DNA of 64,000 bases, from NCBI GenBank assembly GCA_001789205.1, contig MFYT01000008.1:124001-188000 (forward strand). The letters are read 5' to 3'. The notes under the pieces were generated by a model, which saw only the letters and a program-made list of their open reading frames with translations, searched no databases and was not told where the DNA came from. The stretch comes from Candidatus Raymondbacteria bacterium RIFOXYA2_FULL_49_16. GTDB lineage: Bacteria > Fibrobacterota > OXYB2-FULL-49-7 > XYB2-FULL-49-35. The position numbers and the translations under genes are program-made. Below are positions 1 through 64,000 of this stretch, piece after piece. The first letter of the stretch is position 1; every line of letters begins with the position of its first letter.

Positions 1-129
1 GCTATTACCCTGGAAATAGAAAGGTTCAGCCCCGCATATGATCCCGTTTTCCGACCTTTTGTGAAAAGAAATCTCTTCCTGGAGAAGGCTATATGGCCGC
101 CGGAAATATGTATTTTCCTGCTGAACCAT
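1..129 (-). CDS. putative alpha/beta hydrolase, N-terminal fragment
   Basis: An ATG at 129 opens a frame that stays open for 43 codons to the window edge, 10 bases after the stop of the upstream response-regulator gene. The last visible residues (GAEPFYFQGNS) resemble the strand that precedes the oxyanion HG motif in esterase/carboxylesterase-type alpha/beta hydrolases (EPFFFxGNxxGxLLxHG). The HG motif, catalytic Ser, Asp and His all lie outside the window, so the function is a guess from one short stretch. Its position makes it the last visible gene of the polysaccharide operon. Confidence 0.45.
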   Translation of the reverse strand, partial: MVQQENTYFRRPYSLLQEEISFHKRSENGIICGAEPFYFQGNS

Positions 130-139
130 GATGCAAGGC

Positions 140-523
140 CTATTTCCTGGGTTTCGGCGATGACAAGTGGGCGGAAATCTCGGCTAAAAGGCGTTTAATA
201 TTCAAGGGCTTGCGGTGCATTGACAGGCATCCATGCTTTTTGCATAGGACTTTGATATGGTCGCTTTCGAGGCCTGTTGTGACAATTACCGGAATTTCTT
301 TTTGAACCACCAGGTGTTTGTTTTTCTCAAGGAATTCAAAACCATTCATACGAGGAAGCGCCAGATCGAGTATGATAAGACTTATTTTTTCCTGGAGAAG
401 GATCTCCTCCGCGGCCTCAGCTTGCTCCACTCCAATATAGTTGCATGATTTTTCTGTTTCGCGGGCCAATAATTCCCGGAGCGCATCATCATCTTCGATG
501 TGAAGAATGGTTGTGGTTTTCAT
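140..523 (-). CDS. single-domain response regulator (CheY-like)
   Basis: The 127-residue protein is a stand-alone receiver domain. It has the acidic pocket EDD at residues 10-12, the phospho-acceptor Asp53 in LDLALPRMNG, the Thr of VTTG and the conserved Lys in RKPL. There is no output domain, so it should act by protein-protein contact, like CheY. Its ATG overlaps the stop of the CheZ-like gene (ATGA), so the two are probably translationally coupled. A receiver paired with a CheZ-type phosphatase suggests that its phosphate is actively removed. The input kinase and the target are not in the window. Confidence 0.85.
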   Translation of the reverse strand: MKTTTILHIEDDDALRELLARETEKSCNYIGVEQAEAAEEILLQEKISLIILDLALPRMNGFEFLEKNKHLVVQKEIPVIVTTGLESDHIKVLCKKHGCLSMHRKPLNIKRLLAEISAHLSSPKPRK

Positions 524-1092
524 TGCTCATGCCGGTATTTTTTTACCAAATCGTCTATATCGGCCTGCTCCTCCTTTTTGTCGGCAAAGATGGCATGAGG
601 GTTAAATGACTGCGTATCGATTTCCGTATGGTCGCTGGGCCTGGAAAAATTTTCGAACGTAGCCAAAATGCCCGAAAGCTCTTTTTCCACATTCATGAGC
701 AGCGAGGTCACATGCCGTATCTGCTGGGAAGTGATATCCTGGAATTGCAGGGTTTCAAGAACCCGGATATGCTGTTCCTGGTTTTTGTCGATAATGGCCT
801 TCAAACCATCGAAAATTTCACGATACTCCTCTTTTCCGGCAAGGTCATTCTCCAGTTTAATAATAAGTTCGCCCGCTTGCTTATCGCTTTCGCTCAGATT
901 GTCGAGGATATCCATGAGTTGCGATGTGGCTGATTCTGTTTCACTATTGACTGTATCGAGCTTGGAAAAGGCCGCAGGAATATCCTCAGAACTTCTGGTA
1001 ACGTGGCCCCGAATCGATGAGATGTTTTCAACCAATGCTGAAACATTTTCAACCAGGCCCTTCAATTCAAGTCCAAGATTTATGTTTTTCAC
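520..1092 (-). CDS. CheZ-like protein phosphatase
   Basis: The 190-residue, highly helical protein carries LQFQDITSQQI, which matches the CheZ signature (DFQDLTGQxI). That signature supplies the catalytic Asp and Gln used to hydrolyse CheY phosphate. The C-terminal end (DIDDLVKKYRHEQ) resembles the CheZ tail helix that docks on CheY (VDDLLxxLGF). CheZ is usually about 200-230 residues as a four-helix hairpin dimer, and the length here fits. It overlaps the preceding 79-aa gene and the following receiver gene by four bases each. No chemotaxis kinase or flagellar gene is nearby, so it may serve a non-motility pathway. The family call is good; the pathway is inference. Confidence 0.75.
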   Translation of the reverse strand: MKNINLGLELKGLVENVSALVENISSIRGHVTRSSEDIPAAFSKLDTVNSETESATSQLMDILDNLSESDKQAGELIIKLENDLAGKEEYREIFDGLKAIIDKNQEQHIRVLETLQFQDITSQQIRHVTSLLMNVEKELSGILATFENFSRPSDHTEIDTQSFNPHAIFADKKEEQADIDDLVKKYRHEQ

Positions 1093-1328
1093 GATAAAAG
1101 CCTTTTACGCAACCCCGCCAATCCATCAGCGACGGATGATATCTTTGGCCCGACTTCCCTGGTAAAAACTTCATTTACCGCAGCGATAAACGAGGCGACT
1201 TCACGGGTTTTTCCGGCCATTACAGCAACAGCATTACTGTCAAATTTCGAAAAATCAGTTTCGGCAACCCGTTGGAGGATGCTTTTCTGAAGTTGCAGCT
1301 TGGACAGATTGAATTGGGCTTCAGCCAT
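1089..1328 (-). CDS. 79-aa protein of unknown function upstream of CheZ-like gene
   Basis: The frame could extend upstream into the cupin gene, but the ATG at 1328 overlaps that gene's TGA by eight bases and gives a clean 79-residue product. It is predicted helical, with no membrane segment and no Cys/His clusters. I do not recognise the family. The four-base overlap with the CheZ-like gene, which is itself coupled to the receiver gene, suggests the three form one module; this small protein could be an adaptor or a partner of the phosphatase. That role is inference from position alone. Confidence 0.6.
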   Translation of the reverse strand: MAEAQFNLSKLQLQKSILQRVAETDFSKFDSNAVAVMAGKTREVASFIAAVNEVFTREVGPKISSVADGLAGLRKRLLS

Positions 1329-1776
1329 CTTTGCGGCCCCAGTCGTATGGAATCTCCTGTGAATGAGGAGGAATCCGGTATTCGTCCGGAGCATTATAGT
1401 TGTACGCTTCAGAAGGAACACTAAGAACAAGGGATTCGGTCTCTGAAATGCATTTCCAGCCATGGTAGCAGTTGACCGGAATTTTAATCAGGCTGGGATT
1501 GTGCACACCTATAAAAAACTCATTCACCTCGCCTTTTGTGGGTGAATCGGACCGCGCATCGAAAATGACCAGTTTAATCATGCCTGAAAAACAACAGACG
1601 TGGTCGTCCTGGAGCTTGTGATAATGCCAGGCTTTCACAACACCAGGATAATTAGTTGTCATGTATACCTGCCCGAACTTTTTGAAAAAGGGGTCGTCGT
1701 TCCGCATTATTTCCATGAGTCTGCCGCGCTCGTCGGTAAGAACTTTTAGTTTTTTAACTATGACGTCTTTAATCAT
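1321..1776 (-). CDS. RmlC-like cupin (dTDP-4-dehydrorhamnose 3,5-epimerase family)
   Basis: The 151-residue protein matches the small RmlC-type sugar-epimerase/isomerase cupins. It has an early Arg-Gly region (DERGRLMEIMR), the QVYMTT strand, the WHYHKLQDD motif that carries the active-site His, and the NCYHGWK strand near the end. Classical RmlC is about 180 residues, so this is a short variant. It may act on a nucleotide sugar for surface polysaccharide or be a related FdtA/WbtA-type isomerase; the exact substrate cannot be told. It sits 15 bases after pyrE in the export operon, which fits a role in sugar precursor supply. Confidence 0.7.
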   Translation of the reverse strand: MIKDVIVKKLKVLTDERGRLMEIMRNDDPFFKKFGQVYMTTNYPGVVKAWHYHKLQDDHVCCFSGMIKLVIFDARSDSPTKGEVNEFFIGVHNPSLIKIPVNCYHGWKCISETESLVLSVPSEAYNYNAPDEYRIPPHSQEIPYDWGRKDG

Positions 1777-1791
1777 GATGTGTTCCCTGGT

Positions 1792-2376
1792 TTATTTAAT
1801 AAAGGCACGAGAGCCAGGTTTTATCAGGGGCACTTTTGCCTCCTGGCACAGCGGACAGTTATTTGCGTCATAGGTAACAACATCCATTGCCATGAGTGAA
1901 TGAAGTGGTACGGGAAACGTAACCGTTCCCCGGCTCCTGTCGACTATAACAGCAACTCCGGCAAGGACCCCGCCCTGCTTCTCGACGACTGCGCACACCT
2001 CATTTATCGACTTGCCTGTGGTGAGGACGTCTTCGACAATAACAACCCTCTCACCTTTTGCAATTTCAAAACCGCGGCGCAAGGTCATTTCTCCCTGGTC
2101 TCTTTCGGCAAAAATAGTGCGTTTGTTTAGCAGCCGGCCAACCTCTTGGGCTACAACGATACCGCCAATTGCCGGTCCGACAATGACATCCATGAGGCTT
2201 GGGCCTAATTTGTTGGCAATATCTGAACACAGGGATGTCATATGGGATGGATATTGGAGCACTTTAGCGCACTGAAAATAATTGGGGCTATGAAGACCTG
2301 AGGTAAGCAGAAAATGGCCATTGAGCAAAGCCCCGGATTTGGTGAACATATCCATGATTTCTTCTTTATTAAGCAT
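1792..2376 (-). CDS. pyrE: orotate phosphoribosyltransferase
   Basis: This enzyme joins orotate and PRPP to give orotidine 5'-phosphate in pyrimidine synthesis. The 194-residue length is typical. The PRPP-binding signature VVIVEDVLTTGKS lies near residue 110, and the N-terminal LTSGLHSPNYFQ and GPAIGGIVVAQEV segments match PyrE. It is co-directional with the polysaccharide export genes, 34 bases after the LCP-like gene. UMP made by this pathway is the precursor of UDP-sugars, which gives a loose functional link to its neighbours. Confidence 0.93.
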   Translation of the reverse strand: MLNKEEIMDMFTKSGALLNGHFLLTSGLHSPNYFQCAKVLQYPSHMTSLCSDIANKLGPSLMDVIVGPAIGGIVVAQEVGRLLNKRTIFAERDQGEMTLRRGFEIAKGERVVIVEDVLTTGKSINEVCAVVEKQGGVLAGVAVIVDRSRGTVTFPVPLHSLMAMDVVTYDANNCPLCQEAKVPLIKPGSRAFIK

Positions 2377-2410
2377 ACAGGGTCTCCGCGTCGATGAATA
2401 TAATAATCCG

Positions 2411-3925
2411 TTATTTGATGATGGCAGAAAAATTTATGGCCCAGTTCTCTCTGCTTTCAAATGTCTGGTTCCAGCCCAGAAGATAATTTACATCGATATC
2501 GGTATCGACCTTTGCAATGAGTTTTCCAGCAAGGGGAACTGAAAAAACGGTTTTTTTCTCTGACAAGGACTTCATCAGCGCCTGGAGGACCTGGTTTTGG
2601 CGTTCCATGCTGCTACCCCGGCCTTCTTTTCCGGGCGCCATAAAAAGTATGGCATTTAGACCATCAAGCTTTTGGAGACCCGGGCTCATTTTAAGATGTT
2701 CAGCAGAACTTTTATCAAGTATGACGGAAACGCCACCCATATTATCAATGAATTCAACAACATCGTTTCTTTCGTGGACCATATAGTGGTCGATCTTCCG
2801 GTCGGCAATACGTTCGACAAGACTGGTAACCAGGCCGATACCGCCATACAGATAGACCTTGCCCAGTTCATTGATCCCTTCGACCCAGTCGGCCACAGAG
2901 GTCGTTGGATCGACGCGTAAGATATTTACCACTGGCTGGGAAGGGTTGATCTCCAGAACCATATAGTAATCTGGCAGTCCAAGGTACAGAATACGCTTAA
3001 CTTCGCTGGTTACCAGGTATTTATTTTTTTCGTCATTGAATTTCTTTTCATCAGCAGCAAATACCTCCACATCGGCTGAGGGGCCAACTGACACTTCTTT
3101 GTCTGGATCAGCGTATACCACAGCGGTCTGGCCCTCGGTTACATTAATACCTTGATCAGCCCCTTCCTTTGACGCGAAAACAAACCCTTTTGTTACGCTG
3201 ACGCTGCTTTTTGTTCCATCGACAGAAATTGATATCTCGGTACCTTTTATCTCAGCGACCATATGAGGTGTGCTAAAAAAACAGCGCATATTTTCTGGCA
3301 AGGGTTTAATAAAAGACCAGAGAGATCCTTTGGAAAGATCGAAATTTAACACAAGTTCGCCAACAGCATTTGTGGAATAGAGGGCCTTGATAGTCAATTC
3401 ACTGTTTTTTCTAAGGTCAACGATAGAGCCATCGCCTAATTTTATCTCAGCCATTGAACCAGCGTCGCATATCAGCTTGTCGTCGGGTTTAAGGGACATG
3501 CTTGGCTTGGCGGTTATTGCGGCGCCTCCTCGTATAACGGCCAGTTTTCCAGTAAAAAAGTTTATTGCGGCGGCGTTTCCCACAAAGGGAGTCGCAGCAT
3601 TGCTTTTTACCGTGACGTTTTTTGACAGAGTGCCGACCTGAATATTTTCCCCGTCCTGGGCAAGGGCAAGGACATCGAGATTGTTAATGTCGGAATTGGA
3701 GGAAATTCCCGAAACGCGAAGCACTTCAAACCTGCTGGTGCCATAGGGAATGTAATATGTCCCTGGTTTTTTTACATTCCCCTCGATTTTTACCGCGATT
3801 TCACGTACCGTGGATTTTTTCGGCAGAATATTTTTAATAATAATAATACCTGCGGCGCCCACGGCAATGAAAAGCACCGCATAAATAAAGATTTTTTCAA
3901 GATTTGTAGAGTGGTTTTGAGCCAT
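2411..3925 (-). CDS. membrane-anchored SLBB-FecR-LCP domain protein
   Basis: The protein has one N-terminal membrane anchor (about residues 12-31) and an extracytoplasmic remainder. A SLBB/beta-grasp-like segment (EGNVKKPGTYYIPYG) is followed by a FecR-type domain (residues 120-260, with GDGSIVDLRKNSELTI). The C-terminal third resembles the LytR-CpsA-Psr family, with the IDHYM strand, a DNMGGVSV turn, LDGLNAI and an ERQNQVL helix. LCP enzymes attach lipid-linked polymers to the envelope. I start at the ATG at 3925, which has an AAAGGA ribosome site; a GTG at 3961 that overlaps the kinase stop is the alternative (516 aa). The activity is inferred, because the usual LCP arginines are only partly visible. 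Confidence 0.65.
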   Translation of the reverse strand: MAQNHSTNLEKIFIYAVLFIAVGAAGIIIIKNILPKKSTVREIAVKIEGNVKKPGTYYIPYGTSRFEVLRVSGISSNSDINNLDVLALAQDGENIQVGTLSKNVTVKSNAATPFVGNAAAINFFTGKLAVIRGGAAITAKPSMSLKPDDKLICDAGSMAEIKLGDGSIVDLRKNSELTIKALYSTNAVGELVLNFDLSKGSLWSFIKPLPENMRCFFSTPHMVAEIKGTEISISVDGTKSSVSVTKGFVFASKEGADQGINVTEGQTAVVYADPDKEVSVGPSADVEVFAADEKKFNDEKNKYLVTSEVKRILYLGLPDYYMVLEINPSQPVVNILRVDPTTSVADWVEGINELGKVYLYGGIGLVTSLVERIADRKIDHYMVHERNDVVEFIDNMGGVSVILDKSSAEHLKMSPGLQKLDGLNAILFMAPGKEGRGSSMERQNQVLQALMKSLSEKKTVFSVPLAGKLIAKVDTDIDVNYLLGWNQTFESRENWAINFSAIIK

Positions 3926-3957
3926 GATTTGTCCTTTTCTAATAGAATTGGACCCGC

Positions 3958-6504
3958 TCACCGCTGCTTTTCGTAGCGAAAATTACCGGGCAAGAAGGAA
4001 TCTCCTGAAACATATTTAATATATAGGTATTTCCCGAACATTATGGCCAGAAGTATCGCCACAACCAAGGCAAAAGCAAAAATAATATGGCGTCGCGATA
4101 TTTTTAACCGTTCCCGCAACAGTTTTATTGAGCGCAAAAAACGGTGGGTTTTTGATTTCAGTTCAATGAATGTCTCTTTTACCGCGAAAACAAGGAATTC
4201 CTGGAAATTTTTCGGGAGCTTCTCCTGCTGGTTGTCTTCTTCGTAATAATACTTACTTTTATAGTAATGGTAATAACTGTAATATGAATAATAGTAGGGA
4301 TAGTATCCTTTACGCTGGGCCATGCCATTGAAGATTATGCCGATAATATTCGCTCCGGACCTTTCGAGGGAATCCTTGGTGTAGTGCATGGCTTTCATGG
4401 GTGTTTTGAGCGCACGCCCAACCAGGATAGTTGAATCAACGTGCGGTGTTAGAAGCAGGGCGTCGGATACGGGTACAATTGCCGGTGAATCTATGATAAC
4501 AACATCTACGAAGGTAAAAGCCTCGTCAATGAGGTCTTTTATCCGGCCATTACCCAATAATTCCGCGGGATTTGGCGGACGCTTGCCTGCCGGGACCACG
4601 ATGATACGATCGTCGTAGAGCTTTTTACCGATTTCAGCCAGGGACGCCTGGCCGGTCAAATATTCGGAGAGCCCTTTTTCCCTTTCAATATTGAATATTT
4701 TATGCACATTTGAACGCCTGAGATCCGCATCGATAATCATAACTTTCTTGTTTTCCATTGCAAAGGAGATGGCAAGATTGCACACTTTGGTCGTTTTCCC
4801 ATCTCCCTGAATAGCGCTTGTTATAAGTATCGAACGTTTCCCTGTGCCAACGTCAGTATAGCGAATATTGGTGCGTAAAGATCTATAGGGTTCCAGAATA
4901 CCCGATTTGCTGTCTATGGTAATGGTTTTTGTTTCTTCATCGAGAAGGGGTATTATGCCCAGAAGCGGAAGCTGCAATTCGTCTTCCATTTCCTGGGGGG
5001 TCTTGATCGACTGATCTAGTTGTTCGATCAGGAAGGCCAGTGCTGAACCTACTACAAGGCCCACAAAGACCAAGATCAGGAAACCAAAACGCTGTCCATG
5101 CGGCAAAGGCCCTTTTGGAATGGTCGCTTCTTCCCACTGTACAATATCGGATGATTGCATTTCGTAACGGATGCGCTGCTCCTGGTATTTTTCCTGCAGC
5201 AGCCCATAGATTTTCTCAATATTTTCCTTGTCGCGTTTTAAACGCATGTATTTTAGCTGCATATCGGGGATCTGGCTTATTGACTTATCCAATTCCTCAA
5301 TCACCCGTTCGTATGCTTGTTTTTTGGCTATGAGTGAGTAGTTTTCAACCTTTCTGGTGTTGTATTCCTGGAGCATGTTGAGCCTGGTCTGATTCAGGCT
5401 TTTCGTGGATGATATCTTCTGATTTGACTCAGCGTTCTTTTTGAGCATTTCCTGGATTTGCCTGATATTTTCCTTGAGGAGTTTTACCCGCGTATGCTGT
5501 TCACCCACATCGGCGCGGGCCTTTGCAAGTTCCACATTCAGCTGGATAAGTTTGGCTTCAAGCGTATTGTCAAACGTAAACGATTCTTCAACGTACACTT
5601 TTTCTTTTTTCAGAAGACGCTCGAGCTGATTGAGCTTCACGTCATTTTCAACCATTTCAACTATCGTGGTTTGCAAAGATAGTTCCATGCTCGACAACTT
5701 CTGGACCTGCATGTCGTTGTCTGAAGATATTTCGACAAATTTATTGACTTCCTGGTATAATTTTAGCGTCTCCTCCTTTTCCTTGAGTTCCGCGGAAGTC
5801 TTTTTCGTCTGGTTTTCGATATACATTATAGCGTCTGAAATGTCTTTGCGATTGATCTCGTTGTTGTAGCCAATAAACTGCCGTGCAACGCAATTGGCAA
5901 TTTGGGCGGCTTTATTCGGGTCGGGGGAGGTTGCACTAACAACAATAAGATTGGTCTCATTGACCCGTGATATGTTGATGGCAGAGGTAAGAGCGGAGAC
6001 CGACATATGCAGGTTCATGGAGTCGAGAACGCGCTGCATTACCTCGCGTGAGGTAATGGTATTGAGCATGGTGTTGATTTTCGTTTGACGGTCCCAGAAA
6101 TAGCCAGGGTCGAACTGGCCAATGGGATTCTGTTTCTGGAGCTGGACAAGGAGTTTCGTCTCCGACTTGTACATGTCGATGATGCCAAGGTCTTTGACAA
6201 GGCTGAGAAAAATAAAAGCCAACATGGTGACGCCAATGAGCTTTTTGCGCCTGAGCAAAACGGAAAGGTATTTCAGGATATCGATTTCATCTGATTTTTT
6301 CTGCGCTAACCTGTTTTTACCCTTAGCGTTCTTTGGATCACGATTTCTTTGCTTTTCCCTGGGACCCTGGGCAATTCCAGGGTCGATTATCCGCTCTTTT
6401 TCAGGCTGACTGGAAGCATAGGTGAATTCGTCGTGAATGGCTTCGGGGCCTGCGCCTTCGCCAAGATTGGGTTGTTGCGGCAGTCCCTGGTTGTTATTCT
6501 CCAT
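3958..6504 (-). CDS. Wzz / BY-type tyrosine kinase fusion for polysaccharide export
   Basis: The N-terminal half is a Wzz chain-length domain: membrane helix at 88-107, long periplasmic coiled coil at about 220-440, second helix at 472-493. It is followed by a cytoplasmic kinase with Walker A (GDGKTT, about 567-572), Walker A' (IIDADLRRS, about 590) and Walker B (VVIIDSP). A run of 14 tyrosines lies at about 734-754 and would be the autophosphorylation cluster. Unusually, about 95 more residues follow it, including a third membrane helix at about 807-827. The start at 6504 has an AGGA site and overlaps the ATPase gene by 11 bases. It should control polymer length and export together with the Wza protein. 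Confidence 0.9.
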   Translation of the reverse strand: MENNNQGLPQQPNLGEGAGPEAIHDEFTYASSQPEKERIIDPGIAQGPREKQRNRDPKNAKGKNRLAQKKSDEIDILKYLSVLLRRKKLIGVTMLAFIFLSLVKDLGIIDMYKSETKLLVQLQKQNPIGQFDPGYFWDRQTKINTMLNTITSREVMQRVLDSMNLHMSVSALTSAINISRVNETNLIVVSATSPDPNKAAQIANCVARQFIGYNNEINRKDISDAIMYIENQTKKTSAELKEKEETLKLYQEVNKFVEISSDNDMQVQKLSSMELSLQTTIVEMVENDVKLNQLERLLKKEKVYVEESFTFDNTLEAKLIQLNVELAKARADVGEQHTRVKLLKENIRQIQEMLKKNAESNQKISSTKSLNQTRLNMLQEYNTRKVENYSLIAKKQAYERVIEELDKSISQIPDMQLKYMRLKRDKENIEKIYGLLQEKYQEQRIRYEMQSSDIVQWEEATIPKGPLPHGQRFGFLILVFVGLVVGSALAFLIEQLDQSIKTPQEMEDELQLPLLGIIPLLDEETKTITIDSKSGILEPYRSLRTNIRYTDVGTGKRSILITSAIQGDGKTTKVCNLAISFAMENKKVMIIDADLRRSNVHKIFNIEREKGLSEYLTGQASLAEIGKKLYDDRIIVVPAGKRPPNPAELLGNGRIKDLIDEAFTFVDVVIIDSPAIVPVSDALLLTPHVDSTILVGRALKTPMKAMHYTKDSLERSGANIIGIIFNGMAQRKGYYPYYYSYYSYYHYYKSKYYYEEDNQQEKLPKNFQEFLVFAVKETFIELKSKTHRFLRSIKLLRERLKISRRHIIFAFALVVAILLAIMFGKYLYIKYVSGDSFLPGNFRYEKQR

Positions 6505-7435
6505 TATGTTCCTGCGTTTCAAGTACTGAAATGTTCTTTGCGATGGCCCGCAAGCATGCGTAGGCGTCTGATTCACGATAATGGGAAATAGGCTGGATGT
6601 TTTTTATGCATTTTTCGACCGCGTGATCGTAGACCACATAGCCGACATACACCATGTCTATATTCAGGTATTTTTTCGCTATTTTCTTAAAGCTGGCCTC
6701 GACGCCAACATCATCAGCATTTTTAACCATATTTACCACAAGGCGGGGATGGTATCTGAGATGGATTTCATCGGCCATTTTTCCATAGCGCGGATTGACC
6801 GCGCGTACTTTTTCAATAAGATGCTCTATTCGGTTAAAGCCGCTTTTTTTTGGGTTTGAAAAATTTTTTATTATACCGCACACAGTTTGATCAGCGGTAA
6901 AAAGGCGGACCAGCTTTCTCAGAAGGCTGTTTTTCAGGAAGCCATAGGCATTTTCGATTGATGTGGGTTCGTTGGTAACCACAATGATGCCATTTTCGGC
7001 AAGAGAAAAGAAATCAATATTGTTTTCATCGGATCCCGCGCCAACATCAACGATGATATAATCGGCGTTCAGTTTTTTAAACCCGCTTAACATGTTGTGC
7101 TTGTGGCTGAAGCTTGGATTGGTAAGACCGTAGATTCCGCTTGCGCCTGAGATGAGCCTGACAAGTGGAACCGGTGTGTTTATAACGACATTGTGAATAT
7201 CGGGAATGGCGCCTGATATGAAATCGCTGAGGCTGCGTTCGGGGTATCTGATGCCCATGCAGAGATGGAGATTCGCACCCCCAAGATCGGCATCGACAAG
7301 TATGACCTGTTTTTTGAGTTCAGCGAGTTGTATGGCGATTCCGGCTGCAACAGTGCTTTTTCCCACACCGCCTTTGCCGCCGCCGATTGTGATGATCCTG
7401 GATGAAGGGAAAAAGGCTGATAAACCATGTTCCAT
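6494..7435 (-). CDS. MinD/FlhG-like ParA-family ATPase
   Basis: The 313-residue protein begins with the deviant Walker A GGKGGVGKST, then VDADLGGAN and the DVGAGSDENN Walker B region. These are the hallmarks of the MinD/FlhG/ParA P-loop family. FlhG numbers flagella and MinD positions division; others place polar or cell-surface machines. No minC, minE or flhF is present. The gene lies between the Wza-like gene (6-base gap) and the Wzz-kinase gene (overlap), so placing or gating the export machine is the most likely job. That role is inference. Confidence 0.8.
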   Translation of the reverse strand: MEHGLSAFFPSSRIITIGGGKGGVGKSTVAAGIAIQLAELKKQVILVDADLGGANLHLCMGIRYPERSLSDFISGAIPDIHNVVINTPVPLVRLISGASGIYGLTNPSFSHKHNMLSGFKKLNADYIIVDVGAGSDENNIDFFSLAENGIIVVTNEPTSIENAYGFLKNSLLRKLVRLFTADQTVCGIIKNFSNPKKSGFNRIEHLIEKVRAVNPRYGKMADEIHLRYHPRLVVNMVKNADDVGVEASFKKIAKKYLNIDMVYVGYVVYDHAVEKCIKNIQPISHYRESDAYACLRAIAKNISVLETQEHNGE

Positions 7436-7441
7436 TTTTCA

Positions 7442-8095
7442 TCAGGTGCTAAGATTGATGATTAAAAGCGTAAGTCCGATGGTAGATGAGACGAGTCCAA
7501 TAATCATGCTGATAAAACCCCAGGGAATTGTAGGGTTTTCAGGTACAAACATTGTATCGCCAGGATACAGAAGGTAGGTTTCCTCGGTTGTGGCGCCTTT
7601 TTTGTCCAGCATTACCCGAAGGTCAATATTGGTTATATCGCCATTTGAACGGATAATTTTTATGTTTTTTGTCTTTGGATTTCTCAGCCCGCCCGAAGCT
7701 GCCAGGGCTTTCAGAACATCGATTGGCTCGTATATTTGGACTTCACCTGAACGCGCAACATCGCCAAGAATGAAAATTTTATTTGAAAAATATTGGTCAA
7801 TGGTTATGGAAACCACGACATTATTAACATAAGGTGCGAGTTTTTCCTCCATGATTTTGACCAATTGCTCGGTAGTAAGACCGCCAACCTCGACTTCACC
7901 GATAACAGGGTAGTTTATCATGCCATCGGGACGGATACGGGTTTTTTGGGAAAATTCATCGTGGTCAACAACTTTGATTTCAATAACATCGCCGGCCCGA
8001 AGGATATATTCACTTTTGCGCGCCCCAAAGGCCAGCGTTGAAAGAACGCCTACAAGAAAGATAGTTAAGTATAATACAATTAAATCATTTCGCAT
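7442..8095 (-). CDS. polysaccharide export outer-membrane protein (Wza family)
   Basis: The 217-residue protein has an N-terminal signal/membrane segment (residues 5-23), a Poly_export domain with YILRAGDVIEI and RIRPDGMINYPVIGEV, then an SLBB domain with a YEPIDVLKALAASGGL segment. A hydrophobic stretch ends it (about 193-213). Wza proteins form the outer-membrane channel for capsule or exopolysaccharide. The length is short against Wza (about 370), and the C-terminal helix may span the outer membrane. No lipobox cysteine is visible. It is the first gene of the export operon; the 76-base AT-rich gap before it holds a candidate promoter. Confidence 0.88.
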   Translation of the reverse strand: MRNDLIVLYLTIFLVGVLSTLAFGARKSEYILRAGDVIEIKVVDHDEFSQKTRIRPDGMINYPVIGEVEVGGLTTEQLVKIMEEKLAPYVNNVVVSITIDQYFSNKIFILGDVARSGEVQIYEPIDVLKALAASGGLRNPKTKNIKIIRSNGDITNIDLRVMLDKKGATTEETYLLYPGDTMFVPENPTIPWGFISMIIGLVSSTIGLTLLIINLST

Positions 8096-8115
8096 GTTTT
8101 AGCAATTTAGATCAT

Positions 8116-8145
8116 AATATATAAAATATTGTAATTAAGAACCAA
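8116..8145 (-). promoter_or_regulatory. candidate sigma-70 promoter for export operon
   Basis: On the minus strand a TTGGTT hexamer (8145-8140) and a TATATT hexamer (8121-8116) are separated by 18 bases. The pair lies in the very AT-rich gap between merR and the Wza-like gene, about 20 bases upstream of the ATG at 8095. AT-rich sequence gives chance matches easily, so support is modest. Confidence 0.35.
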
Positions 8146-8171
8146 ATAATATTTATACAAGATATTAATAA

Positions 8172-8537
8172 TTACACAATTATATCGTCCATTTCTTTTT
8201 TTAACTTAAGCAGATCTTGCCTGATGGCTGAAATTTTTTCTTGTATATCAATATTATCAAAAAACGTTGGCTGAACCTCCGAATCGTGCTCTTCCCTTTT
8301 TGAAGCGAGCTTTTTCCGAGCGCCTTGAATGGTATACTGTTCATCATAGAGGAGTTGTTTTATGGTTTTAATCAGGCTTATATCTTTGTCTCGGTAGGCC
8401 CGGTTACCGGCCCGGTTCTTTTTGGGCCGCAGCCCGGGAAATTCAGTTTCCCAATAGCGCAGGACATGCTGTTCGAGACCGGTTTCATCACAAACCTCCC
8501 GAATTGAAAAATATCTCTTTCCTGCTGCCATGCTCAT
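8172..8537 (-). CDS. MerR-family transcriptional regulator
   Basis: The 121-residue protein has an N-terminal winged helix of MerR type ([24 protein letters not shown], given in part; residues 10-75) with the typical RYWE turn. A C-terminal helical part would form the dimer coiled coil. There is no effector-binding domain and no metal-binding Cys set, so the signal is unknown. The ATG overlaps the gpsA stop (ATGA) and has a GGAGGG site three bases upstream. It is the last gene of the der-plsY-gpsA unit and lies just before the export operon, which it may control; this is inference. Confidence 0.85.
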
Positions 8538-9547
8538 ATTCCCTCCGATTTTAAATCGCGCTCCATCAGATTCTTAACGGCTGTTTTTGCCTCTTTCTCT
8601 TCGAAGAGGATTTTAAACATCTCTTCAGTAATTGGCATTTGGATGCCCTGTTTGAGCGCCAGGTGATAGGCTGACTGTGTTGTTGGGACTCCTTCGGCAA
8701 CCATGCCAAGGTTTTGCAGGATATGGCTGAGCTTTTCACCCTTTCCCAACAACTCACCCACACGCCTGTTTCTGCTATGCTTGCTTGTGCAGGTAGTGAT
8801 AAGATCGCCCATGCCCGATAGTCCGAAAAAGGTCTCGCGTAAAGCGCCAAGCGAAAGGCCCAAACGGGTGATTTCAACCATTCCACGTGTCAATAGTGCG
8901 CCCTTGGTATTGTCTCCAAAACCGAGCCCATCGCAGACACCTGCTGCCAAAGCAATAATGTTTTTCAAGGCGCCGGCCAATTCAACACCTATTACGTCAC
9001 TGTTGGTATATACCCTGACAGTGCCGCAGCTGAAGAGCGCCTGTACGTTTTCGGCAGCCTCCTGGTTCTCTGAGGCTGCTACCAAAGTGGTGGGAATATT
9101 CCGGCTAACCTCTTCAGCATGGCTGGGGCCGGAAAGAACCACATAATTGTTCCCTGAAATTGAGCTGTTTTCCTCATTTAAAATCTGTGAAACCCGATTA
9201 AGACTTTTATTTTCAATGCCTTTTGCAACATTAACAATAATTGTCTCTGAAAAATCCATTCCAAAGGTCATTTTTACCGAGGAACGAACCACCTGCACAG
9301 GGACTGCAAATACAACCAGGGACGCGTTTTTTAGCGCATGCGAAAGGGTGTTAGTAATTTCAATAGTTTCCGGGATTTTTATGCCAGGAAGCTTAATCGG
9401 TTCTTCGCGCAGTTGTGTGAGTTTTGCGCACGCAATGGAATCAAATTCCCACAAACAGACAGGACATCCGTTTGCGTTGAGCAGCTTAGAAAGCGCTATT
9501 CCCCACCCTCCGGCGCCCAAAACAGCTGTTTTTATTATCTTTTTCAT
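8534..9547 (-). CDS. gpsA: glycerol-3-phosphate dehydrogenase [NAD(P)+]
   Basis: It reduces dihydroxyacetone phosphate to sn-glycerol 3-phosphate, the backbone of phospholipids. The 337-residue length is standard. The Rossmann motif [10 protein letters not shown] is at about residues 11-20, GPSHAEEV matches the family GPSFAxE motif, and the catalytic Lys lies in [15 protein letters not shown]. It starts where plsY stops (TAATG), so product and next enzyme are coded together: GpsA makes the substrate that PlsY acylates. Confidence 0.95.
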
Positions 9548-10188
9548 TACACAGAGTCCTTCTTTTTCCCAAAGGAGATTTTATTCTCGTGGCCGTTGAG
9601 CAGTCTCCGGATGTTTGACCGGTGGGTGAAAAAAATAAGCGCAACCATAAATAAAGCTAAATAGACAAGCGTATTGTTGCTTTGCCAGTGCATTGCGCAG
9701 GTAATCCCTGCCATTACAATTACCGCGGACAGAGAGGCAAGTGATACAATGCGTGCAAAGGCGACAACCACGATCCATGCGGTCAAACCAGCAAGGGCGG
9801 GAAGTGGGTTGATGGCAAGCAGAAATCCCAAGGCGGTACCCACGCCTTTCCCTCCTTTAAAACCCGCAAAAACAGTCCAGATATGGCCACCGATGGCCAT
9901 AAGGCCGCCACAGGCCATAAATAACGTACGATATTCCTGGAATTGGGGCATGTTGGAGAGAAAGAAAACAGGCACATATACTCCAAAAGTTCCTTTGAGC
10001 GCATCAATTGCAAGAACAAGCAGGGCGATCCTCCAACCGCAGGCCCTGTACACGTTAGTTGCGCCTGGGTTTCCTGAACCAATTTTACGGATATCGATGC
10101 CTTTTAAAAGCCTGCAAAAGACAATACTTGTTGGAAAAGAGCCGACAAGATACGCGAGCAGAGCGGATAGTAAAACCATTGATATCAT
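9547..10188 (-). CDS. plsY: glycerol-3-phosphate acyltransferase
   Basis: PlsY moves an acyl group from acyl phosphate to glycerol 3-phosphate in the inner membrane, the first step of phosphatidate synthesis. The 213-residue protein has several membrane helices and the family motifs GSGNPGATNVYRA and GFKGGKGVGTALG. The ATG overlaps the der stop (ATGA). It is paired with gpsA downstream, which makes its substrate. Confidence 0.95.
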   Translation of the reverse strand: MISMVLLSALLAYLVGSFPTSIVFCRLLKGIDIRKIGSGNPGATNVYRACGWRIALLVLAIDALKGTFGVYVPVFFLSNMPQFQEYRTLFMACGGLMAIGGHIWTVFAGFKGGKGVGTALGFLLAINPLPALAGLTAWIVVVAFARIVSLASLSAVIVMAGITCAMHWQSNNTLVYLALFMVALIFFTHRSNIRRLLNGHENKISFGKKKDSV

Positions 10189-11534
10189 AAGACGTATTCC
10201 CTTGGTTTCCGTCTCAGTTTTTTGGCAAACTCAAACTTGATCGGGCATCCGCTGCATTCAAAGTGTTCGTAGAATTTGTTATACAAATATGATATATAGG
10301 ATTCCCTTACCAAGCGGGGCGCGTTTGTCAGAATTTCAAAAACAGGGGGTTTGAGGCTTTTTTGGGCCATGCGGTAGAAAATCACGAATTTTTTTCCAGC
10401 TGGATGAGGATGGCTGTCTGTTGCAGTGAAAAGAAAGGAGGAAAGTTCTTCCCGGGAATATTTACGGTTTAGCAGGAGCCAGACCTTATGAGCGGTTTCA
10501 AGCAATCGGTCGACGCGTTGCCCGGAACGCGCTGACATTGAAATAATAGGCACATATTTAAGGATTTGCACGGATGATGAAAGGTCGCGTACCAGGGCGT
10601 CAAAGGTTTTGGAATCTTTTTCAACCAGATCCCATTTATTTAGTACCGCGATAACTCCCTTGCCCTCGTCGCGTGCATCCGCGATAATTTTCAGGTCTTG
10701 TTCTTGGAGTCCCTGGCTTATATCGACCAGAACCGCGGCAATATCACAGCGTTCTATACTTTCCCTGGTTCGCAGGGCGGACATTTTTTCAATATCATCG
10801 GAAATATGGGTTGTTTTGCGAAGTCCGGCAGTATCTATAAGACAGTAAATTTGTCCGTTTGACGCGCTCAAATAGGAATCGATAGCATCTCTGGTGGTTC
10901 CGGGCATATTGTCGGTAATCATACGGTCTTGCCGGAGAAGAGAATTTACCAGCGTTGACTTGCCAACATTTGGCCTGCCGATCAACGCAATTTTTATTGC
11001 AGAATCAGATTGCAAAACAGCGGTTTCCAATGGAAGCAAATGAATGATTTTGTCCAGAAGGTCGCCGATGCCCTTGCCGTGCATGGCAGAGACTGGAACA
11101 GGTTCGCCAAAACCCAGGGACATGAAATCGTATATATCAGCCTCATGGGCGGTTTCTTCCACTTTGTTTGCCACGAGAAGTACTGGAATGTTCTTTTTCT
11201 GAAGGTCGTGAGCGATAGCCTGATCAGTATCAGTTGGACCTGCCTGACCATCTACTAAAAAAACCACAAGATGGGATGATCTGATGGCCTTCTTTACCTG
11301 TTCCCTGATTTTTGCTTCAATATTTCCCACTTGTTCGAAGACAATACCTCCGGTATCGATTAGTTGAAAGGACCGGCCATTCCAATCAGCTGCCTGCGTC
11401 TGACTGTCCCGCGTTGTACCGCTTTTTTCATCTGTAACCGCACACGGTCTTTCAAGGATACGGTTGAAAAGCGTGGATTTGCCTACATTTGGCCTTCCAA
11501 CAATGGCGATAATTTGTAACTGTTTGTCGTTCAT
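10185..11534 (-). CDS. der: ribosome-associated GTPase Der (EngA)
   Basis: Der has two consecutive GTPase domains and a KH-like C-terminal domain, and it is needed for 50S ribosome assembly. Both P-loops are GRPNVGKST (residues about 13-21 and 188-196), with DTGGI/DTAGL switch II motifs and NKVE/NKWD specificity motifs. The 449-residue length is typical. It is the first gene of the der-plsY-gpsA-merR unit and has a well-formed promoter upstream. Confidence 0.96.
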   Translation of the reverse strand: MNDKQLQIIAIVGRPNVGKSTLFNRILERPCAVTDEKSGTTRDSQTQAADWNGRSFQLIDTGGIVFEQVGNIEAKIREQVKKAIRSSHLVVFLVDGQAGPTDTDQAIAHDLQKKNIPVLLVANKVEETAHEADIYDFMSLGFGEPVPVSAMHGKGIGDLLDKIIHLLPLETAVLQSDSAIKIALIGRPNVGKSTLVNSLLRQDRMITDNMPGTTRDAIDSYLSASNGQIYCLIDTAGLRKTTHISDDIEKMSALRTRESIERCDIAAVLVDISQGLQEQDLKIIADARDEGKGVIAVLNKWDLVEKDSKTFDALVRDLSSSVQILKYVPIISMSARSGQRVDRLLETAHKVWLLLNRKYSREELSSFLFTATDSHPHPAGKKFVIFYRMAQKSLKPPVFEILTNAPRLVRESYISYLYNKFYEHFECSGCPIKFEFAKKLRRKPREYVL

Positions 11535-11561
11535 AAAAGTAATTAGGTTTATATAAAGTAA

Positions 11562-11590
11562 AATATAGTTGAAGGCATTGAAAATGTCAA
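11562..11590 (-). promoter_or_regulatory. sigma-70 type promoter of the der operon
   Basis: On the minus strand a perfect TTGACA (11590-11585) is followed after exactly 17 bases by TATATT (11567-11562). Transcription would start near 11555, about 20 bases before the der ATG at 11534. This is the best sigma-70 match I found by eye in the window. Confidence 0.7.
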
Positions 11591-11655
11591 CACTTAATAA
11601 GTGCTTGATTAGGCAAATAGCGCAACAGATAGAAAATAAAACAGCTTAGAGCAAT

Positions 11656-12339
11656 CTAAAGCTTTGGATATACCATGTATTCCAAGGGATCGTAAAGCTT
11701 GGCTTTTTTAAAACCCTTGAGCCGTCGCATGCAGGCATCGCATTCGCCACAAGCAATATCGTTGTTTTTGTAGCAGCTCCAGGTAAGGTGCAAGGGCAAA
11801 CCCATGTCTTGAGCCTGTTTCACGATGTCGGACTTTTTTAATGAAATAAGGGGGGTTTCGAGGGATATTTTAACGTCGGGCCTTGTACCTTCGGATATGA
11901 CTTTGTTCATGGCTGCAAAATAGTTTTTTGAGCAATCCGGATAGCTCAATTCGCCCCCTTCATTTGCACCAAAGAAGATTTTATCGACCCCGATTACTTC
12001 GGCCCATGAAACAGCAATTGCAATACAATGAGTGTTTAAAAATGCGACGTACGAGGTGGGTATTTTCTTGTTTTCCCCATTGGCCAGGGCAATATTAATA
12101 TTTCTGTCCGTGAGGCTTGAGCCTCCAATCTCCTTAAGATATTTTATTGAAGCAACAAGGCGCTTTTTTACCTTAAAATATGACGCCAGATCTTTAAAAG
12201 CTTTTAGCTCACGCTTTTCGACTTTTTGGCCATAGCTTACATGAAGAAAAAGCGGGTTGTACTTTGCCGCAACCAATGCAGCGGTGAGGCAGCTGTTTAT
12301 CCCTCCGCTGACAATGACCAACACGTTCTTTTTTTTCAT
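11656..12339 (-). CDS. queC: 7-cyano-7-deazaguanine synthase (QueC) homologue
   Basis: QueC turns 7-carboxy-7-deazaguanine into preQ0 with ATP and ammonia, on the path to queuosine in tRNA. The 227-residue length fits. Family marks are the GGSSLTD segment, PDCSKNYFAAMN, ETPLISLKKSDIVK, TWSCY and a C-terminal zinc site with four Cys (SC-Y...ACGECDAC). The PP-loop reads SGGINS, whereas the usual motif is SGGxDS, and the normal DYGQ reads SYGQ. The gene stands alone, with no other queuosine genes in view. The family call is strong, full activity less sure. Confidence 0.82.
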   Translation of the reverse strand: MKKKNVLVIVSGGINSCLTAALVAAKYNPLFLHVSYGQKVEKRELKAFKDLASYFKVKKRLVASIKYLKEIGGSSLTDRNINIALANGENKKIPTSYVAFLNTHCIAIAVSWAEVIGVDKIFFGANEGGELSYPDCSKNYFAAMNKVISEGTRPDVKISLETPLISLKKSDIVKQAQDMGLPLHLTWSCYKNNDIACGECDACMRRLKGFKKAKLYDPLEYMVYPKL

Positions 12340-12374
12340 GCAAATCCTTTCATTTTATCTGCCCTGAAGCATTC

Positions 12375-13745
12375 TTATATTCTCACTGTGCCAAAATCCT
12401 TCAGTTTTTCGGTTACCAATGCCTTTATTTCAGCGAGTCGCTGCTGTGATTTTGCCTCGAACCTGAGTACTAGGATGGGTTGAGTATTGGAGGACCTGAT
12501 GAGTCCCCATCCATCGCCAAACAGAATACGGACCCCATCGGTGGTGATGGTTGTATAATGCGTTGAAAAATATTCAACCGCCTTCTTTGCAATGACGAAT
12601 TTTTCGGCATCGTTTGCGCATTCGACCCTGATTTCTGGCGTGGAAAAATAAACCGGAAGGGCTTTTCTAATGGCGCTGAGCTTTTCATTCCTCTTGTCGA
12701 TGATCTCCATGAGCCTCAGCGCGGCATAGATAGCGTCATCGTATCCGAAATAGCGGTCGCTGAAAAACATGTGCCCGCTCATTTCACCGGCAATGAGTGC
12801 GCCGGTCTCGTGCATTTTGTCCTTGAGCAGGGAGTGCCCCGTCTTCCACATGATCGGAACACCGCCGAAGCGCTCGATCTCTTCAGTGAGGGCCTGAGAA
12901 CATTTTACTTCGAAAATCACTTTTGCGCCAGGCCGTTCGCGCAGCAGATCGAGGGCGTAGATAAGCAGCAAATAGTCGCCATAGATCATTTTACCTTCGT
13001 CGTCTATAACGCCTATGCGGTCTGAATCGCCGTCAAGCCCCACCCCGAAATCAGCGTTTACCTCTTGAACCCGGGCAATAAGGTCCTGGACGTTTTTTTC
13101 GACCGTTGGATCGGGATGGTGGTTGGGGAAGCGGCCATCAACAGTACAATAGAGTTCGTGCACTTCGTGGCCGAATTCCCTGAAAAGGCGGGCCGCGAAA
13201 AGCGCACCAGTGCCATTGCCGGCATCGATAACAATTTTCAATCTTTTTTTGAAAGAGAATTTTGAGCGTAAAAAAGAGCAATAGTCGGGTATAAGATCGT
13301 GACGTTCTATGCTCCCTTTTTTCCCAGTAATGAAATGGCCCGATTCTATGATCTTGTATATTTCCTGGATTTCTTTTCCGTATATGGTGGTTTTGCCAAC
13401 ACCGAGTTTGAATCCATTGAATTCAGCAGGATTGTGGCTCGCGGTGACCATGATCATGCCTCCCACATCAAGATGGAAGAGACTGAAATAGGAGACCGGG
13501 GTTGGGACCACGCCTATATTGACCACGTTAATTCCGGCATCGGCGACCGCATTGCACAGGATGTCGATGAAACGGTTTGTGGATAACCGGACATCACCTC
13601 CAATGGAAATTTTCCGCACGCCCTTGTCAATACAATAAACAGCAAAGGCCCTGCCGATATACTCGACAGTTTGGTTTGTCAGGTCTGTATCGACCAGTCC
13701 GCGTATGTCGTATTCGCGGAAAATATACGGATTTGTTGATGGCAT
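12375..13745 (-). CDS. phosphomannomutase/phosphoglucomutase
   Basis: The 456-residue enzyme belongs to the alpha-D-phosphohexomutase family, which shifts phosphate between C1 and C6 of mannose or glucose. The active-site serine lies in TASHNPAEFNG (about residue 100), the metal loop is DGDSDR (about 240), the sugar loop is GEMSGH, and the phosphate loop RSSNTQP is near the end. Length and motifs match the PMM/PGM (AlgC/ManB) group. It can feed GDP-mannose or UDP-glucose to the polysaccharide genes. It is transcribed away from glcD, 91 bases apart. Confidence 0.9.
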   Translation of the reverse strand: MPSTNPYIFREYDIRGLVDTDLTNQTVEYIGRAFAVYCIDKGVRKISIGGDVRLSTNRFIDILCNAVADAGINVVNIGVVPTPVSYFSLFHLDVGGMIMVTASHNPAEFNGFKLGVGKTTIYGKEIQEIYKIIESGHFITGKKGSIERHDLIPDYCSFLRSKFSFKKRLKIVIDAGNGTGALFAARLFREFGHEVHELYCTVDGRFPNHHPDPTVEKNVQDLIARVQEVNADFGVGLDGDSDRIGVIDDEGKMIYGDYLLLIYALDLLRERPGAKVIFEVKCSQALTEEIERFGGVPIMWKTGHSLLKDKMHETGALIAGEMSGHMFFSDRYFGYDDAIYAALRLMEIIDKRNEKLSAIRKALPVYFSTPEIRVECANDAEKFVIAKKAVEYFSTHYTTITTDGVRILFGDGWGLIRSSNTQPILVLRFEAKSQQRLAEIKALVTEKLKDFGTVRI

Positions 13746-13765
13746 ACTTATTTAAGGGAACACTA

Positions 13766-13794
13766 AAAATACATATTTTTCTTGGTTATGGCAA
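13766..13794 (-). promoter_or_regulatory. candidate promoter of the phosphohexomutase gene
   Basis: On the minus strand TTGCCA (13794-13789) and TATTTT (13771-13766) are 17 bases apart in the 91-base divergent gap. A start point near 13760 would leave a leader of about 15 bases. The -10 element matches only four of six consensus bases. Confidence 0.4.
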
Positions 13795-13836
13795 TTCATT
13801 GCTGTGTTTTCACATATATTAGTATTTTTTAAGATA

Positions 13837-15195
13837 ATGGAATTCATTGAAGCATTGAAGTCACGCCTTAGCCGGAATTCCGTGGACACATCCCTGGAAG
13901 GTCTCCACGCCTATTCATATGACGCCACACGAAAGTCCTCGTTACCCTGTGCTGTTGTCTATCCCTTGAGCACAAACGACGTGGTGTCTATTGTAAAAAT
14001 AGCTCATAGGTTCGGCGTTCCCATTGTTCCTCGCGGGGCAGGGAGCGGCCTTACCGGAGGCGCGATTCCAGTACCCGGTTGTATACTTATGAGCTTGGAA
14101 AAGATGAACAACCTATTGCGCATTGACCAGGAGAACACTACGGCGATTGTTGAACCGGGAATCGTAAATTCCGCTCTTCAGGCCCGCCTTGCTCCGGCAG
14201 GGTATTTTTTCCCCTGCGATCCGGGAAGCGCCGCATTTGCGTCTATTGGCGGAAACATTGTTGAAAACGCGTGCGGCATGCGCGGCAGGCACTTTGGTTC
14301 GTGTTACAGCCAGGTGAAGGGGCTTGAATATGTGGGCGCTGACGGGGCGGTCGTATCAACAGGATATTTTTCAAGCGGTACCGGAAGAATTTTGCAGGCC
14401 CTGTTATGCGGATCAGAGGGAACACTTGGTATTGTTGTCAAGGCCGCGCTCACTATTCTTCCTATTCCCCGCGATTTTACAACGGCGCTGCTTTTTTTCA
14501 GGGAAAAACGTGTCTGCTTTGACTATGCCCTTGGCGTATACGAGAAAGGACTCCTTCCCTATTCCCTTGAATTTATCGATGGGGAACTTCTACGACTGCT
14601 GACCGTCTCAAACCCCGTGTTTCGGAAAGAGGGTTGTGAAGCGCTCCTGTTACTTGAAGCGGGCGGGGACGCGGAACCCTATCATGCGCTGGCCCGGGAC
14701 CATGTTCCACAGGAAATCGTCATTGCAAAAGATAGTAAAGAACGCGCTGCGTTCTGGGAATTCAGGAATTCCGTGTCGCCGTGTCTTTATACTATTGCCC
14801 CGACAAAAATAAACGAGGACATTGCCGTACCTCTGGAAAAGGTGCCTGAGTTTGACGCTTTTCTTACGGATTTGGGGACAACATCGTCCCGGGTAAGAAT
14901 TCTAACTTTTGGGCACATCGGCATTGGCTGTTTTCACTCTAATTTCATGTTCGACGGGACTGACCCTTTGGCTGTAGTGGAGGCAGAGGACCTTGTACGC
15001 AGGGCCATTCAAAAAGCCGTTGCCCTTGAAGGAACCATATCGTGCGAACACGGCATAGGGTTGAGCAAGCGGGAATTTCTACCCATTGAACTGCCTCCGG
15101 AATCGATCAGGTTCCATGCCGCGATCAAGCGGGCGTTCGATCCCAGCGCTATATTCAATCCAGGCAAGATATTCTTGCCAACGGAGTCCTCATGA
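13837..15195 (+). CDS. glcD: glycolate/lactate oxidase FAD subunit (GlcD-like)
   Basis: This FAD-linked 2-hydroxyacid oxidase subunit has the PCMH FAD domain with PRGAGSGLTGGA (about residue 65), GGNIVENACG and a SEGTLGIV loop. The C-terminal FAD-oxidase domain includes GHIGIGCFHSN and EHGIGLSKREF and ends with the usual FDPSAIFNPGKIF. I start at the ATG at 13837 (452 aa), which aligns with the family; an upstream GTG at 13804 adds an unrelated tail. It oxidises glycolate or D-lactate together with the GlcE- and GlcF-like proteins encoded after obgE. It opens a roughly 10-kb plus-strand gene run, and its TGA overlaps the obgE start. Confidence 0.88.
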   Translation: MEFIEALKSRLSRNSVDTSLEGLHAYSYDATRKSSLPCAVVYPLSTNDVVSIVKIAHRFGVPIVPRGAGSGLTGGAIPVPGCILMSLEKMNNLLRIDQENTTAIVEPGIVNSALQARLAPAGYFFPCDPGSAAFASIGGNIVENACGMRGRHFGSCYSQVKGLEYVGADGAVVSTGYFSSGTGRILQALLCGSEGTLGIVVKAALTILPIPRDFTTALLFFREKRVCFDYALGVYEKGLLPYSLEFIDGELLRLLTVSNPVFRKEGCEALLLLEAGGDAEPYHALARDHVPQEIVIAKDSKERAAFWEFRNSVSPCLYTIAPTKINEDIAVPLEKVPEFDAFLTDLGTTSSRVRILTFGHIGIGCFHSNFMFDGTDPLAVVEAEDLVRRAIQKAVALEGTISCEHGIGLSKREFLPIELPPESIRFHAAIKRAFDPSAIFNPGKIFLPTESS

Positions 15196-16163
15196 TCGAC
15201 CGGGCGACCATAACAGTAACGGCCGGCAATGGCGGCAACGGGTGCGTGGCTTTCAGGCGGGAAAAGTATATTCCAAAAGGCGGCCCTTCGGGAGGCGATG
15301 GTGGAGACGGCGGTAATGTTTTTGCCGTTGGACACAAGGACGTGAATACGCTTATTAATTTCAGGTATAACCAGCTTTTTGAGGCAGGCAAGGGAGAACA
15401 TGGCAAGGGATCGAATATGTATGGAAAAGACGGCCAGGATGTTTTCATTCCCCTGCCCCTTGGCACTGTCATTATGGACCAGGAGCGCAGAATCATATGC
15501 GACATGCAGAACCATGGTCAGACACTGCTGCTTGCCGAAGGAGGCAAAGGCGGCAAGGGAAACACACACTTCAAGTCATCGATACGGCAGGCGCCGCGTT
15601 TTGCCACACCGGGCAAACCGGGTATTGAACGAAAGATCATCCTTGAATTGAAGCTGATCGCTGATGTTGGTCTTGTCGGCGAGCCAAATGCAGGAAAATC
15701 AACACTTCTGTCCAAGATTTCCAATGCCCATCCCAAAATTGCGGATTATCCCTTTACGACCCTTGAGCCGCACCTGGGAATTGTGAAGGCCGGGGATGAT
15801 TTCAGTTTTGTAGTGGCCGATATACCAGGGCTCATCGAAGGCGCGCATGACGGAAAAGGGCTCGGCCATGAATTTCTGCGCCACATTGAGCGGACCAAGG
15901 TGCTAGTGTATCTTCTGGATTTGGGTGCAGCACAGCCCCCTTCAGTGGTATTGCGCAAGCTCCGGAACGAATTAAAGCTATACAATCCGGCCCTTCTTTC
16001 CAAGCCCAGCCTAATTGTCTTGAACAAAACAGACATTAAAAAGGGCGCTGGAGGCATCCGCGCTTCAAAAAAACGCCCGGTCCTTGCGATTTCAGCCCTC
16101 AAAGGCATTGGTCTCCAGAAACTTATATTTGCCATCAAGGACACACTCAATGTATCAGCATAG
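15192..16163 (+). CDS. obgE: Obg family GTPase
   Basis: ObgE/CgtA is an essential GTPase tied to 50S assembly and stress signalling. The N-terminal Obg fold is glycine-rich (GNGGNGCVAFRREK and GGDGGDGGNV). The G domain has GEPNAGKST, the TTLEPHLG switch I, DIPGLIEG and NKTD. The 323-residue protein lacks the long C-terminal OCT extension found in some Obg proteins. It overlaps glcD by four bases and the GlcE-like gene by 14, so it is embedded in the glycolate oxidase genes rather than next to rplU-rpmA, its usual place. Confidence 0.95.
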   Translation: MIDRATITVTAGNGGNGCVAFRREKYIPKGGPSGGDGGDGGNVFAVGHKDVNTLINFRYNQLFEAGKGEHGKGSNMYGKDGQDVFIPLPLGTVIMDQERRIICDMQNHGQTLLLAEGGKGGKGNTHFKSSIRQAPRFATPGKPGIERKIILELKLIADVGLVGEPNAGKSTLLSKISNAHPKIADYPFTTLEPHLGIVKAGDDFSFVVADIPGLIEGAHDGKGLGHEFLRHIERTKVLVYLLDLGAAQPPSVVLRKLRNELKLYNPALLSKPSLIVLNKTDIKKGAGGIRASKKRPVLAISALKGIGLQKLIFAIKDTLNVSA

Positions 16164-16803
16164 CACCACATTGCTCCATACGTATACTCCGGCAACCATT
16201 GAGGAGCTTTCCGCTGTTTTTTTAGAACAATTCAACAAGAAGCAGCGGTTTATCACAACATACGAACCTCTGGGCGGGCAACACGGAAACGCCAACGCTG
16301 TTTCGCTAGAAAGCCTTTCCGCCATTTCTTTGGTCGATCGCGTGAACAGCTCGCTTACCTTTTTTTGCGGAACGCCTGTCGCGGACATACTTCACGAATT
16401 GGAACATACTCCGTATTATACTACGCCCTTTGATGTATTTGAACCCAACCTTCGCGCGGGGTATCTTTTTTCACACAAACAGGTATTCAGCAGCGATATG
16501 GTGTACAATATGCTTGTGGTTATGCCCGATGGCAAGCAGATTTCGCTTGGCAGCCGCGCCTATACAAGCGTCGCGGGTTACAATGCAATGGATGTTTTTA
16601 TCGGGACAAAAAACACGGTCGGCGTACCAGTTCGATTTACCTTGAAACTTTTTCCCCGAAGCCACGCACCAAACCATATGATAAACCTTTTTTCAGCCGG
16701 AGCGGATGACGGAAAACCACTGACCGATGCGGAACGGAAAATCATATTGAACCTGAAAAACATCTACGATCCGCTCAATCTCCTTAATACGCGAGACACC
16801 TGA
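16150..16803 (+). CDS. GlcE-like FAD-binding subunit
   Basis: The 217-residue protein aligns with the small FAD subunit GlcE. It has an N-terminal TPATIEEL segment, a middle VAGYNAMDVFIGTKNTVGV stretch that parallels the GlcD/GlcE pattern (AGYD...LxVGSxGTLGV), and an end (IYDPLNLLN) like the FDPxxxLNPG close of FAD oxidases. GlcE is usually about 350 residues, so this is a shortened form. The glycine-rich FAD loop is weak (EPLGGQHGN). The start at 16150 overlaps obgE by 14 bases; its stop shares a base with glcF (TGATG). Its place between glcD and glcF supports the call. Confidence 0.65.
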   Translation: MYQHSTTLLHTYTPATIEELSAVFLEQFNKKQRFITTYEPLGGQHGNANAVSLESLSAISLVDRVNSSLTFFCGTPVADILHELEHTPYYTTPFDVFEPNLRAGYLFSHKQVFSSDMVYNMLVVMPDGKQISLGSRAYTSVAGYNAMDVFIGTKNTVGVPVRFTLKLFPRSHAPNHMINLFSAGADDGKPLTDAERKIILNLKNIYDPLNLLNTRDT

Positions 16804-18026
16804 TGCGCGAATCCTTAATCAAGCAGACTAACGTCTGCTCAAAATGCGGAAAGTGCAGAAGCGTGTGTCCCACGTTTGCCGAGGAGAACAATGAACTCGC
16901 GGTGGCGCGTGGACGCATCCATCTTGCCTGCGCGAGCGCCATGGGCGACCTCCCTGTTTCTGCGCGCCTGAAAACACAGATTACCAGCTGCCTGGTCTGC
17001 ATGAGATGCAAGGAGCATTGTCCCAACAACATTGACATTGAAGACATCATCGTGGAAGCGCGGCGAAAGATCAAAGACTCACTCGACGATTCGTATATTG
17101 AATCGTTTATCATGAAATTCCTGGTAAGCAAGCGCCGACCGCTTTTTTTAGCCGCAAAAATGATGGGGCTATCGACCAAGGCGATACGCGTTTCCGGCCT
17201 GGAAGGGCTTTACCGCAATGCCTTGGCGCTTATCAGCGTGGATAAAAAAAGGAAACTTCCCTCTTTCCAGTCAAAGAACTTCCAGACGCTGTTCGGCGGG
17301 GAGCATACCGCGCCCGGAAACACGCGGAAGGTACTCTATTTTCCCGGCTGTTCGGTCACTTTGAGCCTGCTGCATCTGGGCAGCGCTACGATAAAAGCGC
17401 TTATGCGGAACAATACCACTGTGACTGTCCCGGAAATTGGGTGCTGTGGAATGCCCGTCTATATCTCCGGCAATATTGAATTGGCGCAAAAAATCGCACT
17501 TGAAAACATCGCAATTCTGAAAGAAAGAGGGTGCGATACCATTGTGACCTCGTGCGGATCGTGCGGGCACATGCTGAAAAACGTATATAAAAAACTTCTT
17601 GGCGATACGGTCCATTCATTCAGGGTCCTCGATATTTCAGAATATCTAGCCGAGACCGGATTTGTTCCCGGTCCTGCTGCCGTGGAAAAAACAGTGACGT
17701 ATCACGATCCGTGCCATCTTCGACGAGCCATGAAGGTGTATGAACAGCCACGCATGCTTTTAAAGAGCATCCCCGGCATCAATTATGTTGAAATGGAGTC
17801 GCCTGACACCTGTTGCGGTTCGGGAGGCTCTTTTTCCCTCAAATATTATGATCTATCTCAGAAAATCAGAGAACACAAACTGCATATGTTCCTGCGCACA
17901 AAGGCCGGTACGCTTGCCACGGGCTGTCCCGCGTGCATTATGCACCTCGATGACGGTTTTTACGGGCAAAAAATATCCGCTAGCATAGTCCATCCCATTG
18001 AACTGCTTGCAAAAACATACGAGTAA
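16803..18026 (+). CDS. glcF: glycolate oxidase iron-sulfur subunit (GlcF-like)
   Basis: The 407-residue protein has two 4Fe-4S sites, CSKCGKCRSVCP (near residue 12) and CLVCMRCKEHCP (near 64). Two CCG domains follow (GCCGMPVYISGN and CCGSGGSF, with TSCGSCGHML and HDPCHLRR between). This is the GlcF/LldE/heterodisulfide-reductase-D pattern that carries electrons from the FAD subunit to a membrane or soluble acceptor. It starts on the last base of the GlcE-like stop. The Rnf genes that follow suggest how its electrons could enter the redox network, although a direct link is not shown. Confidence 0.9.
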   Translation: MRESLIKQTNVCSKCGKCRSVCPTFAEENNELAVARGRIHLACASAMGDLPVSARLKTQITSCLVCMRCKEHCPNNIDIEDIIVEARRKIKDSLDDSYIESFIMKFLVSKRRPLFLAAKMMGLSTKAIRVSGLEGLYRNALALISVDKKRKLPSFQSKNFQTLFGGEHTAPGNTRKVLYFPGCSVTLSLLHLGSATIKALMRNNTTVTVPEIGCCGMPVYISGNIELAQKIALENIAILKERGCDTIVTSCGSCGHMLKNVYKKLLGDTVHSFRVLDISEYLAETGFVPGPAAVEKTVTYHDPCHLRRAMKVYEQPRMLLKSIPGINYVEMESPDTCCGSGGSFSLKYYDLSQKIREHKLHMFLRTKAGTLATGCPACIMHLDDGFYGQKISASIVHPIELLAKTYE

Positions 18027-18044
18027 TTTGTATCTTAGTTGGTC

Positions 18045-18377
18045 ATGTTTGATGATCACGACAGGTTTCTCAGCAAAAACAACGCGCTTGCCCGCGGTTA
18101 CGCACTTGCCGGAACTCAAGACAAACTGCAGAAAAAGTTCGGCGCCGAGGCAGACGTCCCCCAGAGCATGTCCTGCTTCAACTGCAAAAAAAAACACAAA
18201 TGCCTTGAGTTTAAGGCAAAGAGCACGGGCGGCAGCGCCGGAGCGGTTTCCATCTCAAGCGACATGAGTTTTATCTGTGACCGTTACGAACCGGTCCCCA
18301 TTTCAAAAAAAGAAAAGTCCCTCTCGTCCCAAGAGGTCAAAAGTATCATGAAAGCCGCAAAGAAGGGTCGGCTATAG
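18045..18377 (+). CDS. Cys-containing 110-aa protein of unknown function
   Basis: I do not recognise this family. The ATG at 18045 is chosen over a TTG six bases upstream. The product is charged and soluble, with a SCFNCKKKHKCLEF motif (three Cys in C-x2-C-x5-C spacing) and a fourth Cys in FICDRYE about 35 residues later. This could bind zinc or a metal cluster. It lies 18 bases after glcF and four bases before rnfC, so it is almost certainly co-transcribed with both. A role in Rnf assembly or regulation is possible but unproven. Confidence 0.65.
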   Translation: MFDDHDRFLSKNNALARGYALAGTQDKLQKKFGAEADVPQSMSCFNCKKKHKCLEFKAKSTGGSAGAVSISSDMSFICDRYEPVPISKKEKSLSSQEVKSIMKAAKKGRL

Positions 18378-18381
18378 ACAT

Positions 18382-19719
18382 ATGGCCCATCTGGTCCGCA
18401 GCTCAAAAACGTTTTATGGCGGCGTACATCCAGCGGAATACAAAGGCGCTTCCGAACATCTTCCCATTGAAATTCTCCCTCTGCCACATAAAGTGGTGTT
18501 ACCGCTTTCACAGCATCTTGGCGCTCCTTCGGCTCCCTGCGTAAAAGTCTCCGATACGGTAAAAACAGGACAAAAGATAGCGGACGCGGCGGGTTTTATT
18601 TCAGTGCCCCTGCATGCAAGCATCACGGGAACAGTTACCGCAATAGGCGCATTTCCCCACCCAAACGGACGACGCATGGAAGCCATCGTCATTGAAGGAA
18701 ACGGCACGGACGAAAAGGAACCGGCAATGTCCATGCATGATCCTTTGTCACTGGATAACTCGCCCCTCAAACAAGCGGTTATTGCGGCTGGTATCGTAGG
18801 ACTTGGCGGCGCCGCTTTCCCCACTCATGTAAAACTCTCGCCTCCAAAGGAAAAGACGCTTGATCTTCTTATCATCAATGGATGCGAATGCGAACCTTAT
18901 CTCACGTGCGACAACCGGATCATGATTGAGCAGGCGGACCGGATTGTCGAAGGCATCAGGCTTCTTAAAAAGATACTATGCCTCAAAAAAGCGGTGGTGG
19001 GCATTGAAAACAACAAGCCGGAGGCAGCGCAATCACTGGCTAAAGCCAGCGCCGCTGATCCGGAAATATCTGTTATCGTCATAAAAACAAAATACCCGCA
19101 GGGAGGGGAAAAACAACTCATCAAATCGCTGACCGGCAGAGAAGTCCCTCCCCCCCCCGCCCTTCCAATGGACGCTGGCGTGGTCGTTCATAATGTTGCC
19201 ACCTGTATCGCTGTCCGCGACGCTGTTGTTGACGGGACCCCCTGCTACCAAAGGGTGCTGACCGTGAGCGGCGATGCTATTGCAACGCCAAAAAACCTAC
19301 TGGTGAGAAATGGAACGTTGCTTTCAGACATTATTGCATTTTGCGGCGGAACCGCCCCAAATCTGAAGAAAGTCGTTATCGGCGGTCCCATGATGGGTAT
19401 TGCCGCTGTCACTATCGACGTTCCCGTACTGAAAGCCACATCGGGGCTGCTTTTCCTGTCTGAAAAATGCGCCATATCCTACGCGGAAAGCAGTTGCATA
19501 CGTTGCGGAAGTTGTGTCCGCGCCTGTCCCATGGGACTGGCGCCAAGCACACTCTGCGGCTTGGTCAAGAAACGGCGATGGGATTCGTTAAAGGAAGAGG
19601 GGGCGCTCGAATGCATTGAATGCGGGTCGTGCGCTTACAGCTGTCCAGCGCGTATTCCGCTGGTTCAATACATTAAAATCGGGAAAGCGGAACTGAATGC
19701 CAGAGCCAGAAAAAAGTGA
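18382..19719 (+). CDS. rnfC: Rnf electron transport complex subunit C
   Basis: RnfC is the peripheral NADH-side subunit of the ferredoxin:NAD+ oxidoreductase. The 445-residue protein starts with the RnfC barrel-sandwich region (YKGASEH...PLPHKVVLPLSQHLG), then the NADH/FMN-binding fold with GLGGAAFPTHVKL and INGCECEPYLT. Two 4Fe-4S motifs close it, CIRCGSCVRACP and CIECGSCAYSCP. It lacks the long Ala-rich tail of gammaproteobacterial RnfC and is like the shorter anaerobe form. It overlaps rnfD by 23 bases. Confidence 0.95.
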   Translation: MAHLVRSSKTFYGGVHPAEYKGASEHLPIEILPLPHKVVLPLSQHLGAPSAPCVKVSDTVKTGQKIADAAGFISVPLHASITGTVTAIGAFPHPNGRRMEAIVIEGNGTDEKEPAMSMHDPLSLDNSPLKQAVIAAGIVGLGGAAFPTHVKLSPPKEKTLDLLIINGCECEPYLTCDNRIMIEQADRIVEGIRLLKKILCLKKAVVGIENNKPEAAQSLAKASAADPEISVIVIKTKYPQGGEKQLIKSLTGREVPPPPALPMDAGVVVHNVATCIAVRDAVVDGTPCYQRVLTVSGDAIATPKNLLVRNGTLLSDIIAFCGGTAPNLKKVVIGGPMMGIAAVTIDVPVLKATSGLLFLSEKCAISYAESSCIRCGSCVRACPMGLAPSTLCGLVKKRRWDSLKEEGALECIECGSCAYSCPARIPLVQYIKIGKAELNARARKK

Positions 19720-20698
19720 ACCAATAGCATTGCTTGCCGTGGGGCCCTCACCCCATCTGGCGCGTAGCGATGATACACAGCGCATCATGCTGTCCGTTGT
19801 TATTGCGCTTGTCCCGGCAATAGCGGCAAGCATCGTGTTCTTCGGTTTTGATTCGATTCGTGTATTGGCGCTTACCATTGCCGCCTGCGTTGTCTTTGAG
19901 AAGGTATTCCTCAAACTGTTTAAAAACGAGGGGCGTATAGACGATTGGTCCGCGGTGGTAACGGGCATTCTTTTAGCGTTCAATCTTCCTGCGTCATCAC
20001 CATGGTGGCTTATTCTTACAGGATCCCTAGTCGCCATGCTTCTGGGAAAGCATATTTACGGCGGCCTTGGCCACAATCCCTTCAACCCAGCTTTGATAGC
20101 GCGCATTTTCCTTCTTATATCCTGGCCAACTTGCATGACTTCATTTCCGAAGACACGATTTATGGCCGATGGCATCTCTTCGGCAACGCCGCTTGGTATT
20201 CTGAAGACAGACGGGCTTGCCAAACTCCAGGCTTCGCTTGGAGGCAGTCCTTTTAACCTGGCTTTGGGCAATGTCCCCGGTTCTCTTGGTGAAATTTCAG
20301 CGCTGGCAATTTTTATAGGCGCACTCTATTTGTTCTACAAAGGATATATCCGCTGGCATATACCCGCGGCATTTATTGGCACGGTCTTCGCCTTCACGGG
20401 AATTTTTTATCTTGCCCAGCCGGAAACATACGCATCACCGGTTTTCCATGTTTTTGCAGGTGGACTTTTTCTGGGCGCTTTTTTCATGGCAACTGACATG
20501 GTTACCACCCCCATTACCTCAGCAGGCATGCTGCTTTTTGGTTTTGGGTGCGGACTCATCACATCGGTTATCCGGCTCTGGGGCGGATATCCTGAAGGCG
20601 TCGCGTTTTCAATTCTTATTATGAATGCGTTTACACCGCTCATAGATAGATATGTCAAACCTGCACGATTCGGGAAAATAAAAAGCAGAAAACCATGA
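19697..20698 (+). CDS. rnfD: Rnf electron transport complex subunit D
   Basis: RnfD is a multi-pass inner-membrane subunit with a covalently bound FMN. The 333-residue protein has many hydrophobic helices and the GLGHNPFNPAL loop. The likely flavinylation site is the Thr in ISSATPLGIL, where the family has SGATPL. The order C-D-G-E-A-B is the usual one. The start at 19697 lies inside the rnfC end, and the stop overlaps the rnfG start (ATGA). Confidence 0.94.
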   Translation: MPEPEKSEPIALLAVGPSPHLARSDDTQRIMLSVVIALVPAIAASIVFFGFDSIRVLALTIAACVVFEKVFLKLFKNEGRIDDWSAVVTGILLAFNLPASSPWWLILTGSLVAMLLGKHIYGGLGHNPFNPALIARIFLLISWPTCMTSFPKTRFMADGISSATPLGILKTDGLAKLQASLGGSPFNLALGNVPGSLGEISALAIFIGALYLFYKGYIRWHIPAAFIGTVFAFTGIFYLAQPETYASPVFHVFAGGLFLGAFFMATDMVTTPITSAGMLLFGFGCGLITSVIRLWGGYPEGVAFSILIMNAFTPLIDRYVKPARFGKIKSRKP

Positions 20699-21300
20699 AA
20701 GATACTGTCCGTTATATAACTGTTCTTGCGGTGATCTGCGCCACAGCGGCGGGTTTGCTGGCATATGTTAACCAGAAGACCCTAGGTCCCATTGCAGCGG
20801 TCAACAACCTGATAAAAGTTAATGCCATACGCGAAGTGCTTGCCTCGGCCATTCCCGACCTTCAGCTTGCAGCCAATCCCGACTCTGACCGTGTTATTTT
20901 TCACATACCAGACAGTGAAACCGGAAAAGACAAGGAGATATCTTTCTATCGGGCGCGAAACGCAAGCGGTTCCTGCGCGGGCTATGCGGTTAAAACCGCG
21001 TCCCTGGTAGGATATGCGGGCGCCATTAGCCTCATGGTCGGTCTTTCACTTGAAGGGAAGATTACCGGAACCTGTGTGCTGGAACAGAAAGAGACCCCCG
21101 GACTTGGAACAAAAATTAAAGATGTCCTTTTTTCGGGGCAATTTATCGGACTTGTACGGGCAGGCAGCGACATCAAGATAAAGAAATTCGGCGGTTCCAT
21201 TGAATCGGTCACCGGCGCTTCGATCTCAAGCCATGCATACACAGCAGCGGTCAATGAAGCACTGAAATTATACGAAAAAAAACTTAAAGGACAACAGTAA
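20695..21300 (+). CDS. rnfG: Rnf electron transport complex subunit G
   Basis: RnfG is anchored by one N-terminal helix (residues 6-25) and has an FMN-binding domain outside the cytoplasm. The site for covalent FMN is VTGASISSHAYTAAV, matching the S/T-G-A-S/T signature modified by ApbE; no apbE gene is in the window. QKETPGLGTKI is also typical of the FMN-binding domain. The 201-residue length is normal, and its start overlaps the rnfD stop. Confidence 0.93.
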   Translation: MKDTVRYITVLAVICATAAGLLAYVNQKTLGPIAAVNNLIKVNAIREVLASAIPDLQLAANPDSDRVIFHIPDSETGKDKEISFYRARNASGSCAGYAVKTASLVGYAGAISLMVGLSLEGKITGTCVLEQKETPGLGTKIKDVLFSGQFIGLVRAGSDIKIKKFGGSIESVTGASISSHAYTAAVNEALKLYEKKLKGQQ

Positions 21301-21305
21301 TACCC

Positions 21306-21893
21306 ATGTCACGCATACGGACGCTTACGAACGGCATTGTACGTGAAAACCCGCTTTTTGTCATTGTGCTGGGCTTATGTCCGTCGCTTGCGGTAACCAC
21401 TTCAGCCCAAAATGCGCTGGGTATGGGGCTTGCGTTTACCTTTGTTCTTCTTGGTTCCAATATTGTGATAGCGTCGATAAAAAATGCGATCCCCAACCAG
21501 ATACGGATTCCTTGTTTTATAACGGTGATTGCCACCTTTGTGACCATCGTAGACCTGGTCATGAAGGGATACTTTTATGAACTATACAAGAGCCTGGGCA
21601 TTTTTATCCCGCTTATCGTCGTCAACTGCATTGTTCTTGCGCGGGCCGAGGCGTTTGCCAGCAAAAAAAGTATTTTTGATTCACTTTTAGACGCAATCGG
21701 CATGGGCATTGGATTTACCTTGGCAATCCTTATAATTGGTTCAATCAGAGAGATACTAGGCGACGGCTCAATTTTCGGCTTCAAGATATTTAAAAACTTC
21801 AGCCCGGCGCTTATTTTCATTCTACCGCCAGGAGCGTTTATTACACTTGGATTTATAGTGGCTTTTTTCACCAAATACCTGAAAAAAAAATGA
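21306..21893 (+). CDS. rnfE: Rnf electron transport complex subunit E
   Basis: The 195-residue, six-helix membrane protein of the RnfA/RnfE (NqrD/E) family carries the start segment ENPLFVIVLGLCPSLAVT, with the Cys that helps hold a membrane-embedded Fe-S site. NAIPNQIRIPCFI has the second family Cys, and the C-terminal GSIREILGDGSIFG matches RnfE. RnfE and RnfA form the core through which electrons cross the membrane and ions are thought to move. It lies 5 bases after rnfG. Confidence 0.95.
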   Translation: MSRIRTLTNGIVRENPLFVIVLGLCPSLAVTTSAQNALGMGLAFTFVLLGSNIVIASIKNAIPNQIRIPCFITVIATFVTIVDLVMKGYFYELYKSLGIFIPLIVVNCIVLARAEAFASKKSIFDSLLDAIGMGIGFTLAILIIGSIREILGDGSIFGFKIFKNFSPALIFILPPGAFITLGFIVAFFTKYLKKK

Positions 21894-21911
21894 TTAAGGC
21901 AGGATATGTGA

Positions 21912-22490
21912 ATGACTGAAATACTTCTGATTGTTGTAAGCGCGGTACTGGTTAACAATTTTGTCCTCATGCAATTCCTGGGAATATGCCCGTTTATGGG
22001 CGTTTCCCAGAAAATTGAGACTTCGATTGGCATGGGGCTGGCGGTCATGTTCGTCATGACTGTCGCAAACGCGTTGACCTGGAACGTACAGCACTTTATT
22101 CTGACTCCATTTGGTCTTCAATATTTAGGCACGGTAAGCTTTATCCTGCTTATCGCCGCTCTTGTACAGCTGGTTGAGATAATATTGAAAAAGACGACCC
22201 CCGCCTTGTACCAGGCACTGGGCATCTACCTTCCGCTGATAACCACCAACTGCGCAGTGCTTGGATGCGTTCTGCTTTTTATTAAAAAAGATTATGGATT
22301 TGTCGGATCGGTCATATTCGGGCTCAGTTCAGCGTCAGGGTTTACCCTTGCACTGCTTATTTTCTCTGGAATCAGAGAACGGCTGGAATACGCCAAGATA
22401 CCCGCGCTATTAAAGGGTCTGCCTATAACTTTTTTAACCGCGGGGCTTTTATCAATGGCTTTTATGGGATTTTCAGGTTTGGTGAAATAA
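21912..22490 (+). CDS. rnfA: Rnf electron transport complex subunit A
   Basis: The 192-residue membrane protein starts with the RnfA signature VNNFVLMQFLGICPFMGVS and has the TTNCAVLG motif. The paired cysteines are those expected to ligate the 2Fe-2S site at the RnfA/RnfE interface. The C-terminal SGIRERLEYAKIP is also typical. It follows rnfE by 18 bases and precedes rnfB. Confidence 0.95.
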   Translation: MTEILLIVVSAVLVNNFVLMQFLGICPFMGVSQKIETSIGMGLAVMFVMTVANALTWNVQHFILTPFGLQYLGTVSFILLIAALVQLVEIILKKTTPALYQALGIYLPLITTNCAVLGCVLLFIKKDYGFVGSVIFGLSSASGFTLALLIFSGIRERLEYAKIPALLKGLPITFLTAGLLSMAFMGFSGLVK

Positions 22491-22509
22491 AATTATCTAT
22501 TTTTTAGCT

Positions 22510-23343
22510 ATGGAACAACCACTCATAACAGCTATTTTCGCGCTCGCTTCGCTCGGTATACTTTCCGCTGCGGGATTAGGTATTGCCGCGCGATATTTTT
22601 CCGTTGTTGAAGACCCTTTGCTGTCAAAAATCGCTGAAGCGCTTCCTGGCGCGAATTGCGGTGCGTGCGGGTTTCCCGGATGCGTCAATTACGCTCACGC
22701 CATACTCGGTAATAAATCCGACATAAATTTATGCGCACCCGGCGGAAACGCGACGGTTGAGAAGATTGCCGCCCTGCTTGGAAAAGAAGCCTCTGTGAAA
22801 GAGCGTGAGGTGGCCCGGGTCCGCTGTTTTGGACATTGTTCCGCTGTCGTGTCCCGGAGCGCTTATACCGGCGTCCAGACATGCAAGGCCGCGGACCTGC
22901 TCAATGGCGGTCAGAAGGAGTGTTCCTACGGCTGCCTGGGATTAGGTGATTGCGTAAAGGCCTGTCCTTTTGGCGCCATGATAATGGGTGAAAACGGGCT
23001 GCCGTCCATTGATGAGGAAAAATGCACTGGATGCGGCATTTGCGCGCTGGAATGCCCCAAGCGCATCATTACACTTGAAAAAAAGAAGAACCGTGTTATT
23101 CTCAAATGTTCCTCGCCCGAAAACGCGCGGGTTGTCCGTAAGGCATGCGCCGTAGGATGCACTGCGTGCGGATTGTGCGCCAAATCGTGTCCTCATAAAG
23201 CGCTTTCCATGCAAAACAATCTTCCCGTGTGGGATTGGAGCATGTGTGAAAATTGCACCACCTGTTCGGAAGTGTGTCCGCGCGACATCATTTTCTTTGA
23301 CGGGGCGCCCATTCCAAAAGCTAAAAAAAAGTCTGAAAGCTGA
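22510..23343 (+). CDS. rnfB: Rnf electron transport complex subunit B, multi-cluster type
   Basis: RnfB accepts electrons from ferredoxin. The 277-residue protein has an N-terminal membrane helix, then the Fe-S domain NCGACGFPGCVNYA. It continues with four ferredoxin-like motifs: CLGLGDCVKACP, CTGCGICALECP, CTACGLCAKSCP and CENCTTCSEVCP. Proteobacterial RnfB generally has fewer clusters and is shorter; the longer set is like RnfB of clostridia, Bacteroidota and other anaerobes. This supports a ferredoxin-driven, ion-pumping complex. It is four bases upstream of the RseC-like gene. Confidence 0.94.
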   Translation: MEQPLITAIFALASLGILSAAGLGIAARYFSVVEDPLLSKIAEALPGANCGACGFPGCVNYAHAILGNKSDINLCAPGGNATVEKIAALLGKEASVKEREVARVRCFGHCSAVVSRSAYTGVQTCKAADLLNGGQKECSYGCLGLGDCVKACPFGAMIMGENGLPSIDEEKCTGCGICALECPKRIITLEKKKNRVILKCSSPENARVVRKACAVGCTACGLCAKSCPHKALSMQNNLPVWDWSMCENCTTCSEVCPRDIIFFDGAPIPKAKKKSES

Positions 23344-23346
23344 TCC

Positions 23347-23793
23347 ATGTCAATGGTGCAGCGGGGTGTTGTCTCTGAAATCCATCCAGACCATTATGTG
23401 ATTACTGTTATACGTCATTCAGCATGTTCTACCTGCAGCACAAAAGGCGCCTGTGCGGAATCAGAACAAAAACCTCTCCAGGTGCACGTGGGCCGCTCTG
23501 GCAGCGACAGGTATGAAAAGGGTGAGTGCGTGGACATGCACATGGGGGCTTCCAAGCTTATTTCAGCGACGTTTCTTGCGTATATACTGCCTTTGATGCT
23601 TATGCTTTTGGCTTTGTTCCTCTCGGGTATTTTTATTTCAGGCGTTTCAGACGGCGTACGTTCGGTCTGGGCTTTTTTGGGTCTTGCGGCGGGTTTTGTT
23701 TTGTTGCGCATACTGCATCCCCTTATGCGGAAACGCAGAAGTTTTGAAATCACTCTCTCGAAGGCAGTGGAACAGTTTCAATCCACTGTTTGA
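23347..23793 (+). CDS. rseC: RseC/MucC-like membrane protein
   Basis: The 148-residue protein has an N-terminal domain with four Cys (ACSTCSTKGACAE region), then two membrane helices (about residues 75-97 and 105-122), the layout of the SoxR-reducing-system/RseC/MucC family. Family members sit next to rnf/rsx genes in many genomes and are thought to help keep the complex or SoxR reduced. It is the last gene of the glc-rnf run. Its last 44 bases overlap the convergent receiver gene. Confidence 0.85.
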   Translation: MSMVQRGVVSEIHPDHYVITVIRHSACSTCSTKGACAESEQKPLQVHVGRSGSDRYEKGECVDMHMGASKLISATFLAYILPLMLMLLALFLSGIFISGVSDGVRSVWAFLGLAAGFVLLRILHPLMRKRRSFEITLSKAVEQFQSTV

Positions 23794-24124
23794 ACTTCGG
23801 CATCTCCAGGGGTTTGGAAAATACCGCATCAGCATCAATACCCTGAACTTTTTCTCCCACATATAGCTGATTAAAAGTTCCGGAAATAACAACAAGTACC
23901 ATATTCTTCAATTTGGGGTCTTCTTTGATTTTACGTATCATTTCATGGCCATTCATCCGGGGAAGATTCAGGTCAATGATAACAATATCCGGGATCTTTA
24001 TTTTGGCTATTTTTAATCCATAAATGCCATCAACTGCTACAGTTACGTCACATTCATTTAGTATTTCAGACATAAGCTCGCACAAGTTCTTGTTGTCTTC
24101 AACTATGAGAATATTCCGTTTCAT
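23750..24124 (-). CDS. single-domain response regulator
   Basis: The 124-residue receiver has the acidic pair ED at residues 9-10, phospho-acceptor Asp51 in IIDLNLPRMNG, the Ser of VISG and the Lys of FSKPLE. There is no output domain. I start at the ATG at 24124; nine upstream codons carry no family match. It is monocistronic, 101 bases after dusB, and its 3' end overlaps the RseC-like gene head-to-head by 44 bases. Kinase and target are unknown. Confidence 0.85.
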   Translation of the reverse strand: MKRNILIVEDNKNLCELMSEILNECDVTVAVDGIYGLKIAKIKIPDIVIIDLNLPRMNGHEMIRKIKEDPKLKNMVLVVISGTFNQLYVGEKVQGIDADAVFSKPLEMPKFKQWIETVPLPSRE

Positions 24125-24225
24125 ATTATTAAAACATAGGTCAATTACCAAACCCGATGCAAGTGTTTAGTAAAAAGACATATCATATTTAAAACAGGCC
24201 TATTAGATGGTTTTTGGCACAGAAC

Positions 24226-25215
24226 CTAATCATGATCGATGTATAAGCGGACATTTTCCATGAATTCTTGGAATGTATTGCTGCGTAGCGCCTGGGTCCT
24301 TAAATGGGAGCAGCCGGCTTTGCCACGGAGAAACCTGACCGCCATCTGCTTGCCTTTTCCAAGGATTGCCTGTGCGTGGAGGCCTTCGTTCCTGAGCAAT
24401 TCAGCATAACGCGGAAACATCGCGTATTTAAAATCCAGAATGGAAGCCTCTGGCTTTCCAGCCCTGTGTGCAATGATTTTTCTGAATATCCATGGATCAG
24501 AAAGCATGCCGCGGCCTATCATTACAGCTGGTACGCCGGAAGAACCGACGCGGTCATCATAATCCTCAGGGGTTTTTATATCGCCATTCCCGACAACGGG
24601 TATGGTCAACCTCTCCCGTACCCTGCCGATCAATTCCCAATCAGCCAGTCCTTGGAACCCTTGTTCTTTTGTCCTGCCGTGCACAGTGAGCAGATCCGCC
24701 CCGGCCTGTTGGACAATATCAGCGACTTCGAAGCAGTTGATTGTATCCTGGCTCCATCCCAGCCTGATTTTCACCGCCACAGGGATAAATACCGCCGCCT
24801 TGACAGCTGCTATTATCTCTCCAATTTGTTCGGGCTTTTTCAGGAGCTCGGCACCGCCGCCTTTTTTAACAATCCGCGGCGCAGGACACCCGCAATTGAT
24901 ATCAACGACATTCGCCCCATGCTCTTGCGCCATGCGCGCGCCTATTGCCATTCGTGAGGGGTTTGCCCCGAAAATTTGAATGGCGTAGAGCGTTTGCGAA
25001 TCTTCCGGAGATTTTTCCATGAGTCTGAGCGTGGGTCTGTTAAAACGCGTCATTCCTTCGACACTAACGAACTCTGAATAGTACAAGCCAACACAGCCAG
25101 GATTCAATTCCCTGATGAATTGCCTGAAGGCCCTTCCCGTAATGCCGGACATGGGGGCCTGAATGAGCGGAGGGTCAATCACGACGCCATCGCGTATTTT
25201 AAGCGGCGTACACAT
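24226..25215 (-). CDS. dusB: tRNA-dihydrouridine synthase
   Basis: Dus enzymes use FMN and NADPH to reduce uridines in tRNA. The 329-residue protein has the APMSGITGRAFRQ start, the catalytic Cys in DINCGCPAPRI (about residue 100), the KIRLGW strand, LTVHGRTKEQGF and the FMN-phosphate loop GNGDI...MIGRGMLSDPW. Length and motifs fit the DusB group, but DusA/C cannot be fully excluded. It is divergent from the DUF512 gene across a 38-base gap. Confidence 0.9.
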   Translation of the reverse strand: MCTPLKIRDGVVIDPPLIQAPMSGITGRAFRQFIRELNPGCVGLYYSEFVSVEGMTRFNRPTLRLMEKSPEDSQTLYAIQIFGANPSRMAIGARMAQEHGANVVDINCGCPAPRIVKKGGGAELLKKPEQIGEIIAAVKAAVFIPVAVKIRLGWSQDTINCFEVADIVQQAGADLLTVHGRTKEQGFQGLADWELIGRVRERLTIPVVGNGDIKTPEDYDDRVGSSGVPAVMIGRGMLSDPWIFRKIIAHRAGKPEASILDFKYAMFPRYAELLRNEGLHAQAILGKGKQMAVRFLRGKAGCSHLRTQALRSNTFQEFMENVRLYIDHD

Positions 25216-25253
25216 GCCATTAAATATAATTAATAGTTATATTCTAATTGAGA

Positions 25254-26357
25254 ATGGAAAAGGTATTTAACGCGTTGCGCGGCCCCAAGGAAGCGCTGGG
25301 AATCACCACCAACGATTTCAGGATACGAAGATGTAACAACCGGTGCATTTTCTGCTTTGTCGACCAGATGCCTCCAGGGTTGCGAAGGACCCTCTACATC
25401 AAAGACGACGATTTCAGGCTCTCTTTTCTGCATGGGGCCTATATAACCGCGACAAATTTATCGCGGAAGGACATTGACAGGATTTTTACCTATAAAATTT
25501 CACCGCTCTATTTTTCCGTGCACGCAACAGACCGCGCTATCCGGAATGCATTATTACGCAATCCCCGGGCGCCCGACATCATGGGACTGCTGATAAAATG
25601 CGCTGAGAAAAGGATTGGATTCCATACTCAGATAGTCTGTTGTCCGGGAATAAACGACGGCCCCGTTCTTCGCAAGACCATTCAGGACCTTGCGCTTCTT
25701 TATCCTTCGCTGCTTTCAATCGCCGTGGTGCCGGTTGGTCTCACACGTTTCAGGAAAAACAACGATCCGGTGCAGCCGGTCACCGCGTACCATGCCCGGC
25801 GGATTCTCGCCATTGTACATGCGGCACAAAACAAGATACGAAGCGCGCATGTTCCCAATTTTCTTTTTGCGGCCGACGAACTTTATATCGCCGCCCATCA
25901 CACGCTGCCGCCTTTTCGCCACTACCGGGATTTTCCCCAGTTTGAGAATGGCGTTGGCATGATGCGCTCATTTATCACTGAACTTACCAGGCATATCAAG
26001 ACTATTCACCGAAGATCATCTCCGCAAAGTCGGATCGGCATTATTACGGGGACATCCGCGGCTCCGTTTCTTGTCCCGCTTTTTTCCCGTTTTGGCCGCA
26101 AGACCGGACATGTTTTCCGGATAATTCCGGTGCAAAACAGGCTCTTCGGCCCTTCAGTGACAGTGACAGGGCTCTTGACCGGCGTGGATATGCTCGCTGC
26201 CGCATGTACGCTTCGCCACGAACTAGACCTTGTCTATATTCCTCCTAATTGCCTGAACCAGGACAATCTGACCGTTGATGGATACACGGTAAAACGCATG
26301 TCCGGAATCCTTGGCTGCCCGGTACGGTCCCTTTCTGACTTCGGGGAACTATCATGA
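25254..26357 (+). CDS. DUF512 radical-SAM protein lacking the N-terminal PDZ domain
   Basis: The 367-residue protein matches the DUF512 family of putative Fe-S oxidoreductases: CNNRCIFCFVDQM (Cys27, 31, 34 in C-x3-C-x2-C spacing), YIKDDDFRLSFL, the FSVHATD strand, CCPGINDGPVL and VVPVGLTRFR, followed by the family C-terminal region. Family members normally begin with a PDZ-like domain of about 60-70 residues. Here the Cys motif begins at residue 27, so that domain is absent and no room is left upstream (38-base gap to dusB). The substrate of the family is unknown. It overlaps the next gene by four bases. Confidence 0.8.
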   Translation: MEKVFNALRGPKEALGITTNDFRIRRCNNRCIFCFVDQMPPGLRRTLYIKDDDFRLSFLHGAYITATNLSRKDIDRIFTYKISPLYFSVHATDRAIRNALLRNPRAPDIMGLLIKCAEKRIGFHTQIVCCPGINDGPVLRKTIQDLALLYPSLLSIAVVPVGLTRFRKNNDPVQPVTAYHARRILAIVHAAQNKIRSAHVPNFLFAADELYIAAHHTLPPFRHYRDFPQFENGVGMMRSFITELTRHIKTIHRRSSPQSRIGIITGTSAAPFLVPLFSRFGRKTGHVFRIIPVQNRLFGPSVTVTGLLTGVDMLAAACTLRHELDLVYIPPNCLNQDNLTVDGYTVKRMSGILGCPVRSLSDFGELS

Positions 26358-27079
26358 AGGAAGTACGTCTCAACCGATTTCTGGCATCGTGCGGGCTTGG
26401 TGCACGCCGTCAGTGCGAACGGTTCATCGTACATGGTCTGGTTCAAATCAACGGCCAGACAGTTACGGAGCTCGCGACTAAAGTTGATCCTGAGACAGAC
26501 AGTGTCACTCTGCGCGGAAAGGACCTGAAACCAATTACTTCAAGCATACACCTGATCCTTAACAAACCTGCCGGATATGTTGTTTCGTGTAAAGGGTTTG
26601 GTGAAAAAACAGTCTTTGACCTTCTGAAAGGCATGCCAGCGACCCTCAGATATGCTGGACGTCTGGATAAGGAAAGCGAAGGGCTGCTTTTTTTCTCAAC
26701 AAACGGGGAGCTTGTAAACATGCTTACGCATCCCCGGTATAATATGGGCAAAATATACTTAGTCACCCTTGATCGGACCCTCAACAGGAAAGAACTCGAC
26801 ATATTCCGCAAAGGAGTGCCTCTGGACGATGAATTGACCATGCCCGCCCAGATTGACCCCCTTTCGGACACGCAACAATGCTACCGGGTCATTATTCATG
26901 AAGGGAAAAACAGACAGATCCGGCGGATGATGCAATATATTGGTTCTCAGGTACTTAGGCTCCAACGTGTCGCTTTTGGGCCACTGCATCTTGGCAATTT
27001 GCCAACCGGAGCATTCCGAAAGTTAAACAAAAATGAAATCTACAAGTTGAAGCGAAATTTAAACCTTGCTTGTTTGTAA
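26354..27079 (+). CDS. 23S/16S rRNA pseudouridine synthase, RsuA/RluB group
   Basis: The 241-residue enzyme has an N-terminal S4 RNA-binding domain (RLNRFLASCGLGARRQCERFI, residues 5-25 in part) and the catalytic Asp in AGRLDKESEGLLFF. KIYLVTLDR and HEGKNRQIRRMM complete the RsuA/RluB/RluE/RluF pattern. Which rRNA uridine is modified cannot be told. It is coupled to the DUF512 gene (ATGA). Confidence 0.9.
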   Translation: MKEVRLNRFLASCGLGARRQCERFIVHGLVQINGQTVTELATKVDPETDSVTLRGKDLKPITSSIHLILNKPAGYVVSCKGFGEKTVFDLLKGMPATLRYAGRLDKESEGLLFFSTNGELVNMLTHPRYNMGKIYLVTLDRTLNRKELDIFRKGVPLDDELTMPAQIDPLSDTQQCYRVIIHEGKNRQIRRMMQYIGSQVLRLQRVAFGPLHLGNLPTGAFRKLNKNEIYKLKRNLNLACL

Positions 27080-27115
27080 AGTTTTACCCATTAACTACCG
27101 ATATCTTCTATTGTC

Positions 27116-28678
27116 ATGAGAACAAGAATGCGCGCCTTTGCGGTATTATTTTTCTGCGTCCTGGTTTTTGTCACAGGGGCCAAGCTGCGCCTTCCTACGG
27201 CATTGAATATTCCGACAAGCGATATTCTGTACAATCGCCAATATTCATTGGCGATAAAGTCCAATTTATTTTCCTACAGCCAGACTGACGACCCTGCGAA
27301 CATGAAGATCTGGTACATGCCGTCCATTGAAGCCAGCGCGGGCATTAAGAACCGCGTTGAGTTCGGCGCCGGCTATGCGGGCGGTCCCACGCTCAATTTC
27401 AAGGCCCTGCTTCTTGATGAAGGAAAAATAGAATACCTTCCTTCTTTTGCCATTGGCGCAAAGGACATTATGACCTCGGCCGAGGCCCATATGTTCGGAC
27501 TGGAGCAGGCGGATACGCTTAAAGCCATGGCAAATTGCGCTTTTATCGCCATGGGAAAAAGTTTCGAACAGTTCGGCACGCGCTTGCATCTTGGAACCAT
27601 GACCAATTTTGGTTTTGATACGGAGCGTTTTTCCATTTTTGCGGGCGCAGAAGTGTATCTTGGCGGAGGATTCTACGTGACATACGAAGGCTTTCAACGT
27701 TTTGGATCATTCCACCAGTTTTTTACCGTCTCATGGATATATGATAAAAAATTTCTGGTAAGCGCTGGAATTTCTGAACTACGGCAGGCTTTTCTGGGCG
27801 ATGGCAAATTCGGTCTTTTCTCGGACAAGTTTGCCCAAAGCAACGGGTATGGAGTTCCCGGTATCCGTTTCTCTCTTGTCTATTGCGGTTCCCCTTCGGG
27901 CGCGGATGCGTCGGGCATACGCGGCCTTGAGGACGAGGTAAACGACCTGAAAAAGAGTATTGACGCGATCAGAAAAAAGAGCGCTGACAACGATATAAAA
28001 GTGGACAATATCGAGAAACAACTTGGCGGGCTCGAAGAGGATTTTATCGCCCTGACATCACGCGGATCGTCCGATCGTCAAAAAGACTATAAAGTGGTCA
28101 TTTCCGAACAGTTGAAATCCATAGGCGATCTGGTTGAAACCGGTCAGGGCGCATACGATGCAGAGGAAGTTTCCTCGCACACGAAAAAGATTGTCGAATA
28201 CAAGGAATTCGCCCTTCCCTCCCTTAGCGCAATAATCCGGAACCCGAAGGCGAACCCGGTCATGGTTTCGCTGGCCATCCAAATGGTAGGTGAAATCGGG
28301 AACAAAAAATCGCGCCAGATGCTTCTGCGGCTCCTCGACTACAAAGAATCAGCGTTAAAAATTGATGCGCTCATTGCCTTGGGAAAGTTACGGGACAAAG
28401 CGGTTGTGAAAGACATTGAAGCGCTTTTACAGGACACGGACGAAGCGGTTGTTCTTACGGCACAGGAAGTTATCTATAAATTAACCGGCGTCAAACGCGC
28501 CGCGGGAACCAAGTCGGAGCAGAAGATAACGACCGATTCCATACCTGAACTTGACCAGGAAATCCCGGGAAACGAAGACACTGAAGCCCCTCTGGAAGCG
28601 GATACCGCCAAAACCAATATACCTGAAGCCAAACCAGCGAAAAAACCGGCGCCATCCCCTGGTCCGGCCAAGAAGTAG
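27116..28678 (+). CDS. outer-membrane barrel-like protein with coiled coil and HEAT repeats
   Basis: The 520-residue protein has a signal peptide (residues 1-22). A beta-strand-rich region follows (about 23-265), with alternating aromatic strands such as FYVTYEGFQRFGSF, consistent with a small barrel. A coiled coil (about 268-312) and HEAT-like helical pairs (about 345-455) with LLRLLDYKESALKIDALIALG come next. The end is a Lys/Pro/Ala-rich tail. I do not know a family with this order. The repeats would face the periplasm and could bind another envelope protein. It is convergent with the PQQ-propeller gene, nine bases apart. Confidence 0.6.
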   Translation: MRTRMRAFAVLFFCVLVFVTGAKLRLPTALNIPTSDILYNRQYSLAIKSNLFSYSQTDDPANMKIWYMPSIEASAGIKNRVEFGAGYAGGPTLNFKALLLDEGKIEYLPSFAIGAKDIMTSAEAHMFGLEQADTLKAMANCAFIAMGKSFEQFGTRLHLGTMTNFGFDTERFSIFAGAEVYLGGGFYVTYEGFQRFGSFHQFFTVSWIYDKKFLVSAGISELRQAFLGDGKFGLFSDKFAQSNGYGVPGIRFSLVYCGSPSGADASGIRGLEDEVNDLKKSIDAIRKKSADNDIKVDNIEKQLGGLEEDFIALTSRGSSDRQKDYKVVISEQLKSIGDLVETGQGAYDAEEVSSHTKKIVEYKEFALPSLSAIIRNPKANPVMVSLAIQMVGEIGNKKSRQMLLRLLDYKESALKIDALIALGKLRDKAVVKDIEALLQDTDEAVVLTAQEVIYKLTGVKRAAGTKSEQKITTDSIPELDQEIPGNEDTEAPLEADTAKTNIPEAKPAKKPAPSPGPAKK

Positions 28679-28687
28679 TAACTGCAT

Positions 28688-31135
28688 TCAATCGCGGTTC
28701 ACAGCATACCTGCACACCAGCCCGTTTTCCATGGTGCAATAGGCAATTCCCTGATTCACCACAAGTGAGATGATACGTCCGATCGTCCGGATACTTTTCC
28801 GGTAGTCGCCGGTCGCGGCCGCATAGATGCTGAGCGATCTGCCGCTTGCAAGGATAAGATTTCCCTGGTCGTACACAATCTGGTCTGATGCACCCGCCTC
28901 ATTTTTCCGCACCCACTGTTTGTCGCCGGTTTCGAGGGAAAAAGCGGCAAAAAAGGAATTGGAAAAATCGACAAAAAGCAGCTGGCCGTCTGATGCAAAA
29001 GAGGATGGCTGTGCGCCGCTTCTCATTTCCCAGGCAGGCGTTCCATTGCTGGCAAAAAGCGCTTTCACCGCTCCCGACGCTGTAGGCAGCACAAGCACTT
29101 TGCCAAAAAGCGAGGGTGAATAGGTTATTTTATCCGCAATAATCCGCTTGTAGGCCACGAACGGACCGCGTGCGGAGATAACGATACCTTCGAGCCCAAC
29201 AAAGAGAGGAAGACCGGTTGCGGGAACCACTGGAAAAACCGCCTTTATGCTCTCAAAGAGCTTTTCACGCACCGTTCCAGTCATATAATCAATAAGGTAG
29301 CAGCCGTTGTTCCAGGTTCCCGCGAAGAGCGCATCACCATTTCCCGCAAGAACAGTCACCATTCCTTTGATTTCAGTCCGCCAACGTTCCTGGCGCTTCT
29401 CAAGATCAAGACAAAAGACAGACTGGCCGGTTGTGCAGAAAAGCTTTCCGTCATAGACATAAGCGGATTGCGCCACATCGTCGTTAGAACGAAGCCGGTA
29501 TTTCCAGAGAAGCCGGCCTGTTTGTTCATCGAGGAAATTGACTTCGCCCTGGCACAGCGCTACGATGGCCGGTGGTACCCTATAGAGCGGAGAAAACTTG
29601 CCGACCGATCGTACCAAGGCAACCCAGTCCGCGCCGGTAAGCGCGCTTATTTTCTGGAACACACCCGCACGTTCCACGGTATCGGCGACCTGCAGAAAAC
29701 GTTCCCAGGCATCCAAGGCCTCGGTCTTTTTTCCTTCATCCTGAAGTAACGAGGCGTATTGCATGATAAGCCGTTCATCTCCTGGCGATACGTTTTTCAG
29801 CGCCTGTTTTATACGCTCTTTTGCCATGCCCAGCATTTGATTCTTCACAAGAAAGTCTATTTCAACCCTACTTCGGGCCAACCGCTCATCCTCTTTTTTA
29901 CTGTATCGCGCATTGAGTAAAAAAAGACCTTCGTTGTCGGCTGAAAGTGCGATATTTTCTCCAACGGCCTGAATGATCATGTTTTCATGTTCGCCTGAAG
30001 CAAAATGCCATTGTTCGCGACCGTCACGATTAAAGCAGGTGATTTTGCCGCGTTGGTCAGAGATAGCCATGTAGTCCTCGGCGACAATTAAACTTCCCGG
30101 CATTGCCTGGATTGAATAGAGGCTATTGCCGGTTGATGCCTGCATGACGCGTAATTCGCCGGCCTGGTCAAGAATGAAGACTTGGTCGTGCTGGACCCGC
30201 ATACCAATGGCGGAAGCGGCCAATGTAGCATTCCAGATCATATTTCCTGAAGACATATCAAGGGCATAGACTGACATACCTGCCGCCAGAATGATGAAAT
30301 TCTGCCACACTAAGGGCGGGCAGGTCGCCTGGAAGGAATTGCGCCATAGCGGTTCGCCTGTGCTTGCTTTTACCATGACAGTTCCAGCCCCGGGAAAGGA
30401 ATAAACAACATTCCGCTGACAGACCACGGGCTGCTGAAACATGCCCTCTGCCCCTTCAAAAGAGCGCTCCCATCGCGTTTTTCCCGTGGAGATTTGGATG
30501 GCAACGGCATTTCTGCCTGAAACAGTAAATACAATGTCTCCAACAGGTTCAGAAAGAGGGCCGGTAATCTGCATGTCCGGAGAAAGGGCGCGTGCAACGC
30601 CGTTTTCTTCGCTAAAGAACGTCAGAAGGCCCCGCTCGTTGACCGCAAGGAACCCATTGCCTGAATAGACCGGGCGGATACGATCGTTTATGCCTCGTTT
30701 TGCCCAGACCACCCTGCCATTATTTCGCGGGTCAATCAGGACCAAAAAACCATCGGTCAGCGTCGCCGCCAGGCGGGAACCTGCAGCAATCAGGCCATTG
30801 ATGCTTCCGGTACCAAAGACCCTGCGCCAGAGCAGCAGAGGTGCGGAATCGGAAACAATCGCTTGGGCCTGGGCAATTTCTATGGGATAGGTTTTACTCC
30901 CGGTTATCGCCACACAAAAACGGAGCTGGGTGCGGGCCATTTCAATGGCCCACGCATCGTCAGTGAATCCGGAAATAATCTTCTCATACAGTTGCGCTGC
31001 TTTGTCGGGCCGTCCGTGTACCTGGAGCTGAAACAGGGCCTCCTCGAGCAGGGAATCAGCGGACTCAACCGGTTCGGCGGAGGACCTTTCCTGCGCAAGA
31101 ACAAGAACAAAAACGAGGGCCGCGGTTTTTATCAT
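28688..31135 (-). CDS. secreted PQQ-type beta-propeller protein with central TPR region
   Basis: The protein has a signal peptide (MIKTAALVFVLVLAQ...SSA) and a short TPR-like segment (about residues 20-65). Two blocks of PQQ-like propeller repeats (W-containing GxxxW/LxR motifs such as GKTRWERSF and GNMIWNATL) are split by a helical TPR-like region (about 430-515). No catalytic PQQ-dehydrogenase residues are evident, so it is more like a BamB/scaffold propeller than an enzyme. The ATG at 31135 overlaps the regulator's stop (ATGA); a TTG at 31150 is the alternative. It is the last gene of a four-gene signalling operon. Confidence 0.75.
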   Translation of the reverse strand: MIKTAALVFVLVLAQERSSAEPVESADSLLEEALFQLQVHGRPDKAAQLYEKIISGFTDDAWAIEMARTQLRFCVAITGSKTYPIEIAQAQAIVSDSAPLLLWRRVFGTGSINGLIAAGSRLAATLTDGFLVLIDPRNNGRVVWAKRGINDRIRPVYSGNGFLAVNERGLLTFFSEENGVARALSPDMQITGPLSEPVGDIVFTVSGRNAVAIQISTGKTRWERSFEGAEGMFQQPVVCQRNVVYSFPGAGTVMVKASTGEPLWRNSFQATCPPLVWQNFIILAAGMSVYALDMSSGNMIWNATLAASAIGMRVQHDQVFILDQAGELRVMQASTGNSLYSIQAMPGSLIVAEDYMAISDQRGKITCFNRDGREQWHFASGEHENMIIQAVGENIALSADNEGLFLLNARYSKKEDERLARSRVEIDFLVKNQMLGMAKERIKQALKNVSPGDERLIMQYASLLQDEGKKTEALDAWERFLQVADTVERAGVFQKISALTGADWVALVRSVGKFSPLYRVPPAIVALCQGEVNFLDEQTGRLLWKYRLRSNDDVAQSAYVYDGKLFCTTGQSVFCLDLEKRQERWRTEIKGMVTVLAGNGDALFAGTWNNGCYLIDYMTGTVREKLFESIKAVFPVVPATGLPLFVGLEGIVISARGPFVAYKRIIADKITYSPSLFGKVLVLPTASGAVKALFASNGTPAWEMRSGAQPSSFASDGQLLFVDFSNSFFAAFSLETGDKQWVRKNEAGASDQIVYDQGNLILASGRSLSIYAAATGDYRKSIRTIGRIISLVVNQGIAYCTMENGLVCRYAVNRD

Positions 31136-31824
31136 AGGGCTTCGGGACAAAATTTGTATCCAGCTCCCCGGATGCTTATAAATACCTGGGGATTTTCAGG
31201 GTTGTTCTCAATTTTCTGGCGTATGCGTACGATAAAATTATCGACAGTCCGGGTAGTTGGATAGACATCGTATCCCCAGACCGCGTTGAGCAGATCGTCG
31301 CGGGAAACTACCTCGCCGGCATGGCTGGTGAAGTACCGGAGAATCTCGAATTCCTTTGCGGACAATTCGATGGTCTCATCGTTTTTTTGCGCCTCGTATT
31401 TCTTGAAATCAACGTAGAGAGCGCCTTTGCGAAAAATATCGTTTTTCTCTTCATCTTTCCGTAACCTTTTAAAGACCGCCTTTATTTTTGCCAACAACTC
31501 CATGAGACTGAAAGGTTTGACCATGTAGTCATCAGCGCCGGCATTGAAACCCATAATTTTGTCCATTTCCTCCTTTTTGGCCGTCAGCATTATTATGTAA
31601 GCGCTGACGCCTTTTTGACGCACCTCGCGGCACACCTGGTATCCATCCTTGACAGGAAGCATAAGATCAAGAACCACCAGATCGGGCAGTGTCCGGACAA
31701 TGCTTTCCACCGCATCCTGGCCATTGGCGACATGCTGGACAGCGTATCCCTCGATTTCGAGGCTGTCCTTGAGGCCAAGCGCGATTGATTCTTCATCTTC
31801 TACAACGACAATGGTTCCTGACAT
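31132..31824 (-). CDS. OmpR/PhoB-family response regulator
   Basis: The 230-residue protein has a receiver domain with EDE at 9-11, Asp53 in LDLMLPVKDG and Lys in VKPFS. The C-terminal winged helix (about 130-228) carries LSAKEFEILRYF and the recognition region TRTVDNFIVRIRQKIE, then IRGAGYKF. The ATG at 31824 has an AGGAG site nine bases upstream; a GTG at 31830 is possible. It follows the histidine kinase by 15 bases and precedes the propeller gene, so it is the kinase's likely partner. Confidence 0.95.
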   Translation of the reverse strand: MSGTIVVVEDEESIALGLKDSLEIEGYAVQHVANGQDAVESIVRTLPDLVVLDLMLPVKDGYQVCREVRQKGVSAYIIMLTAKKEEMDKIMGFNAGADDYMVKPFSLMELLAKIKAVFKRLRKDEEKNDIFRKGALYVDFKKYEAQKNDETIELSAKEFEILRYFTSHAGEVVSRDDLLNAVWGYDVYPTTRTVDNFIVRIRQKIENNPENPQVFISIRGAGYKFCPEAL

Positions 31825-31839
31825 AATCACTTTCTCCTG

Positions 31840-33819
31840 TTATTTTTCCAAAGGAAAACCGACGACGACCCTCAAACCGCCGTCAGACGGGGACTCGGCC
31901 CTTGCAAAGCCGCCATGGTCAGCGGTAATCTTCCGTACAATTGCCAGCCCAAGGCCAGTACCTTTTACGTCCCGCACATGCATATGATCTGATCGATAGA
32001 ATTCATCAAATATTTTCGATTTTTCGCCGGCCTGTATGCCAATACCCCAATCGCGCACCGCGACAAAACCCCAGCGTCCTTCCCTCCCCGTTTCTATCTC
32101 GATGTCTTTTTTTGTGGGCGAATATTTGATCGCGTTATCAATGAGATTGACCATTACCTGGACCACCATGCGCGAGTCGCACCTGACAACGGGATCGTCA
32201 GCGGAGGTTTTTCGCTGTACTGCCACATGTTTCTCCTCGATAATAAGCGTAAGGGCGGCAAGCGCCTCCGCCACAAGCGTTTCCAACCCATGCTCGCCGA
32301 AATCGTACTTGATGCGGCCGTCTTCAAGGCGCGAAAAATCGAGTATTTTATCAATGAGTATTGACAGACGCTCGCTTTCACGTGAAATAAGGCCATAGTA
32401 GGCGGTCTTTTTTTTCTCATCAGTGATTTTACCGCTCTGCAACATGTCGCCGAACATGCGGATGGAGGTAAGGGGGGTTTTCAGTTCGTGCGACACACTG
32501 GACATAAAAGAGGAGCGCAGCCGCGTTAAGGCCATTTCCTTGCGGATCGCGAAATAGGCGAAACCAGCGCCGATAAGTATGCTGGTAAGCAACAACGCAA
32601 GAAGCGAAAGATACAACAAGCGCTGGTGACGGATGATATCGGTGAACTCGGCCGGGTCGCTGTCAAAGAACGTGATATTGATGAAGGGGAGCCGCTCACT
32701 CAGACTCGTCGTGACCGCTATCTGACGCGTGGCATATGAAGAAGGGGGTTTGTTCGTAAAGATACTTCTGCCATCAAAAAAGCTGACATCCATAGCAACG
32801 TTTTTTTTCGCGGCAATCCATTGATTCACAAGGCTGATAAGCCAGGAGAGATCGACAACGGCCACTATGGATTTATTGGGTCCATATCCATGCACATACA
32901 GTATGGTCGAATCACGGTAGAAGTATCCTGAATCGGGCAGGAGCCGGTTACGGGCATAGGATTCGACAAGTGCTTTTAATTCCAATTCCTTGACAAGGGC
33001 GGCTTTCCGCTGTTTGAAACGCGCCAACGTCTCCGCGCTTCCGGGATACGCCGGTAATTCACGTTCGATCTTGCCGGTATAGAAAGTGAATTCCTCAGAA
33101 AATATTTCCGCTGAATCCGAGAGCAAGTATTCATAACATTCCAGGAATGCATTACCCGCGGCGTCCGCCTGTCCCTGTTCGGCAAAACCGCGCGCTTTGA
33201 AAAAAAAGGCGGCGATCTTGGGCGATAGTGAAACAGGCAAGAAAAAACTGGTTGTGTCGCGCAATACACGGTCGGCCGTTTCCATACACGCTGAAACGCG
33301 TCCAGACTTCAAAGCGCTTCGCATAAGACCATTTTTTGCCGTAAGCCGGTTTTCGCCGGACTCAGCTTCAGCGCTGCTGAGAAATTCGGCATACTTGGAA
33401 TAACTGTCCGTCTTGGCATCATTCTCTCCGGCAAAGAGGATCGCGAGTTGCGGGGAAGGATCGCGAGCAAACGCAAGGGGAAAAAATCTGCGGCTAGGCA
33501 ATCGGGAAGGATATATGATGTTCTGCTGACGTCCAAGATAATACAGCGCCTGCACTGAAAGATGGTTCGTTTTGCCAAAGTCATCCCTGTCTGCGATTGA
33601 GTCCAGGCGCCGCTCAAACTCGTCAAGACGGGTATCGGCGTATTGGACGCAGGAAGAGGCCATTTCACGGTAGTTGACCATCATCTTGTGCTCAAAAACA
33701 TATCGTTCGTTACGAACAGCGCGTAAACCCAGTATTAAAAGGATAAAACTGGGAAGCGCGATTGCAAGTAATACGGCGGCGACAAGACGCCGGTTCTTAT
33801 TAAAAACGATCTTTTTCAT
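31840..33819 (-). CDS. membrane sensor histidine kinase with large periplasmic domain
   Basis: The 659-residue kinase has a membrane helix near residues 12-33, a roughly 360-residue extracytoplasmic region with helical repeats followed by a PAS/Cache-like part, and a second helix at about 400-425. The phospho-acceptor is His444 in SHELKTPL, and the ATPase domain has NLIDNAIKYS (N box), DWGIGI (G1) and GTGLGLAI (G2). No HAMP domain is obvious. The large sensor region may read an envelope signal with the proteins encoded on either side. It overlaps the upstream gene by four bases and is followed by its regulator. Confidence 0.93.
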   Translation of the reverse strand: MKKIVFNKNRRLVAAVLLAIALPSFILLILGLRAVRNERYVFEHKMMVNYREMASSCVQYADTRLDEFERRLDSIADRDDFGKTNHLSVQALYYLGRQQNIIYPSRLPSRRFFPLAFARDPSPQLAILFAGENDAKTDSYSKYAEFLSSAEAESGENRLTAKNGLMRSALKSGRVSACMETADRVLRDTTSFFLPVSLSPKIAAFFFKARGFAEQGQADAAGNAFLECYEYLLSDSAEIFSEEFTFYTGKIERELPAYPGSAETLARFKQRKAALVKELELKALVESYARNRLLPDSGYFYRDSTILYVHGYGPNKSIVAVVDLSWLISLVNQWIAAKKNVAMDVSFFDGRSIFTNKPPSSYATRQIAVTTSLSERLPFINITFFDSDPAEFTDIIRHQRLLYLSLLALLLTSILIGAGFAYFAIRKEMALTRLRSSFMSSVSHELKTPLTSIRMFGDMLQSGKITDEKKKTAYYGLISRESERLSILIDKILDFSRLEDGRIKYDFGEHGLETLVAEALAALTLIIEEKHVAVQRKTSADDPVVRCDSRMVVQVMVNLIDNAIKYSPTKKDIEIETGREGRWGFVAVRDWGIGIQAGEKSKIFDEFYRSDHMHVRDVKGTGLGLAIVRKITADHGGFARAESPSDGGLRVVVGFPLEK

Positions 33820-34730
33820 TGTAAAAAGGGCATCAGAAAAAGGATAGCGATGTATGTCCTGCTCAGATCAAAGAGGTCGAACCCTGCGCTACAGGAGACC
33901 ACATCATAGAAATTCAGGTCAAGTCCAACGAGAGGCAGAATGGATTTTCCCAAAAGCGGTACTTCAAAGTTGCGTTCACCCTCACCGCCATATTTGATCA
34001 GGCTGGATTGGCTAAGGGCCAGTCCAGCGTAGATGCCGGGAGAAAGCAGCCAGTTGTTCTTGCAAAAAACATACTTTGCCGAGAGCGCGTGCATAATCGC
34101 CAGCTCATCTACGGCAAGTGTAGAGTCGTTCCGGGAGAATATCTCTCTGCCATAGACAAACTCGATGACCAGGGTACCTACCTGTTTTCTGAGATTGCGC
34201 CGCATTTGCAGGGCAAGGCAGCGCATATCAAAGGGCTCGCCTGCATAGGAAAATCCGTATGTGCCAAGACTCGATATAGATGCGGGCCGAATATGGGTGC
34301 CGAAAAAATAGCCGAAACCGACGCTTCCCCATCGCGCAGGCGCATTGAAAAACAGGTTCTGGTCTCGTACATCCCTGGCGGAATCAGCATTGTCGAGACG
34401 GGCCTGTTCGAAAACGTCCTGGGTGAACAGCTTTTTGCGGACCGCGGCCGCGTTTTTTATTTCACCCGGGGTCACCTTGAAACGTGTGTTATAGACAGAC
34501 CCGCGAAGCTGGAACTCATCGAATGAAACCTGCTGGCCATTGTAGACAATATAGTTGATTTTATCCGCTTCAATGACAATGGCACGATTAAATTCCTTGG
34601 AAAATATTTTCAGAATGACATCTGATTTGCTGATTATTTCGCCTTCGACCGTGGATCCTGTAATGAGCACAACAGTATCAGCGTGCAAGCACAAGACAAA
34701 CGCCAGGATTGCCAGAATGGCCATATACAT
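33816..34730 (-). CDS. secreted protein of unknown function, barrel-like C-terminus
   Basis: The 304-residue product has a signal peptide (MYMAILAILAFVLCLHA). A small beta-rich N-terminal domain (TGSTVEGEIISKSDVILKI) resembles the short SH3-like modules at the start of many envelope proteins. A long strand-rich region with aromatic ends (GSVGFGYFFGTHI, LLSPGIYAGLAL, LPLVGLDLNFY) looks like an outer-membrane barrel. I do not recognise the family. It is the first gene of the kinase-regulator-propeller operon and may be the sensed or sensing component; that is inference. Confidence 0.55.
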   Translation of the reverse strand: MYMAILAILAFVLCLHADTVVLITGSTVEGEIISKSDVILKIFSKEFNRAIVIEADKINYIVYNGQQVSFDEFQLRGSVYNTRFKVTPGEIKNAAAVRKKLFTQDVFEQARLDNADSARDVRDQNLFFNAPARWGSVGFGYFFGTHIRPASISSLGTYGFSYAGEPFDMRCLALQMRRNLRKQVGTLVIEFVYGREIFSRNDSTLAVDELAIMHALSAKYVFCKNNWLLSPGIYAGLALSQSSLIKYGGEGERNFEVPLLGKSILPLVGLDLNFYDVVSCSAGFDLFDLSRTYIAILFLMPFLQ

Positions 34731-34817
34731 GAAAAATACAAAATAAGGACTTGGAGTAGATACTCTATAAATGGCCTATCTTATTAAATTATATTACACT
34801 ATCAGGTTTTGAAAAAG

Positions 34818-34891
34818 GCCCGGATAGCTCAGGTGGATAGAGCGCTAGTTTCCTAAACTGGAGGCCACAGGTTCGAGTCCTGTTCCGGGTA
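34818..34891 (+). tRNA. tRNA-Arg (anticodon CCT)
   Basis: The 74-base sequence folds as a cloverleaf. The acceptor stem pairs GCCCGGA with TCCGGGT. The anticodon stem CTAGT/ACTGG holds the loop TTCCTAA, whose middle is CCT. The T arm is ACAGG-TTCGAGT-CCTGT. The D arm has the usual GCTC-AGGTGGATA-GAGC. No CCA is encoded. It reads AGG arginine codons. Confidence 0.95.
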
Positions 34892-34897
34892 TTAAAT

Positions 34898-34935
34898 AAT
34901 CCCGGCCTTGCATGATGTTTTGCAGGGCCGGGATT
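34898..34935 (+). terminator. 15-bp hairpin after tRNA-Arg, probable terminator
   Basis: AATCCCGGCCTTGCA (34898-34912) pairs with TGCAGGGCCGGGATT (34921-34935) over 15 pairs with one G-U, around an eight-base loop. It begins six bases after the tRNA end. Only three T follow the stem, so it may be a terminator, a processing signal or both. Confidence 0.55.
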
Positions 34936-34956
34936 TGCATGCGAAACCATAGAATC

Positions 34957-35454
34957 ATGAAGCTTTTTATTCCATACACGTTTCTTTTTTTTCTTGCGAG
35001 CGTTGGCTTTTGCGCCAACATGACCATTAAAGAGGTTGTTGCGGGCGATCTCTGTATAAACAATTTTGGCGACTATGTCAAACTCCTGGGCGTGGTCTGT
35101 CCCGCCCTTGGAGAATCATACGGCAACGAGTCAAAAGAATTCACCACTGCGACGCTTAAAAACAGGCGGATACAGCTTGAATACGACGAGAAAGCCAGAA
35201 AAATGGACGCAGAGGGCACCTTCATAGCATATGTATATCTTTTTTGCGACACCTGCGTTTCAGCTTCGTTCGAAGACACCCTCACAAAAGGACAGACCGT
35301 CATCTCATACCAAGCGCCGCTTATCAATATTTGCGCTGAATTGCTTGAGCGCGGTCTTGCACGCGCGGACACTGTTTCGCAGTATGCAAGCAAACCCTAT
35401 TTCAAACATCTTGAGAAGACCGCACGGACAAAAAAGATCGGTATGTGGCGATAG
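34957..35454 (+). CDS. secreted staphylococcal-nuclease-fold protein, catalytic residues lost
   Basis: The 165-residue protein has a signal peptide (residues 1-19) and a thermonuclease-like layout: VVAGDLCINNFGDYVKLLGV matches the GDT...VRLxGI region, DAEGTFIAYVY the DxYGRxLAYV region, and CAELLERGLA the VNxxLVxxGLA helix, ending KKIGMW. In SNase the active site is Arg35, Glu43 and Arg87. Here these positions read Lys, a non-Glu (CPALGE) and Thr, so nuclease activity is unlikely. I take the ATG at 34957, which starts the signal peptide. It is convergent with the PEGA-like gene. Confidence 0.7.
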   Translation: MKLFIPYTFLFFLASVGFCANMTIKEVVAGDLCINNFGDYVKLLGVVCPALGESYGNESKEFTTATLKNRRIQLEYDEKARKMDAEGTFIAYVYLFCDTCVSASFEDTLTKGQTVISYQAPLINICAELLERGLARADTVSQYASKPYFKHLEKTARTKKIGMWR

Positions 35455-35457
35455 GGA

Positions 35458-35982
35458 CTAAAAAGCGGCTACCTGCACAAAAATAAAAACGACAATGCCG
35501 ATGGCGCCCGCTGCCAGGAGGGCATATTTTACTTTTCCAGACGAGATTTCTGATTCAAGCGCATGACTGAACCCAGCCGCCTCAAAAGTGACTTGTTCAT
35601 TTTTCCCATTTTGGACAATGATGGCATAGTTAGAATAGCGCGCAAGCAATGGCACGCCTTTTTTCAGGTTCTTTTGTATAAGCGATACCATGCCTGGAGG
35701 CAATGAGGCCAGCACAGGATGGTCTAATGGCACTCTGTATGTTTCGTTCGCGAGTATGCTATCGCGTACCTGGGGATCGATGAAACTGATATTGTAGTTT
35801 CCCACTGGAACATCGTTGAGTACAAGGGGGGTCTCCCCTTTTTTCTCGCCATTTACCCATACCTGCAGCGTAATCGCGGTATCGGCGCCGACCGACAAGG
35901 TCCCGGTAAAATCAGCCGTAAAGGCAGTGCAGAAAATCCCGAAAAGGGCCAAGCATGACAAGAGCTGTTTTATTGTTTTCAT
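35458..35982 (-). CDS. PEGA-like envelope protein with C-terminal membrane helix
   Basis: From the ATG at 35982 the 174-residue product has a signal peptide (KTIKQLLSCLALFGIFCTAFTA region). A PEGA-like beta domain follows (LQVWVNGEKKGETPLVLNDVPVGNY in part: G-x-TP...VP-x-G), then a less ordered middle and one C-terminal membrane helix (about 153-172). PEGA domains are short surface or wall-linked modules. The function is unknown. It is divergent from the DUF4416 gene (38 bases) and convergent with the SNase-like gene (3 bases). Confidence 0.6.
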   Translation of the reverse strand: MKTIKQLLSCLALFGIFCTAFTADFTGTLSVGADTAITLQVWVNGEKKGETPLVLNDVPVGNYNISFIDPQVRDSILANETYRVPLDHPVLASLPPGMVSLIQKNLKKGVPLLARYSNYAIIVQNGKNEQVTFEAAGFSHALESEISSGKVKYALLAAGAIGIVVFIFVQVAAF

Positions 35983-36020
35983 TCGCGTATATAAAAATAA
36001 TATTTTCTCAACCAATAAAC

Positions 36021-36545
36021 ATGGAGAATACAGCACCAGTCAAATTCTTCGCGGCACTCCTGTTCAACGACCAGGATGTTGCGGCACAAACACTCCCTTG
36101 CCTGGAGACTGTCTTTGGTCCGCTGGATTTCACCAGTTCTGACACGCCCTTTGACGTCACAGACTATTATACGCCCGAGATGGGATCCCCGCTTTTCCGG
36201 AGACTCGTTTCATTTTACCCGCTAAAACTCCCGGACTTTCTTGTTGAGGCAAAACATGCTGGCATGGCTATTGAACGGGAATTTTCAACTTCTGAAGGGA
36301 AAAGAACAGTCAATATCGATGCGGGGTACATGGATTTTGACAAGGTTGTTTTGGCATCGACAAAAAAAGGGCCGTATAAAATATATATGACCAAAGGCAT
36401 CTGGGCGGACATGACCCTGCATTATGAAAAAGGAGCGTTCCTGCCTTTTTCCTGGAGCTTTGCTGATTTTAAAGACGGACGATATGAAAAGGCGCTGCTC
36501 AGAGTCAGAGAATTATATAAGAAATCAAAGAGTACGGTCAGGTGA
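36021..36545 (+). CDS. DUF4416 family protein
   Basis: The 174-residue protein from the ATG at 36021 matches DUF4416: VKFFAALLFND at the start, FGPLDFTS, TDYYTPEMGSPLFR, NIDAGYMDFDKVVLASTKKG, then the IYMTKGIWADMTLHY strand and a final WSFADFKDGRY. The family is widespread in anaerobic Gram-negative groups and has no known function. It overlaps the end of the convergent 57-aa gene by eight bases. Confidence 0.85.
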   Translation: MENTAPVKFFAALLFNDQDVAAQTLPCLETVFGPLDFTSSDTPFDVTDYYTPEMGSPLFRRLVSFYPLKLPDFLVEAKHAGMAIEREFSTSEGKRTVNIDAGYMDFDKVVLASTKKGPYKIYMTKGIWADMTLHYEKGAFLPFSWSFADFKDGRYEKALLRVRELYKKSKSTVR

Positions 36546-36711
36546 AACGCCCTACCTCATCGGCAAAACATGAGGCGATCTTTTCAACAATACCTTCCGT
36601 AACCTTTTCTGAATTGAAATAGCCAAGGCGTATTCTCTGCTTTAAATTATTAAGATAGTGTTGCTTTTCAGTTTCCTCAAGGCCCAGGAATTTACTTTTT
36701 TTACCTTCCAT
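36538..36711 (-). CDS. 57-aa protein, FlgM-like C-terminal pattern (tentative)
   Basis: This frame encodes 57 residues from an ATG at 36711 with a well-placed AGGA site six bases upstream. The C-terminal half reads LKQRIRLGYFNSEKVTEGIV, which resembles the sigma-28-binding end of anti-sigma factor FlgM (LKxxIxxGxYxVDxxxIAxxxI) but is two residues shorter. Seventeen to twenty-four bases upstream of the predicted leader lies a sigma-28-like promoter, and flgM genes often carry one. The protein is short against FlgM (about 90). The gene looks real from its ribosome site, promoter and lack of overlap; the identity is a hypothesis. Confidence 0.6.
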   Translation of the reverse strand: MEGKKSKFLGLEETEKQHYLNNLKQRIRLGYFNSEKVTEGIVEKIASCFADEVGRFT

Positions 36712-36734
36712 GGTATTCCTACTTCCTATTCTTT

Positions 36735-36762
36735 TTATCGGAAAATAATTGGAAAATCTTTA
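36735..36762 (-). promoter_or_regulatory. sigma-28 (FliA)-like promoter of the 57-aa gene
   Basis: On the minus strand TAAA(G) at 36762-36759 and TCCGATAA at 36742-36735 are 16 bases apart. The sigma-28 consensus is TAAA-N15-GCCGATAA, so the -10 matches seven of eight bases and the spacer is one base long. Transcription would start about 17 bases before the ATG at 36711. Confidence 0.5.
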
Positions 36763-36820
36763 TCTGATTAATACAGGTAACGAAAAGCAGCTTTAACTGG
36801 ATTGCGTATCTTTTATAATA

Positions 36821-38689
36821 TCAAATGGTTATTGTATTTATTACTTTTTCAGCAATATTGTTGTCTGTAAGTTTTAGTTCCTGATAGATTCTTTCTTTTT
36901 CACCATGTTGGATAAATCCATCAGGAAAACCGATCATTTCGAACTTCCTGGTTTCTGACAAACATCCATGTATTGCCTCAAGCACCGCGGTCCCAAACCC
37001 TCCCCGTACTGTCCCGGTTTCCAGGGTGAAGATATGGGAATGGGCCTGGGTCAGACTGAGAATGTCGCTATGTGCAATTGGTTTAATAAACCGGCTGTTG
37101 ACTACTGTCGGGGTTATCCCCTGTTTTTTAAGTATTGCCGCGACAGAAAGCGCCTTCTGTACCATTTCTCCAACCGCTAAAAGAAGCACATCCTTGCCTT
37201 TAAGCACAATTTCAGGCATGGGGACAGGTATTTCTTCGTATGGCTCAGTCTGCTCAACGCCCAGGGCCTCGCCTTTTGGGTATCGTATGGCAACAGGTCC
37301 TTCAATGCGCAAAGCGGTCCACATCATATGGCGTAATTCATTTTCATCTTTTGGTGACATGATGACCATGTTCGGGATGCACCGAAGATAGGCAAGGTCA
37401 AAAGCGCCATGGTGCGTTGGACCATCGTCAGGGGTAAGACCGCCTCTGTCGATGCAAAAAACAACATTCAGTTTTTGAATTGCCACATCGTGAATAATCT
37501 GATCAAATGCCCGCTGGAGAAAGGTTGAATAGAGCGCCACCACTGGCCGCAATCCCTGGCTGGCAAAGCCTGCGGCAAAAGTGACAGCATGGGACTCGGC
37601 AATACCCACGTCGAAGAACCGGTCGGGAAAAAGTTCCGCAAATTTCTCCAAGCCTGTACCGGCCGGCATTGCCGCGGTGATACCGACAATCGCCTTGTTT
37701 TTTTCAGCCAAAGCACAGAGGGTTTTGCCGAAGACCGCCGAATAGGTGGGAATATCGCGTTTTCCCTTTATTTTTCCCGTCTGGGTTTCAAAGGACCCAA
37801 TGCCATGGAATTTGGGCGCATTTTCCTCAGCCGGCTTGTACCCCTTGCCTTTCTTGGTAATGACATGAATGAGTACAGGACCGCTGATATTCTGGCGGAT
37901 ATTCCTGAATAACGGCACCATTTCCTCGAAATTGTGACCGTCAATGGGTCCAAAATACCTGAACCCCAGGTCTTCGAAAAGTTTACCGGGAAGCACCAGG
38001 TGCTTAAGCGATTCATCGAGCCTGCCAACCACATTCCTGATCCCCGAGCCAACGCCTTTGAGTTTTCCCGTAAGTTCCCAGATGTCACTTTTCAGTTTGT
38101 TGTATCGCGGATCGGTGAGTATGCGGTTGAGGTACGATGAAAGCGCGCCTACATTGGGAGAGATGCTCATTTTATTATCATTGAGAACAACGGCCAGGTT
38201 GGTCTTTAATGCGCCTGCATTGTTGAGCCCTTCGAAGGCAAGACCGCCAGTCATGGATCCATCGCCAATAACCGACACCACATGGAATTTCTCGCCCAAA
38301 GTATCCCGCGCTTTTGCAATGCCGAGCGCAACTGAAATGGACGTACTCGCATGTCCCACGTCAAAAACATCGAACGGGCTTTCGCAGGTGCGGGGAAAAC
38401 CGGACAAACCATTGTGCTGCCGTATAGTGGGAAACTGGCCGTTCCTGCCGGTGATTATTTTATGCGTGTAACACTGATGGCCAACATCCCAGACCAGTTT
38501 ATCGATGGGCGTTTGATAGACATAATGAAGCGCTATGGTGAGTTCAACCGCGCCCAGGCTTGAGGCAAGGTGACCGCCTGTCTCGGAGATGACGCTGAGA
38601 ATGCGGTCGCGCACCTCGTTTGACAGCTGGGCAAGCTGGGCAAAGGTGAAGTTCCTGAAATCTTCCGGTGTCTGTATATTTTCGAGCAT
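36821..38689 (-). CDS. dxs: 1-deoxy-D-xylulose-5-phosphate synthase
   Basis: Dxs condenses pyruvate and glyceraldehyde 3-phosphate with thiamine diphosphate, the first step of the MEP isoprenoid path. The product is 622 residues from the ATG at 38689. Marks are GHASTSISVALG, the thiamine site GDGSMTGGLAFEGLNNAG, NDNKMSISPNVG, and DRGGLTPDDGPTHHG in the central domain. It follows ispA by five bases; together they supply prenyl chains for undecaprenyl phosphate, the carrier used by the polysaccharide genes. Confidence 0.96.
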   Translation of the reverse strand: MLENIQTPEDFRNFTFAQLAQLSNEVRDRILSVISETGGHLASSLGAVELTIALHYVYQTPIDKLVWDVGHQCYTHKIITGRNGQFPTIRQHNGLSGFPRTCESPFDVFDVGHASTSISVALGIAKARDTLGEKFHVVSVIGDGSMTGGLAFEGLNNAGALKTNLAVVLNDNKMSISPNVGALSSYLNRILTDPRYNKLKSDIWELTGKLKGVGSGIRNVVGRLDESLKHLVLPGKLFEDLGFRYFGPIDGHNFEEMVPLFRNIRQNISGPVLIHVITKKGKGYKPAEENAPKFHGIGSFETQTGKIKGKRDIPTYSAVFGKTLCALAEKNKAIVGITAAMPAGTGLEKFAELFPDRFFDVGIAESHAVTFAAGFASQGLRPVVALYSTFLQRAFDQIIHDVAIQKLNVVFCIDRGGLTPDDGPTHHGAFDLAYLRCIPNMVIMSPKDENELRHMMWTALRIEGPVAIRYPKGEALGVEQTEPYEEIPVPMPEIVLKGKDVLLLAVGEMVQKALSVAAILKKQGITPTVVNSRFIKPIAHSDILSLTQAHSHIFTLETGTVRGGFGTAVLEAIHGCLSETRKFEMIGFPDGFIQHGEKERIYQELKLTDNNIAEKVINTITI

Positions 38690-38694
38690 ATGGT

Positions 38695-39567
38695 TCAATT
38701 GATTCGATCAACAATAAAATCGGCCAATTCCTTGAACAGAGAGCCTCGCGCGCCAAGCGGCTGGACGGTTTTTTTCGCCTGCGCAATAAGAAGCCGGGCC
38801 TTGCGGTTTGATTTCTCAAGGCCAAAGAGCGCCGGATAGGTGGCTTTGCCCTTTTCAATATCGCTTCCAGCGTCCTTGCCAATCTGTTCGGTGGTGCTGA
38901 CTATATCGAGGATGTCGTCGATGATTTGGAAGGCAAGACCGATCGCCCTCCCGTAGCGCGTGATGATTGCCATGTCTTTAGCCTTTGCCCCAGCGATAAC
39001 CGCGCCCATTCTGAGGGACGCGGTGATAAACGCCTCGGTTTTGCGCGTATGGATGAATCGGAGGGTCTTTTCCGTGATGTTTTTTTTCCCCTCTGATTCA
39101 ATGTCGACCACCTGTCCGCCGATCATGCCCGCTGTTCCCAGGGCGCTGCCGATCTCTTGTACAACAGGAAGCGCCGCATAGCGTCCTAATATCCCAAAGG
39201 CATGGATGCACAAGGCATCGCCGGCAAGCACGGCAATGGCCTCGCCAAAGACCTTGTGGCTTGTGGGTTTGCCCCTGCGGAAATCATCGTTGTCCATACA
39301 GGGGAGGTCATCGTGGATAAGGGAAAAGGTATGAAGCATTTCAAGGGCGCAGGCAGCGGGATATATGCGTTCTCCCCTGCCGCCAAAGGCCTCAAAAGCG
39401 GCTATGGAAAGCGCGGGCCTGATCCGTTTCCCTCCTGCAAAGAGGCTGTAGCGCATGGCCTTGTGGATGGAAACAGGGTATTGCGTAGAAACAGGCAGAA
39501 GCCTGTTGAGCCAGGCATCGACCCTCGATGACTTTTCCCGCAGATATTGTTCAAGCGTTTTCTTCAT
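38695..39567 (-). CDS. ispA: polyprenyl (farnesyl/geranylgeranyl) diphosphate synthase
   Basis: This short-chain trans-prenyltransferase of 290 residues has the first Asp-rich motif DDLPCMDNDD and the second DDILD, plus GGKRIRPAL. The insertion of two residues in the first motif is typical of bacterial FPP/GGPP synthases; chain length cannot be fixed by eye. I start at the ATG at 39567, which overlaps xseB by 17 bases. The xseB-ispA-dxs order is common in bacteria. Confidence 0.93.
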   Translation of the reverse strand: MKKTLEQYLREKSSRVDAWLNRLLPVSTQYPVSIHKAMRYSLFAGGKRIRPALSIAAFEAFGGRGERIYPAACALEMLHTFSLIHDDLPCMDNDDFRRGKPTSHKVFGEAIAVLAGDALCIHAFGILGRYAALPVVQEIGSALGTAGMIGGQVVDIESEGKKNITEKTLRFIHTRKTEAFITASLRMGAVIAGAKAKDMAIITRYGRAIGLAFQIIDDILDIVSTTEQIGKDAGSDIEKGKATYPALFGLEKSNRKARLLIAQAKKTVQPLGARGSLFKELADFIVDRIN

Positions 39568-39805
39568 TTTCAAACATATCCAGGGGTTGAGTCTCGTATT
39601 CGTCAGGGGCATGCGCTCCCTTTTTTTTGACCAGTTTCTCTATTTTTTTCTCCGCTTCTTCAAGTTTCTTGTAGCAAGCCCGCATGAGGGTGATGCCTTC
39701 TTCGTAATATTTGAGAGCGTCGTCGAGGCCCAGGCTCCCGGACTCCATCTCATCGACGATTTTTTCGAGACGCTCGACCATGTCTTCAAATTTTTTCTGC
39801 GCCAT
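39551..39805 (-). CDS. xseB: exodeoxyribonuclease VII small subunit
   Basis: The 84-residue helical protein has the XseB pattern KKFEDMVERLEKIVDEMESGSL in part, then LDDALKYYEEGITLMRACYKKLEEAE. It binds the XseA tail to form exonuclease VII, which degrades single-stranded DNA. It sits 21 bases after xseA and overlaps ispA. Confidence 0.95.
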   Translation of the reverse strand: MAQKKFEDMVERLEKIVDEMESGSLGLDDALKYYEEGITLMRACYKKLEEAEKKIEKLVKKKGAHAPDEYETQPLDMFENEENA

Positions 39806-39826
39806 ATGGTGAGTAAATAAATAAAT

Positions 39827-41017
39827 TCAGGACTTCAGTTCAACCCTGCTTACCAGCCGTCCTGTTTTGAGCTGCGTTTCAATGCGACCGCCGATCGCGA
39901 CCATCGCGGCATCGGAAAGGATACGACCGTCCGCACGCGTTATTGAGTATCCCCGGGTAAGAACGCCCGTGGGGTTTAGAATCTCCAGTTTTTCAACCGC
40001 ATGGCTGAAGCGTGCACGCGCGGTGTCAAAAAGGCCGCGGAACTGCAGCCCGAGTATTTTCGCCAGATCGTCTATTTTCTGCGAATGTTGTTGGACCAGT
40101 TCGAGCGGACGCTGCACCATCGGGCTTTTTGCCGCGTGGTCGATGCGCAGCCGGTAGGCGCTGGCGCAGGCGTGCAGACCCGCGACAATACGGTCGACCC
40201 GCGATTTTATCCGCAATACCAGGTCGTCCCTGTTTTGAACAGCGATTTCAGCGGCATTGGAGGGCGTTGAGGCGCGCATATCGGCGACAAAATCGGCGAT
40301 TGTGTAGTCCACTTCGTGGCCAACGGCTGAAATAACAGGAATTGATGAGGCCGCAATGGCGCGTGCGACACTTTCCTCGTTGAAGGCCCAAAGATCCTCG
40401 ATAGAACCGCCTCCTCTACCCACAATGAGGACATCGACGTTGCCGTATTCGTTGAATTCCCGGATGCCCCGTGCAATATCGCCAGCAGCGCCATCGCCCT
40501 GCACCTGTACCGGATTGACCACAATACCCACGGACGGCATGCGGCGTCTCAGGATTTTGACGATATCGCACAGCGCGGCGCCTGTGCCTGATGTGACAAT
40601 GCCAATGCGATCGGGAAATTTCGGCAAGGGACGTTTGCGTCCCTGTTCAAAAAGACCTTCATCAGCGAGCTTTTGTTTGAGTTGTTCGAAGGCCACCTGC
40701 AACGCTCCTTTTCCAGCAGGCTCCACGGCAATAACATTAAGCTGATAGTTGCCGCCTTTTTCGTATACCCTGACATTACCGAGCACGACCACCGCCATGC
40801 CGTCGAGTGGCGCGAATTTGAGGTACTGACGCTGCCGTTTCCAGAGTGTGCAGCGTATCTGGCTGTCCGCGTCCTTCAGGGTGAAATAGACATGGCTGGA
40901 AGCCGCGTTGGCCGCAAGGTTTGAAATCTCGCCGGTCACCAGGACCTCGGGAAAGGCGGGTTCTAGCTGTTCCTTGATGCGCCGGGTAAGCTCGGTGACC
41001 GTGATTGGCTTAAGCAA
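39827..41017 (-). CDS. xseA: exodeoxyribonuclease VII large subunit
   Basis: The 396-residue protein has an N-terminal OB-fold (ITVTELTRRIKEQLE, VTGEISN) and the catalytic core with VVNPVQVQGDGAA, RGGGSIEDLWAFNEE and SAVGHEVDYTIADFVAD. A helical stalk and a C-terminal TRGYSIT strand follow. The core arginines and Asp are in place. It overlaps folD by eight bases. Confidence 0.96.
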   Translation of the reverse strand: MLKPITVTELTRRIKEQLEPAFPEVLVTGEISNLAANAASSHVYFTLKDADSQIRCTLWKRQRQYLKFAPLDGMAVVVLGNVRVYEKGGNYQLNVIAVEPAGKGALQVAFEQLKQKLADEGLFEQGRKRPLPKFPDRIGIVTSGTGAALCDIVKILRRRMPSVGIVVNPVQVQGDGAAGDIARGIREFNEYGNVDVLIVGRGGGSIEDLWAFNEESVARAIAASSIPVISAVGHEVDYTIADFVADMRASTPSNAAEIAVQNRDDLVLRIKSRVDRIVAGLHACASAYRLRIDHAAKSPMVQRPLELVQQHSQKIDDLAKILGLQFRGLFDTARARFSHAVEKLEILNPTGVLTRGYSITRADGRILSDAAMVAIGGRIETQLKTGRLVSRVELKS

Positions 41018-41888
41018 ATCTCCGCTCCGCTGAAAGCAATGTGTTGTGCAGCAGCATAGTGATGGTCATGGGGCCAACACCGCCAGGAACCGGCGTTATA
41101 TAGGAAGCTTTTTTTTCACACGATTCAAAATGAACATCGCCCACAAGCCGGTGTCCTGATTTTTTTGAAGCATCGGGCACCCTGTTTGTGCCAACATCGA
41201 TAATGACCACACCCTCTTTGACCGCATTGCCGGTGATATATTCGGGAACACCCGCTGCCGCAATGATAATATCGGCTGATTTTGTATGCATGAAAGGATC
41301 GCGCGTGCCTGTATGCACAACAGTGACCACCGCATTGCACCCTGCTTTTTTCTGGACCAGCATATTTGCCAGCGGTTTGCCGACAATATTTGAGCGTCCC
41401 ACTATGACGACATGCTTTCCCTTTGGGTCTATTGCATACCGTTTTAGGAGTTCAATGACGCCGGCAGGCGTACAAGGAAAAAGATAGGCGCTTCCCAGCA
41501 CTAACTTTCCCACGTTTATTGCGTTGAAACAGTCAACATCTTTTTCAGGGCTGATGCGGTTGAATATGACATTTTCATCCTTCATATTCTGAATCGGGTG
41601 CTGTACCAGGATGCCATCGATCGCATTGTTTGCATTGAGACCATCGATGATTGCGATGAGCTGCTCTTCGGTGGTTTCCCTGGGAAGCCTGATGGTTTCA
41701 GAATAGAGTCCCGTCTCTTCACAGGCCTTTCCCTTCATCCGGACATAGGTATCAGAAGCCGGATCGTCGCCAACAAGCACCACAGCCAGACCAGGAATAT
41801 GGCCCCGCGCCTTGAGTTGTACGACCCGTTCCTTGAATTCCTGCCGCATATCAGCCGCGACCTTTTTGCCATCAATCAGGTTCGCCAT
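41010..41888 (-). CDS. folD: methylenetetrahydrofolate dehydrogenase/cyclohydrolase
   Basis: FolD interconverts 5,10-methylene-, methenyl- and 10-formyl-tetrahydrofolate. From the ATG at 41888 the product is 292 residues. The active-site YVRMKGKACEETG segment has the catalytic Lys. GILVQHPI, the nucleotide motif VVIVGRSNIVGKP and the closing PVPGGVGPMT are all present. The frame continues upstream into ymdB, but the family starts at this ATG. It overlaps ymdB by 17 bases and xseA by eight. Confidence 0.96.
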   Translation of the reverse strand: MANLIDGKKVAADMRQEFKERVVQLKARGHIPGLAVVLVGDDPASDTYVRMKGKACEETGLYSETIRLPRETTEEQLIAIIDGLNANNAIDGILVQHPIQNMKDENVIFNRISPEKDVDCFNAINVGKLVLGSAYLFPCTPAGVIELLKRYAIDPKGKHVVIVGRSNIVGKPLANMLVQKKAGCNAVVTVVHTGTRDPFMHTKSADIIIAAAGVPEYITGNAVKEGVVIIDVGTNRVPDASKKSGHRLVGDVHFESCEKKASYITPVPGGVGPMTITMLLHNTLLSAERRFA

Positions 41889-42687
41889 TTGTAGTGCCTC
41901 CCGAAGTTTCGAATTTCCGTATGATACGCTGGATGGCCGTGGCCTTGCCCGTAGCATCGTCGGCAGTGACCACCACGCCATTGAACATGAGCCCGTCCTC
42001 TGATGGTTCGAAACGGACAGGAGTCTCGTATAAAAATTTCCTGATGACCCCTTCGCGCTTCATGCCGATGACAGAATCGTGGGCGCCGGTCATTCCCGCG
42101 TCCGTGATATAGGCAGTCCCCTGGTCCAGAATGCGTTCGTCCGCTGTCTGTACATGGGTGTGCGTACCCATGAGGGCGGTAATTTTACCATTGAAGTACC
42201 AGGCAGCGGCCAGTTTCTCAGATGTTGCCTCAGCATGAAAATCGACCAGGACAATGTCCGTTCTTTCCCTGAGCTTGTTGATTTCAACCAGACCGGTTTT
42301 GAGCGGACATTCTATGGGATACATGAACACCCGTCCCTGGAGATTGATGACACCGATGGTACGTCCGTCTTCAAGCGTGTACATGCACGAACCGCATCCG
42401 GGATTACCCGCAGGATAGTTGAGCGGCCTCAGTAGAAAGGGTTCGGTTGCAAAGGCCTCGACACCGTCCTTGTTGTCCCATATATGATTGCCGCTGGTTA
42501 CCACATTGACGCCGAAACGCCTGAGCTTGGTAATCAGGTTTTTGGTGATTCCCCTGCCGCCAGAGCAGTTTTCACCATTCGCAACGCAGACATCAATCGC
42601 GTATTCGGCACGAATGCCTTTGAGCATTTCAGCCAGGACCCGTTTGCCGCCGCTACCGAAGATATCGCCGATAAAAAGGATATTCAT
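41872..42687 (-). CDS. ymdB: YmdB family metallophosphoesterase
   Basis: The 271-residue protein matches the YmdB/TIGR00282 phosphodiesterases, which cleave 2',3'-cyclic nucleotides and in Bacillus affect biofilm/motility choice. Metal-binding motifs are GDIFGSGG, NGEN, GNHIWDN, DFHAEATSEK and GTHTHVQTADE. It lies three bases after rny, its usual neighbour. Confidence 0.93.
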   Translation of the reverse strand: MNILFIGDIFGSGGKRVLAEMLKGIRAEYAIDVCVANGENCSGGRGITKNLITKLRRFGVNVVTSGNHIWDNKDGVEAFATEPFLLRPLNYPAGNPGCGSCMYTLEDGRTIGVINLQGRVFMYPIECPLKTGLVEINKLRERTDIVLVDFHAEATSEKLAAAWYFNGKITALMGTHTHVQTADERILDQGTAYITDAGMTGAHDSVIGMKREGVIRKFLYETPVRFEPSEDGLMFNGVVVTADDATGKATAIQRIIRKFETSGGTTNGEPD

Positions 42688-42690
42688 GTG

Positions 42691-44250
42691 TTATTTCGCG
42701 TAGTCTATTATACGTTTTTCCCTGATGACCGTGACTTTGATTTGCCCAGGGTAGTCCATGTCGGCCTCGACCTTTTTTGCGATCTGAGAGGCGACTTCCT
42801 CGGCCTCGGCATCGGAGATATCGACCGGATTGACCATGACGCGTATCTCGCGTCCAGCCTGGAGCGCATAGGCGGTATCAACGCCTTTGAACGATTCCGC
42901 GATCTCCTCGAGCTGTTCGAGCCGCTTAACATAGGTTGAGAAGGTCTCCATGCGCGCACCAGGACGCGTCGCGGAAATGGCGTCAGCCGCCTGGATGAGT
43001 ATGGGATAGGGTGACAGGGGCTCGACATCCTCATGGTGACCGGCAATGGCATTGGTTATAATTTCATTTTCACCAAATTTTTTCGCCACCTCAGCGCCCA
43101 ATTGGGCGTGAGTTCCTTCGGATTCACGATCAATGGCCTTGCCAATATCGTGAAGGATGCCGGCACGTGTCGCAATACGCGGGTCGAGGCCAAGTTCCGA
43201 GGCCATGTGCGCGGAGAGCACGGCCACTTCCTTGCTATGCCTCAAAACATTCTGGCCAAAGCTGGTGCGGTAGTTGAGACGTCCCAGATATTCGACAAGC
43301 TGCGGATGAAGGCTGGGCAAATTCAGGTCGAAGACGACCTGTTCGCCTGTTTCCTTGATCTTTTTCTCTATTTCCTTGACCGTCTTTCCCACGATTTCCT
43401 CAATACGCGTGGGATGTATGCGGCCATCGGCGATAAGTTTTTCCATGGCCACGCGGGCGATCTCCCGTTTTACCGGGTCGTAGCCAGAAAGGACGATGTT
43501 TTCAGGGGTATCGTCGACAATGACATCGATGCCTGTGGCCTCTTCAAAAGCCCTGATATTGCGGCCTTCGCGTCCAATGATACGGCCCTTGATCTCTTCA
43601 CTGGGCAGGGTGATGGTAGAGACCGTGGATTCGATGGTATGCTCGGCAGCGCATCTCTGGATAGCGATGGTGATAATACGCTGGGCCTCGATTTCACCGG
43701 TTTCTTTAGCTTCGTCCTTGATTTTTTTGATCATTTGCGCGGCTTCGTGCCGCACTTCCACTTCAAGGTTTTGTTTGAGCGTCTCCTTGGCCTGTGTTTG
43801 GGTAAGTCCGGCAATGCTTTCGAGCCTCTGGTTTTGCTCGGAAAGAACGCGGGACAACTCGATATCCTTGGTACGCAGCGCTTTTTCCTTGGAGGTAAGA
43901 AACCCCTCCTTGTTCTTTATCTCCTGTTCCTTCTCCTTGAGCAGATTGACCTTTTTGTTCAAATCGCCTTCGCGGCTCTTTATGGCGTTATCGCGCTTAT
44001 CGGATTCGGACTGGCGTTTGCCCATTTCCTTCTCAAATTCAGATTTGACTTTAAACCATTCGTCTTTTGCTTTTAACAGGGACTGTTTTTTCTCGAGTTC
44101 AGCCTCTTTTTTCGCCTTCTCAACTATCATATCCGCGGTTTCCTTGGCATGTTTGATCTTGTTGACCTGGAGGATTTTCCAGATGATCAACTGGACCACG
44201 ACACCCGCGATAAAGGCGCCCGCGATACACATGATTGTAGTGATACTCAT
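42691..44250 (-). CDS. rny: ribonuclease Y
   Basis: RNase Y is a membrane-anchored endoribonuclease that starts mRNA decay. The 519-residue protein has an N-terminal helix (residues 4-26), a long charged coiled coil (about 30-200), a KH domain (GRIIGREGRNIRAFE, about 220) and an HD domain (VLRHSKEVA and GILHDIGKAID). The ATG at 44250 has an AGGAGA site. It follows the 6S RNA, so its mRNA may be made by read-through or from its own promoter. Confidence 0.96.
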   Translation of the reverse strand: MSITTIMCIAGAFIAGVVVQLIIWKILQVNKIKHAKETADMIVEKAKKEAELEKKQSLLKAKDEWFKVKSEFEKEMGKRQSESDKRDNAIKSREGDLNKKVNLLKEKEQEIKNKEGFLTSKEKALRTKDIELSRVLSEQNQRLESIAGLTQTQAKETLKQNLEVEVRHEAAQMIKKIKDEAKETGEIEAQRIITIAIQRCAAEHTIESTVSTITLPSEEIKGRIIGREGRNIRAFEEATGIDVIVDDTPENIVLSGYDPVKREIARVAMEKLIADGRIHPTRIEEIVGKTVKEIEKKIKETGEQVVFDLNLPSLHPQLVEYLGRLNYRTSFGQNVLRHSKEVAVLSAHMASELGLDPRIATRAGILHDIGKAIDRESEGTHAQLGAEVAKKFGENEIITNAIAGHHEDVEPLSPYPILIQAADAISATRPGARMETFSTYVKRLEQLEEIAESFKGVDTAYALQAGREIRVMVNPVDISDAEAEEVASQIAKKVEADMDYPGQIKVTVIREKRIIDYAK

Positions 44251-44279
44251 CGTCGTTCTCCTTTATATATAATAAAAAT

Positions 44280-44453
44280 AAAAAGCCCCAAACCCGCTTT
44301 TGAAATTTTTTGAACTTCACTCTCTTTAACAGTTGGTGCCGTCTCCGATGGTTCATTGATCCCGCCAAAGGCGGGCGTGAATTAGACAACGGAAAACCGG
44401 CTCCAAATAACGGCCAAAAGTCAAAAAATTTACGGCTGCGAGTCCGGGGCCTG
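44280..44453 (-). ncRNA. ssrS: 6S RNA (ssrS)
   Basis: The zapA-rny gap folds as a rod. A 15-pair closing stem joins 44452-44438 with 44297-44283 (four G-U pairs). A second stem of 11 Watson-Crick pairs joins 44431-44421 with 44313-44303. A large internal bubble follows, then a stem TTGGAGCCG/CGGCACCAA (44406-44398 with 44341-44333) and an apical CCCGCC-TTT-GGCGGG hairpin (44375-44361). A T-rich run ends it (to about 44272). Closing stem, central bubble and terminal hairpin in about 174 bases are the 6S RNA plan, and 6S lies next to zapA in many bacteria. It would bind sigma-70 RNA polymerase. No covariance search was possible. Confidence 0.75.
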
Positions 44454-44458
44454 TTTTT

Positions 44459-44767
44459 TCAGGTTAGGGTTGACTCTAATTTTTCTGACAACTCCTTTGC
44501 TTTAAACAATATCTGATCCATTTTATCCGAGTTATCGAGCAGTTCGCGACGGGCATCAAAAAGTTCGCCGGCAATGTTTACCGCGGTGAGGATGGCAATT
44601 TTGTACCGCTCCTTGCTGGAAACACCCGAGCCTACTTCAAGTATTTTTTCGTTTACATATTCCGCGATCCGAGCGATGGTTTCGCTGTTGGTATCGCCTT
44701 TGATAATATATTCCTCGCCTGCGATAACTACCCGGGCACTATTGGAATTTGTACTGGTATCGTTCAT
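44459..44767 (-). CDS. zapA: cell division protein ZapA
   Basis: ZapA is a small FtsZ-ring stabiliser. The 102-residue protein begins with the ZapA fold (RVVIAGEEYIIKGDTNSETI in part), then VNEKI, the AILTAVNIAGEL helix and a C-terminal coiled coil. Upstream is a 113-base AT-rich gap with a TATAAT hexamer on the minus strand (44869-44864) but no good -35 partner. The 6S RNA follows within about six bases, so zapA and ssrS may share a transcript. Confidence 0.88.
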   Translation of the reverse strand: MNDTSTNSNSARVVIAGEEYIIKGDTNSETIARIAEYVNEKILEVGSGVSSKERYKIAILTAVNIAGELFDARRELLDNSDKMDQILFKAKELSEKLESTLT

Positions 44768-44880
44768 ATGTTTAAAGCACCAATGGCTTGCATCCGTACC
44801 GGCTCTACCGGTTGAGGAAATCCTTTCTATATTTTTGTTTTGTTACAGAATTGTTTTCCCTTAATTATAATATATATTAA

Positions 44881-45132
44881 TTAAATAAAATTATCCAATT
44901 TTTTTGCTATTTCGCCAATCTGCCCTGAGAAAGAGGAGATTTTGCCCCGCCAAAGCTCCTGCGCGCCAGCAGCCTCCTTTTGAAGTTCGGCTATTTTCTG
45001 TTCGAGAGACGAGACTTCCGCCGCGCATTTCTCCTTTTCGGCCTCGAGCGCATGGACCGTATCCTGCAGTCTCTGTATCTTTTCGACCGCTTTCTCTATT
45101 TTCCCCGTAAGATCGTTGAGAATGTCCTGCAT
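44881..45132 (-). CDS. ZapB-like coiled-coil protein
   Basis: The 83-residue protein is one long amphipathic helix with heptads from about residue 8 to 80, rich in Lys/Glu/Gln/Leu, like ZapB, a division-ring coiled coil that binds ZapA. Sequence identity in such proteins is weak, so the call rests on length, coiled coil and position between pheT and zapA. It starts 18 bases after pheT. Confidence 0.6.
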   Translation of the reverse strand: MQDILNDLTGKIEKAVEKIQRLQDTVHALEAEKEKCAAEVSSLEQKIAELQKEAAGAQELWRGKISSFSGQIGEIAKKLDNFI

Positions 45133-45150
45133 ATGACAACTCCTTGTATG

Positions 45151-47526
45151 TTATGAACGTAAAACAGCTTTGTATCGGGACTTCAGTTTTGCCACTATTT
45201 TCTGGAAGGTTGATTCGACCTGCCCGTCGGTAAGCGTGGCTTCGAAGGCGCGCATGCGTATGGAAAACGCGATGGATTTCTTTCCCGCGCCAAGTTCATC
45301 GCTTCTGAAAATATCGAACACCGTGACGCTTTCGATGAGACTAGATTCGCGCTGTATGTCTCCTGCCATGCCATCGACCGAAGCGGATTCATCGACCACA
45401 ACGGCAATATCACGGTCAGAAGGCGGAAATTTTGAAACAGGTCCGCAGATAATGGACTGCCTGCGCAGGGCAAAAAGCGCCGCGAAATTTATGGTACAGT
45501 ACAACAGATCAGGTTTAAGGTCGTAGCGTTTCTTCAGTACCGCGGAAACCGGCGCCAGCACGCCCAGAGTCTCTTGTCCTACTTGCATGGAAAGGCCGGG
45601 CGCGCCACATACCTGAACCTGGGAAAATGACGGCCGTTTACCTGTAACATATTCAATGAAGGAGTCTGCCAATCCCTTGAGGTGGTATATGCTCCACTCT
45701 TCGCTCTTGTTGTCCCACCGTCTTCCTGCCACCAGTCCGGAAACCAGGATGGCGATCTCCTCGCTTTCGCGCGGCAGGACCGCGGGCCCTATTGATTCAA
45801 ACGTTTTCCCGATCTCAAATATGCGCACGTCCGTATTGTTCCTGCTAAAATTCGCCTTTGCAACAGTCAGAAGACTGGGAAGCATTGCGGTACGCATGAC
45901 AGACATATCGGGGTTGAGCGGATTTAAAAGAACAACCGGCTGCGCCGAGGCGCCAAGCCACTCAAGTTCGCGGGGATTAATAAGGCTGTTTGTCACCACC
46001 TCAGTGAGTCCATACCCCTTCATGGTTCCGCGCACGCCTGATCGGAAATCATCGAGCTGATTTTCATTTTTTACCAGGCTGATGGACGCGTGGGCGGCCG
46101 CCTGTATCCGGTTGAACCCAATGAGCCGGGCCACTTCTTCTACAATATCAACCTCTCGCGTAAGATCGGGCCTGTTTGTAGGCGCCTCAGCATCAAAGTC
46201 CTGCCCATTGCCGCAGATAATCCCGATTTTCCCAAGAACGTCCTTTATTTCACCGGCCTGGAGCGATGTTCCCAGAAGGGCGTTTACCCGTGAGGTACGC
46301 ACCGGGATTTTGACTGGCATTATTTTCCCTGGATTTTCATCGACTATGCCGTCGGAAACAATACCGCCCGCCAATTCGCAGATAAGGGCCGCGGCCCTGT
46401 CCAAAGCCTTTACTGTTCCTTCGGGGTCTGCGCCACGCTCAAACCTATATGATGATTCGGACGAAATACCTAGTTTCCGGGCTGTTTTTCTGATGCAGAT
46501 AGGATTGAAATAGGCTGATTCAAGAAGGACTTCCGTGGTCGCTGATGAAATCTCGGAGTTAAGGCCACCCATGATTCCCGCGAGCGCGACAGACCTCTTT
46601 TCATCGCAGATGAGCAGTTCGTTGCCGGCAAGAACATGTTCCTTGGCGTCGAGCGTGGTAAAGTGTTCGCCTGAGGCGGCCCGCCGGACTATAATAGCGC
46701 CCCCCTCAATTTTATCATAGTCAAAAGCGTGGAGTGGATGGCCGGTTTCCATGAGAACAAAATTCGTCACATCGACCACGTTGTTTATTGAACGCATGCC
46801 CACGGAAGCAAGTCTGTTTACAAGCCAGGCAGGAGAAGGACCAATGCTGACCCTGGCAATATGCCGGGCCGTGTACCTGGGGCAGTCCTCCGGGTCTTCA
46901 ATTTTTACGCGAATTTTGTCCGCGGTCTTGTCCCCGCCTTCCACAAGGACCGCAGAGGGCAGTGTGAGTCCGCTGTGTGTGCGTACCTGGAGTTCGCGAG
47001 CGAGTCCGATAAGGGAAAGACAGTCGGGCCTGTTTGAAAGGACCGCTATTTCAAAAACCGGATCAATGTTGAGATGGCCGGTAGTGATCGTCTCTCCGGC
47101 CTTGTATGCGTCGCTGAGCTCCAGAATGCCCGCGGCGTCTTCGCTTATGCCCAGTTCGCGGCCGGAGCAGATCATGCCTTCGGACAGTTCGCCGCGGATA
47201 TTCGCTTTTTTTATTTCAAAGCCGTTGGGCAGCTTGTTTCCCGCGCATATAAGCGCGACGGTAAGCCCAGTCTTGACATTGGGCGCTCCACAGACGATGT
47301 CGAGCGGCCGTTCCTGGCCGATATCGACCTTGTTTACTGTAAGTTTGCCGGCATTCGGATGCCGGGCGCTGTGCAGCACCTTTCCCACGACAATGCCGGG
47401 CATGGGCACGTATTGTCCTGCCACGCCCTCGACTTCAAGTCCCAGATTGGTAAAGGCCTCCGAGATTTCATTGACAGTGGCGGTAACTTCGGTGTATTCC
47501 TTAAGCCATGACAAGGGCGCTTTCAT
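45151..47526 (-). CDS. pheT: phenylalanyl-tRNA synthetase beta subunit
   Basis: The 791-residue protein has the full PheT plan: N-terminal B1, EMAP-type tRNA-binding domain (about 40-150, GKVLHSARHPNAGKL), B3/B4 editing region, B5 (VRTSRVNALLG), the catalytic-like core (NPLNPDMSVMRTAMLPSLL) and a C-terminal FDX-ACB anticodon-binding domain (PPSDRDIAVVVDE). With PheS it forms the alpha2-beta2 enzyme. Its ATG overlaps the pheS stop by four bases. Confidence 0.97.
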   Translation of the reverse strand: MKAPLSWLKEYTEVTATVNEISEAFTNLGLEVEGVAGQYVPMPGIVVGKVLHSARHPNAGKLTVNKVDIGQERPLDIVCGAPNVKTGLTVALICAGNKLPNGFEIKKANIRGELSEGMICSGRELGISEDAAGILELSDAYKAGETITTGHLNIDPVFEIAVLSNRPDCLSLIGLARELQVRTHSGLTLPSAVLVEGGDKTADKIRVKIEDPEDCPRYTARHIARVSIGPSPAWLVNRLASVGMRSINNVVDVTNFVLMETGHPLHAFDYDKIEGGAIIVRRAASGEHFTTLDAKEHVLAGNELLICDEKRSVALAGIMGGLNSEISSATTEVLLESAYFNPICIRKTARKLGISSESSYRFERGADPEGTVKALDRAAALICELAGGIVSDGIVDENPGKIMPVKIPVRTSRVNALLGTSLQAGEIKDVLGKIGIICGNGQDFDAEAPTNRPDLTREVDIVEEVARLIGFNRIQAAAHASISLVKNENQLDDFRSGVRGTMKGYGLTEVVTNSLINPRELEWLGASAQPVVLLNPLNPDMSVMRTAMLPSLLTVAKANFSRNNTDVRIFEIGKTFESIGPAVLPRESEEIAILVSGLVAGRRWDNKSEEWSIYHLKGLADSFIEYVTGKRPSFSQVQVCGAPGLSMQVGQETLGVLAPVSAVLKKRYDLKPDLLYCTINFAALFALRRQSIICGPVSKFPPSDRDIAVVVDESASVDGMAGDIQRESSLIESVTVFDIFRSDELGAGKKSIAFSIRMRAFEATLTDGQVESTFQKIVAKLKSRYKAVLRS

Positions 47527-48548
47527 ACGTGTTTGAACTGCTCCAAAAAACGAAGGTCGTTTTCGAAAAAGAGACGGATATCGGTCACATCATATTTAAG
47601 CATGGCAATTCGTTCGATTCCCATGCCAAAGGCAAAGCCTGACCATTCATCGGGATTTATTCCAACGGCGTTGAACACATTGGGGTCGACCATGCCGCAG
47701 CCCATGATCTCGAGCCATCCGGTCCGTTTGCATACAGGACATCCCTTGCTATTGCAGAGGAAGCACTGGATATCAACTTCGGCCGAGGGCTCGGTGAAAG
47801 GGAAAAAACTGGGCCTGAACTTGGACTTTACACTGTTGCCGAAATAGTTGCGCACAAAGGCGTCGATGGTGCCTTTGAGGTCGGCGAAGGTGACATGCGC
47901 GTCAATGTAGAGCCCTTCCATCTGATGAAAGAGACAATAGCTCCGCGCGCTGATCTCCTCGTTGCGATAGACCCTTCCAGGCATAATGGCCCTGATGGGA
48001 GGTTTCTGCTTTTCCATGAGCCGCACCTGGACAGGCGACGTATGGGTGCGCAGGAGAACTTCATCGCTGACATAAAAGGTGTCCTGCATGTCGCGGGCAG
48101 GATGGTGCTTGGGCGTGTTAAGCGCCTCAAAATTGTAATAGTCAGTTTCCACTTCAGGGCCTTCGGCAACGGCAAAACCCATTTTGCCAAACACGTCCTT
48201 TAACTCGTCCAGTACCATGGTAAGCGGGTGCTGACTGCCAACCACACAAGGGATCCCCGGGGCGGTCGCGTCGAACGAGGCCGCGGCTGTCGACTGGACT
48301 ACCTGGGACAAACGGTCTTCGATTGCCTGGAGCACATCGGTTTTAACCGTGTTTGCCAGGCCGCCGATTTGGCGTTTTTCGTCTATGGAAAGCGCGCCCA
48401 GATCGGCAAGCACGGCCGAGAGGTCGCTCTTTTTTCCCGTGTAGCGGGACTTTAACTGGTAAAGCTGGCCTTCGGCGCTGGCAGCCGCTATTTCAGCAAG
48501 CGCCTGTTGCCGCACAGTCTCAAGTTTTTCGGATATTGATTGCGTCAT
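47523..48548 (-). CDS. pheS: phenylalanyl-tRNA synthetase alpha subunit
   Basis: The 341-residue protein from the ATG at 48548 has the N-terminal coiled arm, then the class II core with HPLTMVLDELKDVFGKMGF, motif 2 (PGRVYRNEEISARS), FHQMEGLYID and motif 3 (GFAFGMGIERIAMLKY). The Ala position that controls p-Cl-Phe use is not checked. An upstream in-frame extension in the rplT gap has no family match. It precedes pheT. Confidence 0.97.
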   Translation of the reverse strand: MTQSISEKLETVRQQALAEIAAASAEGQLYQLKSRYTGKKSDLSAVLADLGALSIDEKRQIGGLANTVKTDVLQAIEDRLSQVVQSTAAASFDATAPGIPCVVGSQHPLTMVLDELKDVFGKMGFAVAEGPEVETDYYNFEALNTPKHHPARDMQDTFYVSDEVLLRTHTSPVQVRLMEKQKPPIRAIMPGRVYRNEEISARSYCLFHQMEGLYIDAHVTFADLKGTIDAFVRNYFGNSVKSKFRPSFFPFTEPSAEVDIQCFLCNSKGCPVCKRTGWLEIMGCGMVDPNVFNAVGINPDEWSGFAFGMGIERIAMLKYDVTDIRLFFENDLRFLEQFKHV

Positions 48549-48650
48549 GAGAGCCGCCTGGATTGGCGCCGGAACGCATATGCGCTTGCAGGAAATCGTT
48601 TGTCCCCGCAATGCCGCACACACACCCAAATTCCGGCGCAACGCCTTGGA

Positions 48651-49004
48651 TTAACCGTTCTGCTTGACGAGCGCGGCGAGTTGTTCAAAGGCCTTTTTGT
48701 CTGACACAGCAAGGTCGGCCAGCACCTTCCGGTTAAGGCTGATGCCTGCCTTTTGCAGGCCGCTGATAAACCGGCTGTATGACAGGCCAAAAAGCTTTGC
48801 CGCAGCGTTTATACGGACAATCCACAACGAACGGAAGTCGCGTTTACGGCGCCGCCTGTCGCGGTATGAATAACGCATTGCACGTTCAACCGCCTCTTTG
48901 GCCAGCTTGAAAGTGTTTTTGCGCATGCCATAATAGCCTTTGGCCTTTTTGATGATTTTTTTCCGGCGGGCGCGTGATGGAACGCTCTTTTTTACTCGGG
49001 GCAT
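48651..49004 (-). CDS. rplT: 50S ribosomal protein L20
   Basis: The 117-residue basic protein has the L20 hallmarks [19 protein letters not shown] in part, [16 protein letters not shown] and [11 protein letters not shown]20 binds 23S rRNA early in 50S assembly and in some bacteria represses its own operon. It follows rpmI by 21 bases. Confidence 0.98.
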
Positions 49005-49025
49005 GGGACAGTCTCCTTACATTAG

Positions 49026-49220
49026 TCAGCAGGCGAGCAGTTTTTTGATCCGGCCCTCGTCGCTCGGGTGCACCAGGGCCGCATGGCGCAGGGCGCGCTT
49101 GCGTTTTTTTGACTTTGACGTGAGAATGTGGCTTTTAAAAGCGTGACTTCTCTTTATCTTTCCGGAACCGGTCCGTTTGAACCTTTTCACCGCGCTCCGG
49201 TTTGACTTCATTTTCGGCAT
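49026..49220 (-). CDS. rpmI: 50S ribosomal protein L35
   Basis: The 64-residue basic protein has the L35 pattern [20 protein letters not shown] and [12 protein letters not shown]. It lies between infC and rplT in the conserved infC-rpmI-rplT order, with a 59-base gap after infC. Confidence 0.97.
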
Positions 49221-49279
49221 AGTATCTCCTTATCGAAAAAGCATTTAAATATATTAATTTGCACGCACCGGATGAAATG

Positions 49280-49909
49280 CTATTCTTGTGAAACCGCCAC
49301 AGGCGCATCTTGGGCCGCCAATGCCGTTTCCTGCTCGCGCAATTTCTGCTCCCGCTCCTTTTCAGCCCGGTGTTTTTTTATAACTTCGCTCTTTCCGTAA
49401 AAGACGGACATCATGTTCCGGCCTTCGAGTTTCTGGTGCACCTCGACATTGGCGATGTCCTGCAGATCGGCCTCGGCTTTTTCAAGTATTTTCCTGCCAA
49501 AGTCGAGATAGGCCATTTCACGGCCCTTGAAGACAACGGTGACGCGTACCCGGTCGCCTTCGGCAAGGAATTCGCGCGCATGCTTGATACGATACGCGTA
49601 ATCGTGCTCCTCTGTCTTGGGGTGCATCTTGATTTCCTTGAGGTGCACAATGTGCTGTTTTTTCTTCGCGTCCTTCTGCTTTTTCGCCAATTCGTATTTG
49701 TATTTCCCGAAATCGCTGATTTTGCAGACCGGCGGTTTCGCGGTGGGTGATATCTCAATGAGGTCGAGACCTTCGCTTTCAGCGGTCGCGAGCGCTTCCT
49801 GTGTCGCGACAACGCCGACCTGCTTGCCATCGGAACCAATGAGCCGGACCTGGGGAACGCGGATCATTCTGTTGATCCGGACATCCTTAAAATCGTCTTT
49901 TGCGTTAAT
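49280..49909 (-). CDS. infC: translation initiation factor IF-3 (ATT start)
   Basis: IF-3 keeps the ribosomal subunits apart and checks the start codon. The first ATG (49867) falls inside the conserved start of the protein. Upstream, an ATT at 49909 opens the frame with INAKDDFKDVRINR, the usual IF-3 N-terminus, and has a perfect AGGAGG seven bases before it. infC of E. coli and many bacteria begins with ATT and uses it for autoregulation, so I take 49909 (209 aa). Both domains are present (VRLIGSDGKQVGV and the FKGREMAYLDFG region). The C-terminal tail is Gln/Glu/Ala-rich. Confidence 0.92.
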   Translation of the reverse strand: MNAKDDFKDVRINRMIRVPQVRLIGSDGKQVGVVATQEALATAESEGLDLIEISPTAKPPVCKISDFGKYKYELAKKQKDAKKKQHIVHLKEIKMHPKTEEHDYAYRIKHAREFLAEGDRVRVTVVFKGREMAYLDFGRKILEKAEADLQDIANVEVHQKLEGRNMMSVFYGKSEVIKKHRAEKEREQKLREQETALAAQDAPVAVSQE

Positions 49910-49922
49910 AGCGTTTCCTCCT
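49907..49922 (-). promoter_or_regulatory. ribosome site and ATT start codon of infC
   Basis: AGGAGG (49922-49917) lies seven bases before the ATT (49909-49907). A consensus Shine-Dalgarno sequence ahead of a rare start codon is the arrangement through which IF-3 represses its own translation in E. coli. Nearby ATG codons have no comparable site. Confidence 0.8.
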
Positions 49923-49949
49923 CTTGTTTAGTTATTATTAAGTAAATCT

Positions 49950-51869
49950 CTAGGGAATTGCTTTTTCCCTTATTTCCTTTTGCATGTCCTCAATGACGCT
50001 GCTGAGCGCGCATGCGCCCGCATCGCCTTTTTTGCGTTTGCGCAGCGACACGGTGTTCGCCACGCATTCCTTCTCACCTACTATGAGCATATAGGGAATT
50101 TTATTGTTTTCCGCTTCGCGGATTTTGTATCCGATCTTTTCGTCGCGGTAGTCGACCGAGGCGCGTAGGTCTGCCGCGACCAGCACCTGGTGCACGGACT
50201 CGGCATACGCGACGAATTTCTGGGACACTGGTATCACCATCGCCTGCTGGGGCGCGAGCCACAACGGCAGGTCGCCCGCATAGTGTTCGATAAGCACGCC
50301 CATGAACCGCTCCATGGAGCCTAATAGAGCCCGATGGATCATGTAGGGACGCTGCTTGTCGTTGTTTGAGCCGGCGTAGGTCATGTCGAAGCGCTCGGGA
50401 AGATTAAAATCGAACTGAATGGTGGAACACTGCCACTCGCGATTGAGCGCGTCCTTGATTTTGATGTCTATCTTGGGGCCGTAAAAAGCGCCGCCGCCTT
50501 CGTCGATGGCGCAGACAAGCCCCTCATCTTTGACCGCCTGCGCCAAGGCGGCCGTTGCGTCGTCCCACATGGCCTGGTCGCCCACGGACTTCTCTTTCGG
50601 CTTTGTCGCAAGGTATATCGCAAAGGTCTCAAACCCAAAGGCTTTGAGTATGTGCAGACAGAACCGCAACACCTTTCTGATCTCTTCGGGCATTTGATCG
50701 GGTCTGCAGATGATATGCGCATCGTCCTGGGTGAAACCACGGACACGTAATAAACCATGCAGCACGCCGCTTTTTTCGTACCGGTAGACGGTGCCCAACT
50801 CAGCCCAGCGCAACGGCAAATCACGATATGATCGCAGCGCGCTTTTGTACATGACGATATGAAAGGGGCAATTCATGGGCTTGACGTAATATTCCTGTTC
50901 GTCAATTTCCATTGCCGCGTACATGTTTTCCTTGTAAAAATCGAGGTGGCCGCTTGTCTCCCACAGCGTGGCGCGTCCAATGTGGGGTGAATACACTATT
51001 TCATACCCGTTTTTGTAATGTTCCTGCCGCCAGTAATCCTCAATAAGCGTGCGCAAACGGCCGCCGTTGGGATGCCAGAGAACCAGGCCCGGACCAACCT
51101 GTTCTGACTGCGAAAAAAGATCAAGGGTCCGGCCTACATTACGATGGTCACGTTTTTTCGCTTCTTCGAGAAACAGAAGGTATTCGTCAAGCTGCTTTTG
51201 GGCGGGAAACGCGATGCCGTAAATTCGCTGGAGCATGGCGTTCTTTTCGCTGCCGCGCCAATAGGCGCCCGCGATGCTGAGCAGTTTCACGCTTTTCACC
51301 AGGCCGGTGTGCGGCAGATGGGGCCCGCGGCAGAGATCCGTGAATTCTCCCTGGCTGTAGACCGAGATGGTTTCGCCATCGGGAAGGTCCCGGATGAGTT
51401 CGTCCTTGTATGTTTCGCCCAGGTTTGAAAAATAAGCGCGCGCCTCTTCTTTTGAAAGTTCGCGCCGGGAAAGCGGGAGATTTTGCGCGATGATCTCCTT
51501 CATTTTCGCTTCGATCCGGGGAAAATCATCGTTTGAAATAGGGGTTTGCGTATCAAAATCGTAATAAAACCCAGCGTCGATGGATGGGCCAATGGCGATT
51601 TTCACATTGGGCCACAATGATTTTACCGCCTGCGCCATGATGTGCGAGGCCGTATGCCAGAAAACCTGTTTTCCACCATCAGAATCAAATTTGACCAGTT
51701 CGACAGCGGCGCCTTCGCTCAAGGGAGCGGAAAGATCGCGCATGCTTCCGTTTACCCTCGCGGCCACGCTTGCACGCGCAAGGCCCTCGGAAATGGAAAG
51801 GGCAAGATCCATTGCGGTGGCGTGGTCGGCCAGTACTCTGGTTGAGCCGTCGGGAAGTTTTACATTCAT
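49950..51869 (-). CDS. thrS: threonyl-tRNA synthetase
   Basis: The 639-residue enzyme has a TGS domain (MNVKLPDGSTRVL), the editing/SAD region with HTASHIMAQAV and a second metal-type motif (GEFTDLCRGPHLP), then the class II core (MNCPFHIVMYKS with the zinc Cys, YRYEKSGVLHGLLRVRGFTQDDAHI, and motif 3 HRALLGSMERFMG). The anticodon-binding domain follows (about 540-635). It is co-directional with infC, 40 bases apart, the standard order, and lies downstream of tRNA-Val. Confidence 0.97.
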   Translation of the reverse strand: MNVKLPDGSTRVLADHATAMDLALSISEGLARASVAARVNGSMRDLSAPLSEGAAVELVKFDSDGGKQVFWHTASHIMAQAVKSLWPNVKIAIGPSIDAGFYYDFDTQTPISNDDFPRIEAKMKEIIAQNLPLSRRELSKEEARAYFSNLGETYKDELIRDLPDGETISVYSQGEFTDLCRGPHLPHTGLVKSVKLLSIAGAYWRGSEKNAMLQRIYGIAFPAQKQLDEYLLFLEEAKKRDHRNVGRTLDLFSQSEQVGPGLVLWHPNGGRLRTLIEDYWRQEHYKNGYEIVYSPHIGRATLWETSGHLDFYKENMYAAMEIDEQEYYVKPMNCPFHIVMYKSALRSYRDLPLRWAELGTVYRYEKSGVLHGLLRVRGFTQDDAHIICRPDQMPEEIRKVLRFCLHILKAFGFETFAIYLATKPKEKSVGDQAMWDDATAALAQAVKDEGLVCAIDEGGGAFYGPKIDIKIKDALNREWQCSTIQFDFNLPERFDMTYAGSNNDKQRPYMIHRALLGSMERFMGVLIEHYAGDLPLWLAPQQAMVIPVSQKFVAYAESVHQVLVAADLRASVDYRDEKIGYKIREAENNKIPYMLIVGEKECVANTVSLRKRKKGDAGACALSSVIEDMQKEIREKAIP

Positions 51870-51906
51870 CTAACAAAAACCCTCAAATAAAAAAATGAAT
51901 TTTAAA

Positions 51907-51980
51907 TGGGCGGTACTGGGATCGAACCAGTGACCCCTACCATGTCAAGGTAGTACTCTAACCAACTGAGCTAACCGCCC
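51907..51980 (-). tRNA. tRNA-Val (anticodon GAC)
   Basis: The minus-strand sequence folds as a cloverleaf: acceptor GGGCGGT/ACCGCCC, D arm GCTC-AGTTGGTTA-GAGT, anticodon stem CTACC/GGTAG with loop TTGACAT (anticodon GAC), and T arm CACTGG..TTCGATC..CCAGT. The discriminator is A and no CCA is encoded. The flanks TTTTAAA and TTTAAAA can extend the acceptor stem in the precursor. Confidence 0.95.
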
Positions 51981-52035
51981 GTTTAAAATCCAAAGCCATA
52001 TAAACTAACCAAATATCTCATTTGAAGTCAAGGAT

Positions 52036-53832
52036 TTATCCCATTTGGACCGCATCGGGTCGCTTCTCGGAAAGAGGAGCCGCCTGCGGAACAACAAATC
52101 TGTTTATGAAGGAATCAATATTGCGCAGATCGATCCGCTTGGGGAGCACCTTGATGTTTGTATCAGATTCTATTTTTGAGCATTCAGTGTTTTCGTCGCA
52201 GAAAAGCACCACGGGAATGTTCTTTATCTTTGCCGGATCGGACACTTCCCCCTGCCCTCTTTTCGCCACTTTGAAAAAAGGCTTTATCTGGTCCATGGGT
52301 GTTTCGGAGGAGGTGTTGACCACCAAAACATCGGGCGATCGTTCGAGCGCATCGAGCTCGGCAGGCGCCTGCACCGTGACCAATTTGTATCCCTGCGATT
52401 TCAGGTACCTGAGATGGGGTTCGAAAACACGTTTTGACAGGTCAACGACCCCAAGCGTGGTGGCGTGTTCGCCGTTTTCCCCGGTCATGGGGCCCTCTTC
52501 GGGGAATTTCTTTTCCTCCAAATTCAAAAACCTGGTGTAGATATTGATATTGTGGTATACATCGTCAAAAAAAGTCTCCTGGATGCCATATGGAAGCTTG
52601 AGCTGCATAAGAAGATCGTCGGGTATGGCATGCACAAACTGGTCGCATTCACGGCCGATATTGTACGTCTTTGCAAGAATCTGGGCAAGACCGGTGATGA
52701 TCGCCATTTCACGCGCGGGCTTTTCGGCGTGTTCGTCGAGCACCAGGAAGTTGAGGTTGTTTTTGATGCCGAATATGATATGCGACGGTATGTTCCACTT
52801 GGCAAAAAGGCTTTCGACAAGGTCGTTCTGGTTTATGCCCATCAGTTCCTGGGCCGTTTGGAGGAAGGGGGTGCCATTTTCCGTGGTTTTGCCGATGATT
52901 TGTTCGAATATTTCGCTGAAAAATTCGTCGAGCAGGAGGATGCCGAAGTCGTGGAGCAGGCCCGCGACAAAGGCCTCCTCGGGGTATTTCTGGCCTGTGA
53001 CCTTGGCGATTTTCTCGGCAATGACACCGCAGGCGAGTGAATGGTACCAAAAATCGATGCGGCTGTATCCCATGCTCTTTTCCTCGGGCGAGAACATCTT
53101 CATGACTGACATGGAAAGCGCGATGTTCTTGGTCTCGTTGAACCCGAGCCGGACAATGGCCTCCTTGATGTCTGAAATCTTGCGGTCGCGGCTGGCAAAA
53201 AGCACCGAGTTGGAGACCTTGAGTATGGTCGTGGTGATGGCCGAATCGGCCTTGATGGCCCGCGAGAGCTCAAAAGCGCCGCTCTTCATGTCCTTGGTGA
53301 TTGAGAGAATCTTGGAGATGGTGAACGGAAACGCCATGAGCTTTCCCACATATTGGACCATGACCTCGATTTTCTCGGTGGCAAGTTTTTCCTTGTCGAG
53401 GATGAACAGAAAGTCCTGTTCGCGCTTTTTCACGACCTCGGCCTGGTCGACCGTCGCGGTGGTAAACTTGCTTTTGAGAAATACTTCAAAATCGTGCAGA
53501 ATAACGCTGAACCTGAGTGGCCGGACATAGTATTTGTTGATTCCATTGAGGTATAGTTCGCGCATGAATCCTTCGTCGCCAGTGTTGCCATAGGAAATGA
53601 TGGGGATTTTCCGCGTCTTCTTGTTTTTTCGCAGGAGCCGGATGAAATACATGTGGTCCATATATGCTGCGGGCATTTCCATGATGATAATATCGGGTTT
53701 GTACTGCAGGCTGCGAACATAGTTGGCAAAATTGGGCTCGGACGATATGACCTTCATTGACTTTTGCTTGAGCGCAAGCGCCAGGATATCGTTTTCCTTC
53801 TTGTTCTGGATAACAGTGAGTACCACGACCAT
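52036..53832 (-). CDS. HDOD protein flanked by two degenerate receiver-like domains
   Basis: The 598-residue protein starts with a receiver-like fold (residues 1-115) in which the phospho-acceptor Asp is replaced by Glu52 (IIIMEMPAAYMD). A linker helix leads to an HDOD domain (about 150-370, with FPFTISKILSITKD, SNSVLFASRDRKISDIKEAIVRLGF in part, and GLLHDFGILLLDEFF). A second receiver-like segment (about 440-590; LVVNTSSETP, VVLFCDEN, LPKRIDL) ends it. HDOD proteins are often c-di-GMP or signalling scaffolds. A fixed Glu can mimic the phosphorylated state. It is 11 bases after the HD-GYP gene. Confidence 0.8.
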   Translation of the reverse strand: MVVVLTVIQNKKENDILALALKQKSMKVISSEPNFANYVRSLQYKPDIIIMEMPAAYMDHMYFIRLLRKNKKTRKIPIISYGNTGDEGFMRELYLNGINKYYVRPLRFSVILHDFEVFLKSKFTTATVDQAEVVKKREQDFLFILDKEKLATEKIEVMVQYVGKLMAFPFTISKILSITKDMKSGAFELSRAIKADSAITTTILKVSNSVLFASRDRKISDIKEAIVRLGFNETKNIALSMSVMKMFSPEEKSMGYSRIDFWYHSLACGVIAEKIAKVTGQKYPEEAFVAGLLHDFGILLLDEFFSEIFEQIIGKTTENGTPFLQTAQELMGINQNDLVESLFAKWNIPSHIIFGIKNNLNFLVLDEHAEKPAREMAIITGLAQILAKTYNIGRECDQFVHAIPDDLLMQLKLPYGIQETFFDDVYHNINIYTRFLNLEEKKFPEEGPMTGENGEHATTLGVVDLSKRVFEPHLRYLKSQGYKLVTVQAPAELDALERSPDVLVVNTSSETPMDQIKPFFKVAKRGQGEVSDPAKIKNIPVVLFCDENTECSKIESDTNIKVLPKRIDLRNIDSFINRFVVPQAAPLSEKRPDAVQMG

Positions 53833-53843
53833 GGGAGGCTACC

Positions 53844-55274
53844 TTAGAATCCCTTCATGACGCCGATATTGAGCTTGGTGTTGTCTATGGGCATGACAAT
53901 GCGGACGCTGGACTGCGTGTTCAGATCAACGGTGCGGATGTCTTTTTCGTCAATGGGTTGATTGTACGCGTCGACCAGGACCGACACAACGGGCCGCGCA
54001 TAGTGCTCGTGGTTTGACCTGATGACTTTTGCGATCTCGCCGGTGTTGAGCTTGACCAGGCTGCCCACGGGAAAAAGGGAGGCGAATTCAAGAAAGGCCT
54101 TTACGATACCGGAGTCGAAAAATAAATTCTTGGTTGCACGCAATATAAATTCCATGGCCTTGTAGGGTACCAGGCCCTTCCGGTAGGGACGGTCGGCGGT
54201 AAGCGATTCGTAGACATCGGCGATGGAGACGATCTTGGCGAAATTGTGGATGAGCCGTCCGCCGCGCTGCTTGGGATAGCCTTGCCGGTTTTCGCGTTCG
54301 TGGCTCTGGTAACAAACAAACGCGGCCGTGGCCGGAAGGTTTTTTATCCGTTCTATAGCGTGAACGCCCACCATGGGGTGTTTCTTTACCTCGTACAGTT
54401 CGTCGGCGGAGAGCGGCCCTGCCTTGAACCGGATTTCTTCGGGGATGAACAAGGCGCCCACGTCGTGAAGAAAGGCGCCAATGCCGATATCGAGCACCTG
54501 CTCCTTGTTGAAACCCTGGGAGGCGGCTATGGAGATGGCCATGAGGCAGACATTGAGGCTGTGCGAGAAGACATAGTCCTGTTCAGGAGAGCGGGCGTTT
54601 GACAGATTGATGAGCATGTGCTTGTCGTTGAGATAGGTATCTATGAAACTTTTGACTATGTGCTTTATAGAATCGCCCGATATGTGCTGACCCGCCCTGA
54701 TGCGCATGAGCAGTTCCTTGGTGTCGGTGACGGACGCGCTGTATTGGTCGACCACGCTGGCCTTATAGGTTTCGGTACGCTGGCCAAAGGACAATTCCTT
54801 GGCAACGCCCTTGATAGCTGTGCCTTCGGGCACCACGGCAAGCGTGATCCGGTTTTTCTCAATCGCGTCTTCGACATTTTTTACCGGAGCGGTGTTCAGA
54901 ATCTGCTTAATACCCTCTTCGCCTTTTTCGATGCGGCCAAGTTCGGGAATTACCTGCTCAACCGGGATGCTGATATGGATAGGCTGGAACTGGCGGGGTT
55001 TTTTAGCTTGGCCGGCTTCTTCTTCTGTGGGCGCCTCAACCACCACCTCCTCCTCAATCTCAAAAGTGTCGAGTTCTTTTAGGGAAAGGAGTTTTTTTAT
55101 ATCTTCGCCCTCTTCTTGCACAAAAAGGGAAAAGACATTTCGGCGAGACAGCGCGTTAAGAAGAGTATCAGTGATACTGACGCCTTTTTTAAGCAATATT
55201 TTTCCGTTTTGACCGAAATAATCCATTTCAGCCACAGCGCCAGCCTGAAGATCACGTACCTTTATTTCTTTCAT
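53844..55274 (-). CDS. HD-GYP domain protein (c-di-GMP phosphodiesterase-like)
   Basis: The 476-residue protein has a DUF3391-type N-terminal domain (VRDLQAGAVAEMDYFGQNG, residues 6-24), a middle linker with an acidic stretch, and an HD-GYP domain (about 220-400). The domain shows SHSLNVCLMAISIA, AFLHDVGALFIP, SHERENRQGYP and ADVYESLTADRPYRKG. The usual HDIGK reads HDVGA, so the Lys is lost, and HHE reads SHE. Metal ligands His/Asp are mostly kept, so activity may remain. A PilZ-like strand region closes the protein. It is divergent from pgm. Confidence 0.85.
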   Translation of the reverse strand: MKEIKVRDLQAGAVAEMDYFGQNGKILLKKGVSITDTLLNALSRRNVFSLFVQEEGEDIKKLLSLKELDTFEIEEEVVVEAPTEEEAGQAKKPRQFQPIHISIPVEQVIPELGRIEKGEEGIKQILNTAPVKNVEDAIEKNRITLAVVPEGTAIKGVAKELSFGQRTETYKASVVDQYSASVTDTKELLMRIRAGQHISGDSIKHIVKSFIDTYLNDKHMLINLSNARSPEQDYVFSHSLNVCLMAISIAASQGFNKEQVLDIGIGAFLHDVGALFIPEEIRFKAGPLSADELYEVKKHPMVGVHAIERIKNLPATAAFVCYQSHERENRQGYPKQRGGRLIHNFAKIVSIADVYESLTADRPYRKGLVPYKAMEFILRATKNLFFDSGIVKAFLEFASLFPVGSLVKLNTGEIAKVIRSNHEHYARPVVSVLVDAYNQPIDEKDIRTVDLNTQSSVRIVMPIDNTKLNIGVMKGF

Positions 55275-55283
55275 TTCTATTAT

Positions 55284-55305
55284 TGGTAATATAATATATT
55301 TACCA
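55284..55305. promoter_or_regulatory. candidate operator dyad between HD-GYP gene and pgm
   Basis: TGGTAA (55284-55289) and TTACCA (55300-55305) form a six-base inverted repeat around ten A/T bases, in the 53-base gap between the divergent HD-GYP and pgm genes. It could serve a dimeric repressor acting on both. No cognate regulator is known. The AT-rich centre also holds -10-like hexamers on both strands. Confidence 0.35.
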
Positions 55306-55327
55306 CATTTGGAAAAGGAGGCTTTTT

Positions 55328-56977
55328 ATGTCACTTGATCCCTCTGCTGGAAAACCCGCGCCGCGCCATATGCTTGCTGACATTCCCCGGCTGGTTTCTG
55401 CCTATTTTACCATGAAGCCCGACCCATCTGAAACAAGTCACCGGGTGCTCTTTGGCACCTCTGGCCACAGAGGGTCGTCATTGAAAGGATCGTTTAACGA
55501 GGACCATATTCTTGCCATATGCCAGGCCATTTGCCAGGTCCGCGCTGAAAACAAGGTTAAGGGCCCGCTCTTCCTGGGCATGGATACCCATGCGCTCTCG
55601 TATCCCGCATTTTGCACAGCGCTTGAAGTTTTTGGAGGCAATGGCATTACCATCCGTATCCAGACTACCGGTCAGGGTTTTACACCAACGCCTGTGGTAT
55701 CGCACGCTATCCTGGTCGCAAACAAGGGCAAAAAAGAGGCCTTTGCTGACGGCGTCATCATTACGCCTTCGCACAATCCTCCTGAAGATGGCGGGATAAA
55801 ATATAACCCTCCAAACGGAGGACCAGCAGATACAAGCATTACTAAAAAAATCCAGAACAAGGCAAATGAACTTTTACAATCTGGCCTGAAATCCGTCAAA
55901 AGGATTCCGTTTAAAAAAGTGCTTGGCCTAGCAACAACACAACAGTATGATTATATAAATAGTTATATCGACGATTTAAAGAATATAGTTAATGTTGATG
56001 CAATTGCAAAAAGTGGCATTAAAATGGGTGTTGATCCTCTTGGCGGCTCGGGCATTGCCTTCTGGGCGCCAATGGCGGAAAAATATAAACTAAACCTTGA
56101 GATTGTTAACAAAATTATTGATCCGACTTTCTCGTTCATGACCGTGGACAAGGATGGGAAGATCCGCATGGATTGCTCTTCACCTTGGTCCATGGCAGGC
56201 CTCATTGGACTCAAAGACCGGTTTGATATTGCGTTTGGCAATGACCCTGATTATGACAGGCATGGCATTGTAACGCGCTCCAAAGGGCTTTTGAACCCAA
56301 ATCACTATTTGTCCGTGGCAATAAGGTACCTTTTTAAAAATCGGCCTTTGTGGGCAGCAAGCGCCGCGATTGGAAAGACCCTTGTTTCAAGCGCCATGAT
56401 TGACCGGATCGCTGCTGATATTGGCCGGCAACTAGTCGAGGTGCCGGTTGGCTTCAAGTGGTTTGTAGACGGCCTGATCGATGGTTCCTTTGGATTTGGC
56501 GGCGAGGAGAGCGCTGGTGCTTCGTTCCTGCGGACCAACGGCGCTGTGTGGACAACGGACAAAGACGGCTTTATCATGGACCTGCTTGCGGCTGAGATCC
56601 TTGCCACAACAGGCAAAGACCCGGGCGAACATTACACTGAGCTGGAAAAGAGATTCGGCTCTGCCCTGTACGAACGCATGGACGCGCCTGCCAATGCGGC
56701 CCAAAAGCAGGCGCTCTCGAATTTATCGCCGGATATGGTCACTGCGGACACACTTGCCAATGAAAAAATCCTGGCCAAGCTTACAAAAGCTCCGGGCAAT
56801 AACGAGCCCATTGGCGGGCTCAAGGTTGTTACTGAAAACGGCTGGTTTGCGGCCAGGCCATCGGGAACCGAGGATATGTACAAAATTTACGCTGAAAGTT
56901 TTAAAGGCCAGGAGCATCTGAAGAAAATACAGGATGAGGCGAGGGAGATTGTTGGGGAGACGCTGGGGAAGATATAA
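55328..56977 (+). CDS. pgm: phosphoglucomutase (alpha-D-glucose specific)
   Basis: It interconverts glucose 1- and 6-phosphate, feeding UDP-glucose. The 549-residue protein matches the long Pgm type: N-terminal [17 protein letters not shown], the active-site serine in [20 protein letters not shown] in part, metal loop [20 protein letters not shown] and [17 protein letters not shown]. The ATG at 55328 has a strong GGAGG site. A tract of purine-rich repeats follows the stop. Confidence 0.95.
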
Positions 56978-56984
56978 AAGGCAC

Positions 56985-57080
56985 TAGGAGCGAGGAACGA
57001 GGAACGAGGCAGGAGACAAATGCCTTAAATAAAGACTGTATCCAAGTCTCGATCCTCAAGCCTTGATCCTTTGTCTCCTT
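56985..57080. repeat. family C purine-rich intergenic repeats
   Basis: After pgm the gap holds GGCACTAGGAGCGAGGAACG-type units (GAGGAACGAGG twice) and, on the other strand, TCGATCCTCAAGCCTTGATCC-type units. The same GAGGnACGAGG and GGGACTAGG words recur at 59572-59700, 60591-60626 and 62739-62920. There is no gene in the 111-base gap. Confidence 0.7.
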
Positions 57081-57088
57081 CTGTTCTT

Positions 57089-59551
57089 TTATACCGCCTC
57101 CGTCTCTTTCTGCGGGGCATAGTCGGGAACCAGGTCTTTCAGATAATACCTGATCTGCGCATTTGACAGGTCGAACAGGTTGTCCCTGATTCTCAACGCT
57201 TTTTCCAGAAATTGCGCATCGCGGTCTTCCGCCTTGTTGATCACCATGATCTTCTCATGATTTGTCGTGACCGCGCCTTCGAGGTCTGTCAGCAATTCCT
57301 CGTATAATTTTTCACCAGGCCTCAGGCCCGTATACTGCACATCAATATCAACTTCCGGAATATATCCATTAAACTCAATGAGCCTGTATGCCAGGTTTTT
57401 TATTTTGACTGGTTCTCCCATTTTGAGAATAAAAATCTCCCCGCCCCTGCTCATGGCGCCCGCTTGCAATACCAGCTGTGCAGCCTCGGGTATGGACATG
57501 AAAAATCGCCTGATTTCCGGGTCTGTGATGTAGACCGGGCCTCCTCTGTCGATTTGACGCTGAAATAGGGGTATGACCGAGCCTCGCGATCCCAATACAT
57601 TGCCAAAACGGACCGCCATGCACTTCATGGCACCCTGATCAAAGGCCTTGAACATGATCATTTCGGCCAGCCGTTTTGTGGCGCCCATGATATTCGTGGA
57701 TTTGACCGCTTTGTCCGTTGATATCATGACAAAGCGCTCTACACCGTTGTTCTGCGCGGCAGTAAGCACATTCATTGTGCCAAAGACATTGTTCTGCACC
57801 GCCTCGTGCGGATGGACCTCCATGAGCGGCACATGCTTGTAGGCGGCCGAATGCAGCACTACTTGCGGCCTGAATTTGCTGAAAAAAATGTCCATTCTGT
57901 CGCTGTTTCTGATATCGCCGATAAGCACTTGGAGTGGGACCGTGACCCCTGTTTCGCGTAAATCGGTCTCAATTTCGTAGAGCAGGGTCTCGTCTTTATC
58001 GAGCAGGAGCAATTCCTCGGGGTTGAAACGCACTATCTGGCGCACCAGTTCTGATCCAATGGATCCGCCCGCGCCAGTAATCATGATCCTTTTGCCTGAA
58101 AATTGGGCCTCGATTTTTTTATGATCGAGTTCCACGGTCTCACGGCCCAGCAGATCGACAATGCTTATCTCTTTTATCCGCTTTGTGGAAATCTTGCCCG
58201 TAATATAGTCGGCGGCGCTGGGAACGTTCCGTATGCTGCATTTGAACTGGGCGCGCATTTTTGTAAGTATGGCGGTCTGGTTCTGGTCGAGTTTATCATA
58301 GGTATTTATAAGGACCGTGACTCCCTTGCTTTCAATAAGGCCAGGCAGTTCGGTAAATGTGCCCAACACCTTTTTCGCATGTATGCGCACGCCTATCTTC
58401 CGCGCATCAGAATCGATAAATCCCAGAAGGTCGTAGGCAAGATCGGGATTTTGCCTGAGTTCGCGATAGAGGCGTTCCGCTTTATCGCCCGCGCCCAGAA
58501 TAAGCGCCCGCTCCCTGCTTTTTGGCACAATGGGCGCATAAATTTCGCGCAAAAGCCGGAGCGAAAGGCGCTGGCCCGACAAGAGCATGAGTGAGATGAC
58601 AAAATCGATGCCCACCACGCTTGTGGGGAATGAATTGTCGAGAAAAAAGTATTCCATGAGCACCATGGTGAGTGCAGACAAAAAGAGGGCCTTGAAAATG
58701 CCGACCACGTCCCTGATACTGACATAGCGCAGATATCCTTCGAGCTGGCCAAAATAGGCGAGAGAGACCAGCTTTATCATGATTACCAGGGGTATGGTGC
58801 GCTTGAGTTTTCCTATGTAAAAAATCGGGATATCCCAGGCAAACCTGAGCAGATAGGCAAGAATATAGGCAATGACCAGTAAAATAATAATGGCGGCAAT
58901 AATAATGGCCCGCCGGTTTTTAACGGCTTTTTCGCGCACATAGCCGCTTTCGTTTGTTATCACCGACAGCAGCGTGAGCAGTATAATACGCAGGTCGTAG
59001 GTGAATGACCTGCGCTGCATATAGGCCAGATCGTACGATGCTTTTTTGGGAATAAGCACTGTGCGGTGGTATTCCTCTATCTCTTCCGCAGTGCCCGCGA
59101 TTTCTTCCTCGTCGCGGTGGTAGATGGTTGCGGGACTGGTGATGCCGGGCTTTAGTATCAGCAGTTCTTTTTGCTCTTCAGTATAAAATTTCACCAGGTC
59201 TGGAATCTCGGGCCGCGGGCCCACAAAGGACATTGTTCCCCAGAAAACATTGAAAAGCTGAGGGACTTCATCGAGTTTTGTCTGGCGCAATATAAGGCCA
59301 ATTGAGGTGATCCTGGAATCGTCCTTTGCCGTGACCATTGGACCGCTTGCCGCAGTGCTGACCATTGTCCGAAACTTGAAAATCCTGAAAAATACCCCCT
59401 CTTTTCCCACCCTTTTCTGACGAAAAAAGACAGGTCCAGAAGAGGTGAGTTTTATTAATCCGGCAATGATAATAATGACTGGAGAAAGGATGACAATACC
59501 CAGAAGGGAAAAAAAAAGGTCGAACAGGCGTTTTAAAAAGGCGTAGAACAT
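57089..59551 (-). CDS. fusion of initiating sugar-phosphate transferase and NDP-sugar 4,6-dehydratase
   Basis: Residues 1-205 are a PglC/WcaJ-type transferase: membrane segment at 10-30, KFRTM, the catalytic Asp94-Glu95 in KLDEVPQLFNVFWG and VGPRPE. It would load a sugar 1-phosphate onto undecaprenyl phosphate. Residues 210-820 are a PglF/CapD-type enzyme: membrane helices (about 215-330), a CoA-binding-like fold, then a dehydratase with NAD motif GAGGSIGSE (493-501), SAAYKHVPLME, STDK (611-614) and MGATKR (622-627). Normally two genes, here one 820-residue chain. It is the first step of the surface glycan locus; the sugar is probably a di-N-acetyl or 6-deoxy type. Confidence 0.85.
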   Translation of the reverse strand: MFYAFLKRLFDLFFSLLGIVILSPVIIIIAGLIKLTSSGPVFFRQKRVGKEGVFFRIFKFRTMVSTAASGPMVTAKDDSRITSIGLILRQTKLDEVPQLFNVFWGTMSFVGPRPEIPDLVKFYTEEQKELLILKPGITSPATIYHRDEEEIAGTAEEIEEYHRTVLIPKKASYDLAYMQRRSFTYDLRIILLTLLSVITNESGYVREKAVKNRRAIIIAAIIILLVIAYILAYLLRFAWDIPIFYIGKLKRTIPLVIMIKLVSLAYFGQLEGYLRYVSIRDVVGIFKALFLSALTMVLMEYFFLDNSFPTSVVGIDFVISLMLLSGQRLSLRLLREIYAPIVPKSRERALILGAGDKAERLYRELRQNPDLAYDLLGFIDSDARKIGVRIHAKKVLGTFTELPGLIESKGVTVLINTYDKLDQNQTAILTKMRAQFKCSIRNVPSAADYITGKISTKRIKEISIVDLLGRETVELDHKKIEAQFSGKRIMITGAGGSIGSELVRQIVRFNPEELLLLDKDETLLYEIETDLRETGVTVPLQVLIGDIRNSDRMDIFFSKFRPQVVLHSAAYKHVPLMEVHPHEAVQNNVFGTMNVLTAAQNNGVERFVMISTDKAVKSTNIMGATKRLAEMIMFKAFDQGAMKCMAVRFGNVLGSRGSVIPLFQRQIDRGGPVYITDPEIRRFFMSIPEAAQLVLQAGAMSRGGEIFILKMGEPVKIKNLAYRLIEFNGYIPEVDIDVQYTGLRPGEKLYEELLTDLEGAVTTNHEKIMVINKAEDRDAQFLEKALRIRDNLFDLSNAQIRYYLKDLVPDYAPQKETEAV

Positions 59552-59571
59552 GCTTCACGTAATATAATAAA

Positions 59572-59700
59572 GACCAGGGACTAGGGACTAGGGACTAGGG
59601 ACTGAAAGGCAAAACAGGAGCGAGGATCGAGACTAAAGGCAGGAATGAGGAAAGAGGAGCAGCAAAGAAAGAGAAAAACAATGCCAAAGAAGGGACTAGG
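59572..59700. repeat. GGGACTAGG / GAGGAnCGAG repeat tract
   Basis: Four GGGACTAGG-type units in tandem (59580-59603) are followed by GAGCGAGGATCGAGACTAAAGGC-type units and a final GGGACTAGG at 59692-59700. The last unit supplies the TAG stop (59696-59698) of the aminotransferase gene. Purines are almost all on the plus strand. Confidence 0.75.
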
Positions 59701-61594
59701 CAGCGGGAAGAGCGAATTTTTTCAGGAATTCCAGATGACGAGAGGCCTCACGCTCATTGATCCTTCCATGCGTGGGCAGATTAATCACCTCCCTGCAGGC
59801 CCTTTCTGATTCAGGGCACATGCCGATCTTGTACCCAAAACGTTCCATATCTATGCCTTTGGGATGCAAGGGAATTTCGAACCATGAGCCGATTTCATAG
59901 CCTTTGCGCAATGCGCGCTGAAGCACCTGGTCCTTGTTTGCCACACGCACCGGATACCTGAGAATAACATTATCAGCATGAGGCTGCTTTTTGAGAGGCT
60001 TGAAACCAGCCAAAAGCAGTTCCTTATCGTAAAAAGCTGTGATCTTTTTTCTATGCGCCAGAAGCGCGCCTAGTGCCCGGGTATTCTTTTCACCCTCGGT
60101 AATCTGCGACTTGGCCATTTTTTTCAGATACTCCCGTGGCATTGTTCCTGCAAATTCCTCGTTGGACGAAGACCCAACCGCAAGGCCAAGTTTTGTAAGC
60201 GCACGATATGCCTGGGTAATAAGGGCATTGGTTTTGGGGTTTACCAGCAGATTGTAGGCCTTTATCTGCGCGGCAATGCGCAATTCTTCAGATAAAGATG
60301 GTATGGCAGCAGCGGCATGAATAGCAGAGACACGATCGAGTAGTGATCCCCCCTCTCCCCCTTTATTAAGGGGGGAATCATTAACCAGTAAAATCCCTCC
60401 GAGGCCAGTGGAAAACGGCTTGTTCCATTGACCTGAGAAGAATGATCCGAGGCCAAAGGTTCCACAGAGACGGCCTTTGTATGTTGAACCAAAGGCATGG
60501 CAGCAATCTTCGATAAGCGGCATATTGTTGGCCTGCGCCCATGCAAGAATTTGGTCCATGTCTTGCGCTATACCATAGGTGTGTTGGAGAATAAGGCACG
60601 AGGCACGAGGCACGAGGCGCAAGGCAAGTCTTGATGGATCAATATTGTACGTCTCAGGGTCAATGTCAATATACTGGCACTTTGCTCCGAGGAACAGGGG
60701 AGCAGAGGGAACCATGACGCAGGTATAGCCGGACATGAGGATAGTACTACCAGGACCAATGCCCATGGCTTTGAGCAGCGCGTATAGGCCAATGCGGCCT
60801 TTGGACCAGAGAGTAACGCTGGCTGGTGAGACATTGAAAAATTGGGACAATGCGTCAATCATGACCTCACCCCCTTCCCCTGTGAGGAGAGGGGAGAAAG
60901 ATTGACGAAGCAATTTCTTACGATATTCGTGCATAGAATTGCCATGATACATAAATTCGTGGTGCAACATGAAGCCAGTGTGCGTATAAAAGGCGTTTGA
61001 GCGGGAATCGTTCGCAGCTGTTACAACCTTATATACGCCCTGATAGCCATGATCTTGAAAAAAACACTCAAGACGCTGTACAAGTTTTTTGCCAATGCCT
61101 TTGCCCTGGGCACTGTCTGAGACTGCAATGGAGAGGAGTTCGGACCTCACCCCCCTCCCCCTCTCCTGCGAGGAGAGGGGAGAAAAATCCCCCCTGCCCC
61201 TCTTCTCCTGCTTGATCCCCCCCTGCCCCCCCTTTTTAAGGGGGGCGTCCTTTGCATAGAATAAAGTTTCAAATACCTTACGAACTGTGCCTGAAGAGAA
61301 AAGGCTTGGGATAATAGCAATACCAAGAGAAAAACAATGATGGGTTAGAACATGCATATAGCATTTTCGTATATCCAGGGTACCAGAGACAAAACCAATG
61401 ACTTCGCCTTGTTCATTGCGCTCGATTAAAACACAGCTATTTGGCGCCGCTGCAATGCCTTTGTACAGGCGAGAAAGAAAACCCTGACCCAGAGAAGAGA
61501 GAAAGCCAGCGGGTATGCCCTGAATGTGCAGAACAGCTATGGCTTTAAAATCTTTGGATGATAACGTCAATTTCATTGGCAACACATGGTTCAC
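59696..61594 (-). CDS. GNAT acetyltransferase / DegT aminotransferase fusion with four repeat insertions
   Basis: Residues 1-230 are a GNAT domain (acetyl-CoA loop QGKGIGKKL near 165). Residues 245-632 are a DegT/DnrJ/EryC1 sugar aminotransferase, with likely PLP Lys392 in SGQWNKPFSTG, HTYGIAQDM and EDCCHAFGSTYKG. A PglD- plus PglE-like pair would acetylate and aminate the product of the upstream dehydratase. Repeat-derived peptides lie at about 115-150, 232-244, 326-334 and 406-418. The junction between the domains is one of these repeats. I keep the GTG at 61594, which overlaps the wecB stop; an ATG at 61576 is possible. The stop lies in a repeat. Confidence 0.75.
   Translation of the reverse strand: MNHVLPMKLTLSSKDFKAIAVLHIQGIPAGFLSSLGQGFLSRLYKGIAAAPNSCVLIERNEQGEVIGFVSGTLDIRKCYMHVLTHHCFSLGIAIIPSLFSSGTVRKVFETLFYAKDAPLKKGGQGGIKQEKRGRGDFSPLSSQERGRGVRSELLSIAVSDSAQGKGIGKKLVQRLECFFQDHGYQGVYKVVTAANDSRSNAFYTHTGFMLHHEFMYHGNSMHEYRKKLLRQSFSPLLTGEGGEVMIDALSQFFNVSPASVTLWSKGRIGLYALLKAMGIGPGSTILMSGYTCVMVPSAPLFLGAKCQYIDIDPETYNIDPSRLALRLVPRASCLILQHTYGIAQDMDQILAWAQANNMPLIEDCCHAFGSTYKGRLCGTFGLGSFFSGQWNKPFSTGLGGILLVNDSPLNKGGEGGSLLDRVSAIHAAAAIPSLSEELRIAAQIKAYNLLVNPKTNALITQAYRALTKLGLAVGSSSNEEFAGTMPREYLKKMAKSQITEGEKNTRALGALLAHRKKITAFYDKELLLAGFKPLKKQPHADNVILRYPVRVANKDQVLQRALRKGYEIGSWFEIPLHPKGIDMERFGYKIGMCPESERACREVINLPTHGRINEREASRHLEFLKKFALPAA
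60345..60380. repeat. family A palindromic repeat, in-frame copy 1
   Basis: On the minus strand the core CCCCCCTTAATAAAGGGGGAG is a palindrome followed by AGGGGGGATC. It is translated as NDSPLNKGGEGG inside the aminotransferase domain, near the PLP lysine segment (about residues 406-418). The peptide pattern PLxKGGxGG is shared with the copies at 61214 and 63456. Confidence 0.8.
60591..60626. repeat. family C repeat inside the aminotransferase frame
   Basis: Three GGCACGA units and a related GGCGCAAGG lie in tandem. On the minus strand they read as LALRLVPRASCL within the aminotransferase (about residues 323-334). The same words make up the intergenic tracts nearby, so a short repeat has entered the gene without breaking the frame. 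Confidence 0.65.
60863..60900. repeat. family B palindromic repeat at the GNAT-aminotransferase junction
   Basis: GACCTCACCCCCTTCCCCTGTGAGGAGAGGGGAG is an imperfect palindrome of family B. Its minus-strand translation SFSPLLTGEGGEV joins the end of the GNAT domain to the ATG (Met245) that looks like the native start of the aminotransferase. It matches the copy at 61143 apart from a short length change. Confidence 0.75.
61143..61188. repeat. family B palindromic repeat, GNAT in-frame copy
   Basis: The minus-strand core CTCCCCTCTCCTCGCAGGAGAGG is self-complementary and is followed by GGGAGGGGGGTGAGGTC. It is translated as FSPLSSQERGRGVR inside the GNAT domain. It is followed directly by a degenerate A-like stretch (61189-61213) and a full family A copy. 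Confidence 0.8.
61214..61249. repeat. family A palindromic repeat, GNAT in-frame copy
   Basis: The palindrome CCCCCCTTAAAAAGGGGGGG plus CAGGGGGGGATC is translated as DAPLKKGGQGG in the GNAT domain (about residues 116-126). Together with the neighbouring family B copy it adds about 35 residues between the N-terminal half and the acetyl-CoA loop. Confidence 0.8.
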
Positions 61595-62721
61595 TTCAAT
61601 AAACTGTTAAAAATAGCCAAAATGCGCTGACTTGCCTTGCCATCGCCATACGGGTTTATGGCTGCGGCCATTCTATTATATTCGTCTTTGTTCTCAAGAA
61701 GCAATCTGACATTCGCGATAATTGTCTCCTTGTTTGCACCAACAAGTTTTGCCGTGTTTGCTTGAACAGCCTCTGGACGCTCGGTTGTGGTGCGCATGAC
61801 CAGGACCGGCTTTCCCAGACTAGGCGCTTCTTCCTGCACGCCCCCTGAATCAGTGAGTATGAGATATGACTTTTCCATTAAAAAAACAAATTCAGGATAT
61901 CCCAGGGGCGGCAGCAATTTTACGTTTGGCACATTGCCGATTATTTCGAACACGGGTTTTTGCACATTGGGATTCAGGTGCACAGGATACAAAAACAGAC
62001 ATTCAGGATGCAGGGCGGCAAGCTCGCGTATGGCCAGGCAGATTTCCCTAAAACCAGTCCCGAAATTCTCCCGCCTATGGCCAGTGATTAAAACCATTTT
62101 TGAAAGATCAGCGGGCAAACCCAGGCCGGTGAGTTTTTCCATGAGCTCTGGGCCATGCGTCTTGTTTTTTTCCCGCATATATAAAAGAGCGTCAATCGCC
62201 GTGTTGCCTGTTACGTGGATTTTTTCGGGCCCTACATTTTCCCTGAGCAAATTTTGCCTGGCCCATTTGGTGGGCGCCAAATGCAGGTCTGCCACGCATG
62301 CAGCCACTCTCCTGTTTATCTCCTCGGGAAAGGGCGAATACTTGTCCCCTGTGCGCAGGCCTGCCTCAATGTGCGCTACCTTTATATTATTATAATACGC
62401 GGCAAGCGAGGCTGCCATGACAGTCGTGGTATCGCCCTGCACAAAGATCCAGTCTGGCTTTTCCCTGGCCAATAGGTCGTTTACGCTGTTGATAATGCGG
62501 CCCGTAAGCGATGCCAGGGTCTGGTTTTCCTGCATAAGGTTGAGGTCAAAATCGGGCTTTATTGAAAAAATATTGAGCATTTGATCGAGAAGCTGCCTGT
62601 GCTGGCCAGTAACACAGACTTGCACGGAAAATGGGGCGCCATGGGCCCGGAAGGCAGCGATAACCGGCGCGAGCTTAATTACCTCGGGACGGGTGCCGAG
62701 AACAAAAAGGAGATTTGCCAT
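61591..62721 (-). CDS. wecB: UDP-N-acetylglucosamine 2-epimerase (non-hydrolysing)
   Basis: WecB interconverts UDP-GlcNAc and UDP-ManNAc. The 376-residue protein starts with VLGTRPEVIKLAPV and has VQGDTTTV, HIEAGLRTGDKYSPFPEE in part, GHRRENFG and DSGGVQEEAPSLGKPVLVMR with the TERPE loop. All are family marks. It shares four bases with the downstream fusion gene. UDP-ManNAc would feed the surface glycan. Confidence 0.95.
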   Translation of the reverse strand: MANLLFVLGTRPEVIKLAPVIAAFRAHGAPFSVQVCVTGQHRQLLDQMLNIFSIKPDFDLNLMQENQTLASLTGRIINSVNDLLAREKPDWIFVQGDTTTVMAASLAAYYNNIKVAHIEAGLRTGDKYSPFPEEINRRVAACVADLHLAPTKWARQNLLRENVGPEKIHVTGNTAIDALLYMREKNKTHGPELMEKLTGLGLPADLSKMVLITGHRRENFGTGFREICLAIRELAALHPECLFLYPVHLNPNVQKPVFEIIGNVPNVKLLPPLGYPEFVFLMEKSYLILTDSGGVQEEAPSLGKPVLVMRTTTERPEAVQANTAKLVGANKETIIANVRLLLENKDEYNRMAAAINPYGDGKASQRILAIFNSLLK

Positions 62722-62738
62722 TCGTTAAAGATAATATA

Positions 62739-62920
62739 CAAAAGGGACTAGGGACTAGGTAAGAGGGACTAGGAAAGGCAAAAAAACAGGAACGAGGAAC
62801 GAGACTAAAGGCAGGAAAAAGGATCGAGGCACGAGGAACGAGACTGGAGGCAGGGACTAGGTGCAAGGAAGAGGAAGGCGAAACAAGAACGAGGAAAGGC
62901 AAAATTAAGACCAGGCTGAC
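62739..62920. repeat. longest family C intergenic repeat tract
   Basis: The 212-base gap between wecB and the glycosyltransferase gene is made largely of GGGACTAGG, GGAACGAGGAACGAG, GGCACGAGG and AAGGCA(G/A)G words in loose tandem, with purines almost only on the plus strand. I see no gene, promoter or terminator in it. Transcription of the locus runs through it. Confidence 0.75.
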
Positions 62921-62933
62921 CAGGCAATAAAAA

Positions 62934-64000
62934 TCAGGACTTGTTCGCGTATGTTTTGAGCCAGAGCTGGACGATTTTTGCATCGTCAAAATGGCTCGCA
63001 ATGCGCTGATAGCCTGATTGGCCGAATTTTTGTTGCAAGGATTGGTCGAGGACCAGCTGCGCAAGGCGCTGGTTAAGCACATCCTGGTCTTCCAGTGGCA
63101 CAAGAAAACCTGTTTCCTGATCAATGACCAACTCGTTTGTACCAAGAACATTTGTGGCAACCACAGGTTTTTTCAAAGCCATGGCTTCCATAAGACCCCG
63201 CGGAATGCCCTCTTTTTCAGAGGTCAGAACAACTATATCAGCCTTGTTTATAAGCGCATGAACATGGGGGGTATAGATTATTGAAACGTGGCTGGCCAGA
63301 CCTTTGGATTTGATTAGGCTATTGAGCTTTTCTTCAAGATAGCCTTTGCCAGCGATAATGCAGGTTGCATGGATGTTTTGTGAAATGAGATACTCCATGG
63401 CAGCAATGACCTTTTCCAGGCGCTTCACAGGTTCGAGACGGGCAATGCAAAGAATGATCCCCCCCTGCCCCCCCTTAGAAAGGGGGGTATCTATGTCAAA
63501 GCACAGAGTTAACTCTGAGGTATAGTTTCTGGCATTTGATTCAATATCCTTGATGCTGACACCATTGCCTTCGAAGATAACCGGGCATTTGATGCTTTTT
63601 ATGTTTTTCAGCTGTTCGTAATCGTATTTATTTTGAGAAAAAAGAATATGCCGGATTTTAGAAAACAATACTTCGATGCCCTTATATATCGCATAGCTCA
63701 GCGACTTTTGGCCTTTAAAAAAAGGCAAACCATGATAGGTATGGCAAATGAGCGGAACACCGGCCAGTTTTGCGGCAATGGCCCCTACTATGCCGGCTTT
63801 TGCCGTATGGGTATGCACAACATCAAAACGTTCTTTACGTATAAAGCGATATAGTTTGACCACAGCAATGAGGTCTTTAATCGGCCGTATGGTCCGGGGA
63901 ATGTCAATGTGGGTGAATGTACCTTTTGCTTTCCGCTGTTCGTCCGGATCTTCAAACGAGGATGCAACATGAAGGTCTATGCCTGGTGTTTGCGCCAATA
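62934..64000 (-). CDS. GT4-family glycosyltransferase, partial at window edge
   Basis: The frame is open to the window end, so the N-terminus is missing; the first visible residues are LAQTPGIDLHVASS, as found 20-30 residues into GT4 enzymes. It has a DVVHTHTAKAGIVGAIAAKLAG helix in part, then the GT-B C-terminal domain with ARLEPVKRLEKVI, GKGYLEEKL, DIVVLTSEKEGIPRGLMEAMALKKPVVAT in part (EGIPxxLxEA). Most like the PglA/TuaC/EpsD group acting on lipid-linked sugar. A family A repeat (DTPLSKGGQGG) interrupts the strand before ARLEP. Confidence 0.9.
   Translation of the reverse strand, partial: LAQTPGIDLHVASSFEDPDEQRKAKGTFTHIDIPRTIRPIKDLIAVVKLYRFIRKERFDVVHTHTAKAGIVGAIAAKLAGVPLICHTYHGLPFFKGQKSLSYAIYKGIEVLFSKIRHILFSQNKYDYEQLKNIKSIKCPVIFEGNGVSIKDIESNARNYTSELTLCFDIDTPLSKGGQGGIILCIARLEPVKRLEKVIAAMEYLISQNIHATCIIAGKGYLEEKLNSLIKSKGLASHVSIIYTPHVHALINKADIVVLTSEKEGIPRGLMEAMALKKPVVATNVLGTNELVIDQETGFLVPLEDQDVLNQRLAQLVLDQSLQQKFGQSGYQRIASHFDDAKIVQLWLKTYANKS
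63456..63491. repeat. family A palindromic repeat, glycosyltransferase in-frame copy
   Basis: CCCCCCTTTCTAAGGGGGGG with CAGGGGGGGATC is translated on the minus strand as DTPLSKGGQGGI in the glycosyltransferase, just before the conserved CIARLEPVK segment. Same peptide pattern as the copies at 60345 and 61214, in a different gene family. Confidence 0.8.

Follow-up and report, generated by a model that had tools for sequence, protein, structure and literature searches.

Short repeats of probable intrastrand triplex type are translated within surface-glycan genes of a Candidatus Raymondbacteria genome

Introduction

How do short palindromic repeats come to be translated inside enzymes of a glycan locus, and what kind of repeat are they? 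The question arises from a 64,000-nucleotide stretch of Candidatus Raymondbacteria bacterium RIFOXYA2_FULL_49_16 (contig MFYT01000008.1, positions 124,001 to 188,000), referred to here as the window. Near its end, copies of two repeat families, A and B, lie in genes for surface-glycan synthesis. The original prediction likened them to Rickettsia palindromic elements and REP-like units. It is already known that REPs and Rickettsia elements can lie within genes, at stop codons and close to genes for exopolysaccharides (PMC3733652). Triplex motifs are likewise known, as intergenic repeats. The triplex-type repeats described so far are intergenic and tied to genome instability, and have no known route of spread and no known products. 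Translated copies in identifiable enzymes and at a fusion junction offer a direct test of whether triplex motifs shape proteins.

Results and Discussion

Layout of the repeats

Inspection of the window confirmed the three family A and two family B sites originally given, and ORF translation showed that all five repeats are read in frame with their host genes (Table 1). The domains of the two host genes were assigned by Pfam, with E-values of 4.7e-44 (DegT), 6.6e-11 (GNAT) and 1.5e-33 (Glycos_transf_1). The A copies had been described as 36-base units inside genes. They are in frame as stated; however, repeat sequence does not fill all 36 nt in every copy, the conserved unit comprising only 31-32 nt (27-28 nt minus GATC). 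The B copy at 60863 does lie within the ORF, at the junction of the two domains rather than inside one of them.

Table 1. Positions of host genes, repeat copies and heptad arrays in the window, and of a second sugar cluster on another contig
Feature	Position	Strand	Context	Peptide	Basis
GNAT acetyltransferase + DegT/DnrJ/EryC1/StrS aminotransferase	59696..61594	(-)	632 aa, one frame		ORF + Pfam
UDP-GlcNAc 2-epimerase	61591..62721	(-)	between both hosts, repeat-free		ORF + Pfam
GT4 glycosyltransferase	62934..63998	(-)	continues past window edge		ORF + Pfam
Family A copy 1	60345..60375	(-)	in frame in DegT, after LLVND	SPLNKGGEGG	
Family A copy 2	61214..61245	(-)	GNAT linker	APLKKGGQGG	
Family A copy 3	63456..63487	(-)	GT4 gene, linker before C-terminal-domain strand ILCIARLE	TPLSKGGQGG	
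Family B copy 1, degenerate	60863..60903	(-)	GNAT/DegT junction, outside either domain	FSPLLTGEGGEV	
Family B copy 2	61143..61187	(-)	GNAT linker before ELLSIAV	FSPLSSQERGRGV	
Half copy of family A, ATCCCCCCTGCCCC	61188..61201	(-)	GNAT linker, between B copy 2 and A copy 2		direct reading
Heptads GGGACTAGGGACTAGGGACTAGGGACT	59577..59604	(+)	spacer; four G3 runs, G-quadruplex pattern		
Heptads of GGGACTA and CGAGGNA types	62744..62854	(+)	spacer		
Heptad array (CGAGGCA)n	60592..60616	(-)	in frame in DegT	LVPRASCL	
Second sugar cluster (L221)	C71:75906-79031		NeuB / GNAT / cytidylyltransferase / aldo-keto reductase; A unit inside cytidylyltransferase		

On the coding strand, family A reads CCCCCCTT-NNN-AAGGGGGG-NN(N)-GGGGGGAT(C) and family B reads CCCCTCTCCT-CGC-AGGAGAGGGG-GAG-GGGGGTGAGGT. 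Both families consist of a pyrimidine arm, a complementary purine arm and a mirror third arm; family A ends in GATC, and family B has no common tag. The family A core gave seven matches in the window, all of them register shifts of three sites (mean 0.35 and maximum 2 in shuffles), and the family B core gave three matches against 0.21 expected. Folding of the repeats as plain hairpins gave a modest gain over shuffles (z -0.5 to -2.8), and an Rfam search found no match. Inspection revealed neither terminal inverted repeats nor target duplications around the window copies. In these copies the G-rich strand is the sense strand, an orientation in which family A tends to read through as the flexible Gly/Lys peptide PLxKGGxGG. 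When the C-rich strand is sense, most frames of the family A consensus contain stops.

Repeat peptides as insertions relative to homologues

The DegT and GT4 proteins were searched against 168 genomes of the phylum. The DegT homologue of G001, the sole other genome of the order searched, is 62% identical and reads LLVND-DEVLAEV at the point where the window protein reads LLVND-SPLNKGGEGG-SLLDRV, a clean net gain of 9 aa (27 nt). The insert sits after the conserved segment that follows the PLP-lysine region, and alignments with PDB entries break at the same point. A copy 3 corresponds to a net gain of 8 aa relative to two GT4 homologues (G001, 54% identical; G019, 52%), both of them insert-free. 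Homologues from distant bacteria bearing the same peptides at the same sites had been named in advance as the sign of native protein sequence; none was found among the 168 phylum genomes searched with DegT and GT4.

These comparisons support the predicted reading of the PLxKGGxGG and FSPLLTGEGGEV/FSPLSSQERGRGV-type peptides as insertions relative to homologues, the insert-free state being deduced at the protein level. The nearest relative compared belongs to another family, so that an exact empty site was not available from a close relative. The GNAT linker carries two units and the half unit, and its length also varies among relatives, so that exact insertion points in GNAT are uncertain. Errors of the short-read assembly at G/C runs may have created or masked a frameshift. 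A protein search of a genome-contig collection returned no relatives, and defence-system models found no match.

Assignment to the intrastrand triplex motif

The layout of both families is that of the intrastrand triplex motif (PIT/BoxC/TM; Holder et al. 2015), a G/C-rich Y-R-RH three-block of class II (PMC4666352); like this motif, A and B are dispersed and have short loops. The 191-kb contig C8 was scanned for class II triplexes (stem 8, no more than one bad triad). The scan found four sites, all in this locus, and none in six order-1 sequences simulated from the window. One bad triad was present in A copy 1 and none in A copies 2 and 3 or B copy 2. The full layout (Y arm, R arm, mirror third arm, stem >=8, short loops) was thus found in four of the five window copies; the B copy at 60863 has lost the perfect layout and was not recovered by the scan. 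The layout of family B is that of BoxC/TM, CCCTCTCCC..GGGAGAGGG..GGGGTGAGGG, with arm sequences nearly the same as the E. coli BoxC arms (PMC4666352, Table 1), and blastn of family B against E. coli gave no match. The family A arms CCCCCCTT/AAGGGGGG/GGGGGGAT, in contrast, are unlike those of the E. coli motif.

All 23 copies of the motif in E. coli MG1655 are intergenic (PMC4666352), whereas the window copies lie inside ORFs and are translated, including the one at the fusion junction; intergenic location is a descriptive, not a defining, trait of the E. coli motif. The motif is very abundant in cyanobacteria and forms inverted pairs in other genomes, and inside E. coli cells the triplex exists to a minor extent or temporarily only (PMC4666352). 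Among cyanobacterial G/C-rich hairpins outside our search pattern, the third-arm side matched 7/7 triads in 74 of 335 readings, the view from the opposite strand did so in 212, and the mirror control in 0. Judged by their sequence, A and B probably belong to the G/C-rich intrastrand triplex type (PIT/BoxC/TM) and not to the classical REPs. The comparison with Rickettsia elements is a fair one as far as location within genes goes, and the window copies share with Rickettsia elements their in-frame position within ORFs; in kind, the repeats are better described as intrastrand triplex motifs.

Distribution and clustering

Pattern searches of the whole genome (5.43 Mb) gave about 12 copies of family A, three of them in this 3-kb locus, and two copies of family B, both in the locus; reversed patterns gave 0 in each case. 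The copy excess and dispersal typical of the triplex motif were thus present, and the predicted concentration of repeats in a surface-glycan locus was borne out. The search of relatives proposed earlier found family A, at <=1 mismatch, in 6 of the 168 phylum genomes, in single copy except here. In public genomes the exact family A pattern (GATCCCCCCTNNCCCCCCTTNNNAAGGGGGG unit) occurred in at least 118 stretches, all cyanobacterial among the matches listed. B-like units were found in G075 (same phylum), in Cupriavidus and in other plasmids.

It had been argued that the copies are so alike that their spread must be recent. This argument is not supported, since the GATCCCCCCTNNCCCCCCTTNNNAAGGGGGG unit is also common in Cyanobacteria, another phylum; the likeness of copies reflects the three-arm layout and says nothing on age. 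The family A consensus is thus old or convergent.

Three of about 12 A copies lie within a few kb together with both copies of family B and several heptad arrays, which might suggest that the whole locus was acquired horizontally from a donor rich in repeats. However, its G+C content of 0.48-0.50 is like that of the remaining window, and the best homologues of its proteins come from the same order or phylum, other phyla having been searched non-exhaustively with these proteins. We regard such a transfer as doubtful.

Fate of copies in this and other genomes

Most copies in this genome are intergenic or sit at the 3' end of a gene. Of the nine A-like copies outside the window, five fall at the stop codon of an ORF on the same strand, the C-rich strand being sense, and the copy at C71:77926 splits the cytidylyltransferase of the second sugar cluster across two frames. 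The repeats had been said to preserve the frame; the C71 copy breaks it and the five others coincide with stops, and the frame preservation seen in the window is evidently survivorship. A preference for gene 3' ends was considered as a general trait and rejected: the proportion in cyanobacteria (3/109) is close to background (25/1090), as against 5/9 here.

Residence in genes is not a one-off, since units of the same families occur in cyanobacterial cas6 and cas10d. In Nostoc cas6, an in-frame A unit is kept across several genomes and is decaying; other lineages lack it or have another sequence in its place. An exact empty site in Nostoc cas6 was not obtained because the unit is inherited and decaying there. 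Family B is in frame in Stanieria cas10d and in a Pseudanabaena DNA methyltransferase, both with the C-rich strand as sense; the orientation of the window copies is therefore not universal.

These data also bear on the possibility that the PLxKGGxGG segments are functional linkers kept by selection for a benefit to the protein. All three window A copies use one common frame and lie in loops or linkers, and several Nostoc genomes retain the cas6 unit, as such linkers would. However, the cas6 unit decays and is lost or replaced elsewhere, the sites are variable loops, only some frames of the consensus are stop-free, and the C71 copy breaks its gene. Selection for linker function is very improbable on this evidence.

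Transposases and miniature elements

The original prediction suggested looking for a transposase such as TnpA(REP). Four Y1_Tnp (TnpA(REP)-like) loci were found in the genome, and no A or B copy lies within about 1.5 kb on either side of them; they have palindromes of other kinds or none, and the only clear REP case carries a GTAG repeat instead. This is the RAYT-like gene at C107:16297 (L021), which is flanked by, and contains in frame, the GTAG palindrome GTAGGGGCGGGTTT..AAACCCGCCCCTAC (peptide VGAGLKPAPT). The Y1_Tnp gene at C31:28537 (L019) is bracketed by GGTACCTGGGACC-type GGGACC palindromes, a separate repeat family.

Miniature transposons of the REP/REPIN type, tagged by GATC and mobilised by a TnpA(REP)/RAYT tyrosine transposase, would account for tagged short palindromes in a genome with four Y1_Tnp genes, and REPs are documented in genes and at stop codons (PMC3733652). 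GTAG/CGTC REPs and Rickettsia palindromic elements are likewise short palindromes that can lie in frame or supply stops and are presumably tolerated in loops and linkers (PMC3733652), and the DegT gain of 27 nt matches the A unit without GATC (27-28 nt). However, GTAG/CGTC REPs have two arms and a tag, a linked RAYT being reported for GTAG REPs only, whereas A and B have three arms, carry neither a GTAG nor a CGTC tag, and are not linked to a RAYT. The repeats near the C107 and C31 transposase genes are of other kinds. GATC as a transposition tag was dropped because the third arm explains GAT as its own end and family B lacks the tag. Movement as REP/REPIN-like elements is accordingly rated quite unlikely.

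Cyanobacterial C-rich dispersed repeats, partly MITE cores, have the 31-nt A consensus in common with our copies; their A units are mostly paired within larger elements, in contrast to the single units here. In Nostoc plasmids, a paired A unit lies within a ~200-nt segment with inverted ends TTAGAAGATGTTTGAAAAGT/ACTTTTCAAACATCCTCTTA that is missing from a related plasmid, and Synechocystis has a similar unit of ~121 nt. A can thus travel as MITE cargo. The window copies might then be what is left of MITEs that had terminal inverted repeats and the palindrome as their core; however, all copies in this genome are single ~31-nt units without such ends, and this origin is unlikely. A bare-unit empty site in the plasmids was considered and rejected, the inserted piece being the larger MITE-like element. 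L235 and L232 (Nostoc plasmids) represent empty versus filled sites of the ~200-nt MITE, with ends TTAGAAGATGTTTGAAAAGT and paired A inside.

Insertion in the glycan locus and the GNAT-DegT fusion

In our judgement, tolerated insertion of triplex-type repeats in glycan genes is the best explanation, and a rather likely one. A and B would be dispersed, non-coding, non-autonomous repeats of triplex type, several of which presumably entered, by insertion or rearrangement, the loops and linkers of the two host enzymes and the GNAT/DegT boundary. The survivors would represent tolerated outcomes only: in-frame loops, gene ends and one fusion. This explanation supposes that the triplex forms in the cell, that the repeats spread by hitch-hiking in MITEs, as in cyanobacteria, or by rearrangement at non-B structure, and that the inserts have little effect on the enzymes. 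It retains insertion and locus clustering from the original prediction, and parts with recent spread, frame preservation and TnpA(REP).

In G001, GNAT and DegT are encoded by two genes on two contigs, and G047 and G075 have GNAT alone. The joining peptide of the GNAT-DegT fusion is family B copy 1. The purine arm of this copy, GGGGGTGAGGTC, immediately precedes the DegT ATG and looks like a Shine-Dalgarno site, so the locus may yield a fused product, an internally started DegT, or both.

The new part of these findings is that triplex motifs are read as protein, one of them at a gene-fusion joint; a literature search, mostly excluding subscription papers, found no earlier report of translated or fusion-joint triplex motifs. 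A broader proposal would make triplex repeats recurrent makers of coding sequence: by causing breakage and joining at rapidly changing loci, glycan clusters among them, they would supply in-frame Gly-rich linkers and fuse neighbouring genes, with a ribosome-binding-like purine run for the second gene. We offer it as speculation that is unlikely to hold in full.

Heptad arrays in the neighbourhood

The repeats have as neighbours heptad arrays, which are concentrated in the spacers of the locus. The array in DegT replaces native sequence, leaving the length unchanged relative to the G001 homologue, and the four-fold GGGACTA runs fit a G-quadruplex pattern. From these patterns, the locus is a cluster of sequences predicted to be prone to non-B DNA. 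The G-quadruplex heptads of Xanthomonas and Nostoc are likewise seven-nt G-rich tandem units, mostly intergenic (PMC4692102); the unit is GGGNATC or GGGGA(C/T)T there, as against GGGACTA or CGAGGNA here. Such heptads are neighbours of A and B and are distinct from them. A further array lies at 56985-57016 of the window, and seven-nt tandem arrays (CGAGGNA, GGGACTA) occur in about 30 places genome-wide, several as inverted pairs ~60-100 bp apart (e.g. C64:117980/118051 and C94:41047/41150). In L162 (Nostoc cas6), the Cas6 loop that holds an A unit in other Nostoc is taken up by GGGGACA/GGGGATA heptads.
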